From assembly GCF_023028105.1 (NCBI RefSeq), contig NZ_CP095491.1:1178001-1242000 (forward strand): a stretch of DNA of 64,000 nt, read 5' to 3'. The DNA comes from Halosolutus gelatinilyticus (GTDB lineage Archaea > Halobacteriota > Halobacteria > Halobacteriales > Natrialbaceae). The position numbers and the translations under genes are program-made. The notes under the pieces were generated by a model. The model did no database searches. It had not been told where the DNA came from and saw nothing but the letters and a program-made list of their open reading frames with translations. This document shows positions 1 through 64,000 of this stretch, piece after piece (position 1 is the stretch's first letter; every line of letters begins with the position of its first letter).

Positions 1-137
1 AGGGAGAAGACGATCAGCAGCGTTCCCATCAGCACGAGCAGCGGCGCCGCCCCCTCGCCCATCGCGACGTCCGAGAAGAGTCTGTTCATCTCGTTGAGGT
101 TGTCCACGATGACGTTCAGGGGTGTGACGGTGTCCAT
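1..137 (-). CDS. N-terminal part of a small membrane protein
   Basis: A leftward reading frame starts at the ATG complementary to 135-137 and runs off the left edge, so only about 45 codons are visible. The visible part begins MDTVTPLNVIVDNLNEMNR, continues through a short acidic stretch (MGEGAAP) and then enters a hydrophobic helix (LLVLMGTLLIVFS). It is therefore probably an integral membrane protein with a short N-terminal segment before its first helix. I do not recognise the family and the function is unknown. It is divergently oriented from the zinc-ribbon gene that follows. Confidence 0.55.
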   Translation of the reverse strand, partial: MDTVTPLNVIVDNLNEMNRLFSDVAMGEGAAPLLVLMGTLLIVFS

Positions 138-245
138 ATGCGGCGTTTGTCACCGATGATACTTGGCCGTGCCGGTCCGTGCCACCGCGTGCGTTCTCTC
201 GCCGCCGTCGGTGCCTCTAAGCCGTCGGCGATCGTACGGCCTGCC

Positions 246-551
246 GTGACGGAGGACGCGACGCTCTCGGATTTCGCTTCCGCGTCGGACGACGGCGACG
301 AGCGCGCGGAGGCCATCGAGACCGACGAATCGGACGGCTCCGACCCGCGGGATCGGCCCGGCGCGAACGACGAGGACGCGGCGGCCGACGAGGATACCGC
401 GATCGGCGACGAGAACGCGACGGTCGACCGACCGACGTCCCTGTCGACGTACGCGTGGGGCGAGTACTCGTGCGCCCGATGCGAGGACGAAACCGATCGC
501 GCGTGGCGCGACGAGGGGGCGCTGGTCTGTCCGGATTGTAAAACGTGGTAA
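246..551 (+). CDS. small acidic protein with C-terminal zinc ribbon (DUF7573-like)
   Basis: 101 codons if the GTG at 246 is used. I prefer this start because the protein then begins VTEDATLSDFASASDD, a typical haloarchaeal opening, whereas the in-frame ATG at 138 adds 36 unconvincing residues and lies right against the divergent gene. The middle is a long disordered acidic stretch rich in Asp, Glu, Ala and Ser. The last 33 residues carry two CxxC pairs (SCARCEDE and VCPDCKTW) around a WRDEGALVC core, which is a one-zinc ribbon like that of the haloarchaeal DUF7573 family. No function is established for the family; binding of nucleic acid or a protein partner is a guess. Confidence 0.65.
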   Translation: MTEDATLSDFASASDDGDERAEAIETDESDGSDPRDRPGANDEDAAADEDTAIGDENATVDRPTSLSTYAWGEYSCARCEDETDRAWRDEGALVCPDCKTW

Positions 552-610
552 CCACCGCCTGCCGACGCGTACGATCGGTAATACGGGGTATCCCGGCGCG
601 GCGCTCCCGA

Positions 611-622
611 ACATTTATATCT
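611..622 (+). promoter_or_regulatory. TATA-like box of cspA
   Basis: The sequence acatttatatct stands 27-33 nt upstream of the cspA ATG at 647, the spacing expected for a leaderless haloarchaeal transcript. Confidence 0.6.
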
Positions 623-646
623 TCGACGTGGTTCTATTGACCTGCA

Positions 647-841
647 ATGGCGAAAGGTACGGTCGCATTCTTCAACGACACTGGCGGCTACGGTTTCATC
701 GAGACTGACGACGCGGACGAGGACGTGTTCTTCCACATGGAGGACGTCGGCGGTCCGGACCTCGAAGAGGGGCAGGAACTCGAGTTCGAAATCGTCGAAG
801 CCGAGAAGGGGCCACGAGCGACCAACGTCGAGCGGCTCTAG
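647..841 (+). CDS. cspA: cold-shock domain protein
   Basis: 64 residues, the full length of a single cold-shock domain (OB fold). It opens MAKGTVAFFNDTGGYGFI and has the RNP1-type motif GGYGFIET and the RNP2-type motif DVFFHMEDV, the aromatic patches that bind single-stranded RNA or DNA. In bacteria and haloarchaea these proteins act as RNA chaperones during growth and cold adaptation. The protein is highly acidic, as expected for a cytoplasm with molar salt. A TATA-like box at the leaderless distance precedes it, so it is probably transcribed alone. Identification is secure; the gene name is by analogy with bacterial CspA. Confidence 0.95.
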   Translation: MAKGTVAFFNDTGGYGFIETDDADEDVFFHMEDVGGPDLEEGQELEFEIVEAEKGPRATNVERL

Positions 842-1035
842 GCGAGTTCACAGGAGGTATCGTTTTCCGATCGTCCGCACCGACCAGCGGCGGCACTGAC
901 CGTCACGAGGCATGCGGTCGGCCCGGCCGAATCGATACTCCGGTCGAACTATCACCCGCTCCGACACAAAGCATATGTTCCGGTATCGATGAGTCCGTAC
1001 TAATAGCGGCGCTTCGTCCCCGCTCGATCTCATCT

Positions 1036-2016
1036 ATGACAGATCCCGACTCGTCAGCGGATACCCCTGGACTGGCAACGCCCGACGACGACGCTCTCCC
1101 GGTGTCGACCGTCGAATCGCTCTGTGCCGACATCGAGGCCAACGTCTCCCGCGTGATCGTCGGGCACGAGGAGGCCGTCGAGCACGTCGTCACCGCGATC
1201 CTCGGCCGCGGACACGTCCTGCTCGACGACGTGCCCGGCGTCGGCAAGACGATGCTCGCCCGATCGATCTCGACGTCGGTCGACTGCACGTTCCGCCGGG
1301 TCCAGTTCACCCCCGACCTCCTGCCGACGGACGTCACGGGCGTCAACGTGTTCAACCAGAAGACTCGCGAGTTCGAGTTCAACGAGGGCCCGGTGTTCGC
1401 CAACATCGTCCTCGGCGACGAGATCAACCGCGCGCCGCCGAAAACCCAGGCGGCGCTGCTCGAGGCAATGGAGGAACAACAGGTCACCGTCGACGGCGAG
1501 ACCCGCGCCCTACCGGAGCCGTTCGTCGTGATCGCGACCCAGAACGCCGTCGAGCCCAACCGGACCTACGAACTCCCCTTCGCCGAGGTCGATCGGTTCA
1601 TGAAGAAGCTCACGCTCGGCTATCCCGACCCCGAGGCCGAGGCCGAACTGCTCGGCCGGACGGTCGGCGATCACCCGATCGAATCGCTCGAACCCGTGAC
1701 GGACACCAGAACGCTCGTTCGCGCCCGCGAGACGGTCTCCCGGGTCACGGTCAGCGAAGCGGTTCGCGAGTACGCGACGCACCTCGTCGGCTACACCCGC
1801 GACCACGCCCACATCGGCGTCAGCCCCCGCGGGACGATCTCGTTGCTGTGCGCGGCCCAGGCCCGCGCCGTCACCGACGGCCGGGAGTTCGTCCACCCCG
1901 ACGACATCCGGCAGGAGGCGCCGTTCGTGCTGAGCCACCGGATCAAAACGAACAGCCGCGATCGAACGGGCGAGAACGTCGTCGCGGACGCGCTCGAACA
2001 CGTTCGCGTGCCATGA
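1036..2016 (+). CDS. MoxR-family AAA+ ATPase
   Basis: 326 residues. The Walker A sequence GVGKTMLAR lies near residue 73 and the Walker B region reads GDEINRAPPKTQAALLEAMEE, the MoxR signature. Sensor 1 reads FVVIATQNAVE and is followed by an arginine-rich lid domain. MoxR ATPases are thought to act as chaperones that help mature protein complexes. This is the first gene of a three-gene module: its TGA overlaps the ATG of the DUF58 gene (ATGA at 2013-2016), and that gene overlaps the transglutaminase gene in the same way, so the three are translationally coupled. The first 25 residues are a low-complexity acidic tail. The family is certain; the client is inferred to be the two following proteins. 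Confidence 0.93.
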   Translation: MTDPDSSADTPGLATPDDDALPVSTVESLCADIEANVSRVIVGHEEAVEHVVTAILGRGHVLLDDVPGVGKTMLARSISTSVDCTFRRVQFTPDLLPTDVTGVNVFNQKTREFEFNEGPVFANIVLGDEINRAPPKTQAALLEAMEEQQVTVDGETRALPEPFVVIATQNAVEPNRTYELPFAEVDRFMKKLTLGYPDPEAEAELLGRTVGDHPIESLEPVTDTRTLVRARETVSRVTVSEAVREYATHLVGYTRDHAHIGVSPRGTISLLCAAQARAVTDGREFVHPDDIRQEAPFVLSHRIKTNSRDRTGENVVADALEHVRVP

Positions 2017-3083
2017 GACCCACGCGCCGCGGCTGGGGCGTCGTCGCTGTGGTCGGATTCGCGCTCGCGATGAGCTTTAGGTACGGCCCGCGATCGTTGA
2101 ACGCCGTCGTCACCCCGCTGCTCGTCGTCGTCCTCGCCGGCGTCGTGACGGCCGTCCGGGCCAGGCGGCCGACGGTCACGCGCACGCCGTCGCTGGAGGG
2201 ATTCGTCGGCGAACGACTCACCGTCACCGCGACGATCGAGACGAACCGGGCCGTGCCCGCGACCGTCCAGGACGCCGTCGGCGACGGGCTGTCGGCGATC
2301 GATCCGAGCGAGGCGACGACCCTCGGTGGGACCCGCGAGTTCAGCTACGGGATCGAACTCGAGGAGCGCGGCGACCACCGCGTCGGACCGCTGTCGATCA
2401 CCGTGACGGACCTCTTCGGGCTGTTCGAACGCCGGTTCACCTACGAGGAGTGCACCGACGTCCTCGTCTACCCGCCGGTGTACGACCTCCGTGGATCCGA
2501 CGGGGATTTCGCCGTCCTCGCCGAGATCGCAGACCGGATCGACCGCGAGGAGTTCGACCACCTCCGCGAGTACCGCCGCGGCGACGCCCTCCGGGACGTC
2601 CACTGGAAGTCGGCCGCCAAGCGACCGGACGACGACCTGGTCGTCACGGAGTACGCGAGCGACGAGAGCGCCGGCTCCGCAGTGGTGGCTGCCGAGTGTA
2701 CCCCCGATCGGACCGACGAACTGGCCGCCGCCGTCGCCAGCGTCGCGACCGCGCTGCTGGAGTTAGGCGTCGACGTCGGCCTCGACCTCCCCGCCGAATC
2801 GCGGCCGCCCGGGTCGGGCCAGGACCACCACTACGACCTCCTCAGATCCCTCGCCGTCGTCGACGCCGGCGAACTGGAGGACGAACGTCGAGACGGAGCG
2901 GCGGTGCTCGTCCAGGCCGACGTCGACGGGACGCGGGTCGTCGTCGACGGCCGGACGGTCGCGTTCGATCGGCTCCGCGGTCGCGCCGGTGCGACCGACG
3001 GCGTCGGGGCACACGATTCGAGATCGAACCGGCCCCGAACGGCCGACGGAACCGGGGATCGATCGCGGGGGGTGAACGCATGA
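2013..3083 (+). CDS. DUF58 domain membrane protein
   Basis: 356 residues starting at the ATG that overlaps the moxR stop codon. Two hydrophobic segments near residues 8-45 (WGVVAVVGFALAM and VVTPLLVVVLAGVV) anchor it in the membrane. A beta-rich domain follows, and then the DUF58 hallmark HLREYRRGDALRDVHWKSAA near residues 180-200, which gives the family its vWA-like C-terminal fold. Proteins of this family are nearly always encoded between a MoxR ATPase and a transglutaminase-like protein, exactly as here. The biochemical role is not established. The C-terminus ends in a disordered Arg/Asp-rich tail. The stop codon overlaps the next start by four bases. Confidence 0.9.
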   Translation: MRPTRRGWGVVAVVGFALAMSFRYGPRSLNAVVTPLLVVVLAGVVTAVRARRPTVTRTPSLEGFVGERLTVTATIETNRAVPATVQDAVGDGLSAIDPSEATTLGGTREFSYGIELEERGDHRVGPLSITVTDLFGLFERRFTYEECTDVLVYPPVYDLRGSDGDFAVLAEIADRIDREEFDHLREYRRGDALRDVHWKSAAKRPDDDLVVTEYASDESAGSAVVAAECTPDRTDELAAAVASVATALLELGVDVGLDLPAESRPPGSGQDHHYDLLRSLAVVDAGELEDERRDGAAVLVQADVDGTRVVVDGRTVAFDRLRGRAGATDGVGAHDSRSNRPRTADGTGDRSRGVNA

Positions 3084-5356
3084 GCACGCGTAACGCCCGC
3101 GATCGATCGTCCGGGTTGACGGCGGACGGGACAGTCTTGCCTAGCGTATTCCGCCTGCTCGCGCTCGGCTGCGTCCTGATTCTGACGGCCTCCTACGTGA
3201 GCGTCCTGGGCGAGGTTACCAGCGTCGTCGGCGGCACGGAACCGTTGCTTGCCACCGTCGGCGTGATGCTCGTCGCCGCCACGGTACTCGCGGGGACGAT
3301 CCGGCCGCGAACCGCGGCGATCGGAACGATCGTCCTCTTTCTCGCCGGCTTCGGGTACTACTTCTCGGCGGCCGGTGTCGGCGTCGGCGTCGCGCTCGGT
3401 GCGATGGACGAGGTGATCGCCGACACCGTCACGCTGATCACCGGATTACCCCTGCTCCGGATGGTGCGAGCCGACGTCTGGGCGCTCGGATTCGCTCCGG
3501 GACCGGTATTCCTGTCGTGGTACCTCGCGGTTCGCGATCGCTACGATCTGGCCGTCGTCCCCGGCGGCTTCGCGCTGCTCTTTCTGGTGCTGACCGGCGA
3601 CGCCACACCCGGCGTTACGCTGCTCGGTACGCTCGGGGCGGTCGGCGCGATCGGTTTCGGCGAACTCGACCGCCGAGGCGGGTCGGTCGCGCTGGTCGAC
3701 CTGCTCGCCGTCCTCGTCTCGGTGATCGTCGTGCTCTCGATGTCGGTTACGGTCGTCCCGGGCGGGCCGGCCAGCCCGGAGTTTCTCAACCAGGGCGAAC
3801 CCGGGTCGCTCGAAGGGGCGATCGACTCCGCGAGCGATCGGTCCGGAATCGCCGGCACGGTCGACCTCTCGCCGGAAGTGCGATTCACGGTCCAGTCCGA
3901 GCAACCGTCCTACTGGCGAACGGGTGTCTACGATCGGTACACCGGCAACGAGTGGATCCGGACCGGGCAGGAGCGCCAGTACGACGGCGCGATCGACCCG
4001 CCGCCGGGCAAGTATGAGACTACCAGACACGTCGTCACGGCGGAAACGAAACTCGGCGTGATGCCCGTAGCACCGCAGCCGCTGGCCGTCGAGGGGGATC
4101 TCACGGAACACACGACGGTGTCGAGCCACGGGCAACCCCGGCCAACGACGCCGCTGCTCGAGGGCGACAAGTACATCGTCGAGAGCGCGATCGTCGACCC
4201 GAATCCCGAGGACCTGCGAACGGCGGGGACGAACTACCCCGACGACGTGACCCAGTTCTACCTCCAGACGCCCGAAGGAACGTCCGAAGCGTTCGAGGAA
4301 CGAACCGCCGAGGTGACCGCCGACGCCGACACGGCCTACGACAAAGCGGCCGCGATCGAGTCGCACCTGCGCACCTCCAAGGACTACTCCCTCGAGGTCG
4401 ACCGGCCGGCCGACGACGTCGCCGAGACGTTCCTGCTCGAGATGGACGAGGGCTACTGCGTCTACTTCGCGACGACGATGGTCCAGATGCTTCGGACCGA
4501 GGGGGTGCCCGCGCGCTACGTCACCGGCTACACGACCGGGCAACAGGTCGACGACGACACGTACGTCGTCCGGGGACTGGACGCCCACGCGTGGGTCGAG
4601 GTCTACTTCCCCGGTCACGGCTGGGTCGCATTCGAGCCGACGCCCGGCGGCGAACGCGACGCGGTTCACGACGAGCGCATCCGGGAGGCGCGCCAGAACG
4701 GCGCCGACAACGTCGACACCGACGCCAGTTCGGACGTCCCGATCGGGGACGAGGACTCCGACGACAACGGGTCGTCTGACCCACCGTCCGGCAGCGACGA
4801 TCCGAACCGACCGAACGAGTCGCCACCGGACGACGGTCGAAACGGGTCGAATTCGTCCGACGGCGGGGCCGTCGACCCGCCGAGCGGTGATTCCGGCGTC
4901 GGATCGGAGGCGGCCGACGGGGGAACCGACGACGGGGCGGCAGGCATCGATCGACTGACGGCGCCGATCACGCGCGAGACGGCCGGTATCGCGCTCGTGG
5001 TTCTGGTCGGGCTGGTCGCGGGCGCCCGCCGGACCGACGCCGTGACGCGCGCACGGCGCGAATTCCGGGTGTACTGGCACGGGCCGCGGGAGGACCCCGA
5101 CGCGGACGCTCGGCGCGCGTACCGCCGGCTCGAGCGACACCTCGCCAGGCAGTATCGGCCGCGGCGGGACGCCGAGTCGCCGCGGCGATACCTGGCGGCG
5201 CTCCGCGACGACCACGCGATCGATCCGCGAGTCGAGACGGTCGTCGCGACCTACGAGCACGCGACCTACGGCACCGGCGTCGATCGCGACGCGGCCGAGA
5301 CGGCGATCGAAATCGTCGACGGACTGGTCCGGACGCACCTTCCGTTAGGCGAGTGA
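3080..5356 (+). CDS. TgpA-like transglutaminase-domain membrane protein
   Basis: 758 residues. The first 230 or so contain about six transmembrane helices (DUF3488/TgpA-type N-terminus). A long domain outside the membrane follows, containing a transglutaminase-like papain fold: the nucleophile Cys is at about residue 460 in DEGYCVYFATTM, the His at about 503 in LDAHAWVEVYFP, and the third position is the EPTPG motif. After a disordered Ser/Asp/Gly/Pro-rich linker (about residues 540-630) there is one more helix (TAGIALVVLVGLVAGA) and a cytoplasmic DUF4129-like tail. It is the last gene of the moxR-DUF58-tgpA module. Catalysis of peptide cross-linking or cleavage at the cell surface is plausible, but the substrate is unknown. 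Confidence 0.9.
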   Translation: MSTRNARDRSSGLTADGTVLPSVFRLLALGCVLILTASYVSVLGEVTSVVGGTEPLLATVGVMLVAATVLAGTIRPRTAAIGTIVLFLAGFGYYFSAAGVGVGVALGAMDEVIADTVTLITGLPLLRMVRADVWALGFAPGPVFLSWYLAVRDRYDLAVVPGGFALLFLVLTGDATPGVTLLGTLGAVGAIGFGELDRRGGSVALVDLLAVLVSVIVVLSMSVTVVPGGPASPEFLNQGEPGSLEGAIDSASDRSGIAGTVDLSPEVRFTVQSEQPSYWRTGVYDRYTGNEWIRTGQERQYDGAIDPPPGKYETTRHVVTAETKLGVMPVAPQPLAVEGDLTEHTTVSSHGQPRPTTPLLEGDKYIVESAIVDPNPEDLRTAGTNYPDDVTQFYLQTPEGTSEAFEERTAEVTADADTAYDKAAAIESHLRTSKDYSLEVDRPADDVAETFLLEMDEGYCVYFATTMVQMLRTEGVPARYVTGYTTGQQVDDDTYVVRGLDAHAWVEVYFPGHGWVAFEPTPGGERDAVHDERIREARQNGADNVDTDASSDVPIGDEDSDDNGSSDPPSGSDDPNRPNESPPDDGRNGSNSSDGGAVDPPSGDSGVGSEAADGGTDDGAAGIDRLTAPITRETAGIALVVLVGLVAGARRTDAVTRARREFRVYWHGPREDPDADARRAYRRLERHLARQYRPRRDAESPRRYLAALRDDHAIDPRVETVVATYEHATYGTGVDRDAAETAIEIVDGLVRTHLPLGE

Positions 5357-5428
5357 TGGCACCGAATCCACGTTTCGACACGTCGCGCACAAAAAGAACC
5401 ACACGACGGGACGTGGGTCCCGATAGTG

Positions 5429-5437
5429 TTTAATATG
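5429..5437 (+). promoter_or_regulatory. TATA-like box of the aIF1 gene
   Basis: tttaatatg lies 24-32 nt before the ATG at 5461, consistent with a leaderless transcript. Confidence 0.55.
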
Positions 5438-5460
5438 CTCATTTCGTACGACCGAACGTA

Positions 5461-5754
5461 ATGTCGGAAGTCTGCTCGACGTGCGGGCTCCCCCAGGAAC
5501 TTTGCGTCTGCGAAGACGTGGCCAAGGGGCAGCAAGAACTCAACATCCGCATTGACGAGCGTAGATACGGAAAAGAGGTAACGATCATCGAAGGCTTCGA
5601 TCCGAAAGACGTCGACTTAGACAGTCTCTCGTCGGATCTCAAGTCCAAGTTCGCCTGTGGCGGCACCGTCGAGGACAGCCACATCGAACTGCAAGGCAAC
5701 CACTCCGGCCGCGTCGAAGATTTCCTTCGGGACCGCGGCTTCAACGTCGCCTGA
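5461..5754 (+). CDS. translation initiation factor aIF1 (SUI1 family)
   Basis: 97 residues, the normal length of archaeal aIF1. The N-terminus carries a CxxC...CxC zinc-binding hook ([16 protein letters not shown]), typical of archaeal and some bacterial SUI1 proteins. The SUI1 domain follows, with the diagnostic [20 protein letters not shown] and [15 protein letters not shown] segments. aIF1 binds the small ribosomal subunit and enforces correct start-codon selection. It appears monocistronic, with its own promoter, and the next gene is convergent. Identification is secure. Confidence 0.95.
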
Positions 5755-5943
5755 TGCCCGCGATGCTCTGAGACGACTTCCGATCCACGGCCGCGCGCGC
5801 ATCGTTTCTCCTACCGACTTCGCGTTGTTCAGTTCCCCAGCAGCGCCGCCGTCGGCGAGATCCCTACGACACCGCTGTGTCGAACGCGCCGACCGAGACG
5901 GTGGCGGGCGATCGATCGGTGCGTCCGGGGACTTCCCGAGGAG

Positions 5944-6312
5944 CTAGAAGGGGGATTCGGCGTCGGCGGTCGACTCGCCCTCGCCGGCCTCGTCCGCGAC
6001 GAGGCCGAACTTCATGCCGTACTTCTCGAGGCCGCCTTCCATGCTCTCGACGCGGGCGTCGGCGGTGCCCTCGTAGGAGCCGATGAGCTGGGCCGCCTGG
6101 ACGCTCGCCTTGCCGTGCGGACAGACGGTCACGATGCGGTCTTCGCCTTCGAGTTCGTCGATCCGGCTCGTGAGCTCCTGGAACGGGAGGTTTTCGCTGT
6201 CGGGGATGTGGCTGCGTTTGAAGCTCTGTGCATCCCGAATGTCGACGACTCGGACGTCGTCGCCGTTCTCGAGGAGTTCCTTCACCTCGTCCGGGGTGAT
6301 TTCGCCGTCCAT
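5944..6312 (-). CDS. single-domain rhodanese-like protein
   Basis: 122 residues when started at the ATG complementary to 6310-6312 (MDGEITPDEVKELL). Twelve further upstream codons are open but resemble no rhodanese N-terminus. The rhodanese fold is shown by VRVVDIRDAQSF, SHIPDSENLPF and the active-site loop VCPHGKASVQAA, whose Cys would carry a persulfide. The C-terminal CDC25-like segment SMEGGLEKYGMKF is also present, and a short acidic tail closes the protein. Such single-domain proteins transfer sulfane sulfur or signal its presence, and the partner is unknown. The gene is convergent with the aIF1 gene. Confidence 0.88.
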   Translation of the reverse strand: MDGEITPDEVKELLENGDDVRVVDIRDAQSFKRSHIPDSENLPFQELTSRIDELEGEDRIVTVCPHGKASVQAAQLIGSYEGTADARVESMEGGLEKYGMKFGLVADEAGEGESTADAESPF

Positions 6313-6483
6313 TATCCCGGTGTTAGGACGCCGGGCGAATAAGCCCACGGGTCGGTTCTCGGATCCATAGTCGGAAGAGACGCCTCGATACTGAGACCAC
6401 TACAAGGTGGCCACAATCGGTTGACTACCGGCGCGTAAACGGATAGTTCTACGCTGAACAGAAGCTCACTACCGCGGATCGCC

Positions 6484-7122
6484 CTAAAGCAATCCGTCCT
6501 CCTTCGCGAGCAACAGCGACGTCAGCGTCGAGTCGTTGGCCGGCTGTTCGCGGGCCCGACCGAGCGCCTCGTCGACCGGCACGGTCGTCACGGAGAGGAA
6601 CTCGTTGGAGTCGAGTTCCCGCCTGCCGGGTTCGAGCCCCTCGGCGTAGACGACGCCCCGATCGTGTCGGAGCACCCCGGTGGCGACGGCGTACTCCTGG
6701 AGGAGCGCGGTGCTCGACGGCCGAAATCCGGTCTCCTCCTCGAGTTCGCGCGCGGCGGCCGTCGTGTAGGACTCGCCGTCCTCGACGATGCCGGCGGGCA
6801 ACTCGAGGTGCGTCTCCCGGATCGGCGGCCGGTACTGCTCGACGAACAGGAGCCGGTCCCGACCGTCGTCGATCGGCTCGTCGTTCTCGCCGTCGATCGG
6901 GTTCGTATCGTCGCCGCTCCCGTCCGTGTCCGCGCCGATCGCGTCGACGAGGACGCCAGCGTCGATCCGGGCGACGACGACCACCGCCGGCGGCAGTTCG
7001 GCCCAGTAGTAGCGCTTCTCGGCGCCGTCGGGCTGTTCGAGCAGATCGTACCCCCCGTCGTACCAGGGCGTCTCGTACTCGGTCACCTCCTCGAGGAGGT
7101 CCCAGTCGTCGGGTTCGGTCAT
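6484..7122 (-). CDS. NUDIX hydrolase, ADP-ribose pyrophosphatase-like
   Basis: 212 residues with a perfect Nudix box: G-x5-E-x7-R-E-x-x-E-E-x-G, starting at GIVEDGE and ending RELEEETGF. The upstream strand FVEQYRPPIRETHLELPAG is the QxR...ELPAG pattern of the ADP-ribose pyrophosphatase subgroup, so the likely substrate is a nucleoside diphosphate sugar such as ADP-ribose. A haloarchaeal acidic insertion (DGSGDDTNPIDGENDE) sits before this strand. The gene is leftward; the antiporter gene ends 45 nt upstream of its start. The family is certain and the substrate is inferred. Confidence 0.9.
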   Translation of the reverse strand: MTEPDDWDLLEEVTEYETPWYDGGYDLLEQPDGAEKRYYWAELPPAVVVVARIDAGVLVDAIGADTDGSGDDTNPIDGENDEPIDDGRDRLLFVEQYRPPIRETHLELPAGIVEDGESYTTAAARELEEETGFRPSSTALLQEYAVATGVLRHDRGVVYAEGLEPGRRELDSNEFLSVTTVPVDEALGRAREQPANDSTLTSLLLAKEDGLL

Positions 7123-7167
7123 CGGGTAACTGCTACGGGCGCCGACCGTAATAGGTGGCGTTTCGGA

Positions 7168-8424
7168 TCACGCGTCGCCGGCCTCCGACTCCGCCTCGAA
7201 GGTGGGCCCCTCGGTGAAGACCAGTTCGTCCGCCCGCGCCAGCCAGTCGATGCCCCACTTGACGGTCGGCGGGACGAGCACCGTCGTGAAGATCGCCGTG
7301 AAGACGAGCACCGAGAACAGCTCCTGACCGATGACGCCGGCCGAGAGAGCGATCGAGACGATGACGATCTCGACGGTTCCTCGGCCGTTCATTCCGAGCC
7401 CGATGACGAGTCCCTCCTTCGAGGAGAGCTTCGTCGGGAGGGCGAATAGCCAACTGCCGACGATCTTGCCGACGAAGGCGATGATCAAGATGAGCACGAG
7501 CAGGTCGAGTCGCTGCGTGAACACGCTGAGGGTGAGTTCGAACGCGACCGAGACGAAGAAGATCGGGGCGAAAAAGCCCATCGCCAGGTCGTACATGACG
7601 TCGTACATGTGGTTGTAGATGTCCGGGTCGAGCTGCGCCTGTCGGAGGAACAACCCGGCGATGAACCCGCCGATGATCATGTGGAGGTCGACCAGCGCCG
7701 CGAAGAAGGCGAAGACCAGCGCGACCACGAGCGCGACCGTAAACGCCGAGGTCTTGTCGACGAACTCGTGGCGCTCCATCCACGTCTGGAGCCCCTCCCA
7801 GATGTAGGGAAGGAACCGATCGCCGACCACCAGCGCGGCCGCGAAGAACAACAGCGCCTTCCCCGCGACCAGTCCGAGATCGACGATCGTCACGTCGCCC
7901 GTTTCGATGAATCCCATGATGCCGGCGAAGACGACCATCACGCCCACGTCAGACAGCAGCGCACCCCCGAGGAGAACCCCCGCGATGCGCGTATCGAGGA
8001 TCCCCAGATCGACCAGGATGCGCGACTTCGTCGCCAGCGACGTCGCGGCCATCGCGATGCCGATGAATAGCGACTGCTCCATCGTCGCACCGATGAACCC
8101 CCCGGCCAGGTAGCCGAGGCCGAAGGGGACGACGAAGCCGCCGAACGCGACCATCAGCGCCTGCGGACCGAGTTCGAACAGGTCGTGGAGGTCGACCTCC
8201 ATCCCGACGTAGATCATCAACAGGAAGACGCCGAGTTCCGCGAAGACGTCGATCGCCTCGGAACCGTGTAACAGCCCGAACACCGCCGGTCCGAAGACGA
8301 TCCCCGCGAAGAGTTCCCCCATCAGCGCCGGGTAGCCGAGCCGCTCGACGATGAGGCCGAAGATCCACGCGAGCGTTAATACCAGCAGGAGATTGAGCAG
8401 ATCAATGCCGCCGGCTTCGACCAT
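7168..8424 (-). CDS. cation:proton antiporter (CPA2/Kef type)
   Basis: 418 residues with about twelve transmembrane helices. The ATG at 8424 (MVEAGGIDLLNLLLVLTLAW) is chosen because it begins just before the first helix; the open frame upstream is Arg/Ser-rich and unlikely. Family signatures include LGYPALMGELFAGIVFGP near the N-terminus, ELGVFLLMIYVGMEVDL, and the later LVIGLGMNGRGTVEIVIVSIAL, which contains the conserved NGRG segment of CPA2 exchangers. These proteins exchange Na+ or K+ for H+. No cytoplasmic TrkA-N domain is present, so gating differs from KefB/C. Ion specificity cannot be read from sequence alone. Confidence 0.9.
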   Translation of the reverse strand: MVEAGGIDLLNLLLVLTLAWIFGLIVERLGYPALMGELFAGIVFGPAVFGLLHGSEAIDVFAELGVFLLMIYVGMEVDLHDLFELGPQALMVAFGGFVVPFGLGYLAGGFIGATMEQSLFIGIAMAATSLATKSRILVDLGILDTRIAGVLLGGALLSDVGVMVVFAGIMGFIETGDVTIVDLGLVAGKALLFFAAALVVGDRFLPYIWEGLQTWMERHEFVDKTSAFTVALVVALVFAFFAALVDLHMIIGGFIAGLFLRQAQLDPDIYNHMYDVMYDLAMGFFAPIFFVSVAFELTLSVFTQRLDLLVLILIIAFVGKIVGSWLFALPTKLSSKEGLVIGLGMNGRGTVEIVIVSIALSAGVIGQELFSVLVFTAIFTTVLVPPTVKWGIDWLARADELVFTEGPTFEAESEAGDA

Positions 8425-8479
8425 GTCGTGTCCTACAGGGTCCAGTAGTGAAGCGCCTTGGGGTCGGGGCAGATAGTCG

Positions 8480-8899
8480 TCAGGACTGCGCGACGAGATC
8501 CCGGTAGATCCGTCCGAACGCCTGTCGGCGGAGCGTCGCGATCGCGGCGTCCTCCTCGCGCTGGAACGTCGCCGCAACGGCGTCGCCCTCGGGGCCCGCG
8601 TGCCAGACGACGCGATCGACGCTCTCGTGGCCGACCTCGGTCACGTCGCCGTCGTACGCGTCACGCCACTCCTCGTACTCCTCGCGGCTGCCGACCCGCA
8701 CTTCGAGAAGGCTCGCGAACAGGGCGTCGCGGGCCGTCTCGACGACGTCGCCGGTGACGCGCTCGCCGTACTCCTCGCGATCGAACGCCATCGCCTTCGC
8801 GACCTCGCGGACGACCGTCTGGGCCGCAGGGCCGACCGTCTCGTACTGTTCGCGCGCGTCCTCGGTCGACTCGAAGGTGAACGTCCCCGCCGTGTGCAT
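8480..8899 (-). CDS. DUF5809 family protein
   Basis: 139 residues, soluble and acidic, beginning MHTAGTFTFESTEDAREQYE. The protein is mostly helical and has no motif that I can link to catalysis. It matches my recollection of the haloarchaeal DUF5809 family, which typically lies next to a DUF5810 gene, as here: the DUF5810 gene ends 25 nt upstream on the same strand. The conserved pairing suggests a shared process, but none is established. Confidence 0.75.
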   Translation of the reverse strand: MHTAGTFTFESTEDAREQYETVGPAAQTVVREVAKAMAFDREEYGERVTGDVVETARDALFASLLEVRVGSREEYEEWRDAYDGDVTEVGHESVDRVVWHAGPEGDAVAATFQREEDAAIATLRRQAFGRIYRDLVAQS

Positions 8900-8924
8900 A
8901 GGCGAACGGTCGTGCGTCGGATAG

Positions 8925-9329
8925 TTACGCGTTTTCGTTTTCGGTCTCGCGTCCCGCCTGCGCGTCGTCGGCGTCCTCTTCGGCCGTCCCCTGCATCCGG
9001 CGGGTCAACTCGCGGGCCTCCTCGAGGACGCGCTCCGTTTCGCTCGTCATCTCGCCGCGTCCGGGCCGGCGAGACTGTCGGGCGAGTTCGTCCTCCAGCG
9101 TCGGCGAGTGGCCGTGGCTCGAGTCGAACTCGGGGGTGTCGACCTCCGGTGCGTACTGACTGACGATCTCGCCGAGTTCCTCGGGGGTGCGATCGGGCCA
9201 GTCCGGAGCGTGTTCCTCGAGCCACGCCTCGTGATCCTCGCGGCCGAGCGAGGCGGTGACGGCGAGGTGGTTCGCGAGGTGTTCCGCGTCGGCCTGTTCG
9301 GCGTCACAGACCGGGCAGGCGTATCCCAT
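8925..9329 (-). CDS. DUF5810 family zinc-finger protein
   Basis: 134 residues, started at the ATG complementary to 9327-9329 so that it begins MGYACPVCDAEQADAEHLANHLA. The CxxC with the following HxxxH (LANHLAVT) forms a C2H2-like zinc finger at the very N-terminus. The rest is acidic with a predicted helix (SETERVLEEARELTRRM) and a disordered tail ending NENA. It precedes the DUF5809 gene in the same orientation and is probably co-transcribed with it. DNA, RNA or protein binding by the finger is possible; no function is known. Confidence 0.78.
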   Translation of the reverse strand: MGYACPVCDAEQADAEHLANHLAVTASLGREDHEAWLEEHAPDWPDRTPEELGEIVSQYAPEVDTPEFDSSHGHSPTLEDELARQSRRPGRGEMTSETERVLEEARELTRRMQGTAEEDADDAQAGRETENENA

Positions 9330-9434
9330 ACTGAAAGGTACGGACGCGCGTCGTAAAACCTGCCCGTCATGGCTCGGGGGTTCAGTACCGAACGTGCGTG
9401 GTAACCAGCGTCTCGAGCACATTCAGAACAGCGA

Positions 9435-9926
9435 CTACGAGCCCAGTTTTCGGATCATCACGATCGCGTCCTCCTTGCCGTCGTAGTAGCCGGGCACCCG
9501 TCGAAGCGGTTCGAAGCCGAACTCGCGGTAGAGGCGTTTCGCCCCGTCGTTCGACTCTCGAACCTCGAGTTTGACGGTGTCGGCGCCGCGGGCCGCGAGC
9601 ACGGAGAGCGATCGGGAGAGCAGCGTCGATCCGATGCCCGCCCCGCGTCGATCGGGATGGACGGCGATGTCCTTGATGTGGCCCAGGTGCCGGCCGTAGG
9701 TCGTCGTCACGTCGGCGACGACGTAGCCGGCGACCGCGCCGTCCTCGATCGCGACCAGAAAGCCGGGATCGCCGAGAAACCCTTCGAACGCCTCGTACGG
9801 CCAGGGCTGCGGGAACGAGGCCGTCTCGATGCGGACGACTGCGAGCAGGTCCACCCGCTCCGCAGGCCGAATCGATACCTCGCCAGCGTCGTCCGAACCC
9901 GGCACGGGGACTGTCACAGTCGTCAC
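9435..9926 (-). CDS. rimI: ribosomal-protein-alanine N-acetyltransferase (GNAT)
   Basis: 163 residues forming one GNAT domain. Acetyl-CoA binding motif A reads IKDIAVHPDRRGAGIGSTLL (the R/Q-x-x-G-x-G/A loop), and motif B reads VKLEVRESNDGAKRLYREFGF, the RimI-type ending. The segment PQPWPYEAFEGFL near residue 40 also matches RimI. Archaeal RimI homologues are N-terminal acetyltransferases (Ard1/Naa10-like) acting on many proteins. Leftward gene upstream of the DUF5810/5809 pair. The family is secure; the exact substrate range is inferred. Confidence 0.88.
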   Translation of the reverse strand: MTTVTVPVPGSDDAGEVSIRPAERVDLLAVVRIETASFPQPWPYEAFEGFLGDPGFLVAIEDGAVAGYVVADVTTTYGRHLGHIKDIAVHPDRRGAGIGSTLLSRSLSVLAARGADTVKLEVRESNDGAKRLYREFGFEPLRRVPGYYDGKEDAIVMIRKLGS

Positions 9927-9969
9927 TCTATCGCGAGCAGTAAAAGAAGTACGCGTCCCTCGCAGGCGG

Positions 9970-10302
9970 TCAGACCGGTTCGAGGCGCTCGATCTCCGCG
10001 TCCGACCAGTCGTAGAAGTGGCGATCGGTCTCCCGGAGGACCTCGACGCACTCGTTGTACTGGCCGCGGGCTTCGTCGACGAGGGGATCGTTCGGGTTCT
10101 CCTCGATCCACTCGCGGAGCTCGGCCAGCGCCGTCGGCGAGTAGGTGTCCATTCGATCCTGGTGTTCGAGGATCTCGACCTTCTCGCTCTCCTGGCGCAA
10201 GGTTCGGACGAGCGCCCAGCCGGCGACGCCGTAGAACGCCAGCAGGGTGAACGCGAGCATCCCGAGCACCTCGGCGGTCAACGCCTGGGCGGGCAGGATC
10301 AT
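9970..10302 (-). CDS. small membrane partner of the NSS transporter
   Basis: 110 residues: one transmembrane helix (about residues 10-32, VLGMLAFTLLAFYGVAGWAL) followed by an acidic cytoplasmic tail with a helical segment. The ATG overlaps the stop codon of the sodium-dependent transporter gene by four bases (10302-10305 region, ATGA), so the two are translationally coupled. Small single-helix partners encoded with NSS-type transporters are common in archaea and bacteria; an accessory role in assembly or stability is an inference. I know no named family for it. Confidence 0.75.
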   Translation of the reverse strand: MILPAQALTAEVLGMLAFTLLAFYGVAGWALVRTLRQESEKVEILEHQDRMDTYSPTALAELREWIEENPNDPLVDEARGQYNECVEVLRETDRHFYDWSDAEIERLEPV

Positions 10303-11762
10303 CAGTCGTCACCTCCCGGAACCTCGGCAGCGTCCGGGTGGCCGCGGCGGCCCTCGACGATCGACATGATCGCGTACCCGATGATCGGGAACAACACGAG
10401 CACCAACATCCCGCCGATCATCTCGCGGTCGCCGAAGTTCTCGTAAGCGAAGTAGCCGATGATGAAGAGCATCACCGCGGGGATGACGTACTTGATCACG
10501 GGATCCCACCAGCGACCGATATGGATGCCGGCATTGCGGTCGACCGCCAGCAGACGCAGCCGTTCGGGACCCAGAACCCAGCCGATAACGCCGATGATCG
10601 CGAGCGTCGCGAGCGGCAACCCCCAGTTCCCGAAGACGAAGTCAAGGAAGTCGAGAGTCTCGACGTTGTAGGCGCTCGGGATGCCGAGCAGCCAGATTCC
10701 GGCACAGACGCCGAGGACCGTTTGTTCGCGACTCAGCCGCGTCTCCTCGGAGAGCGTCGTGACGCTCACCTCCGTAATCAACAGCCCGGACGTAAACGCC
10801 GCGAGGAAGAAACCGACGAAGAAGAGTATCGCGACGAGTCCGCCGAGGGGGATCTCGGGGAACACCTGCACGAGCGAGATAAACGTGAGGCTCGGACCTA
10901 CGTCCGGCTCGAGCCCGGCCGCGAAGACGATCGGGAAGATCGCCAACGCCGCGAGGATGCCGACGCTCGACTCGCCGATCGCCGTGAAGACGCCACCGCC
11001 CAGCGGCACGTCGTCGTACTCGCGCAGGTAGCTGCCGATGGTGAGTGCGATCCCCCAGCCGAGCCCCGTCGAGAACAGCGCCTGCCCGAGCGCGGTGATC
11101 CACGTGTCGCTGTACGTGAGGTACTCCCACTGGACGCCGAACGTGAAGGCGATCCCCTCGCTCGCACCGGGGAGCGTGAGCCCGCGAATCGTCATGACGA
11201 CGAGCGCGACGATCAACGCGGGGACCGCGTAGACGACGACCCGCTCGACGCCGCGCCGAATGCCGAGGTAGAGGACCGCCGCGATCGACGCCATCACTGC
11301 CGTGTGCAGGCCGATCATCAGAGCGGGGTTCGCGAGCAGTCCCTCCCAGAACGCCTGTGGCTCGAATCCGCTCCCGGTGAACGTGAACAACAGCGAGTGG
11401 ATCGCGTAGTACAGCGTCCACCCGATCACCGGCGAGTAGTACGACATCAGCGCGATGTTCACCAGAAGCACGACGACGCCGAAGCCGACCAGCCCACCGG
11501 AACCGACGACGTCGCGGAACGCGCCGATGACGCCCTTATTCGTGTACCGCCCGAGGGCGACCTCCGCCATCAATCCAGGGACACAGAGCACGAACAGGAT
11601 CGTAAGGAACGCGAGGATGAACGCACCGCCCCCGTTTTTCCCCGCGACGTACGGGAAGCGCCAAATGTTCCCGGCGCCGACCATCGCACCGATCATTGCC
11701 ATCAGGAATCCGAATCGGGACCCCCACTCCGCGCGGGCCGTTTTCGTTGGGACGTCAGCCAT
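10302..11762 (-). CDS. sodium-dependent transporter, NSS/SNF family
   Basis: 486 residues with about twelve transmembrane helices. Helix 1 carries the NSS signature GAMVGAGNIWRFPYVAGKNG, containing the unwound sodium- and substrate-binding region; it is followed by FVLCVPGLMAEVALGRYTNKG. The family (LeuT fold) imports amino acids or similar solutes with Na+. The C-terminus has an additional helix and the cytoplasmic tail GRRGHPDAAEVPGGDD. The stop codon overlaps the start of the small membrane partner. The substrate cannot be assigned. Confidence 0.93.
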   Translation of the reverse strand: MADVPTKTARAEWGSRFGFLMAMIGAMVGAGNIWRFPYVAGKNGGGAFILAFLTILFVLCVPGLMAEVALGRYTNKGVIGAFRDVVGSGGLVGFGVVVLLVNIALMSYYSPVIGWTLYYAIHSLLFTFTGSGFEPQAFWEGLLANPALMIGLHTAVMASIAAVLYLGIRRGVERVVVYAVPALIVALVVMTIRGLTLPGASEGIAFTFGVQWEYLTYSDTWITALGQALFSTGLGWGIALTIGSYLREYDDVPLGGGVFTAIGESSVGILAALAIFPIVFAAGLEPDVGPSLTFISLVQVFPEIPLGGLVAILFFVGFFLAAFTSGLLITEVSVTTLSEETRLSREQTVLGVCAGIWLLGIPSAYNVETLDFLDFVFGNWGLPLATLAIIGVIGWVLGPERLRLLAVDRNAGIHIGRWWDPVIKYVIPAVMLFIIGYFAYENFGDREMIGGMLVLVLFPIIGYAIMSIVEGRRGHPDAAEVPGGDD

Positions 11763-11795
11763 TGCGACTCACACCGGCCACACCACGTGCAGGAA

Positions 11796-11815
11796 CCTAT
11801 ATGTATGGTATATGC
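11796..11815 (-). promoter_or_regulatory. candidate TATA region of the NSS operon
   Basis: On the minus strand the sequence contains CATATACC and CATATAGG within a locally A/T-rich stretch, 34-53 nt upstream of the NSS start at 11762. Either could be the TATA box. Confidence 0.45.
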
Positions 11816-11972
11816 CAGCACGAAACACTAGCGTAAGATCCGATTACCGGTCCGTTCGGCCTGCGGCGGCCGAACAGCCGCTAGCTCGTCCCGAGTCACC
11901 CCGAGAACGACCGCGATCGGTCGACGATCCAAGACAACGATCGGCCGCCGAACCGGTCAGTCACGGCGCCGA

Positions 11973-12137
11973 TCAGTCGCCGCGCCCGCTTTCGCCGCTT
12001 TCGCCGTTTTCGCCGTTTTCGTCGTCCTCGTCGTCCTCGTCGATCGATGTCGTCGGCTGCTCGTCTTCCGTCCCTCCGTACTGTCCTTGCTCCTCGGATT
12101 CCTCGGGGTCGTCGGTCTCTTCGGATTCTCCGGCCAT
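11973..12137 (-). CDS. 54-aa acidic low-complexity protein
   Basis: 54 codons starting MAGESEETDDPEESEEQGQY and ending in Gly/Glu/Ser-rich repeats (DEDDEDDENGENGESGESG). The start lies only five bases beyond the stop of the DUF892 gene on the same strand, which makes co-transcription and translation re-initiation likely. The composition (almost half Asp and Glu, one Tyr, no Cys or Trp) indicates an intrinsically disordered protein. Acidic codon runs can arise by chance in this genome, but the tight spacing and intact frame favour a real gene. Function unknown. Confidence 0.5.
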   Translation of the reverse strand: MAGESEETDDPEESEEQGQYGGTEDEQPTTSIDEDDEDDENGENGESGESGRGD

Positions 12138-12142
12138 TCGGA

Positions 12143-12637
12143 TCACTCGGCGGGGATCGCGTCTATCTCGAACCGTTCGGTCAGCTCCTTCAGTTCGTCC
12201 AAGGCGCCCTGTTCCTCCCGGAGGTTCTCCTCGAGGAGATCCGCCGCGTCGTCCATTCCCAGTTGGTCCGCAAGCGGGATCAGGTTGCCGTAGGCCGCGA
12301 TTTCGTAGTGTTCGGTCTTCTCTGCGGCCGCCATGTTGTGGTAATCGAGCACCTCCTGTGAGGGATCCTGCTGGGTGAACTCCTCGTACTCCTCGATGAG
12401 GCCCTGAATCCCCTCACACTCCTCCTTTTCGGGCGGCTCGCCGAACATCTCGAACACCTCCTCGAGCCGATCGATGTGCGTCTGCGTCTCCTCGCGGTGC
12501 TCAGCGAAGGCGCTCGCGATCTCGTCGCGCTCCGTGTTCGATTCGAGTTCGGAGAGCGCGTCGAGCAGTTCGTGTTCGGCGTGGTAGAGGTCTTCGAGGC
12601 CGTGTTCGAACAGGTCTTGGATGGTTTTGAGACTCAT
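12143..12637 (-). CDS. DUF892 (YciE/YciF-type) ferritin-like protein
   Basis: 164 residues starting MSLKTIQDLFEHGLEDLYHA. The start follows the DUF892 consensus; the longer open frame upstream has no family resemblance. The protein is a four-helix bundle in which Glu/His pairs such as DLYHAEHELLDAL, EHREETQTHIDRLEEVF, TEHYEIAAYGNLIPLADQL and LREEQGALDELKELTERF could coordinate a di-iron centre. YciF-like proteins are linked to stress responses in bacteria, but the reaction is not known. A 54-aa acidic ORF follows five bases downstream. Confidence 0.9.
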   Translation of the reverse strand: MSLKTIQDLFEHGLEDLYHAEHELLDALSELESNTERDEIASAFAEHREETQTHIDRLEEVFEMFGEPPEKEECEGIQGLIEEYEEFTQQDPSQEVLDYHNMAAAEKTEHYEIAAYGNLIPLADQLGMDDAADLLEENLREEQGALDELKELTERFEIDAIPAE

Positions 12638-13260
12638 GGGACAACCACACGTCCGGTTCAGCGGCCGCGAGAAAAAGTCGCCAGCCTGCGACGGCAGGTT
12701 GGACGCGAACGGCGAGGAGCGGTCGCGCTCTTCGCCGAGTGACCCGCCGATCGGATCAGATACTGATGCATCGTTCGAAGGGGCGCCACACGTACCGGCT
12801 ATTTTTGCCACGCCGGCGCGCCGAATTCGCGACATCACCGCGACGGCCGATCTGCGTATCATCGATCCGCCGTCGCGGCGCTGAGCGCGGCCGTCGCCCC
12901 GTTCCGCGCTGACTCGTGCTCCGGCTCGGGGTACCGTCAGCGAGCGCGATGGCAACGAATCGAGCCCCCGGTAACGGGCCGCCCCGGGCGTTACGACGCG
13001 ATCGGGAACGTCCCGCATCGGTCGGACGCCCGGATTCCGCCTCGACGGCGGGTTCGATCCGCCGATCGCGTATTCGGCTCGATCTCGTTCGACTCAAGCG
13101 GGCGATTCGCTACGAACGCCGAGCCCGACAGCGGGCATCGCCGTCGTCGATCGTGGCAAACGCCGTCTGAGATAGCGGCATCAATCACCCCTAAGACAGA
13201 GCACGGGTATCGCTTGCTGACGGAGCGTCACTTAAGGGCATTCCGTTCGAAGGGCGACCA
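12638..13260 (+). other. intergenic region without a recognisable gene
   Basis: Both strands hold only Arg/Ser-rich frames that look like shadows. An imperfect hairpin (CCAGCCTGC and GCAGGTTGG around 12681-12702) lies upstream of the DUF892 gene. At the right end cttaag (13231-13236) is placed 25-30 nt before the ATG at 13261 and is probably the TATA element of the 47-aa gene. Confidence 0.5.
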
Positions 13261-13404
13261 ATGACTGACGGAGTCGAATGCAAACCAGAGCCGGGCGAGC
13301 AGGACACGGACGACGAGCGCGACGACGCTCACCTCGACGATATCGAAGAGGGCGCCGGCTGCACGGAGATCTGGGAACACCTCGCGGAAAAACGCGACGA
13401 ATAA
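13261..13404 (+). CDS. 47-aa conserved-type haloarchaeal small protein
   Basis: 47 codons, MTDGVECKPEPGEQ to EHLAEKRDE. The first two thirds are acidic and disordered; the end carries the compact segment IEEGAGCTEIWEHLAEKR, an amphipathic helix preceded by a Gly-Cys turn. I believe similar short proteins ending in GAGCTEIWEHL occur in many haloarchaea, but I cannot check this here. A TATA-like cttaag about 27 nt upstream supports a leaderless transcript. Function unknown. Confidence 0.65.
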   Translation: MTDGVECKPEPGEQDTDDERDDAHLDDIEEGAGCTEIWEHLAEKRDE

Positions 13405-13553
13405 CGCATTCGGGGCAGCCGCCGATTCGGAACCCACTGAGCCCGCTTTCGAACTCGTATCGATGCTTCGTATTCTCGCCGAGAACCGAGGTCGAAGCGC
13501 ACCGGTTCGGGATACCGACGAGTACGAGTTGTGACAGTCTCTGTGGTAACGAC

Positions 13554-13564
13554 CTTTTTAATGG
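13554..13564 (+). promoter_or_regulatory. TATA-like box of the DUF7119-type gene
   Basis: ctttttaatgg ends about 21 nt before the ATG at 13585, consistent with a leaderless or nearly leaderless transcript. Confidence 0.55.
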
Positions 13565-13584
13565 CGAGCCACCTATGATCCCGC

Positions 13585-14280
13585 ATGACTGACAACCGGT
13601 CCGGCGATCGGCACACCGGCCGCGACGACCACGGTCGCCCGATCCCGACGGACCGCGAATCACCGGTCGGCGCGCCCGTCATTCGAGGCGACGAGTCGGT
13701 CACCGGGACCCGAGCCCGCGAAGCCGTTCAGTTCGACCCCGATGACCCCGAGAGCCTCGCCGCGGCCGCGGAAACCGTCCGGCGGTTCGCCGCCGGAAAG
13801 ACCGAAGACGATCACCTCTACATGCTCCGGGGCGCCGCCGCCTGCGCCGCACTCGTCCGCGGGGAAGGCTCTTACAAGGCCGCCGCCGAACGCACAGGCG
13901 GCGAAGCGACCGTCTCGTTCATCCGAAAGTGGGCCCGCGTCCACGACCTGCCGCGATCGGTCCGCAAACAAGTCGCCCTCGGCCAGATCGCACCCACCGC
14001 CGCCAAACACATCGCTCGCGTCGGTGGCGAGGCGCGACTCCTCCTGGCGTGGGCGACCCTCGACGGCGACCTCACCGTCCGCGAGGTCCGCAGCGTCGCC
14101 AGCGCCATCAACGACGGGATCCCGATCGAGCGCGCCCTCGCCGATCACGGCGTCGGACTCGGCACGATCGAACTCACGCTCTCGCCGGAAACCTACCGCG
14201 ATCTCCGTCGCCGCGCCTCGATCGACGGCGTCGACCCCGGCGACCTCGTCACGGAAGCGCTCGACGAGTACTTTCAGTGA
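13585..14280 (+). CDS. DUF7119-type helix-rich DNA-binding-like protein
   Basis: 231 residues. After a disordered N-terminus, residues 50-150 are helical and read like a KorB/ParB-type helix-turn-helix region (YKAAAERTGGEATVSFIRKWARV, VRKQVALGQIAPTAAKHIARVGG). The C-terminus ELTLSPETYRDLRRRASIDG...LVTEALDEYF resembles a ribbon-helix-helix or HTH dimerisation element. Known as a conserved haloarchaeal protein located next to tRNA-Lys; the family number DUF7119 is from memory. A role as DNA-binding regulator is inferred from the helix pattern only. Confidence 0.7.
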   Translation: MTDNRSGDRHTGRDDHGRPIPTDRESPVGAPVIRGDESVTGTRAREAVQFDPDDPESLAAAAETVRRFAAGKTEDDHLYMLRGAAACAALVRGEGSYKAAAERTGGEATVSFIRKWARVHDLPRSVRKQVALGQIAPTAAKHIARVGGEARLLLAWATLDGDLTVREVRSVASAINDGIPIERALADHGVGLGTIELTLSPETYRDLRRRASIDGVDPGDLVTEALDEYFQ

Positions 14281-14334
14281 TCGGCGGACCACACCAGCCC
14301 TGCTACTCGACCTCGGCCCCCGTCGAAGAAAGAA

Positions 14335-14344
14335 ACGTTTAACC
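14335..14344 (+). promoter_or_regulatory. TATA-like box of tRNA-Lys
   Basis: acgtttaacc stands 27-36 nt upstream of the mature 5' end at 14371, the standard archaeal tRNA promoter distance. Confidence 0.5.
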
Positions 14345-14370
14345 ACCGCTCACCGATAGTAGGAACCAGA

Positions 14371-14444
<74 letters not shown>

Positions 14445-15348
14445 CTTTCCCGTTGCGAACAAATACGTGAGCAACAGGTGACGGAACCGGCGGAATTTGA
14501 ACGCAGGAAACGGGAAGTGAGCGACGCCGAAGGTGAAGCGAGACGGGAACGACCGCGCGTTCGAATGTGCATCCCGCTCGCGATCTCGGTGTGAACGAAC
14601 CTGCGAGCTACAAGGTTCGAGACCGGCAAATCCGGATTCCAGAAACAGCTCCGTCGCGAGGTCGACGGAGACTGACGGTGTCGAGCACGGCCGCCCGGCG
14701 AGCAAATTGATCAGCCGAACGGCCGATTCGATCGGCGACGTCCGCGCCCTCACAAGATCCAGGATGTCGACGGACGATTCTCGCCGGCGTCGATCGCAAT
14801 CCTGGCGACGGGGCCAGCGTAGTCGCTGCGTTCGGCGGTGCCTGTCAGCGTTCGTCGTTTACGGTGTTCGCTGTCCCGTCGATTATGCCCTCCCCGCATC
14901 GACCAGAGTCCGATCGCTGCGACGGCAGTTCGGAACCGGCCACTCGCATCCCGAAGGCCGACACAGACTCAGCAAATTTCCGCTCGGTCAACCGCTCCAG
15001 ACCGGATCAGCATCGGGTAACGCGCGTTTGCAGCTCTGGGGCCGAAAGTAGAGAACTCGCAACCGGTTTTTACTGAGAGCTCATCGCCAGTGAACAACGC
15101 TCCGACGGTTTTCAGAAACCGGAATGAGCACGACCCTCATCGGGATCGAACGTCCGGGCGCAGCGTCCCGTGTACTTGAACCCCGATTTCAGGCAGTACC
15201 CATAACCGCCACCATGGTCGAAGCTGGACCCGTCGCGCTGCCTACCCCGGCGTTTCCACTGGAGAGTTCAAAAATATCAAAACCGTCCGTTCCAAACGCG
15301 ATCGTGCGTCCGATCCCCTATCCAGATGTATTATGAGGAATGTAGGTA
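14445..15348 (+). other. about 900 nt without a recognisable gene between tRNA-Lys and tRNA-Cys
   Basis: Open frames on both strands are Arg/Ser-rich and lack haloarchaeal codon and residue bias. Sequence texture looks less G+C biased than in the flanking genes. A small inverted repeat (GTTGC 14452-14456 and GCAAC 14471-14475) directly follows the tRNA. The 3' flank of a tRNA gene is a common integration site, so a decayed element is possible, but I see no integrase or clear second copy of the tRNA end. Confidence 0.5.
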
Positions 15349-15424
15349 AGCCAAGGGCCGGATTTGAACCGGCGGTAGGCGGCTCTGCAGGCCGCTGCGT
15401 TCGGCCGGACTCTGCCACCTTGGC
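15349..15424 (-). tRNA. tRNA-Cys (anticodon GCA)
   Basis: 76 nt on the minus strand. Acceptor stem GCCAAGG pairs with CCTTGGC, the anticodon stem GCGGC/GCCGC encloses CTGCAGA (anticodon GCA), and the T arm is CCGG-TTCAAAT-CCGG. This tRNA is the usual distal gene of haloarchaeal rRNA operons, but here it lies beyond a strong terminator-like hairpin and has its own candidate TATA box. Confidence 0.95.
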
Positions 15425-15448
15425 GCAGTACGTAGTTGTCACTGCGTT

Positions 15449-15458
15449 CGTTTAAGCA
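15449..15458 (-). promoter_or_regulatory. TATA-like box of tRNA-Cys
   Basis: On the minus strand GCTTAAACG lies about 27 nt upstream of the tRNA-Cys 5' end, so the tRNA can be transcribed independently of the rRNA operon. Confidence 0.5.
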
Positions 15459-15496
15459 TAGCGGTACGCCACGGGGACTGTGACGTCCACACATGC

Positions 15497-15536
15497 AAAA
15501 AGCCCCGCACAGCCGAAGCAGCGGCTGTGCGGGGCG
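15497..15536 (-). terminator. intrinsic-type terminator of the rRNA operon
   Basis: On the minus strand a 13-bp G+C-rich stem (15523-15535 pairing with 15502-15514, arms GCCCCGCACAGCC and GGCTGTGCGGGGC) is followed directly by TTTTT (15497-15501). It starts about 22 nt after the 5S rRNA 3' end, so it probably ends the rRNA precursor. Confidence 0.75.
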
Positions 15537-15557
15537 TGATTGAATAGAGTATGAGTG

Positions 15558-15679
15558 GTCGGCGGCGAATCGGGGTTTCCAGAGGGTCTCCCACTCCAGT
15601 ACTGACCGACACGCTGGCGGGCTTATCTTCCGTGTTCGGGATGGGTACGGGAGGGTCCCCGCCGCTGTGGCCGCCGTAA
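15558..15679 (-). rRNA. 5S ribosomal RNA
   Basis: 122 nt on the minus strand with the haloarchaeal 5S pattern: a 5' strand TTACGGCGGCCACAG pairing with the 3' end, the conserved TACCCATCCCGAACACGGAAG loop region (read in pieces at about 15628-15648), and CAGTACTGGAGTG. Ends are placed from the standard length and are accurate to a few bases. Confidence 0.9.
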
Positions 15680-15742
15680 CGCCGATTCGCGGAATCGAAC
15701 CGCGATCATGCCAATATCGGTTGGTTGTGTTGTGACCGTAAT

Positions 15743-15790
15743 GTGCGTGTAGTCCAGTGTGCGTCTGGACCCGTTTCCGGGCCAGTGCAG
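15743..15790 (-). other. 3' strand of the 23S rRNA processing stem
   Basis: This flank is complementary to 18769-18812 on the other side of the 23S gene: GTGTAGTCCAG and TGGACCCGTT occur on the same strand in both flanks, read as self versus reverse complement. Such a stem brings the 23S ends together and is expected to carry a bulge-helix-bulge cleaved by the splicing endonuclease. Confidence 0.75.
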
Positions 15791-15812
15791 ATCCAATGTA
15801 ACGTAATGTATG

Positions 15813-18727
<2,915 letters not shown>

Positions 18728-18768
18728 GTTCGTCGGATCTGGTATGGGTTACATCAGAGATGTAACCG

Positions 18769-18812
18769 AGTGACCCGGGAACGGGTCCAGTGGACGCCTG
18801 GACTACACGTAC
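18769..18812 (-). other. 5' strand of the 23S rRNA processing stem
   Basis: On the transcript (minus strand) this segment, containing GTGTAGTCCAGG and CTGGACCCGTT, pairs with 15743-15790 beyond the 23S 3' end, with small interruptions that would form bulges. Confidence 0.75.
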
Positions 18813-18962
18813 ACACGGTCTCATCTGCACGCTTGGAGACTGCCAAGCGTGCATTAACCCTTCCCACTCACGCTTGCGCGGAGTGGTGCATCGGTTATTG
18901 TCGGATTGGATCGTAGCGCCGTCTCCCACTTAAGGGACACGATCTCGATCCGCTCCGAGACA

Positions 18963-19034
18963 TGGACCCACAGGGATTCGAACCCTGGGCATCCTCCTTG
19001 CAAAGGAGGCACTCTACCACTGAGCTATGGGCCC
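18963..19034 (-). tRNA. tRNA-Ala (anticodon TGC)
   Basis: 72 nt on the minus strand in the 16S-23S spacer. Acceptor GGGCCCA pairs with TGGGTCC (one G-T pair), the anticodon stem CTCCT/AGGAG surrounds TTGCA with anticodon TGC, and the T loop is GGTTCGAATCC. Position and isotype are standard for euryarchaeal rRNA operons. Confidence 0.95.
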
Positions 19035-19072
19035 ACCCTCTCACCGCCGACCTCGGCGGTGAGAGGTACAAA

Positions 19073-19135
19073 CGTTAGCCTCGACAGTTCAAAGGTGCCC
19101 GATCGGCCATGCGACGGTCGATCGAACGGTTGGAC
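19073..19135 (-). other. 3' strand of the 16S rRNA processing stem
   Basis: Contains GTTAGCCTCGACAGTT and CGAACGGTTGGAC on the plus strand; the reverse complement of 20703-20767 carries the near-identical GTTAGCCTCGACAGTT and CGAACGATTGGAC, so in the precursor RNA these flanks base-pair around the 16S rRNA. Confidence 0.75.
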
Positions 19136-19170
19136 GGGTTGAGCCAGGCGCGTCGGCCTGGTCTCGGTCT

Positions 19171-20643
<1,473 letters not shown>

Positions 20644-20702
20644 GCTATTCCCCAGCGAAGCTGGGGGGTTGGCGGTGAATGTTGGTACACACTCACACTA
20701 AT

Positions 20703-20767
20703 GGTCCAATCGTTCGATAACGCGGATCGGGTGACCGATCGGGCGTCACCGAACTGTCGAGGCTAAC
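20703..20767 (-). other. 5' strand of the 16S rRNA processing stem
   Basis: Leader segment that pairs with 19073-19135 downstream of the 16S gene. Between this strand and the mature 5' end lies a small perfect hairpin (CCCCAGC, loop GAA, GCTGGGG at about 20651-20667). Confidence 0.7.
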
Positions 20768-20842
20768 ATCAGATCCCATCTGTACGGCGGACCGCAGGGG
20801 TGGAATCCTCATTTCCTTCGGACCTACTCGTAAGCCGCGAGG

Positions 20843-21215
20843 AGTACTTAACCCCTTCGGGCGCTGAGCGATCCGAGCCGATGAGACGGTGAACGCCTCA
20901 TCGGTCACATCGTATCCGAGCGGCCTCGTACACTTAAGGGCAACGGATCGATCCCGCACCGAAAACCGAATCCGGCGCGGGTTTGTGCGTACCACTTCGC
21001 ACGCGCCCCGTGTAATATAAGGGCATCGTGTCGCGCCGGCTGCGCCGGCGACGGATACGTCACGATCCGATCGCCCTCGGAGAGGCGGCAGTCGCCGCCT
21101 CGAGACGAGGGTGGATACAGTGCCTACCTCCGCGCTGGGACACAGCCGGAGGGGACGCGGCCTGCGCCACGTCGTTCGCGTTAGTGTCGAATGGTGGGTG
21201 TATATATAAGACCGT
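20843..21215 (-). promoter_or_regulatory. tandem rRNA operon promoters
   Basis: Four minus-strand TATA-like elements precede the operon: GGGGTTAAGTACTCC (20843-20857), CCCTTAAGTGTACG (around 20927-20940), CCCTTATATTACACGG (around 21008-21023) and CTTATATATACACC (21197-21211). The middle two share the CCCTTA core and similar surroundings. Multiple tandem promoters are the norm for haloarchaeal rRNA operons. Confidence 0.65.
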
Positions 21216-21624
21216 CGAACGAGAAGTACATCGGAACCCGCTACCATGCGACGGTTTTTCACTGGTTAGACAGAATTGTGACGTCTACAGCGACTGCCGA
21301 CGGTGTCCGAGCGAGTACGTCGTGCGACGATCGACGCGGCCGCTCTTCGATAACGGATATCGCGCGGGCGGAGGTCGGCCGATCATTCCGTCCTCGCAGA
21401 TACGGTCGGGCCGAATGAGACCCGCGTGCTTCGCACTCGAGCGCGGACGCGCAAGAAAGCTTCGTGTCGATGCGAACTGTCGTTCTCGAGGAAACCGGCG
21501 CTGAAACCGGCCGACAGTCGACGATCGCGCGACTCCTCGAACGGGTTCGTGAGCGGATCGTCGACGGATTGTCACACCGGCGCATCGATGCCGATAAACC
21601 ACCTGCGTCACAAGAGATGGGTGA
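21216..21624 (+). other. region between the rRNA promoters and the HTH gene
   Basis: No recognisable gene. A frame from 21464 runs into the HTH gene in another phase and has no convincing protein character. A short palindrome with TTC loop (GTGC-TTC-GCAC at about 21427-21437) and a possible TATA element gataaacc (about 21592) for the downstream HTH gene are present. Confidence 0.4.
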
Positions 21625-22002
21625 ATGGTCCGGGACCCGATCGGTTCGGAGTCGACGCCGTCTGCGGAAGAGATCTGCGCTGCGCTCGACGATCCCGACT
21701 GCCGAGAGATCATCCGGAGTCTCGACGAACCAATGACGGCTTCTGAACTCACTTCCCGGTGTGAGATCCCGCAATCAACGTTGTACCGAAAGCTCGAGTT
21801 ACTGACCGACGCGACGTTGCTCGAGGAGTCGACCGCGATCAGACGCGACGGCCACCACGCGAGCAAGTACTCGGTCGCGTTCGACGAGATCACGCTCGTT
21901 CTGGAGGAGGATCGGTCGCTGTCGGTCCAGATCGAACGGCCGGCCAGGACGGCCGACGAACGCCTCGCCGAACTGTGGTCGGAGGTGCGCAAGGAAACAT
22001 GA
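21625..22002 (+). CDS. winged-helix transcriptional regulator (ArsR-like)
   Basis: 125 residues. After an acidic N-terminus the protein has one winged-helix domain: EEICAALDDPDCREIIRSLDEPMTASELTSRCEIPQSTLYRKLELLTDATLLEES, given here only to show helix order (helix-turn-helix at SELTSRCEIPQSTLYRKL). The wing HHASKYSVAFDEITL follows. No cysteine pair typical of metal sensors is present. Its TGA overlaps the ATG of the DUF7521 gene (21999-22002), so the two form a regulator/membrane-protein pair. Confidence 0.85.
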   Translation: MVRDPIGSESTPSAEEICAALDDPDCREIIRSLDEPMTASELTSRCEIPQSTLYRKLELLTDATLLEESTAIRRDGHHASKYSVAFDEITLVLEEDRSLSVQIERPARTADERLAELWSEVRKET

Positions 22003-22295
22003 GTACCGAACTGATCGGAACGACGGAAACGGCCCTCGCGCTGGCCGTCGTCAAGACGCTCGTGCTCGTAGTCGGGGGCGTCATCACGTTCTTCGCGTTC
22101 AAAGCGTACCGTCGGACCCGCCAGCGGGCGCTCGGCTATCTCGCGACCGGGTTCGGAATCGTCACCCTCGGACTGGTGTTGGCGGGAATGCTCTACGAGG
22201 TGCTCAGAGTGCCGCTCGCGCTCGGAATCCTGCTGGAGAGTCTCCTCGTGTTGATCGGCTTTCTCGTGATCGCGTACTCGCTGTACGTCCAGTAA
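21999..22295 (+). CDS. DUF7521-type three-helix membrane protein
   Basis: 98 residues with three transmembrane helices: AVVKTLVLVVGGVITFFAF, LGYLATGFGIVTLGLVLAG and ALGILLESLLVLIGFLVIAY. The loop after helix 1 (KAYRRTRQRALGY) is basic and cytoplasmic. It is translationally coupled to the winged-helix regulator. Two similar proteins lie at 38417-38707 and 39155-39451, the second also beside an HTH gene. Function unknown; the family name is from memory. Confidence 0.75.
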   Translation: MSTELIGTTETALALAVVKTLVLVVGGVITFFAFKAYRRTRQRALGYLATGFGIVTLGLVLAGMLYEVLRVPLALGILLESLLVLIGFLVIAYSLYVQ

Positions 22296-22369
22296 GGATG
22301 TGGTGAGATCGGGCCTCGTAGCCAGCATCGTCCATCACGATGGCGAACTCGTCGGTCACCACGATTTTC

Positions 22370-22516
22370 TCATAACCGATCGCCGACGTCGTAGTCGCCA
22401 TCGTCGGTCTCCGTCGCGGCTTCGGTCTCGTCGTCGGTATCGGGGTCGTTCGAGAGGGCGGCTCGCCGCGTTTCGACCCGCTTCGCGTCGGCGCTCCGAG
22501 TGCCGATTCGGGCGAC
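22370..22516 (-). other. coding-like acidic stretch in frame after the lpdA stop
   Basis: Directly after the lpdA TAA, 48 more codons stay open in the same frame and end at TGA (22370-22372). The translation is protein-like (AKRVETRRAALSND, then an Asp/Glu/Thr-rich tail ending DYDVGDRL) with G/C-rich third positions, but there is no ATG or GTG to start it. It may be the truncated end of another gene or simple chance in an acidic-codon genome. Confidence 0.3.
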
Positions 22517-23977
22517 TTACCGATTCAACGTGTGGATCGCGTGCCCCAGCGCGTTCTCGGCGGCCTCCATCACCGCCTCCGACAGCGTCGGGTGGGTGTG
22601 GACCGTCGACGCGACGTCCTCGAGTGTCGCGCCGAGTTCGATCGCCAGGCCGAGTTCGGCGATCAGTTCGGAGGCTTCGGGACCGACGACGCTGGCGCCG
22701 AGGACGTACCCCTCGGTTTCGTCGGCGATGATCTTGACGAAGCCGTCCGTCTCGCCGGTGGTCAGCGCGCGACCGCTGGCGCGGAAGGGGAACTTCCCGA
22801 CGACGGTGTCGAAGCCGGCCTCCTCGGCCTCGGACTCGGTCATGCCGACGGTGCCGATCTCGGGATCGGTGAAGACCGCTGCCGGCATCGCCTGGTAGTC
22901 GATCGCCGATGGGTCGCCAGCGATCACCTCGGTAGCGACCTGACCCTCCATGCTGCCCTTGTGGGCGAGCATCGGTTCGCCCGCGACATCGCCGACGGCG
23001 AAGACGTGGTCGACGTTCGTTCGCGCGCGCGAATCAGTGTGGATGAAGCCGCGATCGTCGGTCTCGACGCCGACAGCGTCGAGATCGAGCGTGTCCGAGA
23101 CCGGTTGTCGGCCGACCGCAACGAGCACCTTCTCGGCGTCGAGGTCGAGCGTGTCCGAGACGGCTTCGGCCTGTCCTCCATCGGCAGCAGCCTCCTCGAC
23201 GGGTTCCGCGACGACCTGGATGCCGTCGCCCTGTTCGTGCCACTCCGAGGCGGTGTAGCCGAAGTGGAAGTCGATCCCGAGGTCGTCCGCCCGCCCCTTC
23301 ACGGGCCGTTTCAGGTCGTCGTCGTACCCGGGCAGGATCGAGTCGAGCATCTCGACGACCGTCACGTCGGTCCCGAGTTTGGCGAAGACGCTGGCCAGTT
23401 CCATTCCGATGTAGCCGGCGCCGACGACGACCAGCGAGTCGGGAACCGAGTCGAGCGCGAGCGCTTGCTTCGAGTCGAGGACGGGCTCGTCGCCGTAGTC
23501 GAAGTTCGGGATCTCGATCGGCCGCGAGCCCGTCGCGACGATCGCGTGCTCGAACTCGAGGGTCTCCGAGCCCTGCCCCTCGCCGCTGTGGGAGACCCGA
23601 ACGGTGTTCTCGCTCGCGAAGGTGGCCGTCCCTTCGAGCAGGTTGACGCCGTTGGCCTTGCAGAGCTTCTCGACGCCGCCGGTTAGCTGGTCGACGACGT
23701 CGTCCTTCCAGTTGACCATCTGGGCGAGGTCGACCGCCGGGTCGGCGTGGATGCCCATCTCCTCGGCGTGGCCCGCCTCGTAGGCGACATCGCTGGCGGT
23801 GATCAGCGCCTTCGATGGGATACAGCCGTAGTTCAGGCAGGTGCCGCCGTAGGCGTCCTTCTCGACGAGCGTTACGTCCAGGTCGAGCTGGCCAGCGCGA
23901 ATCGCGGCCACGTAGCCGGCGGGGCCGGCGCCGATGACCACGATGTCCGTGCCGGTGGTGACGTCTCCGACGACCAT
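22517..23977 (-). CDS. lpdA: dihydrolipoyl dehydrogenase (E3)
   Basis: 486 residues, starting at the ATG complementary to 23975-23977. The FAD-binding GAGPAGYVAAIRAGQ is followed by the redox disulfide GGTCLNYGCIPSK, the NAD-binding VVGAGYIGMELASVF, the second FAD motif FAVGDVAGEPMLAHKG, and the C-terminal interface HTHPTLSEAVMEAAENALGH with the His-Glu pair. E3 reoxidises dihydrolipoamide on E2 and makes NADH. It is the last gene of the E1 alpha, E1 beta, E2, E3 operon. Unusual: the nine-residue segment VSDTLDLDA occurs twice, 20 residues apart (about 273-281 and 293-301), from a near-perfect 26-bp direct repeat. Confidence 0.95.
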   Translation of the reverse strand: MVVGDVTTGTDIVVIGAGPAGYVAAIRAGQLDLDVTLVEKDAYGGTCLNYGCIPSKALITASDVAYEAGHAEEMGIHADPAVDLAQMVNWKDDVVDQLTGGVEKLCKANGVNLLEGTATFASENTVRVSHSGEGQGSETLEFEHAIVATGSRPIEIPNFDYGDEPVLDSKQALALDSVPDSLVVVGAGYIGMELASVFAKLGTDVTVVEMLDSILPGYDDDLKRPVKGRADDLGIDFHFGYTASEWHEQGDGIQVVAEPVEEAAADGGQAEAVSDTLDLDAEKVLVAVGRQPVSDTLDLDAVGVETDDRGFIHTDSRARTNVDHVFAVGDVAGEPMLAHKGSMEGQVATEVIAGDPSAIDYQAMPAAVFTDPEIGTVGMTESEAEEAGFDTVVGKFPFRASGRALTTGETDGFVKIIADETEGYVLGASVVGPEASELIAELGLAIELGATLEDVASTVHTHPTLSEAVMEAAENALGHAIHTLNR

Positions 23978-24077
23978 CAGTTCGCCCCCGTTCTCGTCCT
24001 TCTCGGAGTCGTATTTGCGTTCATAGTTGGTAATCGTATAGTCGTGAGATGGTTGTAGTCCTAGGGTGGGTATTCGC

Positions 24078-25745
24078 TCACTCGAGCAATAGCAGTTCGG
24101 GGTTCTCGAGGTACTCCATGATTGTGTTCGTGAACTCCGCCCCGACCGCACCGTCGATCAGTCGGTGGTCGAACGACAGCGAGAGCGTGAGCACGGATCG
24201 CGGCTCGATCGACTCCTCGCCGTCTCGCTCGACCACGCGCGGTTTGCGCTTGATCTCGCCAATCGCGAGGATCCCCGACTCGGGATAGTTCAAAATCGGC
24301 GTGGCGTACTCGCCGCCGATGCCGCCGACGTTCGTGATCGTGAACGTCGAGCCCTGGAGTTCGCCGGGGCTGATCGATCGCTCGCGGGCCTTCTGCACTA
24401 ACTCGTTCATCTCCGAGGACAGCTGGAGGAGTCCCTTGCCGTCGACGTTCTCGACGACCGGCACCATCAGCCCGACGTCGGTCGCGGTGGCGACCCCGAC
24501 GTTGTAGTAGTCGCGGTAGACGATCTCCTCGTTCGCGTCGTCGATGACCGCGTTCATCTCGGGGAACTCCTTCAACGCGGCCGTGACCGCCTTCATGATG
24601 AAGGGCATGTAGGTCAGCCGGATGCCCTGCTCCTCGGCGCGGGGTTTGAGCCGCTGGCGGGCCTCGACCAGGTCGGTGACGTCGACCTCGTCGTGGTGGG
24701 TGACGTGGGGTGCGGTGTACTTCGACTCGACCATCGCCTCGGCGATCCGCTTGCGGACGCCGCGAAACGGTTCGCGCCGCTCGCGCTCGCCGGGCGCGAA
24801 CTCGGCGCCTTTCTGACTGACCGGTTCGCCGGCCTCGATCGCCTCGCGGTCGGCCTCCTGGGCCTGGCGCTGCGCCTCGGCGTACTCCCGGACGGCCTCG
24901 GGCGTGACGAACGCCTCGCCGTCGCGCTCCTCGTCCGTCGGGACGGCGTCGATGTCGACGCCCTCCTCCTGGGCGATCCGGCGGGTCGCGGGCGCGGCCA
25001 GCGTCCGATCGCGATCGGCCGATTCGACCTGCGCGGGCCGCGCCTGCCGGGCCCGCTGTCCGCCGGCTCCCGTCGCGGCGCCCGCTGCGGCGTCGGATCC
25101 CGTATCGGACGGCGTCGCGTCGGCGTCGGGCTCGATCGCATCCGCCGCCGATTCGGCGCCCGGTTCCGGGGCGCCGGCCGTCTCGTCGGCGCTGGCCGCC
25201 TCGATTTCGCCGCCGCCAGCGGCGGCCTGTACGTCTGCAGCCGTGATCCGACCGCCGGGACCGCTGCCCTCGATCCGCGAGAGGTCGATCCCCTCCTCGC
25301 GGGCCATTCGTCGCACGCGCGGAGGCGCGAAGATCCGATCGTCCGGCGTCTCGATTTCGGCGGTCTCGGCGCCGGGATCGCCGGCGAGTTCGCCCTCGCC
25401 CCCTTCGGGGGACCGTGCTTCCTCCGGCGAATCGACGTCCGCCGAGTGACTGGTGACGTCGGCCTCGGATTCCGTTTCCGATTCGGCTTCGCTCGGCGTC
25501 TCTTCGCCCTCCACGTCGAACGTCACGAACACCTCGCCGACGGGGATCACGTCCCCCTCTTCGTAGCGCAGTTCGCGAACGGTCCCGTTGACCGGCGCGG
25601 GTACCTCGACCAGCGCCTTGTCGGTCTCGACCTCCGCGACCGGTTGATCCTCGCTGACCTCGTCGCCTTCCGCGACCAGCCACGAGACCAGTTCGCCCTC
25701 GGCGACCCCCTCGCCGACGTCGGGGAGTTTGAACTCGCGAACCAT
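24078..25745 (-). CDS. pdhC: 2-oxoacid dehydrogenase E2, dihydrolipoamide acyltransferase
   Basis: 555 residues. The lipoyl domain is residues 1-78 with the lipoyl Lys at 43 (ETDKALVEVP). A disordered Ala/Glu/Ser linker leads to a peripheral subunit-binding domain at about 138-172 (APPRVRRMAREEGIDLSRIE), then a second linker and a second binding-domain-like segment at about 248-288 (LAAPATRRIAQEEGVDID). The catalytic domain begins near residue 320 and ends with the active-site motif DHRLIDG (His 527, Asp 531). E2 carries acyl groups from E1 to CoA and forms the core of the complex. One base separates it from the E1 beta gene. Two binding domains are more than the usual one. Confidence 0.95.
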   Translation of the reverse strand: MVREFKLPDVGEGVAEGELVSWLVAEGDEVSEDQPVAEVETDKALVEVPAPVNGTVRELRYEEGDVIPVGEVFVTFDVEGEETPSEAESETESEADVTSHSADVDSPEEARSPEGGEGELAGDPGAETAEIETPDDRIFAPPRVRRMAREEGIDLSRIEGSGPGGRITAADVQAAAGGGEIEAASADETAGAPEPGAESAADAIEPDADATPSDTGSDAAAGAATGAGGQRARQARPAQVESADRDRTLAAPATRRIAQEEGVDIDAVPTDEERDGEAFVTPEAVREYAEAQRQAQEADREAIEAGEPVSQKGAEFAPGERERREPFRGVRKRIAEAMVESKYTAPHVTHHDEVDVTDLVEARQRLKPRAEEQGIRLTYMPFIMKAVTAALKEFPEMNAVIDDANEEIVYRDYYNVGVATATDVGLMVPVVENVDGKGLLQLSSEMNELVQKARERSISPGELQGSTFTITNVGGIGGEYATPILNYPESGILAIGEIKRKPRVVERDGEESIEPRSVLTLSLSFDHRLIDGAVGAEFTNTIMEYLENPELLLLE

Positions 25746-25746
25746 G

Positions 25747-26733
25747 TTAGAACTCCGCGGCGTTCCGGATACCGTCCTCGATGCGGGCGGCCTCCGGCAG
25801 GTAGTAGTCTTCGAGCGCGTACAGCGGGAACGGCGTGTCGAAGCCGGTGATGCGCTCGATCGGCGCCTCCTGGTACACGAGGGCCTGCTCCTGGATCGTC
25901 GCCGTGATCTCGCCGGCCAGTCCGCCGGTTTTGGGCGCCTCGTGGACGACCGCGGCGCGGCCGGTCTTCTTGAACGACTCGACGATCGCGTCCTCGTCCA
26001 GCGGCGAGAGGGTGCGCAGGTCGACGACCTCGACGTCGATCTCGCCCTCGAGGTTCTCCGCGGCCTCCATCGTCGGCCGGGTCATCGCGCCCCAGGTGAA
26101 AACCGAGATGTCGGAGCCTTCCCGGCGGACTGCGGCCTCGCCGATCGGCACCTCGTACGACTCGTTCGGAACTTCCTCGCGGAACGCCCGGTAGATGAGT
26201 TTGGGTTCGAGGAAGACCACCGGATCCGGCGAGCGGATCGCACTCGCCAAAAGCCCCTTCGTGTCGTAGGGGGTCGACGGCATGACGACCTTGAGTCCGG
26301 GCTGGTGGACGAACATCGCCTCCGTCGACTCGGAGTGGTGTTCGGGCGCGCGGATGCCGCCGCCGTAGGGCGCCCGGACGACCAGCGGACACGTATAGCG
26401 GCCGCGCGATCGCGTCCGCAGGCGCGCGGCGTGGGAGACGATCTGGTCGAACGCGGGGTAGATGAATCCCATGAACTGCATCTCGGGCACGGGCCGCATC
26501 CCGTAGGCCGCCATCCCGATCGCCGTCCCGACGATCCCCGACTCCGCCAGCGGCGTGTCGATCACCCGATCGCCGCCGAACTCGTCGTACAAGCCTTCGG
26601 TGGCGCGGAAGACGCCGCCGTTCTCGCCGACGTCCTCGCCCATGACGACGACGTCCTCGTCGCGTTCCATTTCCGTGTGCAATCCGTCCCGTACCGCCTG
26701 TACCAGCGTGAGATTTTCCGATTCTGCAGCCAT
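25747..26733 (-). CDS. pdhB: 2-oxoacid dehydrogenase E1 component, beta subunit
   Basis: 328 residues, the usual length. Typical E1 beta segments are VMGEDVGENGGVFRATEGLY, DTPLAESGIVGTAIGMAAYG, RAPYGGGIRAPEHHSES and VVMPSTPYDTKGLL, with a C-terminal transketolase domain (EVVDLRTLSPLDEDAI). With E1 alpha it decarboxylates a 2-oxoacid using thiamine diphosphate. The gene lies one base from both neighbours, so the operon is tightly packed. The substrate (pyruvate or a branched-chain 2-oxoacid) cannot be decided from sequence. Confidence 0.95.
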   Translation of the reverse strand: MAAESENLTLVQAVRDGLHTEMERDEDVVVMGEDVGENGGVFRATEGLYDEFGGDRVIDTPLAESGIVGTAIGMAAYGMRPVPEMQFMGFIYPAFDQIVSHAARLRTRSRGRYTCPLVVRAPYGGGIRAPEHHSESTEAMFVHQPGLKVVMPSTPYDTKGLLASAIRSPDPVVFLEPKLIYRAFREEVPNESYEVPIGEAAVRREGSDISVFTWGAMTRPTMEAAENLEGEIDVEVVDLRTLSPLDEDAIVESFKKTGRAAVVHEAPKTGGLAGEITATIQEQALVYQEAPIERITGFDTPFPLYALEDYYLPEAARIEDGIRNAAEF

Positions 26734-26734
26734 G

Positions 26735-27865
26735 TTATCCCTCCAATAGCGCGTCGTCGCCGTGGCGTTCGCGTACCGATTCGAACCACTCGAGCTGGCG
26801 CTGTAATCGTTTGGGCATGCCCTCGTAGACGTGGGCGAAGATCTCCTCGGGATCGGGACGCTCGACCGACTCCGCCGCGTCGATCGCCTCGGCGATCTCG
26901 TCTTTGATCCGCGACTCGATCGCGTCGGCTTCTTCGTCGTCCAGCAGGCCGTGGTTCCGCAGGAACGTCTCCATCCGCGGGATCGGGTCCTTCTGGCGCC
27001 AGCGCTCGACTTCTGCCTCCTCGCGGTAGACGGACGGATCGTCGGCGGTCGTGTGCGCCCCGAAGCGGTACTGGACCGCCTCGATGAGCGTGGGCCGGGT
27101 CGCGCTCCCGGCCGCCCCGTCGTCGAACGCGGCCGGGTTCTTCGCCTTCTCGACGGCGTCGCGGGTGACCTTGTACACCGCGAGCGGATCCATGCCGTCG
27201 ACCTGGACGCCTTCGAATCCGTAGGCCTCGGCCTTCTGGGCTAACGTGGCGCTCGCCGTCTGGCGATCGCGGGGCACCGAGATCGCCCACTGGTTGTTGT
27301 TACAGAAGAAAACGTTCGGCGTGTCGAAGACGCCGGCGAAGTTCAGTCCCTCGTGGAAATCGCCCTCCGAGGTGGCACCGTCGCCGAAGTAGCAGATGAA
27401 GGCCTTCTCCTCGCCGCGGAGCTTCGAGGCCCACGCGGCGCCCGTCGCGTGCGGAATCTGAGTCGCGATCGGGACGGCGACGGTGAAGATGTTGGCGTCG
27501 TCGGGGATCCGGTTGCCCTGCTCGTGGCCCATCCAGTACAGCAGGGTGCGCTTGAGCGACATCCCGCGGACCAGCGAGACGCCGTGTTCGCGGTAACTAG
27601 GGAAGACCCAATCCTCCTGATCGAGCGCGTGCGCGCTGCCGATCTGGGACCCTTCCTGGCCAGACAGCGGCGGGTACGTCCCCATCCGCCCTTGGCGCTG
27701 GAGGCTCACCGCTCGCTCGTCGAAGTGCCGTGCCAGCCGCATCTGCTCGTACATTTCGACGAGTTCGTCGTCGGAAAGCTCCGGCACGGAGGCCCCCTCG
27801 AGGACCCGACCGGTGTCGTCGAGGACCTGTACTCGTTCTCGGGGGTCGCGCTGTATCGTGCTCAC
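26735..27865 (-). CDS. pdhA: 2-oxoacid dehydrogenase E1 component, alpha subunit
   Basis: 376 residues if started at the GTG at 27863-27865 ([17 protein letters not shown]), which matches haloarchaeal relatives and has the G-rich GGTGG a few bases upstream as ribosome-binding site; GTG at 27881-27883 would add six residues. The thiamine diphosphate motif is [18 protein letters not shown] followed by NNNQWAIS. The phosphorylation-loop region of mitochondrial enzymes corresponds to the [15 protein letters not shown] segment. First gene of the operon. In haloarchaea pyruvate is mainly oxidised by a ferredoxin enzyme, so this complex may serve other 2-oxoacids. Confidence 0.94.
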
Positions 27866-28169
27866 GGGTAAACCCACCTGCACATACCCTAATGAATTAT
27901 CGCTCTCGTTAAAGGATTTTCGTAAATAGTTTACTATCGGTGATATTCTTGCCCCGCAGGCTCAAGAATACTGCACTCAAGGCGACACGTCTGGACAGTG
28001 TTGCTCAGAACAGGATATTTTTAGCCGTTCATCGGATTCTGACCCCGAAGGAAGCGGAAGACTGGACGAAACCCGAGTTCAGACGAGTGCGGTGCGTTGG
28101 CAACGGGCAGGAGCGCGGACGGGCTCGTCGTCTTCGAGGCGGCGTGACGTGGGTCCACAGTCCGAGGCC
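27866..28169 (-). promoter_or_regulatory. upstream region of the 2-oxoacid dehydrogenase operon
   Basis: About 300 nt with no gene. On the minus strand CCTTTAAC (27908-27915) is the likely TATA box, placing transcription start near 27885. Further upstream an 8-bp inverted repeat (TATTCTTG and CAAGAATA around 27947-27969) in a locally A/T-rich stretch may be an operator. The remaining part, toward the lipA stop, shows nothing. Confidence 0.45.
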
Positions 28170-29120
28170 CTACGACTCCGTCGTCTGCGGCCGCGCTTCG
28201 CGCCGCGCCTCCTCGACGCTCTTCCCCTCCCGGAGGACGGCATCGACGAACAGCTCGCCCGCCTTGTACGACGATCGGACCATCGGCCCGCTGGCGCAGT
28301 AGAGGAAGCCGAGTTCCTCCTCGGCGACCCGGCGCCACGTCTCGTACTTATCCGGGTGGTCGTACCGCTTCACCTCGAGGTGGCTCCGCGACGGGCGCAG
28401 GTACTGTCCCAGCGTCACGACGTCGACGCCGCGTTCGCGGCAGTCGGCCAGGGTCTGGTAGACCTCGTGGTCGTACTCGCCGTGACCGAGCATGATCGAG
28501 GTTTTCGTGTAGATGTCCGATTCCCGATCGACCTGCTCGAGCACCGACAGCGACTGCTCGTAGCCCGCGCGCCGATCGCGGACGGGAAACTGCAGACGCT
28601 CGACGGTTTCGACGTTGTGTGCGATCACGTCGGGATCGGCGTCGACGATCTTCCGAACGAGCCGTTCTTCGCCCCGAAAGTCGGGGATGAGCACTTCGAC
28701 GAGGATGCCCGGGTGACGGTCCTTGATCTCCCGGATCGTCTCGGCGAAGTGACCCGCGCCCTGGTCGGGCAGGTCATCCCGATCGACGCTCGTCAGGACC
28801 ACGTAGTCGAGGCCGATTTCGGCGACGGCCGCGGCGACGTTTTCGGGTTCGTCGGGATCGAGCGGCTCCATGCCGCCGGTCTCGACGTCGCAGAAGTTAC
28901 AGGCGCGCGAGCAGCGATCACCCATCAGCATGAACGTGGCCGTCCCGCCCTCGCCGCCGGTGTTCGCCCCTCCCGACCAGCATTCGCCCAGGTTGGGACA
29001 GTTAGCCTCCTCGCAGACGGTGTGGAGGTTCCGTTCCCGGAGCGTCTCCCGGATGTCGGTGAACTCCCGGCCCGACGGCGGTCGCATCTTCAGCCAGTCG
29101 GGCTTGCGAGCGGTGCTCAT
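28170..29120 (-). CDS. lipA: lipoyl synthase
   Basis: 316 residues when started at MSTARKPDWLKMRPPSG (ATG at 29120). The auxiliary [4Fe-4S] cluster motif CEEANCPNLGEC near residue 45 and the radical-SAM motif CSRACNFCDVETG near residue 75 are both intact, as is the later TSIMLGHGE. LipA inserts two sulfur atoms into octanoyl groups on E2 using S-adenosylmethionine. Its place 300 nt upstream of the E1/E2/E3 operon, in the same orientation, fits cofactor supply to that complex. No lipB or lplA homologue is visible in this window. Confidence 0.95.
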   Translation of the reverse strand: MSTARKPDWLKMRPPSGREFTDIRETLRERNLHTVCEEANCPNLGECWSGGANTGGEGGTATFMLMGDRCSRACNFCDVETGGMEPLDPDEPENVAAAVAEIGLDYVVLTSVDRDDLPDQGAGHFAETIREIKDRHPGILVEVLIPDFRGEERLVRKIVDADPDVIAHNVETVERLQFPVRDRRAGYEQSLSVLEQVDRESDIYTKTSIMLGHGEYDHEVYQTLADCRERGVDVVTLGQYLRPSRSHLEVKRYDHPDKYETWRRVAEEELGFLYCASGPMVRSSYKAGELFVDAVLREGKSVEEARREARPQTTES

Positions 29121-29188
29121 ACCGGAACGTGGCCGCCGAGGGTGAAAAACCATTGTGATCGGCGGGCCCGCACGATCAGTTCGCATTG

Positions 29189-29202
29189 AATAAATATTTA
29201 TT
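29189..29202. promoter_or_regulatory. A/T palindrome in the lipA-MATE divergent region
   Basis: AATAAATATTTATT is a perfect 14-bp palindrome, 29 nt before the MATE ATG (29231) and 69 nt before the lipA ATG. It probably contains the TATA box of the MATE gene and could also be an operator shared by both genes. Confidence 0.45.
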
Positions 29203-29230
29203 TTATTGACCACTCATCAGGTCCAAGAGA

Positions 29231-30631
29231 ATGTTCGATCTGGATCGCGACGAGATCACGAGCGGCCCTATCGCGAAGACGCTCGTGATCCTGGCCGGCC
29301 CGTTGCTCGTGCAGAACCTCGTCCAGGTTCTGCAGCAGGTAATCGATACGCTCTGGCTCGGTCGCCACAGCCTGGAGGGAGTCGCCGCGGTCGGGGTGAC
29401 GTTTCCGATCATCGGACTGCTGGCCGCCGTCGCGGTCGGCGCCGGCGTCGGCACCCAGGTGCTCGTCTCCCAGCGCGTCGGCGCCGACGAATCCGCGAGC
29501 GGCCGCCGCGCCGCTGTCAACGGCATCGGCGTCGGCCTGATCGCCGGATCGATCGTCGGCCTCGTCGTCTGGGCGCTCGCGGGCCGGATCGTCGGCATCT
29601 TCGGCGCGAGCGAGGTCGTCACCCGATACGCCGCCGCGTACCTCGCGACGTTCGCGCTCGCGGTTCCGCTGACGAGCGCGAGCGAAGCTATCGAGTCGAG
29701 TTTTATCGGCTGGGGCGACACCCGGGCGGCCCTGTACATCAACGCCCTGTCGGTCGCGGTGAACCTCGTGCTCGATCCGTTCCTGATCTTCGGCTGGTGG
29801 GTGTTTCCCGGACTCGGGGTCGCGGGGGCCGCGCTGGCGACGGCGATCGGCTACGGCTTCGGTCTCGCGCTCGGAATCGGCATGGCGGTGCGCGGCCGCG
29901 ACGGGTTCGTCATCACGCGAGCGGACTGCGAACTCGCGCTCGACGACTGTCGGGAGATCGTCGACATCGGCTGGCCGACAGCCGGACAGTACGTTACGAG
30001 CCAGTCCGCGCGCGTCGGGATGGTCTGGCTCGTCGCCCTCGTCGGGGGTGCGACGGGGCTGGCGGCGTACACGATCGGCGCCCGCGTGGCGACCATCTCG
30101 TTCGTCCCGGCGATCGGGCTCCAGCAGGCCGCCCAGAGCATGATCGGCCAGAACCTCGGGGCGGAACTGCCCGACCGAGCGCGGCGAACGACGTGGATCG
30201 GCGTCGTCATGGCCAGCGTCGGGCTGACGGTCATCGGCGCGGTCCAGTGGGCGATCCCCGGCATCCTGTCGGCGCTGTTCGTTCCCGACGCGACGACGGC
30301 GGAACTCGCGGCCGCGACGGAGTACCTGCGGATTCTCGCGTACGGCTACTGGGCGATCGGCGCGATGTACCTCCTGCAGGCCGGGTTCAACGGCGCGCGG
30401 CGAACCCGGACGAGCCTGATCGCCACGCTGTTGCAGTACTGGATCGTCCGCATCCCGATCGCGGCGGCCGGCGCGTTCGTCCTGAACATGGGCGTCACCG
30501 GCGTCTTCTGGGGCGTCACCCTTTCGAACGTCGCCGCCGCGATCGGCCTCGGGTGCTACTACCGGCTCGAGACGAGCGGCGGAATGAACGAACGCGCCGC
30601 GAAGACCGCCGCCGCGGAGGCCGCGGACTGA
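29231..30631 (+). CDS. MATE family efflux transporter
   Basis: 466 residues with twelve predicted transmembrane helices in two six-helix halves. Characteristic segments are IAKTLVILAGPLLVQNLVQV, a LWLGRHSLEGVAAVGVTFP-type helix 2, and SFIGWGDTRAALYINALSVAVN. The second half shows the parallel SMIGQNLGAEL. MATE proteins export cationic drugs or metabolites in exchange for H+ or Na+. The start lies at the leaderless distance from the A/T palindrome shared with lipA. Substrate unknown. Confidence 0.93.
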   Translation: MFDLDRDEITSGPIAKTLVILAGPLLVQNLVQVLQQVIDTLWLGRHSLEGVAAVGVTFPIIGLLAAVAVGAGVGTQVLVSQRVGADESASGRRAAVNGIGVGLIAGSIVGLVVWALAGRIVGIFGASEVVTRYAAAYLATFALAVPLTSASEAIESSFIGWGDTRAALYINALSVAVNLVLDPFLIFGWWVFPGLGVAGAALATAIGYGFGLALGIGMAVRGRDGFVITRADCELALDDCREIVDIGWPTAGQYVTSQSARVGMVWLVALVGGATGLAAYTIGARVATISFVPAIGLQQAAQSMIGQNLGAELPDRARRTTWIGVVMASVGLTVIGAVQWAIPGILSALFVPDATTAELAAATEYLRILAYGYWAIGAMYLLQAGFNGARRTRTSLIATLLQYWIVRIPIAAAGAFVLNMGVTGVFWGVTLSNVAAAIGLGCYYRLETSGGMNERAAKTAAAEAAD

Positions 30632-30777
30632 TGCCCGCGCCCGATCGGGACTCCCAAACTGGACTCGCTCGCCTCCGGCCGATCATCGTCGATCGCCGAT
30701 CGACGCGCCCGGTCGGCCCCGTCGGCGGCTGAAGGACCGCGATAGTTTTACGGCCCGAAGCGGAATAGGATGGGTCT

Positions 30778-31287
30778 ATGCCCCCGGCGACGGCCGACTG
30801 GCTGCACCTCTCCGACGACGAGGCGATCGTCTGGGACCGGCGTCCCCACCCGATCGCGATGGGCGCCGGCCTGCCGATCGGCGTCGGACTGCTGTTCGTC
30901 GGCCTCGTGCTCGCCGGCTGGAGCCTCGCGAACGGCGTCGACTACCTTCCCGCGGTCGGCACCGTCATCGCACTCGGCGGACTGGCGATCGTCGGCGCGC
31001 GCTGGCTCGTCTGGACGAACACGCGGTACGTGATCACCTCCGACGAACTGTACAAGAAACGCGGCGTCGTCTCGCGCGACGTCACGCAGTTTCGCCTCGA
31101 TCGCGTCCAGAACACCAGCCTTCAGCAGTCCGCGCTCGGCCGCCTGCTGGGCTACGGCGACCTGACCGTCTACACCGCCGGCTCCGGCGAACCGGAGTTG
31201 ACGTTCGAACTCGTTCCGAACCCCGGCCGGGCCGCGAACGTGCTCGACGACCAACTCGGCGCGACGACCGGAAATCCACCGGTCTGA
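30778..31287 (+). CDS. bacterial-type PH domain membrane protein
   Basis: 169 residues. Two transmembrane helices (AMGAGLPIGVGLLFVGLVLAG and VGTVIALGGLAIVGAR) precede a bPH2 (DUF304/YdbT-like) domain starting TRYVITSDELYKKRGVVSRD and continuing VTQFRLDRVQNTSLQQSALG and RLLGYGDLTVYTAGS. This is the typical layout of YdbT-like halves. The function of archaeal members is not established. It has the same orientation as the MATE gene but is separated by 146 nt. Confidence 0.85.
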   Translation: MPPATADWLHLSDDEAIVWDRRPHPIAMGAGLPIGVGLLFVGLVLAGWSLANGVDYLPAVGTVIALGGLAIVGARWLVWTNTRYVITSDELYKKRGVVSRDVTQFRLDRVQNTSLQQSALGRLLGYGDLTVYTAGSGEPELTFELVPNPGRAANVLDDQLGATTGNPPV

Positions 31288-31351
31288 GTCCGCGATCCGT
31301 CCCGATCGACCACAAGGCATAGTAGGTCGAACGGCCTCCGGAACCGACACG

Positions 31352-31951
31352 ATGACACGACAGTCAGTTCGGACGGCTAGTCGATCGCGATCGAGCGCGC
31401 TAAGCGCCACGGACGCCGCGGCGAGCGCGGGCGCCGGAATCCTCGCCGCCGCGGTCGGCTATCTCGTCACGTACGCGCTGGTTGCGAGCGACGTTCGCGC
31501 GGAGTTCGGCGGCAACGTCGCCGAGTGGAAGGGAGTGGCCTGGTACTCCTACAGCGCTCACCTGGTCGACGTCGAGGTCAGCGGCGTGCTCGGCGGGACG
31601 GAGTCCGTCAACTTCATCGCCCAATACGGCAGTTCGAGCGCGACGGCGCTGTACGTCGTCCCGCCGCTCGTGCTCGCGATCGCCGGTGCCGCGCTCGCCT
31701 ACCGGTGGGACGTCCGGACCATCGGCGAGGCCGTTCTCACCGGGGCGCCGGTGACGATCGGTTACGGCCTGGTAGCCGGTCTCGGAGCGGTCGTCGCCGA
31801 GACGAGCGCCTCGTGGACGATCTTCGGAATCGAAGCGCGCGGCTCGATCGCTCCCGAACTCCTCCCCGCGATCGTTCTCGCCGGCGTCCTCTACCCGCTC
31901 GTGTTCGCGACCGCGGGGGCGATCGTCGTCGCCGTCGTCGGGTTGCGGTGA
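31352..31951 (+). CDS. four-helix membrane protein (DUF7978-like)
   Basis: 199 residues. The first helix is AGAGILAAAVGYLVTYALV and is followed by an approximately 70-residue segment outside the membrane rich in Ser, Gly and Val. Three further helices follow (YVVPPLVLAIAGAALAY, PVTIGYGLVAGLGAVVA, VLYPLVFATAGAIVVAVVGL). I link it with low certainty to the haloarchaeal DUF7978 family. No motif suggests an activity. The helicase gene follows in the same direction after 115 nt. Confidence 0.6.
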   Translation: MTRQSVRTASRSRSSALSATDAAASAGAGILAAAVGYLVTYALVASDVRAEFGGNVAEWKGVAWYSYSAHLVDVEVSGVLGGTESVNFIAQYGSSSATALYVVPPLVLAIAGAALAYRWDVRTIGEAVLTGAPVTIGYGLVAGLGAVVAETSASWTIFGIEARGSIAPELLPAIVLAGVLYPLVFATAGAIVVAVVGLR

Positions 31952-32066
31952 TCGGAACCGCCCGACGGGCCGATCGAGGCCGACTCCGACGAGGAGCGAA
32001 CGCCGAACCGAATCGCGCGGCGGGTCGCGAGGGAAACGCCTTTGACCCGGCGCTGCCCGTGTCAGC

Positions 32067-34478
32067 ATGATGGAGGTCGCCGAGGTTCTCCCCGAATTCG
32101 CTGACGCCTTCGCCTTCGAGGAGTTCAACCGGATGCAACGAGAGGCGCTGCCGGCGCTGCTCGAGCGCGAGGAGAACGTGGTCGCGAGCGCGCCGACGGC
32201 GTCGGGCAAGACGGCGCTCGCGGAACTGGCGATCTGCAAGGCGCTCGCCGACGGCGGCACCGCGCTGTTTATCGCGCCGCTGCGAGCCCTGACAAACGAG
32301 AAAGAAGACGACTGGGACCGCTTCGAGGACCTGGACTACTCGGTGTACGTCGTCACCGGCGAGCGGGACCTGAACCCGCGGCGCGCGCGGCACGCGGACA
32401 TCCTGGTGATGACCCCCGAGAAACTCGACTCGGCGACGCGCAAGCACGACTCGCGCCGGTACGACTTCGTCACCGACGTCGACGTCTGCGTCATCGACGA
32501 GGTCCACCTGCTGGACGCCGATCGGCGCGGCTCCGTGCTCGAAGTGACGATCTCGCGGCTGCGGCGGCTCTGCGATCCCCGGATCGTCGCCCTCTCGGCG
32601 ACGATGCCGAACGTCGACGACGTGGCCGCGTGGCTCGACGCTCCCGCGGAGACAACCTTCGAGTTCGGCGAGGAGTACCGCCCGGTCGACCTGAACGCCG
32701 GGGTCAAGACCTACACCCACGGCGAGAACTCCTTTGCGGACAAGTACCGGCGGCTGTACCGGGCGCTCGACCTCGCCGAGCCGCACCTCCGGGACGACGG
32801 CCAGGCGCTCGTGTTCGTCTCCTCGCGACAGGACACCGTGCAGGCGGCCAAGAAGGCCAGAGACGAGATCGCCGAGCGCGACCTGCAGATCGGTCCGCGG
32901 GGCGACTACGACTTCCACGCCGAGTCGAAGGAGGCGCTGGAGAACGACACGCTCCGCAAGTCGGTGCTTGACGGGGTCGCCTTCCACCACGCGGGGCTCT
33001 CGAAGAACGATCGCGACCTCGTCGAGGAGTGGTTCAAGGAGGGACGGATCGAACTCCTGTTCTCGACGTCGACGCTCGCCTGGGGGGTCAACCTCCCGGC
33101 CCGCTGCGTGATCATCCGCGATACGAAGCTCCACGACCCGCTCGAGGGCGAGGTCGATATGAGCCCGCTCGACGTGCTGCAGATGCTCGGGCGGGCGGGC
33201 CGACCCGGCTACGACGACGTCGGCTACGGCTGGGTCGTCTGCGACGCCGCGGAGGCCGACAAGTACCGCCGCCTGCTCCGGGACGGCAAGGAGATCGAGT
33301 CGCGGCTGGCCGAGAGCCTCGAAACCCACCTCAACGCCGAGATCGCGATGGGAACGATCACCGATCTGGACGACGTGATGGACTGGCTCGAGACGACCTT
33401 CTACTACGTTCGAGGCCAGTCGAGGCCGGAGGAGTACGACTTCCCGAACCTCCGGAGCCGCGTGCGAGACTGTCTCGAAGAACTGGTCGATCGGGGCTTC
33501 GTCGAGATGGGCGAGGACCTGTCGATCGAGGCGACGCCGCGGGGGATGCTAGCCTCGAAGTACTACCTGCGACTCGCGACGGCGGCCCGCTTTGCGGAAC
33601 TGTGCGATCGGGTTGCGAGCGAGACGCCACGCGCTTCGAAGACCGAGCGACGAAGCCGCAAGGAGGGAATGCCGCTCCGAACGGCCGACATCCTCGAAGC
33701 CGTCGCGACCGCCCAGGAGTTCGACTCCGTCTCGGCGCGACAGTCCGAGCGCGACGCGATCAGCGCGGTGCTCGTCGGCCAGGAGACGGGCGACCTCGAC
33801 GCGGGCGAGCGGAAGGTGCTCGCGATCCTCAGGAGCGGCTCGAACGGCTCGATCCCGCCGGATCTGCGCAGCGACGCCTGGGTGATCCAGCAGAACGCGA
33901 CGCGACTCGTCTCGGCGCTGGGCGCGTTCCTCGATCGATTCGCGGGCCCGCACGCGGCGAACCTCGCTCGTCGGGTCGAAGCCCGGATCGAAAACGGCGT
34001 GGCCGCGGACGCGGTCGGACTCACGGCGATCGACGGGGTCGCGGCGGGTCGGGCGAGCAAACTCTCGAAAGAGGGACTCTCGGCGCCCGGCGATGTCGTC
34101 GACGCCGGGATCGACGGACTGGTCGCGGCCGGGCTCTCCGAGGGGGTCGCCGAACGCGTCTACGAGAGCGCCCAATCGCTCCCGTCGGTCGAGATCGACT
34201 GGGGCGCGTTTCCCGACTCGATCGGCCACGGAGAGAACGAAGTTCGCGAGGTGACGGTCCGGAACGTCGGCGAACCCTCGCGGGCCGGCATCCGCGTCAC
34301 CGTGAACGGGGTCGAGATGACCGGGACGAACACCTACCTGCGGGACGCGGACACCGTTCCGGTCGGCGTCTTCGGCGCCGACGCGGACGAACTCGAGTTC
34401 GCGGTGAGCGTCGCCTTCCCCGAGGAGCCGCTGGTGCCGATCGAGGAGACCCGGACGGTCCGGGTGACCGGCCGCTAG
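32067..34478 (+). CDS. Ski2/Hel308-like superfamily 2 helicase
   Basis: 803 residues; a second ATG three bases later is equally possible. The motor has motif I SAPTASGKTALAE (about residue 45), Ia APLRALTNEK, II DEVHLL, III SATMPN, IV-V FVSSRQDT and STSTLAWGVNLPA, and VI QMLGRAGRPG. A winged-helix and Sec63-like ratchet region follow. A helix-hairpin-helix-like segment (LTAIDGVAAGRASKL, VAAGLSEGVAERVYE) and a beta-sandwich tail (EVREVTVRNVGEPSRAG) close the protein. The closest class is Ski2-like helicases such as Hel308, which act on stalled replication forks, but the short N-terminus and beta tail differ from classical Hel308. A Ser/Arg-rich insert lies near residues 520-535. Confidence 0.87.
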   Translation: MMEVAEVLPEFADAFAFEEFNRMQREALPALLEREENVVASAPTASGKTALAELAICKALADGGTALFIAPLRALTNEKEDDWDRFEDLDYSVYVVTGERDLNPRRARHADILVMTPEKLDSATRKHDSRRYDFVTDVDVCVIDEVHLLDADRRGSVLEVTISRLRRLCDPRIVALSATMPNVDDVAAWLDAPAETTFEFGEEYRPVDLNAGVKTYTHGENSFADKYRRLYRALDLAEPHLRDDGQALVFVSSRQDTVQAAKKARDEIAERDLQIGPRGDYDFHAESKEALENDTLRKSVLDGVAFHHAGLSKNDRDLVEEWFKEGRIELLFSTSTLAWGVNLPARCVIIRDTKLHDPLEGEVDMSPLDVLQMLGRAGRPGYDDVGYGWVVCDAAEADKYRRLLRDGKEIESRLAESLETHLNAEIAMGTITDLDDVMDWLETTFYYVRGQSRPEEYDFPNLRSRVRDCLEELVDRGFVEMGEDLSIEATPRGMLASKYYLRLATAARFAELCDRVASETPRASKTERRSRKEGMPLRTADILEAVATAQEFDSVSARQSERDAISAVLVGQETGDLDAGERKVLAILRSGSNGSIPPDLRSDAWVIQQNATRLVSALGAFLDRFAGPHAANLARRVEARIENGVAADAVGLTAIDGVAAGRASKLSKEGLSAPGDVVDAGIDGLVAAGLSEGVAERVYESAQSLPSVEIDWGAFPDSIGHGENEVREVTVRNVGEPSRAGIRVTVNGVEMTGTNTYLRDADTVPVGVFGADADELEFAVSVAFPEEPLVPIEETRTVRVTGR

Positions 34479-34488
34479 TCGTCCGCTG

Positions 34489-35139
34489 TTACGCCGTCAG
34501 TTCGAGCACCGTCCGTCGCAGTTCGTCGGCGGAGTCGACCACCTCGTCGGCCGGCGAGAGATCGATGTCGCCGTGGGCGTCGATCCGGTAGGCGACGACG
34601 ATCGTTCCCGCTCGCGCGGCCGCCTCGATCCCGTTCTCCGAATCCTCGACCGCGATGCACTCCTCGGCGGGAAGCCCGACGCGATCGGCGGCGTACTCGT
34701 AGACGTCCGGCGCCGGCTTGCTCGCGGCGTCGATCTCGTCGGCGCTGATCACCTCGTCGAACTCGCCTTCCAGGTCGAATCGATCGCGAACCATGTCGAT
34801 CCAACTGTGCGGCGACGAGGAGACGATCGCCACCCGGACGTCTCGCTCCCGGAGGTCGGCGAGCAACTGGTGGAACTCGTCGAGGAGGTCGACCCGCTCG
34901 GTATAGATCTCCGCCGCTGCGACTTCGAACCGATCGATCCACTCCTCCCGATCGATCGCCGTCTCGTACTCCGAATCGAGGTAGTCGTAGATCTCGCGGA
35001 AGTTCATCCCGGTCACCTCCGCGACGTCGACGTCCGCGTCCGGTACCGCCGCCGGCAGCAACTCTTCGCGCTCGAGTTCGACCCAGTAGTCCTCGCTGTT
35101 GACGATCACGCCGTCCATATCGAACAACACGGCAGTCAT
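34489..35139 (-). CDS. HAD-superfamily hydrolase, beta-phosphoglucomutase-like
   Basis: 216 residues. Motif I is LFDMDGVIVNSED with nucleophile Asp 7 and acid/base Asp 9. A helical cap follows, then motif II VAIVSSSPHSW, motif III Lys in AASKPAPDVYEYA, and motif IV IAVEDSENGIEAAARAG. This is the arrangement of beta-phosphoglucomutase- and phosphatase-like HAD proteins of subfamily I. The gene ends ten bases from the convergent helicase gene. Substrate not predictable. Confidence 0.9.
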   Translation of the reverse strand: MTAVLFDMDGVIVNSEDYWVELEREELLPAAVPDADVDVAEVTGMNFREIYDYLDSEYETAIDREEWIDRFEVAAAEIYTERVDLLDEFHQLLADLRERDVRVAIVSSSPHSWIDMVRDRFDLEGEFDEVISADEIDAASKPAPDVYEYAADRVGLPAEECIAVEDSENGIEAAARAGTIVVAYRIDAHGDIDLSPADEVVDSADELRRTVLELTA

Positions 35140-35227
35140 ATGACGGAGGCTATTCGCCCCGATCGGATAGCCATTTGGCTAGCAGAAGTAGCGGTCGGAT
35201 CGACGCACGATCGTTCAAAGTAGAATA

Positions 35228-35403
35228 ATACCACCACGAAGGCCCCGCCCGTATCGGCTGGCCGGAACGCCACCGAAGGGTGGGACTGAAAGGGGCTGAC
35301 GCTATCCGGGAAGACGGGCGTAGCAAGCACTGACCGAACGAAGTGAGGGGAGCGCGCAGCAAGTCCCTCGACCGGATAGTGTCAGGGGCTTTCGTGGTAT
35401 TCT
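35228..35403 (+). repeat. dispersed structured element, copy A
   Basis: Intergenic element flanked by imperfect inverted repeats (ACCACGAAGGCCCC at the left, GGGGCTTTCGTGGTAT at the right). The core runs from GAAAGGGGCTGACGC (35288) to GTGTCAGGGGCTTTC (ending 35393). The two ends pair as GAAAG/CTTTC, TGACG/TGTCA and CTATCCGG/CCGGATAG, leaving AGGGGCT on both strands as an internal loop. A second, longer copy with the same ends is at 40740-40985. It holds no ORF. It lies between two leftward genes (HAD and DJ-1). Confidence 0.65.
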
Positions 35404-35448
35404 CAATGGCTATGGATGCCAATATCGGGTCAAAGCTGATCGAACCAT

Positions 35449-36093
35449 CTACCCGAACACACCACCACGGCGTTCGTATTCCATCTCTTCCTCGACGGCG
35501 CTCGAAATCTCGTCGCCGAACTCGCGTTCGAGCAGCCACAGCGCCAGATCGAGCCCGGCGGTGACGCCGCCCGCGGTGAGCACGTCGCCGTCGTCCGCGT
35601 GCCCGCTGGCACGCTCTGGACTGGCGGCGGTAGCCGCCCCGTCGACGACGCGTTCCTCGACCACGTTCGCCGCGTGGGCCTCGAGGTCGTCGATCGCGAC
35701 CCGGTGCGTCGTCGCCGGGCGCCCCTGCAGCAGACCGGCCTCCGCGAGGACCATCGCCCCCGTACAGACTGAGGCGACCGTCGCGCCGTCGGCGTACCGA
35801 TCGTCGACGGCCTCCGGGAGGACGCCGTCCTCGACGGCGGCCCGAACCCCGGCGTTGGCGGTCGTCCAGCCACCGCCCGGCACGAGCAGCAGGTCCGGCT
35901 CGCCGAGGGTGCCGTCCGGTTCCACCCGAAGCCCGTGGCTCGCCGTCACGAGGTCAACTGCCTCGAGCGTGACCAGCCGCGTCTCGATCGACGCGCCTGC
36001 CTGCGCGCCGTTCTCCAGGACCTCGTAGGGGCCGATCGCGTCGAGTTCGTCGAAGCCGTCGAACAGGACGATTTCCGCGGTGATGTCCGGCAT
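35449..36093 (-). CDS. DJ-1/PfpI family (GATase-like) protein
   Basis: 214 residues starting MPDITAEIVLFDGFDELDAI at the ATG complementary to 36091-36093. The nucleophile elbow reads ATVASVCTGAMVLAEAGLL, with the conserved Cys in SVCTGA, and is followed by RPATTHRVAIDDLEAH. This is the isocyanide-hydratase/GlxA-like N-terminal subgroup of the DJ-1/PfpI superfamily, here without a DNA-binding domain. Members have varied roles, including glyoxalase, hydratase and regulatory functions. Reaction not assignable. Confidence 0.88.
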   Translation of the reverse strand: MPDITAEIVLFDGFDELDAIGPYEVLENGAQAGASIETRLVTLEAVDLVTASHGLRVEPDGTLGEPDLLLVPGGGWTTANAGVRAAVEDGVLPEAVDDRYADGATVASVCTGAMVLAEAGLLQGRPATTHRVAIDDLEAHAANVVEERVVDGAATAASPERASGHADDGDVLTAGGVTAGLDLALWLLEREFGDEISSAVEEEMEYERRGGVFG

Positions 36094-36304
36094 AGGTATC
36101 CGTCTGTATCGAGCGGGACAAGGATATTGTGCCTGCTGGAACCGGCCGATTTCGGGCCGAACACACCGGTGGTGCCGGACCGAGCGCGCCGAGCGGATTT
36201 CCGATCGACGGCCGGCACGGTGACGAGCGAAACCGCACGACTGTGCCGCGAATTTGCAACTGATTTGCGATCGAATCCGAACGAATCTCCGGAGAGTTAC
36301 AACG

Positions 36305-36330
36305 GATCTTGGGGACAGTTGCCCCAGATC
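36305..36330. promoter_or_regulatory. inverted repeat upstream of the Met-rich gene
   Basis: GATCTTGGGG (36305-36314) and CCCCAGATC (36322-36330) form a 9-bp imperfect inverted repeat just upstream of a TATA-like tttagg (36344) that serves the ATG at 36376. Its place suggests an operator, possibly for an activator. Confidence 0.35.
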
Positions 36331-36375
36331 TCGAAAAATCTCCTTTAGGCGGGCGAGTGTCGAGCCGGGTGAGGT

Positions 36376-36816
36376 ATGATTCGACCACAGATTCACGCTG
36401 GTATCGCGTTCGCACTGGCACTGCTCGTCCTGTCCGCCGGCGCCGGAACGGCGGCGGCAGTCGCGACGAGCGGGCCGGCCGAGACCGGCGTCTCGACCGT
36501 CGGCGCCGTACAACAAGACAACGCGAGCGACGACGAGATGGGCGACGGCGACGGGATGAACGGTGATGGCGAGATGAACGGCAGTGATGACGGCGAGATG
36601 AGCGACGGTGACGGGATGGGCGGCGACGAGATGGACGGAAACGATGAGATGAATGACGACCGGATGAACGACAGCGATGGAATGGACGGCGAAGAGATGA
36701 GCAACGACGAGATGAACGAAGACGACGGGCTGTTCGGAAGCATCGGGTTCGCCATCGTTGGACTGGTCGTCGTCGCCGGATTGGCCGGCGTACTCGCCGT
36801 GAGACGGTTCAACTAA
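36376..36816 (+). CDS. Met-rich acidic single-pass surface protein
   Basis: 146 residues. A Sec signal peptide covers about residues 1-28 (IAFALALLVLSAGAGTAAA). Residues 50-118 are almost only Asp, Glu, Gly, Asn, Ser and Met: eleven methionines at 55, 61, 67, 75, 81, 86, 92, 97, 103, 108 and 113, nearly all in D/E/G-x-M triplets spaced 5-8 residues apart. A C-terminal helix (about 121-141) ends in RRFN, so the repeat faces outside. The gene is followed after only 13 nt by the molybdoenzyme gene. Regular Met/acid spacing is known from copper-binding extracytoplasmic proteins; a metal-binding or electron-transfer accessory role is inference. Confidence 0.7.
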   Translation: MIRPQIHAGIAFALALLVLSAGAGTAAAVATSGPAETGVSTVGAVQQDNASDDEMGDGDGMNGDGEMNGSDDGEMSDGDGMGGDEMDGNDEMNDDRMNDSDGMDGEEMSNDEMNEDDGLFGSIGFAIVGLVVVAGLAGVLAVRRFN

Positions 36817-36829
36817 CACCACGCCACCG

Positions 36830-38347
36830 ATGACACCAAGACTGTCTCGACTCGCGACCGCACACGGGACGTGGCGAGCCGTCACGGCGACGATCGCCGC
36901 CGTCGCCGCCGTCGCCGGGTCGTACGCGTACGCCGGCCGTACGCCGGCGTTCGTCGGCGCTCCGGCGTCGGCGTTCGTCGTCGAGACCATGCCCGCCGTG
37001 ATCGTCAATACGACCCTGGAACTGCTCGGACCGCTGGCCCAGCCGGCGAGTTTGGTGCTCGCACTCGGACTCGCGACGGGGCTGCTGGCCGCGGCGATCC
37101 TGACCTGCCTCGAGATCGAGGTCCTCGCGGACCTGCGGTATCTCGGGGCTGCGCTGTCGATCGGAATCGTCTGGCTCGTCACCGCGGCGCTGACGGATGC
37201 GACCGCGGCTGCCCTCGCCGCCGCGGCGCCCGCCGGGGTCGTGGTCGGCGTCGTCGAGTACGCCGCGGCTCACGATCCGCTGAGCGTTCGTCGGGACCGG
37301 AACGTCGATCGAACGAAGCGGGCGACCCTCCAGGCCGGCTTCGGCGTGCTCTCGTTCGCCGGCCTCGCCGCGGTCCTGGGGCGACGGCGGACGCCCGATT
37401 CGAGCGTCCCCTTCCTCGGCGGCGGCAGCCAGCCGCCGATCGGCGAGCGCGCGTTGCTCGAACGGGCCCGACGGGCCGCTTTCGGCCTGCCCGACGCCCC
37501 GGGCCTGGTAAGCGAGATCGGCGCGTTCTACACCGTCGACATCAACACGATCGACCCGATCGTCGAGCGCGACGGGTGGCAGCTCTCGATCACCGGCGAC
37601 GTCGACGCGGAGTTGACGATCGGCTACGACGACCTCCGGGAGCGCGAGGCGGAGCAGTTTTACAGCACGCTGCGCTGCGTCGGCGAAGACCTCAACGACC
37701 GCGAGATGGACACTGCCGTCTGGACCGGAGTTCCGGTCGCCGACCTCCTCGAAGAAGCCGGATCGAACGCCGAGTACGCCGTCGCGCGCGCTGACGATGG
37801 GTTCTGGAACACCATCAGGCGCGAGGAACTCGAGCGATCGTATCTCGTCTACGGGATGAACGGCCGCGTGCTCCCCAGGGAGCACGGTCACCCCGTACGA
37901 CTGCTCGTCCCCGGCAACTGGGGCGAGGTGAACGTCAAGTGGCTCACCGAGATCGAACTCACCGACGAGGACGTCGACGGCTACTGGGAGGAACGAGACT
38001 GGGACGGCACCGGCGAGGTCGAAACCGTGGCCAAACTCTGGTCGGTCGACCGCGGCGACGACGGTCGGGTCACCGTCGGCGGCCACGCCTACGCCGGCCT
38101 GGCCGGCGTCGATCGCGTCGAGGTGTCGATCGACGGCGGCGACAGCTGGACCGACGCGGAGCTCTCGCCCGAGCTCGAGGCGGACGACGCGTGGCGCCAG
38201 TGGCGACACGCGTTCGAGCCGACGGCCGACAGCCACGAGGTCGTCGTCCGGGCGATCGACGGCGACGGAACCGTACAGACCGACGAGCCGAGCGGCCCGA
38301 AACCCGACGGCGCGACTGGCTGGGTGTCCCGCACGATCGAAGCCTGA
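36830..38347 (+). CDS. membrane-anchored sulfite-oxidase-like molybdopterin oxidoreductase
   Basis: 505 residues. The first 185 contain about five hydrophobic helices (for example TIAAVAAVAGSYAYAG and AAALAAAAPAGVVVGVVEYAA). The oxidoreductase molybdopterin domain starts near residue 225 (AFYTVDINTIDPIV) and has the presumed Mo ligand Cys 283 in STLRCVGEDLND. Later segments RVLPREHGHPVRLLVPG and WGEVNVKWLTEIEL are typical of the family. The C-terminal Ig-like Mo-co dimerisation domain (about 400-500) includes GVDRVEVSIDGGDSW. Bacterial relatives reduce or oxidise sulfur or methionine sulfoxide. The neighbouring Met-rich protein may be its partner. Substrate unknown. Confidence 0.88.
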   Translation: MTPRLSRLATAHGTWRAVTATIAAVAAVAGSYAYAGRTPAFVGAPASAFVVETMPAVIVNTTLELLGPLAQPASLVLALGLATGLLAAAILTCLEIEVLADLRYLGAALSIGIVWLVTAALTDATAAALAAAAPAGVVVGVVEYAAAHDPLSVRRDRNVDRTKRATLQAGFGVLSFAGLAAVLGRRRTPDSSVPFLGGGSQPPIGERALLERARRAAFGLPDAPGLVSEIGAFYTVDINTIDPIVERDGWQLSITGDVDAELTIGYDDLREREAEQFYSTLRCVGEDLNDREMDTAVWTGVPVADLLEEAGSNAEYAVARADDGFWNTIRREELERSYLVYGMNGRVLPREHGHPVRLLVPGNWGEVNVKWLTEIELTDEDVDGYWEERDWDGTGEVETVAKLWSVDRGDDGRVTVGGHAYAGLAGVDRVEVSIDGGDSWTDAELSPELEADDAWRQWRHAFEPTADSHEVVVRAIDGDGTVQTDEPSGPKPDGATGWVSRTIEA

Positions 38348-38416
38348 GCGCCGAGTGGGCGCTTCGGCTGCTCGATCCCGTCGCGCCCGGGAGCCGAGTG
38401 CAGCAGAACACGACCG

Positions 38417-38707
38417 ATGACAGATCCAACGCTACTCGCGGTCGCCGCGGCGGGAGGCAACCTGTTGTTACTCGGCGTGCTCTCGGCGGTCTGGATCAGG
38501 AACTACTGGACGTTCCGAAACAGGCAGGTGTTCGCCCTGTGCTGTTTCGCCGCCCTGCTGGCGGGTGAGAACGTCGCCGCGATCGCGTTCCACCTCCGGA
38601 TGGGGATGCTGTACGCCGAGTCGGGCGGCGCGGTGCTCGTCGCGGCGGCGCTCCGGGTGCTCCAGTTCGTCGCGCTGTGCTTTCTCGTCTGGGCGACCGT
38701 TCGGTGA
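38417..38707 (+). CDS. DUF7521-type three-helix membrane protein
   Basis: 96 residues with three transmembrane helices: LLAVAAAGGNLLLLGVLSAV, FALCCFAALLAGENVAAIAF and LVAAALRVLQFVALCFLVWA. It is a clear paralogue of 39155-39451 (shared GGNL, R/QNY, GM-Y, ALR-LQFVAL) and more distantly of 21999-22295. Unlike the other two it has no adjacent HTH gene on the same strand, although one lies 750 nt downstream on the opposite strand. Function unknown. Confidence 0.75.
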   Translation: MTDPTLLAVAAAGGNLLLLGVLSAVWIRNYWTFRNRQVFALCCFAALLAGENVAAIAFHLRMGMLYAESGGAVLVAAALRVLQFVALCFLVWATVR

Positions 38708-38770
38708 GTGACCGGGTGACGGGGAACCAAGGGGCGAGCGACCGACAACGACCACGACGAGAACGAAACG

Positions 38771-39109
38771 ATGGACGACAATTCGACCGGAACGATACCC
38801 GAATCGACGATCGACCCCGACGCGCCGCGACCGACAAGTGACCCGAATACACCCCACCCAAGGATCGACGCGACGGCCAGCGAATCGGCGACCGACGCCG
38901 ATCGATCGATCACCCTGCTGGCGCGAGGGAGCCGGACCCGCGCGCTCTGCAAGGCGCTGTGTTACCGCGTGCTGATGCTGCTGACGACGGTCGGAATCGC
39001 GCTCGGCGTGACCGGCGATCCGAGCGTCGCGATCGACATCGGCCTCGCGACGACGATCATCAAGACGGCGACGTACTACGGCTACGAGCGGCTCTGGAAC
39101 GCGGTGTAG
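38771..39109 (+). CDS. DUF2061 membrane protein
   Basis: 112 residues. The N-terminal half is disordered and acidic. The C-terminal 60 residues are the DUF2061 domain: CKALCYRVLMLLTTVGIALGV and IDIGLATTIIKTATYYGYERLW, two transmembrane helices ending with the conserved YYGYERLW. Function unknown, although the family is widespread in bacteria and archaea. The start could lie further downstream inside the disordered part. Confidence 0.83.
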   Translation: MDDNSTGTIPESTIDPDAPRPTSDPNTPHPRIDATASESATDADRSITLLARGSRTRALCKALCYRVLMLLTTVGIALGVTGDPSVAIDIGLATTIIKTATYYGYERLWNAV

Positions 39110-39154
39110 GGGGACGAGGGTCGGAAAACCAGACGACTGACGGCCGACGGTCGG

Positions 39155-39451
39155 TCACTTGAGCGTGACGTAGGCGAGAAACGCCAGGGCGACGAACTGG
39201 AGCGCGCGGAGGAGCGCGACGACCTGCTGGACGGTCGGATCCGAGGCGTAGAACATCCCGGTGCTGAAAAAGAAGTAGATCGCCACCGCGTTCTCGAGGG
39301 CGAGAACGGCGCTGAACGCCAGCAGGCCGGCGACCAGCGGCGTCCCGAACCGTCGGTAGTTCTGCACCCAGACGTAGCCGAGCGCCGCGAGCAGTACGAG
39401 GTTCCCGCCCGAAAGGACCGCCGCCGCCGTGATTTCCGTGGACATTGACAT
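39155..39451 (-). CDS. DUF7521-type three-helix membrane protein
   Basis: 98 residues from the ATG at 39451 (MSMSTEITAAAVLSGGNLVL); the ATG two codons later is also possible. Three helices: AAAVLSGGNLVLLAALGYVW, VAGLLAFSAVLALENAVAIYF and VVALLRALQFVALAFLAYV. It begins four bases after the stop of the HTH gene on the same strand, forming a regulator/membrane-protein unit. Paralogous to 38417-38707, which lies about 450 nt away in the opposite direction. Confidence 0.78.
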   Translation of the reverse strand: MSMSTEITAAAVLSGGNLVLLAALGYVWVQNYRRFGTPLVAGLLAFSAVLALENAVAIYFFFSTGMFYASDPTVQQVVALLRALQFVALAFLAYVTLK

Positions 39452-39455
39452 GGTA

Positions 39456-39731
39456 TCACTCCAGTTTCTCCGTGATCGTCTCGAACTCGTCCCAGTGATG
39501 CATGAACTGGTCGGTGAGGAAGTACAGCTCGCCGTAGGTCCGCCCGCCACGCTCGACGACGTCGTGGTCCTCGAGCATCTCGAGGTGGTGGCGAACGGTG
39601 TTGTAGCCGACGTCGAGTTCCTCGGCGAGCTGGTTGGCGTTGCGGGGTTGGTCCTCGAGCACCCGGATGATCCGCGCCCTGTTCTCACCGCCGCGCGTGC
39701 CGGCGATGAGATACCACAACGCCTTCTCCAT
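39456..39731 (-). CDS. winged-helix regulator (ArsR/MarR-like)
   Basis: 91 residues, a single winged-helix domain. MEKALWYLIAGTRGGENRAR leads into IIRVLEDQPRNANQLAEEL, the recognition helix DVGYNTVRHHLEMLEDHDVVE, and the wing GRTYGELYFLT. The end (FMHHWDEFETITEKLE) is a dimerisation helix. It is the upstream gene of an HTH/DUF7521 pair, as also seen at 21625-22295, which suggests that the regulator controls, or is controlled through, the membrane protein. Confidence 0.85.
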   Translation of the reverse strand: MEKALWYLIAGTRGGENRARIIRVLEDQPRNANQLAEELDVGYNTVRHHLEMLEDHDVVERGGRTYGELYFLTDQFMHHWDEFETITEKLE

Positions 39732-39903
39732 CGGTTCGCCCTGAGATTCCCGCGAAGTGATGAAAAGGATGTGGATTTGCCGACAGCGGGACGGCTCGGC
39801 GATATTTCCCGATCGACCCGCCGTTCACCGCTAACCGATCTTCGCCCTACCGCCGATCGGGACGGCATCTACCGATACGAGGGGGGCGACCGCCCTCCGC
39901 GGG

Positions 39904-39911
39904 TTTATATA
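39904..39911 (+). promoter_or_regulatory. TATA box of the NucS-like gene
   Basis: tttatata lies 23-30 nt upstream of the ATG at 39934, the leaderless configuration. Confidence 0.6.
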
Positions 39912-39933
39912 CTAATCCGCGGCCAACGACGGC

Positions 39934-40698
39934 ATGATCGACGACGCGATTCGCGTGCTCGCGGGCGACTGCACCGTCATCACGGACGGCAAGGATCGCG
40001 AGGAGTATCGCGGACGAGTGACGACGATCGTCAAGCCCGACAACACCGTTCTGGTCCACGATATCGACGGCTACCAGCCCGTCGCGTGGCTCACGCGCGC
40101 CGACGCCGTCTCGAGCGACCGGATCGACGGCTTCTCGCTCGTCGCGACGAAGGGCACGCAGACGCTCCGGATCGCCACCCACGACCAGGACGGGTTCGCC
40201 CACTACCCGAGTTCGGCCGCCGGCACACCCGTCGGCACCTGTCTGGACTGTGGCGGCGCGCTCGTCCGATCGTCCGGCGTCCACTGCGTCGGCTGCGGCG
40301 ATCGCTACGGCGTCCCGACGGACGCGACGATCCGAGACGAGCAGTGCGACTGCGGACTGCCTCGGATGCGCGTCGAACGTGGCCTCGCGTTCAACGTCTG
40401 CCTCGATCGGGCCTGCGAGTCGCTGGACGACGCCGTCCGCGAGGCCTTCGATCGCGAGTGGGACTGCCCCGAATCGGGGTGCGACGGCGACCTCCGGATC
40501 CTCCGTCGCGGCGGCCTCATCGCGGGCTGCGAGCGCTATCCTGACTGCGAGACCGGCTTCGCGATCCCCGCCGGGGTCGTCGACGGCGCGTGCGCCTGCA
40601 GCCTCCCGACGTTCGAGACCGCGACCGGAACGCGCTGTCTCGACGCCACTTGCGAACGGCAGATCGAGGAGACGATCGGGGCCGCGGGTGACGACTGA
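39934..40698 (+). CDS. NucS-N-domain (DUF91-like) protein with multiple zinc ribbons
   Basis: 254 residues. The first 95 resemble the N-terminal DNA-binding beta domain of NucS/EndoMS (VTTIVKPDNTVLVHDIDGYQPVAWLTRADAV). The nuclease domain is absent. Instead there are Cys-rich segments: CLDCGG...HCVGCG (C4 ribbon), CDCGLPRM...CLDRACE, CPESGCDGDL...GCERYPDCETGF (topoisomerase-I-type C4 finger) and CACSLPTF...CLDATCE. The combination suggests single-stranded DNA or branched-DNA binding without an own nuclease. It is known in haloarchaea as a DUF91 protein, to my knowledge without an assigned role. Confidence 0.78.
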   Translation: MIDDAIRVLAGDCTVITDGKDREEYRGRVTTIVKPDNTVLVHDIDGYQPVAWLTRADAVSSDRIDGFSLVATKGTQTLRIATHDQDGFAHYPSSAAGTPVGTCLDCGGALVRSSGVHCVGCGDRYGVPTDATIRDEQCDCGLPRMRVERGLAFNVCLDRACESLDDAVREAFDREWDCPESGCDGDLRILRRGGLIAGCERYPDCETGFAIPAGVVDGACACSLPTFETATGTRCLDATCERQIEETIGAAGDD

Positions 40699-40739
40699 CA
40701 GCAGCCCGAGAGACCACCGGGGCTAAAGCAGCCCGATCA

Positions 40740-40985
40740 TCCGCTTCGGGCGGGAATGAAAGGGGCTGGCGTTGAGCGGAAGCTTTGCTTCCGCGATGCT
40801 CGGGAGAGCTTCGCTCTCCCGTCGCCATCGATGAACCCCGGCGAAGTCCTCGCGAACGAAGTGAGCGAGGGGTCAGCGAGACGTGAAGCGTCTCGCAGAG
40901 TAAGGGCCGCAGGAGCGAAGCGACGAGGACCACAGCGAGCCGCGGGACCCGATCGCGTCAGGGGCTTTCGAGGCGGTGGTGTCCA
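40740..40985 (+). repeat. dispersed structured element, copy B
   Basis: The core runs from GAAAGGGGCTGGCG (40758) to CGCGTCAGGGGCTTTC (ending 40969). The ends pair as GAAAG/CTTTC and TGGCG/CGTCA, again leaving AGGGGCT on both strands unpaired. Compared with copy A, the A-T pair of TGACG/TGTCA is a G-T pair here, so pairing is preserved. The interior is a row of perfect hairpins: GCGGAAGC-TTT-GCTTCCGC (40776-40794), GGGAGAGC-TTC-GCTCTCCC (40802-40820), CCTCGC/GCGAGG around CGAAG (about 40848-40871) and GCGAGACG-TGAAG-CGTCTCGC (about 40876-40896). It separates the NucS-like gene and endA. Confidence 0.65.
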
Positions 40986-41061
40986 ATATCGGCACACTCG
41001 CACCGGACTCTGATAAAAATCGATCCGCAGCCACTTTACGCACGACAACCAACGCCCGTCC

Positions 41062-42111
41062 ATGGGACTCGAGGGGCGATTCGACGAGGAGGAGGGCGTC
41101 GTCCGCGTCGGCGGCGACGCGCGCCAGCGCTATCACGACTCGCGGGGCTACGGCTATCCACTCGAGGGCAACGAGATCGCCCTCGCACCCGTCGAGGCGG
41201 CCCATCTGCTGTTTCGCGGGGATCTGGAGGCCGTCGTCGCCGACGGCGATCGACTCGACTTCCGATCGTTCGTCGCCCGCGAACCCGGCGCGGGCTTCGG
41301 GGTGCAGTTTCTGGTCTACGCCGATCTGCGATCACGGGGATTCTACCTCTCACCGGCGGCGGAGCCGTGGGTCGCGGATCCGCCGACGACGGACTTCGCG
41401 GTCTTTCCCCGCGGGAAGGGGCCGGGTGACGGGGAGGTCGAGTACCCCCTGCGGGTCATCGGCGAGCGGACCGACGTGCCCGCGAGCACCCTGACGGAGA
41501 GCGTACTCGCCGTCGTCGACGAGGAGAGCGAGATCACCTATTTCGAGGTGACCGGTCGCGACCCTGACGGCACCTCCGCGTCGTCGCTGCCCGAGAATTG
41601 CGCGGCCGACCTGTTGGCCGATCGGGTCGTCGTCTGGGAACCGCCGCTCTCGCTGTACGAGGAGACATTCTACGGCCAGCCCCTGGAGGGACGGGAGTAC
41701 GATCGGCCCACGTTACAGTGTTCGCTGCTCGAGGCCGCTTACCTCGCCGAACGGGGGGCGATCGATCTCGATCCGGACCGGGTTTGCGACCGCGGCCGCG
41801 ACGTCGAGGGGGACCGATTCGAGCGCCGACTGCGCGTCTACACCGCGTTGCGGGATCGCGGCGTCGTCCCTAAGACGGGCTACAAGTTCGGCGCGGACTT
41901 CCGGACCTACGCGGACGTGGCGTCGGTCGAGGAACTCGGTCACTCGGAACTGCTAGTTCGCGTGCACCCGGCGGACTACGTGTTCGAACCTCGCGATCTG
42001 GCGCTCGACGTTCGGCTGGCTCACGGGGTCCGGAAGACGATGGTGTTCGCGCTCGTCGAGACGGACCGCGAATCGATCGAGTGGTGGTCGATCGAACGGC
42101 TGACGCCCTGA
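41062..42111 (+). CDS. endA: tRNA-splicing endonuclease
   Basis: 349 residues, the double-length euryarchaeal form in which two endonuclease units are fused. The C-terminal unit has the catalytic triad Tyr 283 (DFRTYADV), His 294 (GHSELLV) and Lys 325 (VRKTMVFA), with the typical GYKFGADFR strand. The N-terminal unit is the degenerate structural half. EndA cuts bulge-helix-bulge structures in intron-containing pre-tRNAs and in the rRNA processing stems, such as those flanking the 16S and 23S genes in this window. Its upstream region contains element B. Confidence 0.93.
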   Translation: MGLEGRFDEEEGVVRVGGDARQRYHDSRGYGYPLEGNEIALAPVEAAHLLFRGDLEAVVADGDRLDFRSFVAREPGAGFGVQFLVYADLRSRGFYLSPAAEPWVADPPTTDFAVFPRGKGPGDGEVEYPLRVIGERTDVPASTLTESVLAVVDEESEITYFEVTGRDPDGTSASSLPENCAADLLADRVVVWEPPLSLYEETFYGQPLEGREYDRPTLQCSLLEAAYLAERGAIDLDPDRVCDRGRDVEGDRFERRLRVYTALRDRGVVPKTGYKFGADFRTYADVASVEELGHSELLVRVHPADYVFEPRDLALDVRLAHGVRKTMVFALVETDRESIEWWSIERLTP

Positions 42112-42144
42112 CGAACGCGATATCGACCGCCTCTTTGAATGCCG

Positions 42145-43311
42145 TCAGGGCGTCAGTATCGCCTTGATACAGCCGTCTTCCTTGTCGTTGAATTTCTCGT
42201 ACAGTTCCGGCCCCTCCTCCAGTCCGGCCTGGTGCGTGACGACGAACGAGGGGTCGATCTGTCCTTCCTCGATCATCCCGAGGAGCGAATCGAGGTAGCG
42301 CTGGACGTGCGTCTGGCCCGTCTTCACCGTCAGGCCCTTGTTCATCAGTGGCCCGATCGGGAGGTTCGCGCGGCCGACGTAGACGCCGGGGACCGAGATC
42401 GTGCCGCCCTTTCGGCAGCACTTGATCGCCTCGCGGAGCACGTACGGCCGATCGTCCTGCAGTCGCACCTCCTGTTTCACCCGATCGGAGGTGCCGGCGA
42501 ACCCGGTGCCGTGGGCGTCCGTGCCGACGGCGTCGATACACCGATCGGGGCCGCGGCTGCCGGTGAGTTCCATCAGCCGATCGTAGACGTCTTCCTCCTC
42601 GTAGTCGATGACCTCCGCGTCGCCGTGGCTCCGGGCCATGTCCAGCCGTTCCGGGATGCGGTCGATCGCGATCACGCGCTCGGCGCCGAGCATCTGGGCG
42701 CTCTGGATCGCGAACTGGCCGACCGGACCGCAGCCCCAGACGGCGACCGTATCGTTCTCCTCGATGTCGGCGTTTTCGGCCGCCATGTACCCCGTCGGGA
42801 AGATGTCGGAGAGGAAGAGCACCTGTTCGTCGGGTAGGTTCGATTCGATCGTGATCGGCCCGACGTCGGCGTACGGAACCCGCAGGTACTCCGCCTGCGC
42901 GCCGGCGTAGCCGCCCATCATGTGGGAGTAGCCGTACAGGCCGGCCGGCGAGTGGCCCATGAGCTTCCGGGCCAGTTCGGCGTTCGGGTTCGAGTTATCG
43001 CAGAGCGAATACAGTCCCTGCTCGCAGAACCAGCACGAACCGCAGCTGATCGTGAAGGGCACGACGACGCGATCGCCGACCTCGAGGGTGTCGACCTCGT
43101 CGCCAACCTCGACCACTTCGCCCATCGGTTCGTGACCGATCACGTCACCCTCCCGCATCGACGGCACGCGGTCGTTGTAGAGGTGCAGATCGGAGCCGCA
43201 GATCGCCGTGGCCGTCACCTCGATGATCGCGTCGGTCGGATTGACGATCTCCGGCTCGGGGACCTCGTCGACGCGGACGTCCCGCTCGCCGTGCCAGCAG
43301 AGTGCCCTCAT
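42145..43311 (-). CDS. zinc-dependent medium-chain alcohol dehydrogenase
   Basis: 388 residues. The catalytic zinc site uses CGSDLHLY and [13 protein letters not shown] structural zinc site has four cysteines in [16 protein letters not shown]. The NAD(P)-binding Rossmann motif is [20 protein letters not shown] followed by [13 protein letters not shown]. The overall pattern, including the long insertion around the second half ([19 protein letters not shown]), resembles glutathione-independent formaldehyde dehydrogenases and related dehydrogenases. Its ATG overlaps the stop of the SRPBCC gene by four bases, so they are coupled. Substrate not assignable. Confidence 0.9.
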
Positions 43312-44072
43312 ACCAGATCACCCGTCCCCCGAGCCGACGGATTGCCCGCGGTCGTCGTCGGGATCTCCCCCGTCTCGGCGAGGCTCTTGAAGCGGTCGAG
43401 TGCCTGGCTAACGATCGTCTCGGGGACGACGTCGAGTCGGTCCAGCACCTTCGTGCCGAGCTCGCCGCCCGGCGGGGTGAACCGGGTCCGCAGCGTTACT
43501 TTCGTCCCCCGATCGCCGGAGGCCGGATCGAACCGAAGCTCCAGGTCGTCGAGCAGCGCCGACCGGCCGATCGGTTCCCAGCGCAGCCGTTCATCGGACT
43601 CGTCGTCGACGAGGCGCGTCTCCCACGACAGTCGTCGATCGAGCGGTCCGCGGACGGTCCAGCGGTGGCGACCCGCTCCCAGCGAGGTGACGTCCGCGGC
43701 GCTCCCCGCGATGCGGTCGAGGGTCCCCGCGTCGCGTGCGAGCTCCGAGAGTTCGTCGGCGGGGGTCCCGATCGTGATGGACTGTTCGATCGTCGCCGAT
43801 TCGGGGCGCGCGGACGCCGACCGATCCGTCGACGTCCCTGATCCGCTGGCGCCTCCGGCGATGGCCCGATACGACAGCCAGCCGCCGGCGGCCGCGATCG
43901 CCGCGCCGCCGAGCGACCGACGTCTGAGGCCGGCGATCACGAGCGCGCCGCCGAGCGCCGCGGCGCCCAGGCGTCGTCGCCGATCTCGATCGGTACCAGT
44001 CCCCGAAAAATCCGCGGGGGACGTCGCTTCCGACAGCCCGCCGGCCGTCGCGTCTACCGAGTGTTCAGGCAT
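43308..44072 (-). CDS. SRPBCC (polyketide cyclase/START-like) membrane-associated protein
   Basis: 254 residues. The N-terminal 80 include two hydrophobic stretches ([17 protein letters not shown] and [20 protein letters not shown]) that probably form a DUF2892-like membrane anchor. The rest is an SRPBCC helix-grip domain ([56 protein letters not shown]). Such domains bind hydrophobic ligands. It directly precedes the alcohol dehydrogenase gene with a four-base overlap. A coupled function in aldehyde or lipid handling is conceivable but unproven. Confidence 0.82.
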
Positions 44073-44274
44073 GGAGTCGGTGCATACTCGGGTGAAATCG
44101 CCTATTAGATGCCAGGGCTGAACATGAAGGCCGGGCCGAATCGATCGGCCGCCGGCGCGAACGAAAATCCGAGACGTGGGGTGGCCGACGATCAGCGGCG
44201 AGCGCAGCCGATCGACGAGTGGATCAACGGCGAATGCGGGCGACGCGAATAGCGAGCAGCGTTCCCAGACGCGG

Positions 44275-44679
44275 TCACCGCGTGCGACCCGGCTCCGGAA
44301 TCGCGGCTCCCTCGTGGGCGAGCAGGGCTCGTTTCAGGCCCAGGCCGCCGCCGTACCCGGTGAGCGAATCCGCGCCGACCACGCGGTGGCAGGGGACGAC
44401 GACGGGGATCGGATTCCGACCGCAGGCCTGACCGATCGCGATCGGCGCCGTCTCGAGGTCGGTCGCGAGGTCGCCGTAGGTACGGGTTTCGCCGCAGGGA
44501 ATCCGGTCCATCGCGCGCATCACGGTTCCCGTGAAGTCGTCGGGATAGTCGACGGCGAGGTCGAACGTCGATCGCTGCCCGGCCTCGTACTCCCGCAGTT
44601 GCTCGCGGATCGTCGCCTCGTCCTCGTCGATCCGCGACTCGTCGATCTCCAGTTCGCGGTCGAATAGCCGAACGTGCAT
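44275..44679 (-). CDS. ogt: methylated-DNA-[protein]-cysteine S-methyltransferase
   Basis: 134 residues. The active-site motif IPVVVPCHRVVG has the acceptor Cys at 97, and the DNA-binding wing RTYGDLATDLETAPIAIGQACGRNP is intact. The ending GYGGGLGLKRALLAHEG is also typical. The enzyme removes alkyl groups from O6-alkylguanine in DNA in a one-time reaction. The N-terminal domain is shorter than in bacterial Ogt, as in other archaeal proteins. The divergent trpS gene begins 116 nt away. Confidence 0.93.
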   Translation of the reverse strand: MHVRLFDRELEIDESRIDEDEATIREQLREYEAGQRSTFDLAVDYPDDFTGTVMRAMDRIPCGETRTYGDLATDLETAPIAIGQACGRNPIPVVVPCHRVVGADSLTGYGGGLGLKRALLAHEGAAIPEPGRTR

Positions 44680-44795
44680 CGACGAGACGTTCGCGCCGCT
44701 CCCTCTTGATGCTGCCGTATGGCCGAGTGAGCCCGGCGACGAGAGCGAACGCGAAGGCGAAGGCTTTTGCGCACCGGCGCGCCAAAACGGACGTA

Positions 44796-46472
44796 ATGAC
44801 CGGAGACGATCGGCTCGAGGAGTCCGAGTCAGCGGAACCGCGATTCAGGGAACCGGTGACTGATGGCGGTGAGCGATCCTCGTCGGATCGAAGATCCGGC
44901 GGCGGGGCTGCAGGCGCCGACGGCGAGGGATCGGAGATTCCTCGAGCAGACGGCGGAGCCGTCGACGACGTCGCGCTCGATCCGTGGGGTTCCTCTAGCG
45001 TCTCCGACTACCGCAAACTGTTCGAGGAGTTCGGCATCGAGGAGTTCGAAGACATCCTCCCCGAGGTGCCGACCCCTCACTACCTGATGCGCCGCGGGGT
45101 CATCTTCGGCCACCGCGACTACGACCCGATCGCCCGGGCCTTGCAGAACGGCGACCCCGCGGCCGTCCTCTCCGGATTTATGCCCACCGGCGACCCGCAC
45201 ATCGGGCACAAACTCGTCTTCGACGAGATCATTTGGCACCAGCGGCGGGGTGCCGACGCCTACGCGCTGATCGCCGACCTCGAAGCGCACTCCGCCCGCG
45301 GGCTGTCCTGGGCGGAGATCGACGAGCACGCGCGCAACTATCTGCTCTCGCTGCTCGCGCTCGGCTTCGATCCCGAAGACGGGGAACTCTACCGACAGTC
45401 AACCAACCGCGAGGTACAGGATCTGGCGTTCGAACTGGGGATCGAAGCGAACTTCTCCGAGCTAGGGGCGATCTACGGCTTCGACGGCGAGACCGACGTC
45501 TCGCACATGCAGTCGGTCGTCACCCAGATGGCCGACATCCTCTACCCCCAACTCGACGAGCCGAAGCCGACCGTCATCCCCGTCGGCCCGGACCAGGACC
45601 CCCACGTTCGGCTGGCGCGGGACCTCGCCGAACGGATGCGCTTTTTCAAAGTGAGCGAGGCCTACGCCAGCTTCGAACTCGACGACGAGGAGCGCGCGCT
45701 CGTCGCGGACTTCCACGATCGGCTCGATCCCGCCGATTTCGACGACGACGATCTGCGCTGCGTCCACGTCGCGGAGGCGATCGAGGGGACGCCCCTCGAA
45801 GACCTCGGCGTCGGCGCGGACGCGCTCGGATCGCTCCTGACGAAACTCGAGGAGGCCGGCATGGAGCCGGTTCGACCCCGAACCCGCTTTTTCGATCGCC
45901 GAGCGACCGACGAGGCGTTCGACGCGCTTATAGCGGCGATCGACGGCGAGAAGCGCGTCTACGAGAGTCACGTCGACGCCTTCGACCTCGACCTCGACGA
46001 GGCCGCGGAGCTCGCCCGGGAGATCGAGGTCGAAAACGGCGGCTACGGCTTCCTGCCGCCGTCATCGATTTACCACCGCTTCATGACCGGCCTGACAGGC
46101 GGCAAGATGTCCTCGTCGATCCCCGCCAGCCACATCTCCTTGCTCGACGATCCCGAGGACGGCTACGACAAGGTGAAGGCGGCGACGACCGGCGGCCGCG
46201 AGACCGCCGAGGAGCAACGCGAACTCGGCGGCCGCGCCGACGAGTGTCCCGTCTACGAACTGTACGCCTACCTCTTGGCCGGCGACGACGACGAGTTCGC
46301 AAAGCGGGTCTACGACGAATGCGTCGGCGGCGAACGCCTCTGTGGCGACTGCAAGGAACAGGCCGCCCAGCTCATGAAAGAGTTCCTCGCGGAGCACCAG
46401 GAGAAACGCGAGGAGGTCGCCGATCTGCTGGAAGAAGCCGACATCGAACTCGAATCGCCGCGCGCGAGGTAG
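44796..46472 (+). CDS. trpS: tryptophanyl-tRNA synthetase
   Basis: 558 residues, class I. The start at 44796 is chosen because cttttg at about 44763 stands at the leaderless TATA distance. The first 85 residues are a disordered acidic extension. The HIGH motif is PTGDPHIGHKL and the KMSKS motif is GGKMSSSIPASHI, with PVGPDQDPHVRLARDLAERM between, as in archaeal/eukaryal TrpRS. The C-terminus ends in GDCKEQAAQLMKEFLAEHQEKRE. It charges tRNA-Trp. The promoter sequence GCTTTTGC is the same as that in front of the pheS leader. Confidence 0.95.
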   Translation: MTGDDRLEESESAEPRFREPVTDGGERSSSDRRSGGGAAGADGEGSEIPRADGGAVDDVALDPWGSSSVSDYRKLFEEFGIEEFEDILPEVPTPHYLMRRGVIFGHRDYDPIARALQNGDPAAVLSGFMPTGDPHIGHKLVFDEIIWHQRRGADAYALIADLEAHSARGLSWAEIDEHARNYLLSLLALGFDPEDGELYRQSTNREVQDLAFELGIEANFSELGAIYGFDGETDVSHMQSVVTQMADILYPQLDEPKPTVIPVGPDQDPHVRLARDLAERMRFFKVSEAYASFELDDEERALVADFHDRLDPADFDDDDLRCVHVAEAIEGTPLEDLGVGADALGSLLTKLEEAGMEPVRPRTRFFDRRATDEAFDALIAAIDGEKRVYESHVDAFDLDLDEAAELAREIEVENGGYGFLPPSSIYHRFMTGLTGGKMSSSIPASHISLLDDPEDGYDKVKAATTGGRETAEEQRELGGRADECPVYELYAYLLAGDDDEFAKRVYDECVGGERLCGDCKEQAAQLMKEFLAEHQEKREEVADLLEEADIELESPRAR

Positions 46473-46507
46473 CAGGCGGGAACGGGGAACAGTGCGGACG
46501 GAGCGAG

Positions 46508-46936
46508 TCAGTACCGACCGATCTCGTCGCCGAGTTCGTCGTTGAGGTACGACCCGATCGCGCCGCCGCCAGTCGCGAACACGACGACGTAGAGCGGGCC
46601 GAACAGCACGGATTCGGGGAAGAATTCGGGAACGAGTCCGTTAGTGAGGAACAGGCCGACCGCTACCACAGCGGCCGCGATCGCACCGGCGAACGCGCCG
46701 ACAACTGCGCCCTCCGTGAGATCGTCCCCTTCGAGATAGCCCGAAACGAGCCCGCCGAACAGCGGCGCGAAGGAGACGAGCGAGAACAGAAACAGCGCGA
46801 GGAGGCCACCGAGCAGCCCGTTGACGGCCGTCGGCCGCCGATCGGAGTCGGTCCGGTCGACGGACCGATCGGTAGTGCGGTCATCGGTGTGATCGTCACT
46901 GACGTCGGATTCGTCGTCCGGATCGGTGTTGACCAT
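46508..46936 (-). CDS. DUF5518 membrane protein
   Basis: 142 residues. An N-terminal disordered stretch rich in Asp, Arg and Ser (about 40 residues) precedes four Gly/Ala-rich helices: VNGLLGGLLALFLFSLVSFA, VVGAFAGAIAAAVVAVGLFL, SVLFGPLYVVVFATGGGAIG and the shorter one near GGLVSGYLEGDD. Haloarchaeal DUF5518 proteins share this layout. The gene is convergent with trpS and divergent from the pheS leader. Function unknown. Confidence 0.75.
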   Translation of the reverse strand: MVNTDPDDESDVSDDHTDDRTTDRSVDRTDSDRRPTAVNGLLGGLLALFLFSLVSFAPLFGGLVSGYLEGDDLTEGAVVGAFAGAIAAAVVAVGLFLTNGLVPEFFPESVLFGPLYVVVFATGGGAIGSYLNDELGDEIGRY

Positions 46937-47024
46937 ACGCGTCTCCTCTCACGTCAGCAGGAGAAACCTTCCGGTTCGAGAGTACGTGACGGCGCGACGA
47001 CGCGATCGGCCGTGGACCACCGCA

Positions 47025-47033
47025 ACGCTTTTG
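47025..47033 (+). promoter_or_regulatory. TATA-like box of the pheS leader transcript
   Basis: cgcttttgc lies about 25-33 nt before the ATG at 47058 and repeats the GCTTTTGC seen in front of trpS. Confidence 0.5.
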
Positions 47034-47057
47034 CTTCGGCCCGAACAGGACTCGCGT

Positions 47058-47144
47058 ATGGCATCCGAACCCGACGTTCGTGCCGGCGTCGCCCGCCCAC
47101 CGCAGCGTCCGCGCCCAGGGTTCGGCTTCTTCTTCGCCCGGTAA
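47058..47144 (+). CDS. Phe-rich putative leader peptide of pheST
   Basis: 28 codons: MASEPDVRAGVARPPQRPRP followed by GFGFFFAR and TAA. Four of the last seven codons are Phe (three consecutive TTC). It stands at the leaderless distance from a TATA-like box and ends 134 nt before pheS. A Phe-codon run at the end of a short ORF directly in front of phenylalanyl-tRNA synthetase is the design of a ribosome-mediated attenuation leader, as in Escherichia coli pheM/pheST. No such system is established in archaea as far as I know. Its stop codon lies inside the first hairpin of the following region. Confidence 0.6.
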   Translation: MASEPDVRAGVARPPQRPRPGFGFFFAR

Positions 47145-47278
47145 CGCCGGGCCGGTGGATCCGCGGGCGCTCACACCGGGTGCGCGCGGCGAAACCGACC
47201 GTTCGCGCGAGCCGTCCGGGTCGTTCGGACGGTATCGGAACCGCTAACTGACCGACACGCAGCCATACGAACAAGCGA
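47135..47278 (+). promoter_or_regulatory. candidate attenuator region between leader ORF and pheS
   Basis: Several G+C-rich hairpins follow the Phe codons: GCCCGG-TAACG-CCGGGC (47137-47153) includes the leader stop codon; CCGCG and CGCGG arms lie further on (about 47161-47189); CCGTCCG-GGTCGTT-CGGACGG (about 47213-47233) is closest to pheS. No U-tract is seen, so control could be by translation or by factor-dependent termination rather than by a classical intrinsic terminator. Confidence 0.4.
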
Positions 47279-48805
47279 ATGCAACTTCCAGCACAACAGG
47301 TCGCGGTCTTAGAGGCCGCGAGCGCGGACGAGGCAACGTCCGTCGACGCCCTCGCCGAGGCGACCGACCTTCCCCCGGAGACCGTCACCGGGGCCGCCTT
47401 CGAACTCGAGGCGGAGGGGCTGGTCGCGGTCGACGAGCGGGTCGACGAAACGATCGCCCTGACCGACGAGGGGCGCGACTACGCGGCGGACGGGCTTCCA
47501 GAGGTGCGACTCCACGAGGCCGCCCTCGACGCCGGCGCCGACGCCGACCCCGTCTCCATGGGGCGGGTCATCGGCGCGTCCGGACTCGACGGGCCGCAGG
47601 TCGACATCGCGTTGTCGAACTACGCCCGGAAGGGCTACGGCGCGATCGACAGCGGCGAGATCACGGCCGATCCCGACGCCGATCCCGCGGCGGACGCGGA
47701 GGCCAACGCGCTCGGCGTGCTCGCCGAGAAGGAGGAGGCGCCGATCGACGCGATCGAGATCGACGACGAGACGCTCGACCAGTTGGAGCGACGCGGCCTG
47801 CTCGAGCGATCGGAGACGACGGTCCGCGAGGTGACCCTGACCGAGCGCGCCGTCACCGAATTGATGGCGGGCATCGAGACCACCGAAACCGTCGGCCAGG
47901 TCACACCCGGACTGCTCACGAGCGGCGACTGGCGCGACGTCGAGTTCGCCGAGTACAACGTCGAGGCCGACGCCGAGCGCGTCGAGGGCGGCCGGGTCCA
48001 CATCCTGCGCCAGACCGCCGAGCGCGTGAAGGACGTTCTCGTCGGCATGGGCTTCCGAGAGATGGAGGGGCCACACGTCGACGCGGACTTCTGGATCAAC
48101 GACTGCCTGTTCATGCCCCAGGACCACCCCGCTCGCACGCACTGGGACCGGTTCGCCCTGGAGCAGCCGACGCACATCGACGATCTGCCCGAGGACCTCG
48201 TCGATCGCGTCGAGCGAGCCCACAAAGAGGGCGTCGGCGAGGACGGCGAGGGCTACCACTCGCCGTGGGACGAGGACTTCGCGCGTGCGCTCGCGCTTCG
48301 CGGGCACACGACCTCGCTGTCGACGCGCTACCTCTCCGGCGAGCAGATCGGCGAGATCGAACCGCCCGCGCGCTTCTTCAGCGTCGAAAAGGTCTACCGT
48401 AACGACACGCTCGATCCGACGCACCTGCTCGAGTTCTTCCAGATCGAGGGCTGGGTGATGGCCGAGGACCTCTCCGTACGCGATCTGATGGGTACCTTCG
48501 AGGAGTTCTACGCTCAGTTCGGCATCACGGACATCGAGTTCAAGCCCCACTACAACCCCTACACCGAGCCGTCGTTCGAGCTGTTCGGCACGCACCCGAC
48601 GACGGGCGAACTCGTCGAGATCGGGAACTCTGGCATCTTCCGCGAGGAGATGCTCGAACCGCTCGGCGTCGACTGCGACGTGATGGCGTGGGGGCTCGCC
48701 TTAGAGCGCCTCCTAATGTTGATGTACGGCTTCGAGGACATCCGCGACATCCACGGCACGCTCTGCGACCTGGACCTACTGCGGAACACGGAGGTGACCT
48801 ACTGA
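47279..48805 (+). CDS. pheS: phenylalanyl-tRNA synthetase alpha subunit
   Basis: 508 residues, archaeal/eukaryal type with a long N-terminal winged-helix region (PAQQVAVLEAASADEATSVD onward, three to four winged helices) that binds tRNA. The class II catalytic core starts near residue 230. Motif 2 is ARFFSVEKVYRNDTLDPTHLLEFFQIEGW and motif 3 is MAWGLALERLLMLMYGFEDIRD; both are intact. The stop TGA shares one base with the pheT ATG (48803-48807), so the subunits are translationally coupled. The upstream region includes the putative Phe leader. Confidence 0.96.
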   Translation: MQLPAQQVAVLEAASADEATSVDALAEATDLPPETVTGAAFELEAEGLVAVDERVDETIALTDEGRDYAADGLPEVRLHEAALDAGADADPVSMGRVIGASGLDGPQVDIALSNYARKGYGAIDSGEITADPDADPAADAEANALGVLAEKEEAPIDAIEIDDETLDQLERRGLLERSETTVREVTLTERAVTELMAGIETTETVGQVTPGLLTSGDWRDVEFAEYNVEADAERVEGGRVHILRQTAERVKDVLVGMGFREMEGPHVDADFWINDCLFMPQDHPARTHWDRFALEQPTHIDDLPEDLVDRVERAHKEGVGEDGEGYHSPWDEDFARALALRGHTTSLSTRYLSGEQIGEIEPPARFFSVEKVYRNDTLDPTHLLEFFQIEGWVMAEDLSVRDLMGTFEEFYAQFGITDIEFKPHYNPYTEPSFELFGTHPTTGELVEIGNSGIFREEMLEPLGVDCDVMAWGLALERLLMLMYGFEDIRDIHGTLCDLDLLRNTEVTY

Positions 48806-50517
48806 TGCCCACCGTCGACATCGACCCCGACGAACTGCGCGAGCTGACCGGCCGCGAGGAGAAAAGCGACGAACAACTCAAGACGGACCTGTTCGGCCTC
48901 GGCCTCGAGTTCGAGGGGCGCACCGAGGGCGGGGCGTTCGAACTCGAGTTCGCCCCCGATCGGCTCGATCGGCTCTCCGTCGAGGGCGTGGCGCGATCGA
49001 TGCGCTACCACTACGGCGATTCGCGCGGCGTTCACGTGCCCTCGACGAATCGGGCGGAGTGGACGATCGTCGTCGACGACTCCGTGCCGGACGAGCGACC
49101 GTACGTCACCGGCGCGGTGATCCGCGACGTCGACCTCGACGAGGACGGCCTGGATTCGCTGATTCAACTGCAGGAAAAACTCCACGCGACGATGGGCCGC
49201 AAGCGCGCGAAGGGCGCGATCGGGATCCACGACCTGACGATGCTGAAAGGGTCCCCGGCCACCGAGGGGAATCCGACGATCGAATACGTCGGCGTCGAAC
49301 CCGAAGGAGACACGTTCGTTCCGCTCGACGCCGATCGAGAGATGACCCCGGCGGACGTGCTCGAGGAGCACCAGACGGGCCGGACGTACGCCGATCTCGT
49401 CAGCGGCTACGAGCGTTACCCAGCGATCTACGACGATATCGGGCTGTTCTCGTTCCCGCCGGTGATCAACGGCCGCCGGACCGAGGTCTCGACGGACTCG
49501 CGGGACCTGTTCGTCGAGATGACGGGCACCGACCAGTGGACGATCGACAAGATGCTTTCCATCGTCTGCTACGCGCTCGCCGCCCGCGGCGCGACGATCG
49601 AGGACGTCGTCGTGGAGTATCCGGACCACGAGCTCGTCCGGCCCGACTTCTCCACGAAGACCAAAACTGTCGCGCACGATCGCATCGAGACCGTTCTCGG
49701 GATCGACCTCGATCCCGACGAGGTCGTCGACCTGGCGGAGCGATCGGGACTCGAAGCCGAGCGGGCGGAAAACCAGGACGGCGACCTCGTCTACGAGGTG
49801 ACGATCCCGCCGTACCGCGTCGACGTACTCCACCCGCTGGACGTCATCGACGACCTGGGGCGCGCCTACGGCTTCAACGACCTCGAGCCGCGCTACCCCG
49901 ACGTCGGCACCGTCGGCGGCCGCCACGAGCGATCGCGCCTCGAGAACGCCGCGCGCACGCAACTCGTCGGCCTCGGCTTCGAGGACCTGCTGAACTTCCA
50001 CATGATCAGCGAGGCGGAGAACTACGATCGGCTCGAGATTTCGCCCGGCGAGGACGTCTACGGCGCCGGCGAGCCCGCGACGATCAAGGAACCCTATAGC
50101 GAGGACTACACGATGCTGCGGACGTGGGTACTCCCGTCGCTGCTGATGGTGCTCGAAAACAACACCCACCGCGCGTACCCGCAGGACCTCGCCGAGATCG
50201 GCTTCACGGCCGAGGTCGACGAGCGCGAAAACACGGGCGTCGACGAGGGGCGGTCCGTGGCGGCCGTCCTCGTGAGCCACGACGCCGGCTACGAGGACGC
50301 CAAAGCGCGACTCCAGGCGCTCGCCCGCGCGTTCGACGTCGACCTCGAGACGCCGCCGACGGACCACCCGACGTTCATCCCGGGTCGGACGGCGGGCGTC
50401 GTCGTCGACGGCGAGGCGGTCGGCGTGATCGGCGAGGTGCACCCGAAGGTGCTCGTCGAACACGACCTCGAAGTACCGGTGTCGGCGTTCGAGTTCGATC
50501 TCGACGCGCTACGGTAG
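48805..50517 (+). CDS. pheT: phenylalanyl-tRNA synthetase beta subunit
   Basis: 570 residues, the length of archaeal PheT. It starts MPTVDIDPDELRELTGREEK. The B3/B4 editing domain (KRAKGAIGIHDLTMLKGSP, FSFPPVINGRRTEVSTDSRDLFVEMTGTD in pieces) is followed by the B5 domain, and the C-terminal catalytic-like domain has VLPSLLMVLENNTHRAYPQDLAEIG. With PheS it forms the (alpha-beta)2 synthetase that charges tRNA-Phe; beta provides editing of mischarged Tyr. The end shows no odd features. Confidence 0.96.
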   Translation: MPTVDIDPDELRELTGREEKSDEQLKTDLFGLGLEFEGRTEGGAFELEFAPDRLDRLSVEGVARSMRYHYGDSRGVHVPSTNRAEWTIVVDDSVPDERPYVTGAVIRDVDLDEDGLDSLIQLQEKLHATMGRKRAKGAIGIHDLTMLKGSPATEGNPTIEYVGVEPEGDTFVPLDADREMTPADVLEEHQTGRTYADLVSGYERYPAIYDDIGLFSFPPVINGRRTEVSTDSRDLFVEMTGTDQWTIDKMLSIVCYALAARGATIEDVVVEYPDHELVRPDFSTKTKTVAHDRIETVLGIDLDPDEVVDLAERSGLEAERAENQDGDLVYEVTIPPYRVDVLHPLDVIDDLGRAYGFNDLEPRYPDVGTVGGRHERSRLENAARTQLVGLGFEDLLNFHMISEAENYDRLEISPGEDVYGAGEPATIKEPYSEDYTMLRTWVLPSLLMVLENNTHRAYPQDLAEIGFTAEVDERENTGVDEGRSVAAVLVSHDAGYEDAKARLQALARAFDVDLETPPTDHPTFIPGRTAGVVVDGEAVGVIGEVHPKVLVEHDLEVPVSAFEFDLDALR

Positions 50518-50536
50518 ACGGAACACCGGCGGGACC

Positions 50537-53392
50537 CTACCGGATCTCGCCGTAGGTGCGCACCAGTTCGCCGTCGACGTACCGCCGCTGCTCGAAGCCG
50601 AGCGCGTTACAGAGCAGCGTGTGACCCATGAACGAAACGGCGTAATCGGCCATCCCGAACGGGTGGAGGACCGTCTGCTGGGCCGGCGGCAAGATCGAGC
50701 CGAGGACGTTGATCTCGGCGTCCCCCGCCGTCAGCGTCCCGGCGCTGACGCGATCGTCGCCGCCGGTGGTTCCGGCGATGTCGCCGCCGGCCTCGACGAA
50801 CGCGTCGCGATCGACGACGGTCGCCGGCTGGTCCACGCCCGTGGTGTAGCCGAGTTGCGATCCCTTCCACATCTCCTGTTGTCTCGGTCGGATGCCGTCG
50901 AGCAGCGGATGGTCGAAGTCCCGGTTATCGAGGTTCGCGAACTGAACCTCGATCGTCTCGACGTCCTCGGGATCGATCGCGGCGGCGTCGCCGACGTCGA
51001 GTTCACCCAGCAGGCGCACGCCCGCATCAGTTAGCACGAGGCCGCCGCCGGCCTTGACGAACAACTCGATCGCCGCGACGTACCACGGATTGTCGATCCC
51101 GCCGTCGTGCGAGACGACGAGCGTGTCGTACCGGCGTTTCCCGGAGTTTCCGCGGAGCAGCCGGCCGATGCGCGCGTCGTGAACCCGCAGGCCGTCCATC
51201 CGCCCGTCTTCGAGGAAGGGTTCGAGGTCGGCGAAGAACTGCATCGGGTTGACGGTGTACTCGCGCTGTTCGTAGCCGAGTACCTCCTCGGGGTTCGGAT
51301 AGCCGGCGTCGCTGTCCAGGATCGTCACGTCGACCTCGATTTCGGCGTCGCTCTCGACCTCGATCTCCCACTCCCCCGCTTCCGGACGGTGGACGTACCA
51401 CCCCTCGAAATCGTGCGGCCGTCCCGGAGCGTCGGGTACCGACCGTTCGGCGAGATCGAGCTCGTGGACGACGGTGCCGGCGGGATCCCTGACGCGGACG
51501 GCGCCGTCGGTCGCACCGGCGACGCCGGAGAGGTGGATCGACAGCGAACGGGACGCGGCGGTGGTCTGCGTCCCGACGCTCGATCGATCGCCGGGGCCGG
51601 GTTTGACGACGTCGTGACGGCGGCGAACCTCGGCGGCGCGGTCCCGGCCGGAACCGCGGCCCTTTCCGGGGTGCTCGTCGGAGTACGGGAGGTCGGCCGA
51701 CGATCTGGTGAGGTCGCTGGACGTGACGTAGGCAGTGTCCTGGCCGCCGGTCGCGACGGTCGCGCTGGTGTCGGCGGCGGTCATCTCGGCGTACTCGCGC
51801 ATCGAGATGCGGTAGGCCGTGACCAGGTGGCGCTCGGCGTACGGCTTCCACTCGATCCGGGCGTCGGGGAAGTGGTTCGCGAGGACGATCTCGGGCGCGA
51901 CGGTGATGGCGCCGAGGCCGCCGAACTCCTCGGGCTGGCCCGCCCAGCCGAGGAACGCGCCGGTCACCTGGTAGGCAAGCGAGTCGTAGATCGTCCCCCA
52001 GTCGAAGAGACCGCCGAAGCTGTCGCCGTCCGGAACGACCGGGAACCCGTACTGCTCCTCGCCCGCAGCAGCGACGTCGTCTGCGATCGCGTCGATGCCT
52101 CCCCACTCGTCCTGCATTCCCTCACCGATGCGGATGTTGACCTCGTCCAAGTCGTGGGTGCCGGCGTGATCGAACGGCGCGTTCGTCTCGAGGTTGAACA
52201 CCATGTGATCCGCGGTGTACATCCCGTGGTAGTCACAGAGGTACTCGACGTTCTCGTACCCGCGGAAGTGGTCGACGATCGCGAGTGCGTCCGGGACGAC
52301 GTCCTCGTATCCCAGTCCTTCCTCTTCGTACCCGGGACGGACCTCGGGTGCGTCCTCGGGTTCGGCGGGCCAGAACGCCGGATCGACCCACCCCATCGTC
52401 GGATACTGTCGGTTGGTGTCGATCGGGCTTCCGTCGACGAAACTCGCGTTCCCGCGCCGGAAGTTCGTCTGCGTGTCGCCCCACGGGATCTCGAACTGCG
52501 GCTTGCGCGAAACCCAACCGTCGGGGTTCGTGAACACGAAGACGAACGCGATCTCGTCGAGCAGCCCCTCGAGGTCGTCCGCCTCGCCGCGGGCGAGGTC
52601 CTCGACGAGTCGACTGCCGGCTTCGACGCCCGCGCGCTCGTCGCCGTGGATCGAGAGGGAGTAGACCACTTTCTCCTTCTCGGCGAACGAGTCGGCGCCC
52701 CGGACGTCGTTCGCGACGTCGACGACGTAGATGTCCTGCGGATCGGGATCCTCCCCGGTGTACAGGTTGGGCCACCCCGGCGACGACTCGAGGGAGTGTA
52801 CGCGCACGCGATCGGGGTGCGTTTCCTCGAGGTGTGCGAGTCCCTGCGCGGTCTCCCGGTACGAGACGAACTCTCGCGCCTCTTCGACCGGCGGGAAGAC
52901 GCCGTCGGCATAGGGTTCCTCCTCGAGTGTCCACCACGGGTTCGCGCCGGGCGAGAAGTCCATCGTCTCGACGCCTTCCATCTCGAGCACGTCGGCGACC
53001 TCGTCGGCGGTGAGGTGGGCGTGCGCGGCCGGCGTCGGCGACTCGCGGGTGATCGCCTTCGGCGCCCGTGACAGCTCGGGATCGGGTTCCTCCTCGTACT
53101 CGTCCGCGAAGGCCTCGAGCGCATCCTGCGTCGCGAACTCGATGACGGTCGGTGCTTCGTACTCGTCGGGCGTGTGGTTGACGACGAACTGATACTCGTC
53201 GGTCAGCGGATCCCCGGAGACGTCGGCGGTCGCGGTACCGGGGAGCGCGAGCGCGGCGCCCGTCGCGGCCGAGAGCCGGAGGAACGTCCGTCGGTCGACG
53301 GGACTGTCCTCGAAGTCCGCGTCTCGGACGGCGGGGTCGTCGGTGGGGGCGGTACGATCGGTCGATCGGGGACGGCGTGGTTCCTGTGCCAT
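50537..53392 (-). CDS. secreted M14-family zinc carboxypeptidase with Tat signal
   Basis: 951 residues. The twin-arginine signal is DRRTFLRLSAATGAALALPG (Arg 34-35), so the folded enzyme is exported by Tat. The M14 peptidase domain carries zinc ligands His 249 and Glu 252 (SIHGDERAG) and His 389 (CDYHGMY), plus the FTNPDGWVSR motif. From about residue 530 a Ser/Thr/Gly/Arg-rich linker leads to a pre-peptidase-type beta domain (GDRSSVGTQTTAASRSLSIH onward), then a ThuA/GATase-like region (VSHDGGIDNPWYVAAIELFV, GGGLVLTDAGVRLLGEL) and a C-terminal segment with AQQTVLHPFGMADYAVSFMG. It digests peptides outside the cell. Confidence 0.9.
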   Translation of the reverse strand: MAQEPRRPRSTDRTAPTDDPAVRDADFEDSPVDRRTFLRLSAATGAALALPGTATADVSGDPLTDEYQFVVNHTPDEYEAPTVIEFATQDALEAFADEYEEEPDPELSRAPKAITRESPTPAAHAHLTADEVADVLEMEGVETMDFSPGANPWWTLEEEPYADGVFPPVEEAREFVSYRETAQGLAHLEETHPDRVRVHSLESSPGWPNLYTGEDPDPQDIYVVDVANDVRGADSFAEKEKVVYSLSIHGDERAGVEAGSRLVEDLARGEADDLEGLLDEIAFVFVFTNPDGWVSRKPQFEIPWGDTQTNFRRGNASFVDGSPIDTNRQYPTMGWVDPAFWPAEPEDAPEVRPGYEEEGLGYEDVVPDALAIVDHFRGYENVEYLCDYHGMYTADHMVFNLETNAPFDHAGTHDLDEVNIRIGEGMQDEWGGIDAIADDVAAAGEEQYGFPVVPDGDSFGGLFDWGTIYDSLAYQVTGAFLGWAGQPEEFGGLGAITVAPEIVLANHFPDARIEWKPYAERHLVTAYRISMREYAEMTAADTSATVATGGQDTAYVTSSDLTRSSADLPYSDEHPGKGRGSGRDRAAEVRRRHDVVKPGPGDRSSVGTQTTAASRSLSIHLSGVAGATDGAVRVRDPAGTVVHELDLAERSVPDAPGRPHDFEGWYVHRPEAGEWEIEVESDAEIEVDVTILDSDAGYPNPEEVLGYEQREYTVNPMQFFADLEPFLEDGRMDGLRVHDARIGRLLRGNSGKRRYDTLVVSHDGGIDNPWYVAAIELFVKAGGGLVLTDAGVRLLGELDVGDAAAIDPEDVETIEVQFANLDNRDFDHPLLDGIRPRQQEMWKGSQLGYTTGVDQPATVVDRDAFVEAGGDIAGTTGGDDRVSAGTLTAGDAEINVLGSILPPAQQTVLHPFGMADYAVSFMGHTLLCNALGFEQRRYVDGELVRTYGEIR

Positions 53393-53730
53393 GTGCGATC
53401 GTGGGACGAGCCCACACCGAGAATGCCACGATGATTTCGGCCATATATCGTGAGGAACGAGTGAATGTCACTGGAAAACGTATCTTTACGTGACCGTACG
53501 TGGTGGAAACTCGATTCGGCGGTCTCCGGGGCCCGGCTCACCAGATCGATTCATGTCCCCCCGCGTCCGGTTTCGAATACCGGTGCAGCCGCTCGAGGGT
53601 TCTTCAGTCCACATCGTGCGCCGAATACCGCCGGATCCGGGCGCTTCCGGACCCGCGGAGTACTGCGATCGGGTTCGAGTGCAACTACGGGCGTGTTGGC
53701 CGTGCTAACGGAGATTCCGATGACGGAGTC
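53393..53730 (+). other. intergenic region upstream of the carboxypeptidase
   Basis: About 340 nt without a recognisable gene. The minus-strand GATATATGG (about 53440-53450) is a likely TATA box for the carboxypeptidase. Near 53487 there is tacgtgaccgtacgtgg, a small imperfect repeat of TACGTG that might be an operator. Confidence 0.4.
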
Positions 53731-53928
53731 TCAGAATTCGTGTTCTACCTCGTCCTCGTCGGCCTTCTGGATGATGATCTTGCCGTCTCGGACGCGGACG
53801 AAGACTTCGTCGCCGATATCCATGCCCGCGACTGCGAGTTCATCCTCGTGGAGGTTCAGGTGCACGTTGTGATAGTTGCCGTCTTCGTCTTTCGCACCGC
53901 TTGGACTCAACTTCTTTTTCCGTACCAT
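53731..53928 (-). CDS. AbrB/SpoVT-like swapped-hairpin protein
   Basis: 65 residues: MVRKKKLSPSGAKDEDGNYH, NVHLNLHEDELAVAGMDIGD, EVFVRVRDGKIIIQKADEDE and a short end. The alternating strands with a GDEVFVRV turn fit one swapped-hairpin AbrB unit, which would dimerise to bind DNA or act as an antitoxin-like module. The basic N-terminus MVRKKK is notable in an otherwise acidic proteome. I recall very similar proteins across haloarchaea, so it is a conserved chromosomal gene. No toxin gene is beside it. Confidence 0.78.
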   Translation of the reverse strand: MVRKKKLSPSGAKDEDGNYHNVHLNLHEDELAVAGMDIGDEVFVRVRDGKIIIQKADEDEVEHEF

Positions 53929-53957
53929 CGCGGGATTCTATGACGAACTTCGCCGTA

Positions 53958-53970
53958 GGATATACTTAAG
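53958..53970 (-). promoter_or_regulatory. TATA-like box of the AbrB-like gene
   Basis: On the minus strand CTTAAGTATATCC is placed about 30-40 nt before the ATG at 53928, giving a very short leader. Confidence 0.55.
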
Positions 53971-54177
53971 TGTTTTCGACGGCCTGACGACTGCCGCGTG
54001 CGTATGCGTGTCACAGGTTCGTGTCTCCCGGCGGTGGAACAGTCTCGTGACAGTGGACCTCGCGCTCGACGCGGAGCCACTGCGGACATGTGGGGATACG
54101 GACACACTTAAAGATACCGGCGCTGTCGGTCGGTTTTGGGGGATATCTTTATGTCGGATCGTGTGCTGAATTGGCAT

Positions 54178-54182
54178 GGAGG
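54178..54182 (+). promoter_or_regulatory. Shine-Dalgarno of the MC1 gene
   Basis: GGAGG lies seven bases before the ATG at 54190 and supports this start over the in-frame ATG at 54151. The TATA-like tatcttta (about 54143-54150) would then give a leader of roughly 15-20 nt. Confidence 0.6.
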
Positions 54183-54189
54183 CGAAACC

Positions 54190-54498
54190 ATGGTACGTGA
54201 AGACGGGAAACGGAACTTTGCACTGCGCGGATCGGACGGCGAAGAGTCGAGCGTCTTTTCGGGGAACACGCCACGGCAGGCCGCACTCAAGGCGGCCCGC
54301 CGGCTCGAACCCGGATCGAGCGAAAACCAGGCCGAGCGCGTCGAGCTTCGGCTACGAGAGAAAGGAACCGACAAAGTCCACATCTACGACGGCTGGGCAT
54401 GGGAGGAGACCGCTCCCGACGACAAGCCGGACTGGATGCCAAACGAGATCACGGAGGCGAACGTCTCCAAGAAGGGGATCGAGCACCTCGAGGAGTGA
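54190..54498 (+). CDS. MC1-family chromosomal protein
   Basis: 102 residues matching methanogen MC1 along its full length: KRNFALRGSDGEESSVFSG, TPRQAALKAARRL, VELRLREKGTDKVHIYDGWAWEE and PDWMPNEITEANVSKKGIEHLEE. MC1 is a monomeric architectural protein that bends DNA sharply and is one of the main chromatin proteins in Methanosarcina and haloarchaea. This version is more acidic than methanogen MC1. The start is backed by a Shine-Dalgarno sequence. Identification is secure. Confidence 0.94.
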   Translation: MVREDGKRNFALRGSDGEESSVFSGNTPRQAALKAARRLEPGSSENQAERVELRLREKGTDKVHIYDGWAWEETAPDDKPDWMPNEITEANVSKKGIEHLEE

Positions 54499-54621
54499 CG
54501 CAGGCGACGACCGAGTCTCGGGATTTTTCACAGCAGAACGGACGAGTAATGCAGGGTTCGCGATCGCTGGTTGCAGAACGCCCGCACGATGCGTAGCGGG
54601 TGGAGTGCTCCGCTCGGACGG

Positions 54622-55422
54622 TTAGTCGGTGATCGTCACGTCGCCGCTCGTCGTTTCGAACTGCAGTTGATGGGTTCCGTCGCCGACGGTCGCCTCGAGT
54701 TCGGTGTCGGTCCGCCTGACGGGATCCGCACGATCCGTGGTGAGCGCGATGTCGCCGCTGCTGGTCGCGACCGTCACGGTCGCGTCGGTAGTATCGCCGA
54801 GCGCGTAGGTGATCGCCCCGTTCGTCGACTCGAACGTGGCGTCGCCCTCGATCGCGTCCGCAGCGACCGCGACGTCGCCATTGGTCGTCTCGATCGTCGT
54901 GCCGTCGCCGAGCGTCTCGACGCCGACGTCGATCTCGCCCTTCGTGGTGCTCGCGGCGAGGGTGGACTCGAGAGCGCTCGCGTCGATGGCTCCGTTTACC
55001 GTCTCGAGGGCGGCGTGCTCGAGCTCGTGCGGGACGGTAAGCACGGTTTTGATGTCGGGTCGCGATTCGGCCGTCAGCCCGAGCCACTCCGCGGTGGTGT
55101 GATCGTATTCGACCGTTACGTCGAGGGCGTCGTTGCCCTCGTCGATCGATAGCGTGGTCCGGTCCAAAGAACCCTCCGTGCCGCGCTGTTCGACTACGAG
55201 TTCGACCGTCTCGCGATCGGTTCCGATAACCGAAACGGGGCCGACGTCGGTGGCGACCGAGATCTCGGCGACGTCGTAGGTTTCACTGAACGTTTCCGTC
55301 GTGCGCGTATCACTTCCTTCGTCTAGTACCCGACCCGTCGCGATACCGCCGAGCGCGAGTCCGCCGATCGAGACAACCGTACCCGCAAGGAAGACTCGTC
55401 GACGGGTGATCGTGGAATCCAT
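54622..55422 (-). CDS. DUF4097 beta-helix surface protein with Tat signal
   Basis: 266 residues. The N-terminus TRRRVFLAGTVVSIGGLALG is a Tat signal, possibly retained as an anchor. The rest is a DUF4097 right-handed beta-helix with repeated turns of the type TTNGDV, STNGAI, TSSGDI and TTSGDV, each about 20 residues apart. Such proteins are exposed on the cell surface or are putative adhesins or anti-sigma-associated proteins in bacteria; the role in archaea is unknown. Monocistronic between MC1 (convergent) and pheA (divergent). Confidence 0.85.
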   Translation of the reverse strand: MDSTITRRRVFLAGTVVSIGGLALGGIATGRVLDEGSDTRTTETFSETYDVAEISVATDVGPVSVIGTDRETVELVVEQRGTEGSLDRTTLSIDEGNDALDVTVEYDHTTAEWLGLTAESRPDIKTVLTVPHELEHAALETVNGAIDASALESTLAASTTKGEIDVGVETLGDGTTIETTNGDVAVAADAIEGDATFESTNGAITYALGDTTDATVTVATSSGDIALTTDRADPVRRTDTELEATVGDGTHQLQFETTSGDVTITD

Positions 55423-55650
55423 GTGGAGCTCTCACCTTCGCAGGCTAACAGTATGCGACTCCGGACAAGTAACTTTCTAGTCCACCTATGAAATCACCGT
55501 GATAGTAAACGAAAGGAGTTCGGCAACTGTCCGTTGATTTCCGACGGGAACGGCGATCCGCGACCGGCTACAACACCGGATCTCGATCGGTCGTCGAAAC
55601 TGATCGACATCCCGACGTTCTTTTGATGGCGACCCGACTAGAGGTTAGCA

Positions 55651-56469
55651 ATGTCTGCAGTCACGCTTGGGCCGAAGGGCACGTACTCCCACCGGGCGGC
55701 GACCGCGATCGCCGACGGCGACGCGATCGAGTTCCGCCAGTCGGTGACGTCGATCGTCGACGCCGTCGCCAGCGAGGACCACGATCGCGGCGTCATCCCG
55801 ATCGAAAATAGCATCGAGGGAAGCGTCACGGAGAGCTTAGACGCCCTCGCGGGGTACGACGTCGCGGTCGTCCGCGAGATCGTCACCCCGATCAGGCACG
55901 CCCTCCTCGCCCAGGGGCCGAAGTTCGACACGATCGCCAGCCACTCCCAGGCGCTAGCGCAGTGTCGCACCTACCTCGAGCGGGAGTACCCGAACGCCAC
56001 GCTCGAGGCAGTCGCGAGCACGGCCCAGGGCGTCGAATACGCCCGCGACGATCCCTCCGTGGCGGGAATCGGCCATCCGGCGAACGCCGAGAACGGAACC
56101 ACCCTCGACGTGCTGGCCGAGGACATCCAGGACCAAGACTCGAACGCGACCCGCTTCTTCGCGCTCGCGCCCGCCGAGGAGCGATCGAAAGGCGGCGGCA
56201 AGACCTCGCTGGTCGTCTACCCGAACGCCAACTATCCGGGCCTGCTGCTCGAACTCCTCGAACCGTTCGCCGATCGGGACATCAACCTGACCCGCGTCGA
56301 GTCGCGTCCCAGCGGCCGCCGGCTCGGGGACTACGTGTTCCACGTCGACATCGAGGCCGGTCTCTACGAGGCCCGGACGAACGAGGCGATCGCAGATCTC
56401 GAGGACCTGGCCGAGAAGGGCTGGGTCCGCAAACTCGGCTCGTACGACACCGAACACGTCGTCGAATAA
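55651..56469 (+). CDS. pheA: prephenate dehydratase
   Basis: 272 residues. The PDT domain begins VTLGPKGTYSHRAA and includes the catalytic-region motif DSNATRFFALAP. A C-terminal ACT domain (LLLELLEPFADRDINLTRVESRPSGRRLGDYVF in pieces) has the ESRP element that binds Phe, so feedback inhibition by phenylalanine is expected. The enzyme makes phenylpyruvate, the last committed step to Phe. No chorismate mutase domain is fused. It sits about 5 kb from pheST but in a separate transcription unit. Confidence 0.95.
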   Translation: MSAVTLGPKGTYSHRAATAIADGDAIEFRQSVTSIVDAVASEDHDRGVIPIENSIEGSVTESLDALAGYDVAVVREIVTPIRHALLAQGPKFDTIASHSQALAQCRTYLEREYPNATLEAVASTAQGVEYARDDPSVAGIGHPANAENGTTLDVLAEDIQDQDSNATRFFALAPAEERSKGGGKTSLVVYPNANYPGLLLELLEPFADRDINLTRVESRPSGRRLGDYVFHVDIEAGLYEARTNEAIADLEDLAEKGWVRKLGSYDTEHVVE

Positions 56470-56514
56470 CGGAACCACAAACGGTTTTCAGCGCTCCTGC
56501 CTGAGAGTACGAGT

Positions 56515-56970
56515 ATGCCACTCGAAGAGGGAGCAGACGCCCCGATCGTTACCGCACCGAACCAGGACGGCGAGGAGGTCGAACTCGACTTCGACGAGCC
56601 CACGGTGCTGTACTTCTACCCGGAAGACGACACGCCGGGCTGTACGATCGAGGCCAACCAGTTCCAGCGGGAACGCGAGACCTACGCGGACGCTGGCGTC
56701 GAGGTGTACGGCGTCTCGACGGACGACGTCGACTCCCACGAATCGTTCTGCGACTCCGAAGGGCTCGAGTTCGACCTACTGGCCGATCCCGATGCCGAAA
56801 TCGCCGACGCGTTCGACGTCGAACTCCGGAACGGGGCGACCGCGCGGACGACGTTCTTTCTCGCCGACGGCGAGGTGAAGGCGGTCTACGAGAACGTCGA
56901 TCCCGACGGTCACGCGCGCGACGTCCTGCTGGACGCGATCGACGAAGGCCGAGTTTCGCTGCCGGAGTAA
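56515..56970 (+). CDS. bcp: thioredoxin-dependent peroxiredoxin, Bcp/PrxQ type
   Basis: 151 residues. The peroxidatic Cys is residue 43 in YFYPEDDTPGCTIEANQF. PrxQ proteins often have the resolving Cys five residues later; here that position is not Cys, but Cys 79 (ESFCDSEGLEFDLL) could serve, as in the other PrxQ subgroup. The enzyme reduces peroxides with electrons from thioredoxin. It follows pheA after 45 nt on the same strand and may be co-transcribed. Confidence 0.93.
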   Translation: MPLEEGADAPIVTAPNQDGEEVELDFDEPTVLYFYPEDDTPGCTIEANQFQRERETYADAGVEVYGVSTDDVDSHESFCDSEGLEFDLLADPDAEIADAFDVELRNGATARTTFFLADGEVKAVYENVDPDGHARDVLLDAIDEGRVSLPE

Positions 56971-57089
56971 CCCGTCGAGCGCCCCGGTCGCGACGGATCG
57001 CCCGGGCCGATCGCGAGCGGCGACCGAGTCCTCCTTCTGTCGTTCGATCACGGGCAGAATTTATCCGGTTCGAGCGCGTACCGCGAGCC

Positions 57090-57509
57090 ATGCGACGAAA
57101 TCCGTTCGAAGAAATCGAGGATGTGCTCGAGCGCGTCAGCCGGCAGGTCGAAGAGGGAATGGGCGCCGGCGGGCTCCAGGTCCCCGGCTCGGTGCCGGTC
57201 GACGTGGCGGACACCGGCGAGGAGTACGTCGTCACGGCCGACCTTCCCGGCTACGACACCGACGACATCGACCTGACGCTCTCCGACGGGACGCTGCGGC
57301 TCGAAGCCACGCGGACGGACGAGGAGGAGTACGCCGAGGGCCGCTACCTCCGACGCGAGCGGACCCGGGCGTCGGCGAGCCGGCGGATCCGCCTGCCGGA
57401 ACCGGTCGACGAGGACGCGATCTCGGCCGGCTACGAGGACGGCGTGCTGACGGTCCACCTCCCGAAGGTCGGTGGCGGCGAGGAGTCGAAGTCGATCGAC
57501 ATCGAGTGA
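57090..57509 (+). CDS. Hsp20 / alpha-crystallin small heat-shock protein
   Basis: 139 residues. The N-terminal arm (MRRNPFEEIEDVLERVSRQVEEG) is short and amphipathic. The alpha-crystallin domain runs from about residue 48 (VPVDVADTGEEYVVTADLPGY) through LRLEATRTDEEEYAEGRYLR to AGYEDGVLTVHLPKVGG. The tail ends KSIDIE, an I-x-I oligomerisation motif. These ATP-independent chaperones hold unfolding proteins. Haloarchaea often have several copies; only one is seen here. Confidence 0.92.
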   Translation: MRRNPFEEIEDVLERVSRQVEEGMGAGGLQVPGSVPVDVADTGEEYVVTADLPGYDTDDIDLTLSDGTLRLEATRTDEEEYAEGRYLRRERTRASASRRIRLPEPVDEDAISAGYEDGVLTVHLPKVGGGEESKSIDIE

Positions 57510-57680
57510 GGCGACCGGGCCGCGGCGGCCCGCGTTTCGGGTACAATCCGAGCGAAGGCGACCGGCGATATCGACGGTGGGTGACACTCGCGAGTCGCCG
57601 CGATCGTCGGAGGTCGATCGGCGGCCGGTTCCGGATCGGCGCGTCGAGCCCGCTCATCCGTTCGATCCCCGAGGTGTAGT

Positions 57681-57690
57681 GCTTTTACCC
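57681..57690 (+). promoter_or_regulatory. TATA-like box of leuS1
   Basis: gcttttaccc stands 22-31 nt before the ATG at 57712, giving a leaderless mRNA. Confidence 0.5.
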
Positions 57691-57711
57691 CGTCCCGAAC
57701 AATGAGCGGCT

Positions 57712-60711
57712 ATGAGCTACGACCCGCAGGAACTGGAGGCCGAGTGGCGCGATCGCTGGGCCGAGTCGGGTCAGTACGAAGCTGATCCCGACCGGCGAGA
57801 CGACGCGACGTTCGTGACGGTGCCGTACCCGTATCCGAGCGGCGGCATGCACATCGGACACGCCCGCACGTACACCGTCCCCGACGTGTACGCGCGGTAC
57901 CGCCGCCAGCAGAGGGACAACGTCCTCTTCCCGATCGGGTGGCACGTCACGGGAACGCCGATTATCGGCGCCGTCGAACGGCTGAAGAAGGGCGAGGAGG
58001 AACAGCTGTCGGTTCTGCGAGACGCCTACAACGTCCCCGAAGACACCCTCGCGGATCTCGAGACGCCGATGGGATTCGCCCGGTACTTCATCGACGAGCA
58101 CTACAAGCGGGGGATGAAGCAACTCGGGCTGTCGATCGACTGGCGCCGCGAGTTCACCACGAACGACGAGCGCTACTCGAAGTTCATCGCCTGGCAGTAC
58201 GAGACGCTCAGGGAGCGCGGACTCCTCGAGAAGGGGCTGCACCCGGTCAACTACTGTACGAACGAGGGTCAACCGGTCACGACGCACGACCTGCTCGAGG
58301 GGGAAGACGCCGAGTACCAGGAGTACACACTCATCAAGTTCGCGGACGACGAGGGGACGATCTATCCGATGGCCACCCTGCGCCCCGAGACGGTTCGAGG
58401 GGTCACCAACGCCTACATCGACCCCGACGCGACCTATGCCCGCGCGATCGTCGGCCGCTCCGAACGGGGCTCGGACGGGTCCGCCGAGCCGTCCGCGTCT
58501 TCCGGCGACGAGGAGTGGATCGTCTCGGCGGAGGCGACCGAGAAGCTCGACCTGCAGGCCCGCGAGGTCACCGTCGAGGAGACCGTCGAGGGGGCCGAAC
58601 TCGTCGGCGAGCGCGTCACGAATCCCGTCACCGGCGAAGAGGTACTCGTCATCCCCGCGGGCTTCATCGACACGGACAACGCGACCGGCGTCGTGATGTC
58701 CGTCCCGGCCCACTCGCCCGACGACTGGGTCGCCCTCGAAGCGGCGAAGGCGCGGGCCGACGAGCTGGCCGAGTACGGCGTCGACCCCGACGACGTGCGG
58801 GCGATCGAGCCCCGAGCGATCCTGACGATCGAGGGGTACGGCGAATTCCCCGCAAGAGACGCCGTCGAGGAACACGGCGTCGAGTCCTCGAGCGATCCGG
58901 CGCTCGAGGTAGCCACGCAGGAGCTGTACAACCGCGAGTTCCACCGAGGCGAACTCGCCGAGGAGTACGGCGAGTTCGCCGGCGAAGTCATCGAGGACGT
59001 CCGCGACGAACTCGAATCCCACTTCCGACAGGTGGGCGACTTCGACGCGATGTACGACTTCGCGGAGGAAGTGGTCTGTCGCTGCGGCGGGGACGTCGAG
59101 GTCTCCGAACAGGAGACGTGGTTCCTTCGGTACAACGACGATGATTGGCGGGAGAAGGCTCGCCGAGCCGTGGCGAACCTGGACGCGATCCCGGAGAACA
59201 CCCGCGAGCAGTACGATCACACGATCGACTGGCTCGAGGAGTGGCCCTGCATCCGGAACTACGGGCTCGGCACGCGACTCCCGTGGGACGACGACTTCGT
59301 CATCGAGCCGCTGTCGGACTCGACGATATACATGGCGTACTATACGTTCGCCCACCGGCTCGAGGACGTTCCGCCCGAGGAGATGGACCGCGAGTTCTTC
59401 GACGCGCTGTTCTACGGCGAAGACGCCGTGGACGACCCTGACGAGCGGGCGCTGGAACTGCGCGAGGAGTGGGACTACTGGTACCCCGTCGACTACCGCT
59501 GTTCGGCCAACGACCTGATCTCGAACCACCTCACCTTCTTCCTCTACCACCACGCCGAGCTGTTCGAGGAGGAGAAGTGGCCCCGAGGAATCACCAGCAT
59601 GGGGATAGGTCTGCTCGAGGGCCAGAAGATGAGCTCCTCGAAGGGCCACGTCGTTCTTCCCGACGAGGCCATCGAGGAGTACGGCGCCGACACCGTCCGG
59701 TTCTTCCTGCTGAACAGTTCCGAGCCGTGGCAGGACTTCGACTGGCGGGCCGACGAGGTCGGCTCGACGCGGAACCAGCTCGAGCGGTTCTGGAACCGGG
59801 CGATCGAGATCGTCGAGCTGCCGGACGGCGAGCGCGACCTCGAGCAGCCGGACCGCTGGCTGCTGGCGAAGCTCCAGGAGGTCGTCCGCGAGGTCACCGA
59901 CTCGATGGAGCGCTTCGAGATCAGATCGGCGAGCCAGCACGCCTTCTACCGGTTCGAGGAACACCTCAAGTGGTACCGTCGCCGGACCGGCCTCGATCAA
60001 CGGGGGGCGAGTTCGTCCCCCGAGCATCGCGCTCGCTCCGTGAGGGCTCAGCGGCCGGGAGCGCGATGGACGCTACGGACCGTCCTCGAGACGCGACTCC
60101 GACTGCTGGCGCCGTTCGTTCCGTTCATGGCGAACGAACTCCACGAACGGCTGACCGGCGAATCCGCCGAGGACGTCCCGTGGCCGGAACCGGTACCGGA
60201 GTTCGACGACCCGACCGTCGTCGCCGAGGAGGACCTGATCGAAGGCGTCTTCGAGGACGTTCGTGACATCGTCGGCGTGACCGACACCGATCCCGAGACG
60301 ATCCGGCTCTACGTCGCCGCCGACTGGAAGCGAGACGTCCTCGATACCGTGGTCGAAAGCGCGGTGCAACGCACCGCGGACGAGGCGAGCGGCGATAGCC
60401 GCGAGCACGTCGGCCCGAACCAGGGACGGGTCATGGGCGAAGTGATGCGGGACGACGACCTTCGCAAGCGGGGCGACGCCGTCAATCGCCTCGTCGGCGA
60501 CCTCGTCTCGTTCGTCCGCGAGCGCGACGAGGGGACCGTAGAGACGCTGACCGCGATCGACGAACGAACCGTCTACGAGGAGGCGTCCGACTTCCTCGCT
60601 TGCGAGTTCGACGCCGACGTCGAGGTCTACGCCGAAGACGGCGACCCCGTCGATCCCGAGGGGAAGGCGGACCAGGCTCAGCCGTTTCGGCCGGCGATCC
60701 ACCTCGAGTAG
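57712..60711 (+). CDS. leuS: leucyl-tRNA synthetase, archaeal type
   Basis: 999 residues of the archaeal/eukaryal LeuRS type. HIGH is SGGMHIGHARTYTVPD, KMSKS is LEGQKMSSSKGHVVLP, and NVLFPIGWHVTGTPIIGAVERL is the archaeal pattern. The CP1 editing domain has TLRPETVRGVTNAYIDPDA and GVVMSVPAHSPDDW, so editing looks intact. The archaeal C-terminal tRNA-binding domain is present. Two in-frame insertions coincide with DNA palindromes: around residue 253-260 (GSDGSAEPSASSGD) and around 762-785 (DQRGASSSPEHRARSVRAQR) in the linker before the anticodon-binding domain. A second leuS of different type follows after 96 nt. Confidence 0.94.
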   Translation: MSYDPQELEAEWRDRWAESGQYEADPDRRDDATFVTVPYPYPSGGMHIGHARTYTVPDVYARYRRQQRDNVLFPIGWHVTGTPIIGAVERLKKGEEEQLSVLRDAYNVPEDTLADLETPMGFARYFIDEHYKRGMKQLGLSIDWRREFTTNDERYSKFIAWQYETLRERGLLEKGLHPVNYCTNEGQPVTTHDLLEGEDAEYQEYTLIKFADDEGTIYPMATLRPETVRGVTNAYIDPDATYARAIVGRSERGSDGSAEPSASSGDEEWIVSAEATEKLDLQAREVTVEETVEGAELVGERVTNPVTGEEVLVIPAGFIDTDNATGVVMSVPAHSPDDWVALEAAKARADELAEYGVDPDDVRAIEPRAILTIEGYGEFPARDAVEEHGVESSSDPALEVATQELYNREFHRGELAEEYGEFAGEVIEDVRDELESHFRQVGDFDAMYDFAEEVVCRCGGDVEVSEQETWFLRYNDDDWREKARRAVANLDAIPENTREQYDHTIDWLEEWPCIRNYGLGTRLPWDDDFVIEPLSDSTIYMAYYTFAHRLEDVPPEEMDREFFDALFYGEDAVDDPDERALELREEWDYWYPVDYRCSANDLISNHLTFFLYHHAELFEEEKWPRGITSMGIGLLEGQKMSSSKGHVVLPDEAIEEYGADTVRFFLLNSSEPWQDFDWRADEVGSTRNQLERFWNRAIEIVELPDGERDLEQPDRWLLAKLQEVVREVTDSMERFEIRSASQHAFYRFEEHLKWYRRRTGLDQRGASSSPEHRARSVRAQRPGARWTLRTVLETRLRLLAPFVPFMANELHERLTGESAEDVPWPEPVPEFDDPTVVAEEDLIEGVFEDVRDIVGVTDTDPETIRLYVAADWKRDVLDTVVESAVQRTADEASGDSREHVGPNQGRVMGEVMRDDDLRKRGDAVNRLVGDLVSFVRERDEGTVETLTAIDERTVYEEASDFLACEFDADVEVYAEDGDPVDPEGKADQAQPFRPAIHLE

Positions 60712-60807
60712 CCGCGTCCCTGCGGCCCGGTTCGCTCGCCGATCGGACGGAGTTTTCGTCGCGAATGCGAAGGTATAGGATGCCGACGGGCACACCGATA
60801 GGTAGGA

Positions 60808-63564
60808 ATGAGCGACGAGGGATACGACCACGCAACGATCGAACGGCGCTGGCAGGAGGCGTGGGACGAGTCGAACGTCTACCGGACGCCCGACGACGTC
60901 GAGGACCCGACGTACGTCCTCGGGATGTATCCGTACCCGTCGGGCAAGCTCCACATGGGCCACGTTCGCAACTACACGATCACGGACGCGTACGCCCGCT
61001 ACCGGCGGATGCGCGGCGACGAGGTCCTCCACCCGATGGGGTGGGACGCGTTCGGACTCCCCGCCGAGAACGCGGCCAAGGAGCGCGATACTAACCCGCG
61101 GGACTGGACGTTCGACTGCATCGACACGATGCGCGGCCAGATGGAGGCGATGGGCTTTGGCTACGACTGGGAGCGAGAGATCGCCACCTGCACGCCCGAG
61201 TACTACCGGTGGAACCAGTGGCTCTTCTCCCGGTTCTACGACGAGGGGCTGGTCGAGCGCCGCGACGCCGAGGTCAACTGGTGTCCCCACTGCGAGACCG
61301 TCCTCGCCGACGAGCAGGTCGAGGGCGAGGCCGAACTCTGCTGGCGCTGCGACACGCCCGTCGAGCAGCGCGAACTGGAGCAGTGGTTCCTGCAGATCAC
61401 CGAGTACGCCGACGAGTTGTTAGAGGCGATCGACGAGCTCGAGGGGTGGCCAAACTCGGTCCGACAGATGCAGCGCAACTGGATCGGCCGGCAGTACGGG
61501 ACCGAGCTCGAATTTGATGTCGAAGGTTACGGCGGCGTCGAGGCGTTCACCACCCGCGTCGACACCATCTTCGGGGCGACCTTCTTCGCGATCGCGCCCG
61601 ATCACCCGATCAGCGAGGAGCTGGCCGAGGAGAACGACGACATCCGGCACTTTATCGAGCACGAGGCCGACCCCGAAGGCGACGAACCGAACGGCGTCGC
61701 GACCGGCCTCACCGCCACCAACCCCGCCACCGGCGAGGAGATCCCGGTCTACGTCGCCGACTTCGTCCTCTCGGACGTCGGGACCGGCGCGCTGATGGCC
61801 GTCCCCGGCCACGACGATCGCGACCACGCGTTCGCGACGAAGCACGACCTGCCGATCGAACCGGTCGTCGCCCCCGAACCCGAGGGCTGGGACGGCGAGA
61901 CGGTTCCCGACGCGCCGGACGTGAGCGAGGAGGCCTTCACGGAGGACGGGGTGTTGGTCAACTCCGGCGAGTATTCGGGACTGGACAGCGAGACGGCCCG
62001 CGATCGGTTGACCGAAGATATCGAGAGCGCCGAGAAAGCCACCCAGTACCAGCTTCGCGACTGGGGGATCTCGCGCCAGCGCTACTGGGGAACGCCGATC
62101 CCCGTCGTCCACTGCGACGACTGCGGCCCCGTGGTGGTACCCGAGGAGGACCTGCCCGTCGAACTCCCCGAGTTCATCAACACGACGGGCAACCCGCTGG
62201 ACGCCGCCGAGGAGTGGAAGCGGACGACGTGTCCCGACTGCGGCGGCACAGCCGCCCGCGAGACGGACACGATGGACACCTTCGTCGACTCCTCGTGGTA
62301 CTTCCTGCGGTACGTCTCGCCCGATCTCGACGACGCGCCGTTCGACCTGGAGCGGGCCAACGACTGGATGCCGGTCGACCAGTACGTCGGCGGGATCGAG
62401 CACGCCGTGATGCACCTCCTCTATGCGAGATTCTTCACGAAGGTGCTGGCCGACCACGAGGGGCTCGAGCACCGCGAGCCCTTCACGAACCTGCTGGCCC
62501 AGGGAATGGTCCAGCTCGAGGGCGAGAAGATGTCCAAGTCGAAGGGGAACGTCGTTTCGCCCCAGCGGATCGTCGAGGAGTACGGCGCGGACACCGCCCG
62601 GCTGTTCATGATGCAGGCGGCCCAGCCCGAGCGCGACTTCGACTGGAGCGAGGAGGGCGTCCGATCGACGAACGCCTTCCTCGGGCGGCTGAAGGGGATG
62701 GTCGACGACTTCGTGGGCGCGGCGCGTGGCGCCGCGGAAAGTGCGAGTAGTGCGGAACTTCGTTCCGCAAACAGTCGAGCGGCGGAGCCGCGAGACGACG
62801 GCGACGAGCCGCGAGCCGAGCGACCGGACGGCGCGGACGACGCCATCGCCAGCTACGTCGAAGCGGAGATCGACGCGACGATCGCGATCGCCGGCAACGA
62901 GTACGACGATCTGACGTTCAACAAGGCGCTGCGCGAAACGCTGGAGCTTGCTCGGACGCTGCGGAACTACGCGAGTCACACCGAACCCCACGCCGAAACC
63001 TTCGAGCGCGGGCTGTCGGCGGTCGTCCGCCTGCTGGCGCCCGTCGCGCCCCACCTCGCCGAGGAACTGTACGAGACGCTCGGCAACGACGAGTTCGTCG
63101 TCGAGGCCCCATGGCCGACCGCCCGGATCGATCGCGACTCCGTCGAGAAGCGCCGCAAGCTGGTCGAGAACACCCGCGAGGACGTCCGCCAGATCGTCGA
63201 CGTCGCGGGCATCGAGGATCCGAAGCGAATCGACGTCGTCGTCGCTCCGGAGTGGAAATACGACGCCCTGGAGATCGCGATCGAGAGCGACGCCGACAAC
63301 CTGATCGGCGAACTCATGGGAGAGTCGCACATCCGCGAGCACGGCGACGCCGCGGCCAGTTATGGCCAGGATCTCCAGGCCGAGCGCGAGGCACTCTCGA
63401 TGACGCTCGGACCCGATGACGAGCACGCGGCCCTGGAGTCGGCGGCGTGGCTGCTCGAACGCGAGTTCGACGCGCCGGTCCGGGTCGTCCGCGCCGACGC
63501 GGTCGACGAGTCCGTGCTGAAAAACGCCGAACCCGGCCGACCGGCGATCGAGATCGAAGACTGA
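60808..63564 (+). CDS. leuS: leucyl-tRNA synthetase, bacterial-type core
   Basis: 918 residues. The core is bacterial: MYPYPSGKLHMGHVRNYTITD, HPMGWDAFGLPAENAAKE, zinc ribbon NWCPHCETVL...CWRCDTPV, WFLQITEYADELL and EKMSKSKGNVVSPQRIVEEYGAD. The end, from about residue 770, is archaeal-like (ENTREDVRQIVDVAGIEDPK...EIAIESDADNLIGELMGES), so it is a chimaera. Editing-domain signature TRVDTIFGATFFAIAPDHP is intact. A Ser/Ala/Arg/Asp-rich insertion at about 637-670 coincides with three consecutive DNA palindromes. Chimaeric LeuRS of this kind are known from Natrialba. Both leuS genes keep all catalytic motifs. Confidence 0.94.
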   Translation: MSDEGYDHATIERRWQEAWDESNVYRTPDDVEDPTYVLGMYPYPSGKLHMGHVRNYTITDAYARYRRMRGDEVLHPMGWDAFGLPAENAAKERDTNPRDWTFDCIDTMRGQMEAMGFGYDWEREIATCTPEYYRWNQWLFSRFYDEGLVERRDAEVNWCPHCETVLADEQVEGEAELCWRCDTPVEQRELEQWFLQITEYADELLEAIDELEGWPNSVRQMQRNWIGRQYGTELEFDVEGYGGVEAFTTRVDTIFGATFFAIAPDHPISEELAEENDDIRHFIEHEADPEGDEPNGVATGLTATNPATGEEIPVYVADFVLSDVGTGALMAVPGHDDRDHAFATKHDLPIEPVVAPEPEGWDGETVPDAPDVSEEAFTEDGVLVNSGEYSGLDSETARDRLTEDIESAEKATQYQLRDWGISRQRYWGTPIPVVHCDDCGPVVVPEEDLPVELPEFINTTGNPLDAAEEWKRTTCPDCGGTAARETDTMDTFVDSSWYFLRYVSPDLDDAPFDLERANDWMPVDQYVGGIEHAVMHLLYARFFTKVLADHEGLEHREPFTNLLAQGMVQLEGEKMSKSKGNVVSPQRIVEEYGADTARLFMMQAAQPERDFDWSEEGVRSTNAFLGRLKGMVDDFVGAARGAAESASSAELRSANSRAAEPRDDGDEPRAERPDGADDAIASYVEAEIDATIAIAGNEYDDLTFNKALRETLELARTLRNYASHTEPHAETFERGLSAVVRLLAPVAPHLAEELYETLGNDEFVVEAPWPTARIDRDSVEKRRKLVENTREDVRQIVDVAGIEDPKRIDVVVAPEWKYDALEIAIESDADNLIGELMGESHIREHGDAAASYGQDLQAEREALSMTLGPDDEHAALESAAWLLEREFDAPVRVVRADAVDESVLKNAEPGRPAIEIED

Positions 63565-63732
63565 AACCCCGCCAAAGTTCTCCGGAACTGACACTCGCTT
63601 CCGCCGGGGAAATCGATCGGTCCGCGTCGACCCACGGAGTCGTCACGGAGCGAAGACCGTCACCGCGACCGACGGTCGTCACCGTTCTTTATTCCGCTGC
63701 CCGTGGTACGACGGAACTCAGTCGCCTGCGAG

Positions 63733-64000
63733 ATGACCTCCACTCAACCCCGAACGGATCCGTTCCGATGGACGTTCGCCGATCGAGACGCGTCGCCGAC
63801 AGCACCCCACGTCTTCTCGATGACGTGGCGCGACGGTCTGTTCCTCCACTGGCCCGTCGATCCAGATGACGTTCGACCGCACGTCCCCGAGGAGTTAACG
63901 CTCGAAACGTACGACGGCCGGGCGTGGCTCAGCGTCCTCCCGTTCGTCCTCACGAAGGCGGGGCTCCGCGGAGCCCCGCCGATCGCCCGGATCGCGTTCG
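63733..64000 (+). CDS. DUF2071 (YqjF-like) protein, N-terminal part
   Basis: At least 89 codons from the ATG at 63733, running off the right edge. The translation MTSTQPRTDPFRWTFADRD, then FSMTWRDGLFLHWPVDPDD, VRPHVPEELTLETYDGRAW and LSVLPFVLTKAGLRGAPP, is the start of a YqjF/DUF2071 acetoacetate-decarboxylase-like domain. Function unknown. Confidence 0.8.
   Translation, partial: MTSTQPRTDPFRWTFADRDASPTAPHVFSMTWRDGLFLHWPVDPDDVRPHVPEELTLETYDGRAWLSVLPFVLTKAGLRGAPPIARIAF

Follow-up and report, generated by a model that had tools for sequence, protein, structure and literature searches.

In bacteria, attenuation by leader peptides is textbook knowledge. In the attenuators of pheST (pheM), pheL and trpL, a short ORF carries a run of codons for the cognate amino acid, a stem overlaps that ORF, and stalling of the ribosome is expected to alter the folding of the RNA. 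Attenuation of the tnaC type, which depends on Rho, needs no intrinsic terminator, and a ribosome held close to the leader's end could shield the RNA from the termination factor, while in T-box riboswitches the charging of tRNA controls aminoacyl-tRNA synthetase genes. Archaeal transcription is coupled to translation, and archaea possess a termination factor that binds RNA, which raises the question of whether the position of a ribosome controls genes in these organisms, and the element described here makes that question directly testable.

The open-licence literature on archaeal attenuation, haloarchaeal leader peptides and PheRS leaders yielded no archaeal example, an absence that is not proof, and the remark in the preliminary description of this locus that no archaeal case is established agrees with it. 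As far as we found, a Phe leader-peptide element is undescribed in archaea. For H. volcanii, Table 2 of Babski et al. 2016 (PMC4983044) gives 16 small ORFs that lie within long 5'-UTRs, among them a 26-aa uORF before pheS (HVO_2948) and a 23-aa uORF before the gene for a tryptophan–tRNA ligase (HVO_A0127). At least in the part of the article drawn on here, these uORFs are treated as small proteins, and their Phe or Trp codons, structure, conservation and regulation are not discussed. The same source reports a TSS that precedes the uORF of pheS, so that a transcript start before the leader is already mapped in a genetically tractable species (PMC4983044).

Sequence comparison indicates that the haloarchaeal Phe leader is a real, conserved and structured element that very likely senses an amino acid. 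Most haloarchaeal genera have kept it, and a Trp counterpart serves as an internal control. The Phe leader shares with the bacterial leader attenuators the short ORF with its cognate codon run and the overlapping stem, but it is archaeal, it would have a leaderless 5' end, in its stem P1 the first part of the ORF pairs with codons adjacent to the control run, and it carries neither a U-tract terminator nor a conserved antiterminator. Compared with the tnaC type, it would sense missing charged tRNA instead of the free amino acid, FttA/aCPSF1 being the putative factor. In contrast to the T-box, sensing at the Phe leader would need translation, and the T-box covariance model gave no match in a Rfam scan of positions 46900-47400.

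The Phe leader and its distribution

In the window (the whole stretch of DNA analysed, 64 kb), re-reading confirms the 28-codon ORF of the preliminary description, ending in GFGFFFAR with three consecutive TTC codons and stopping 134 nt ahead of the pheS ATG at 47279, and NCBIfam likewise assigns the downstream genes to PheRS alpha and beta, in keeping with the earlier naming of pheST (Table 1). That description also placed a TATA-like box at the distance of a leaderless start. The TTTT of the CAACGCTTTTG box begins 29 nt 5' of the leader ATG, a spacing at which a leaderless transcript would begin with the leader, and the claim holds well beyond this genome, with TTTT found 29-30 nt before the leader ATG in 70 of 74 leaders. 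Just two ATG ORFs of 8-50 codons with an F-x-F-x-F type run occur on both strands of the window, so that 400 nt of a single strand would hold one by chance with a probability of about 0.6%. Moreover, GGNTTYGGNTTYTTYTTY, the DNA pattern for GFGFFF, has a single copy genome-wide (4.76 Mb). Searches of the leader peptide against NCBIfam and Pfam returned no known leader-peptide family. Divergently from the leader, a small protein of the DUF5518 family is encoded on the minus strand (window 46508-46936).

Table 1. Features of the pheST leader region and of the second trpS gene; positions are those of the window except in the last row.
Feature	Position	Strand	Description
Promoter-like box GCAACGCTTTTG	47022-47033	+	Upstream of the leader ATG
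Leader peptide ORF MASEPDVRAGVARPPQRPRPGFGFFFAR*	47058-47144	+	28 codons, ATG 47058, TAA 47142-47144
P1 5' arm CCGAACCC	47065-47072	+	Codons 3-5; pairs with 47118-47125
P1 3' arm GGGTTCGG	47118-47125	+	GFG codons; pairs with 47065-47072
Control codons	47121-47135	+	Four Phe: TTC 47121-47123 and TTC TTC TTC 47127-47135
Local hairpin around leader stop codon	47136-47152	+	From sequence and folding; only part of Natrialbaceae
P2 hairpin	47153-47197	+	3' of leader stop; CGGU/ACCG outer stem, GGA/GAA internal loop, variable inner stem
P3, strong hairpin before proximal element	47212-47232	+	Folding of 15 loci; sequence not conserved
Proximal element TCGGAACCGCTAACTGAC	47235-47252	+	Putative pheS-proximal promoter or RNA element
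pheS	47279-48805	+	Phenylalanine–tRNA ligase subunit alpha; NCBIfam NF003210, 599 bits
pheT	48778-50517 (start codon approximate)	+	Phenylalanine–tRNA ligase subunit beta; NCBIfam TIGR00471, 447 bits
Second trpS (L181)	G000:C1:1258801-1259940	-	Trp-rich leader MTSALAWRWHARSRADSVVATDGAA; about 17 kb past the window end

The locus was compared with others of its kind in a set of 83 haloarchaeal pheS loci, 80 from genome contigs and three of the window's genus, the window included. A recognisable ortholog of the leader is present in 74 of them; in one further locus, from a draft genome (L072), it is frameshifted, and in the remaining eight it is absent. A Phe-rich ORF, which had been expected upstream of pheS in close relatives, is thus present in nearly all of these and also across the class. 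The 74 leaders have 25-48 codons with the consensus M(A/P)xE(S/P)...GFGFFFA and three to five Phe in every case, and the gap between the leader stop and pheS is 103-223 nt in most loci. The first Phe codon, situated inside P1, is TTC in all 74 leaders. At Phe codons 2-4, outside P1, both TTC and TTT are used and Phe is mostly kept, and in the variable middle of the leader, which forms the loop, the gap lengths are nearly all multiples of three. Such third-base variation, along with gaps in multiples of three, represents signs of selection on translation.

Also, a covariance model (R1) built from the alignment of the leader region was run on 155 class genomes. It matches 123 of these at E<=0.01, spread over 50 of 60 genera, and about 118 at E<1e-5. 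Nineteen divergent matches that were checked all lie directly upstream of pheS, whereas a twentieth, with E=0.001, lies elsewhere and is spurious. In 18 genomes with a weak or no strong leader match, pheS is present, and in three of them a Phe leader was nevertheless recognised by eye. About a fifth to a quarter of the genomes are without a strong match, so the element is not essential. Outside the haloarchaea, 23 pheS loci of the phylum have no counterpart at a comparable position, and a Phe-run uORF 327-474 nt away, a single match in this set, looks like chance.

Pairing in the leader RNA

Two structures are conserved in the region. P1 is a 9-bp stem in which leader codons 3-6 pair with the GFG codons just 5' of the Phe run (the ninth pair is broken in this genome); in the aligned loci the RNA of the two conserved peptide ends is complementary, CCGAAYCCC at nucleotides 8-16 to the GGGRTTCGG of the GFG codons. 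P2 carries the motifs GGYGRA and GAAACCG, which are nearly invariant in the aligned loci. Both are returned by RNAalifold from 64 loci with no structure supplied. By pair counting, 89% of the cells are paired overall and 98% in P1, a pairing that falls to 44-56% when the partner is slid by one column, and there are 115 cells with double changes against 41 in shuffles, none of 500 shuffles being as high. In P1, double changes occur in three of the nine pairs; for example, column 13 has UA in 36 loci, CG in 19 and UG in 9, and its pairing is never broken. Moreover, the P1 partners change together along with the amino acids, as in ES/GGA, EP/GGG, Leu/Asp and, in L070, AGC/GCG.

When these changes are placed on the PheS tree, the ratio of concordant to discordant changes is about 3.1:0, 3.0:0 and 1:0 for three P1 pairs and 6.5:0, 5.8:0, 3.6:0 and 1.9:0 for four P2 pairs, with none discordant among the pairs listed. 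Covariation is strong in the inner stem of P2, and in a strict tree-aware test no single P1 pair is significant by itself. P1 pairing reaches 8.81 of 9 in the natural leaders, and recoding their peptides with the codon usage of pheS gives a mean of 6.33 (maximum 6.57), a gap which means that the pairing is not explained by codon usage. Taken with the Phe kept through synonymous change, the covariation of P1 argues that the Phe codons and the RNA stem are both under selection.

Two loci from related genomes, L139 and L140, retain the leader and P1 and have lost P2, P3, the rest of the spacer and the proximal element, pheS being only 35-37 nt past the leader stop and the leader about 120 nt before pheS. 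This suggests that P1 and the Phe codons form the core and that the role of P2 is auxiliary at most. The losses in these two loci amount to a natural experiment on what is essential.

The preliminary description had proposed two other hairpins, one enclosing the leader stop codon and one just before pheS. Both exist in this genome, but the first is restricted to part of the Natrialbaceae and does not appear in the class-wide RNAalifold consensus, and the sequence of the second (P3) is not conserved. Alignment across haloarchaea, suggested there as a check, consequently upholds the short ORF with its Phe run and replaces the proposed hairpins with others as the conserved ones. The same source noted that no U-tract follows, and this is confirmed: between the leader stop and pheS the longest T run is 3 in the 74 loci. 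Also, folding 71 leaders with ribosome masks on the Phe codons or on the stop codon revealed no conserved alternative pairing, and on this ground a classical terminator/antiterminator switch was rejected, there being neither a U-tract nor a conserved alternative partner for either P1 arm. Set beside a bacterial attenuator, then, the locus has a conserved short upstream ORF with cognate codons (three to five Phe, or Trp at trpS2) and a conserved structure over the control region in the covarying P1 and P2, and is without a mutually exclusive terminator and antiterminator followed by a U-tract. For this last reason it is not classed as a classical attenuator of the bacterial type and is only said to work like one.

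Other identities for the RNA were considered. P2 was rejected by eye as a K-turn, as its CGG/YGGA...GAAA/CCG loop is without the 3-nt bulge, and a second conserved ORF from the GTG of GGTGGA was discarded by hand, the downstream stop not being in frame across loci. The Rfam scan of 46900-47400 found no known RNA family, giving only HgcF at 14.5 bits, which is chance level. The P1 arms CCGAAYCCC/GGGRTTCGG resemble the halves of the tRNA T-arm (GGGTTCGAATCCC) in swapped order, a likeness that is probably a coincidence.

A candidate attenuation mechanism and its alternatives

We propose, with a probability of roughly three in four, that haloarchaea control pheST with this element as a ribosome-mediated attenuator responding to charged tRNA-Phe, its output probably being factor-dependent termination or decay. 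On the comparative evidence the sensor part is well supported, and the sensor reading given in the preliminary description gains from the synonymous change at the Phe codons, the codon-level covariation of P1 and the Trp leader at a trpS paralogue. What we infer from these features is that ribosomes stall, in which direction control runs and how the output arises, the output being the weakest link.

In this proposal, a leaderless transcript would begin at or beside the leader ATG, and a ribosome translating the leader would meet four Phe codons. When Phe-tRNA is short, it would stall on these codons and cover the 3' arm of P1, leaving P1 open and P2 intact. When Phe-tRNA is plentiful, the ribosome would reach the stop codon, where its rear edge would clear the 3' arm so that P1 could close, and its front edge would reach the base of P2. 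The spacings are compatible with these two positions: measured from Phe codon 2, the stop codon is 15 nt away in 59 of 71 loci, and in most loci the distance to the P2 motif is 24-27 nt. A ribosome footprint is about 27 nt, so a stalled ribosome would cover the 3' arm of P1 and spare P2, and one at the stop codon would touch P2. Masked folding of the 71 leaders also predicts that P1 opens and P2 stays under stalling. Closed P1, occupying nucleotides 8-16 of a leaderless mRNA, would hinder the loading of new ribosomes, and the roughly 135 nt of RNA upstream of pheS, left unprotected, would then be open to termination of the FttA/aCPSF1 type or to decay, with a fall in pheST; stalling would raise pheST. 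Polarity in archaea has been attributed to FttA (PMC12548453), and exclusion between the ribosome and FttA has been proposed (PMC8116511, PMC11616081). Reinitiation at pheS from the leader was rejected, as H. volcanii no longer couples translation across more than about 30 nt (PMC12548453) and gaps of 103-223 nt make it unlikely.

As for the output, which the preliminary description gave as possibly translational or factor-dependent, we consider factor-dependent termination more likely than translational control. The same Phe sensor could nonetheless act through translation or mRNA stability, the states of P1 and P2 altering access to pheS or its decay with no termination involved. The lack of a U-tract before pheS would fit this possibility, as would L139 and L140, in which the leader stop is only 35 nt before pheS and neither P2 nor P3 exists. 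We regard it as somewhat unlikely, since pheS is 103-223 nt downstream in most genomes, no conserved pairing reaches its start region, and downstream of the Trp leader a hairpin with a pyrimidine-rich stretch after it looks terminator-like by eye.

A further alternative stems from the proximal element TCGGAACCGCTAACTGAC, which lies about 25-45 nt before pheS, is conserved in most loci, also in those without the leader, and is nearly invariant in many haloarchaea. Being promoter-like and just before pheS, it could bypass the leader, and pheST might be driven mainly from this promoter of its own, with the leader transcript as a minor or separate unit. Its persistence where the leader is absent favors this reading. 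However, the element has no strong likeness to a TATA box nor a typical one, it is absent in L139 and L140, and Table 2 for H. volcanii, in the part used here, marks a TSS at the uORF and no extra one at pheS (PMC4983044), which together make the alternative improbable. A general promoter class was also rejected for it: the genome has one exact copy, at pheS, and the other matches have two mismatches.

Less probable still is autogenous control, in which PheRS itself would bind the P1-P2 RNA and the Phe codons would be secondary; the structured, near-invariant P2 with its GGA/GAA internal loop would be a plausible target, but P2 can be lost, Phe codons 2-4 are kept by synonymous change outside the stems, and a Trp-codon design of like kind exists at trpS2. 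Finally, that the ORF encodes a functional micropeptide, upstream of pheS by happenstance, is very improbable, because the conserved first residues M(A/P)xE(S/P) and GFGFFFA end both include P1 arms whose amino acids co-change with pairing preserved, the central part of the peptide is unconstrained, and all strong matches checked are tied to pheS.

The Trp leader before a second trpS

The uORF before a tryptophan–tRNA ligase gene in the H. volcanii table, in the part of that source used here (PMC4983044), led us to read 30 loci of that trpS paralogue (trpS2). All 30 have a leader-like ORF, with two or more Trp codons in 28 of them (e.g., MTSALGWQWRWEAPSRADSIVAAGDAA), and the genome of the window carries such a Trp-rich leader as well (Table 1). 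In a stem analogous to P1, codons 2-5 of these leaders pair with the codons just 3' of the Trp run, and the paired positions covary. With a Trp run at trpS2 and a Phe run at pheS, the control amino acid follows the synthetase.

The Trp leaders (L171-L200) are followed on the 3' side by a GC-rich hairpin, then by a conserved GCTC(A/C)CTYCG and then by a U-containing pyrimidine run; by eye, the pyrimidine-rich stretch before trpS2 often contains U. From its sequence, this arrangement of hairpin and pyrimidine stretch could possibly suit a terminator, unlike the Phe-leader spacers, where no T run is above 3. More tentatively than for pheST itself, we suggest that haloarchaea may have a class of amino-acid attenuators on leaderless mRNAs, covering at least Phe and Trp, in which a stem linking the first codons with those next to the control run would gate the reloading of ribosomes at the bare 5' end, and FttA-dependent termination would in this way be coupled to the charging of tRNA. 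The main-type trpS (NF008928) lies on the strand of pheS, a short way upstream of it (window 44706-46472), and no Trp-rich leader was seen in front of this gene.
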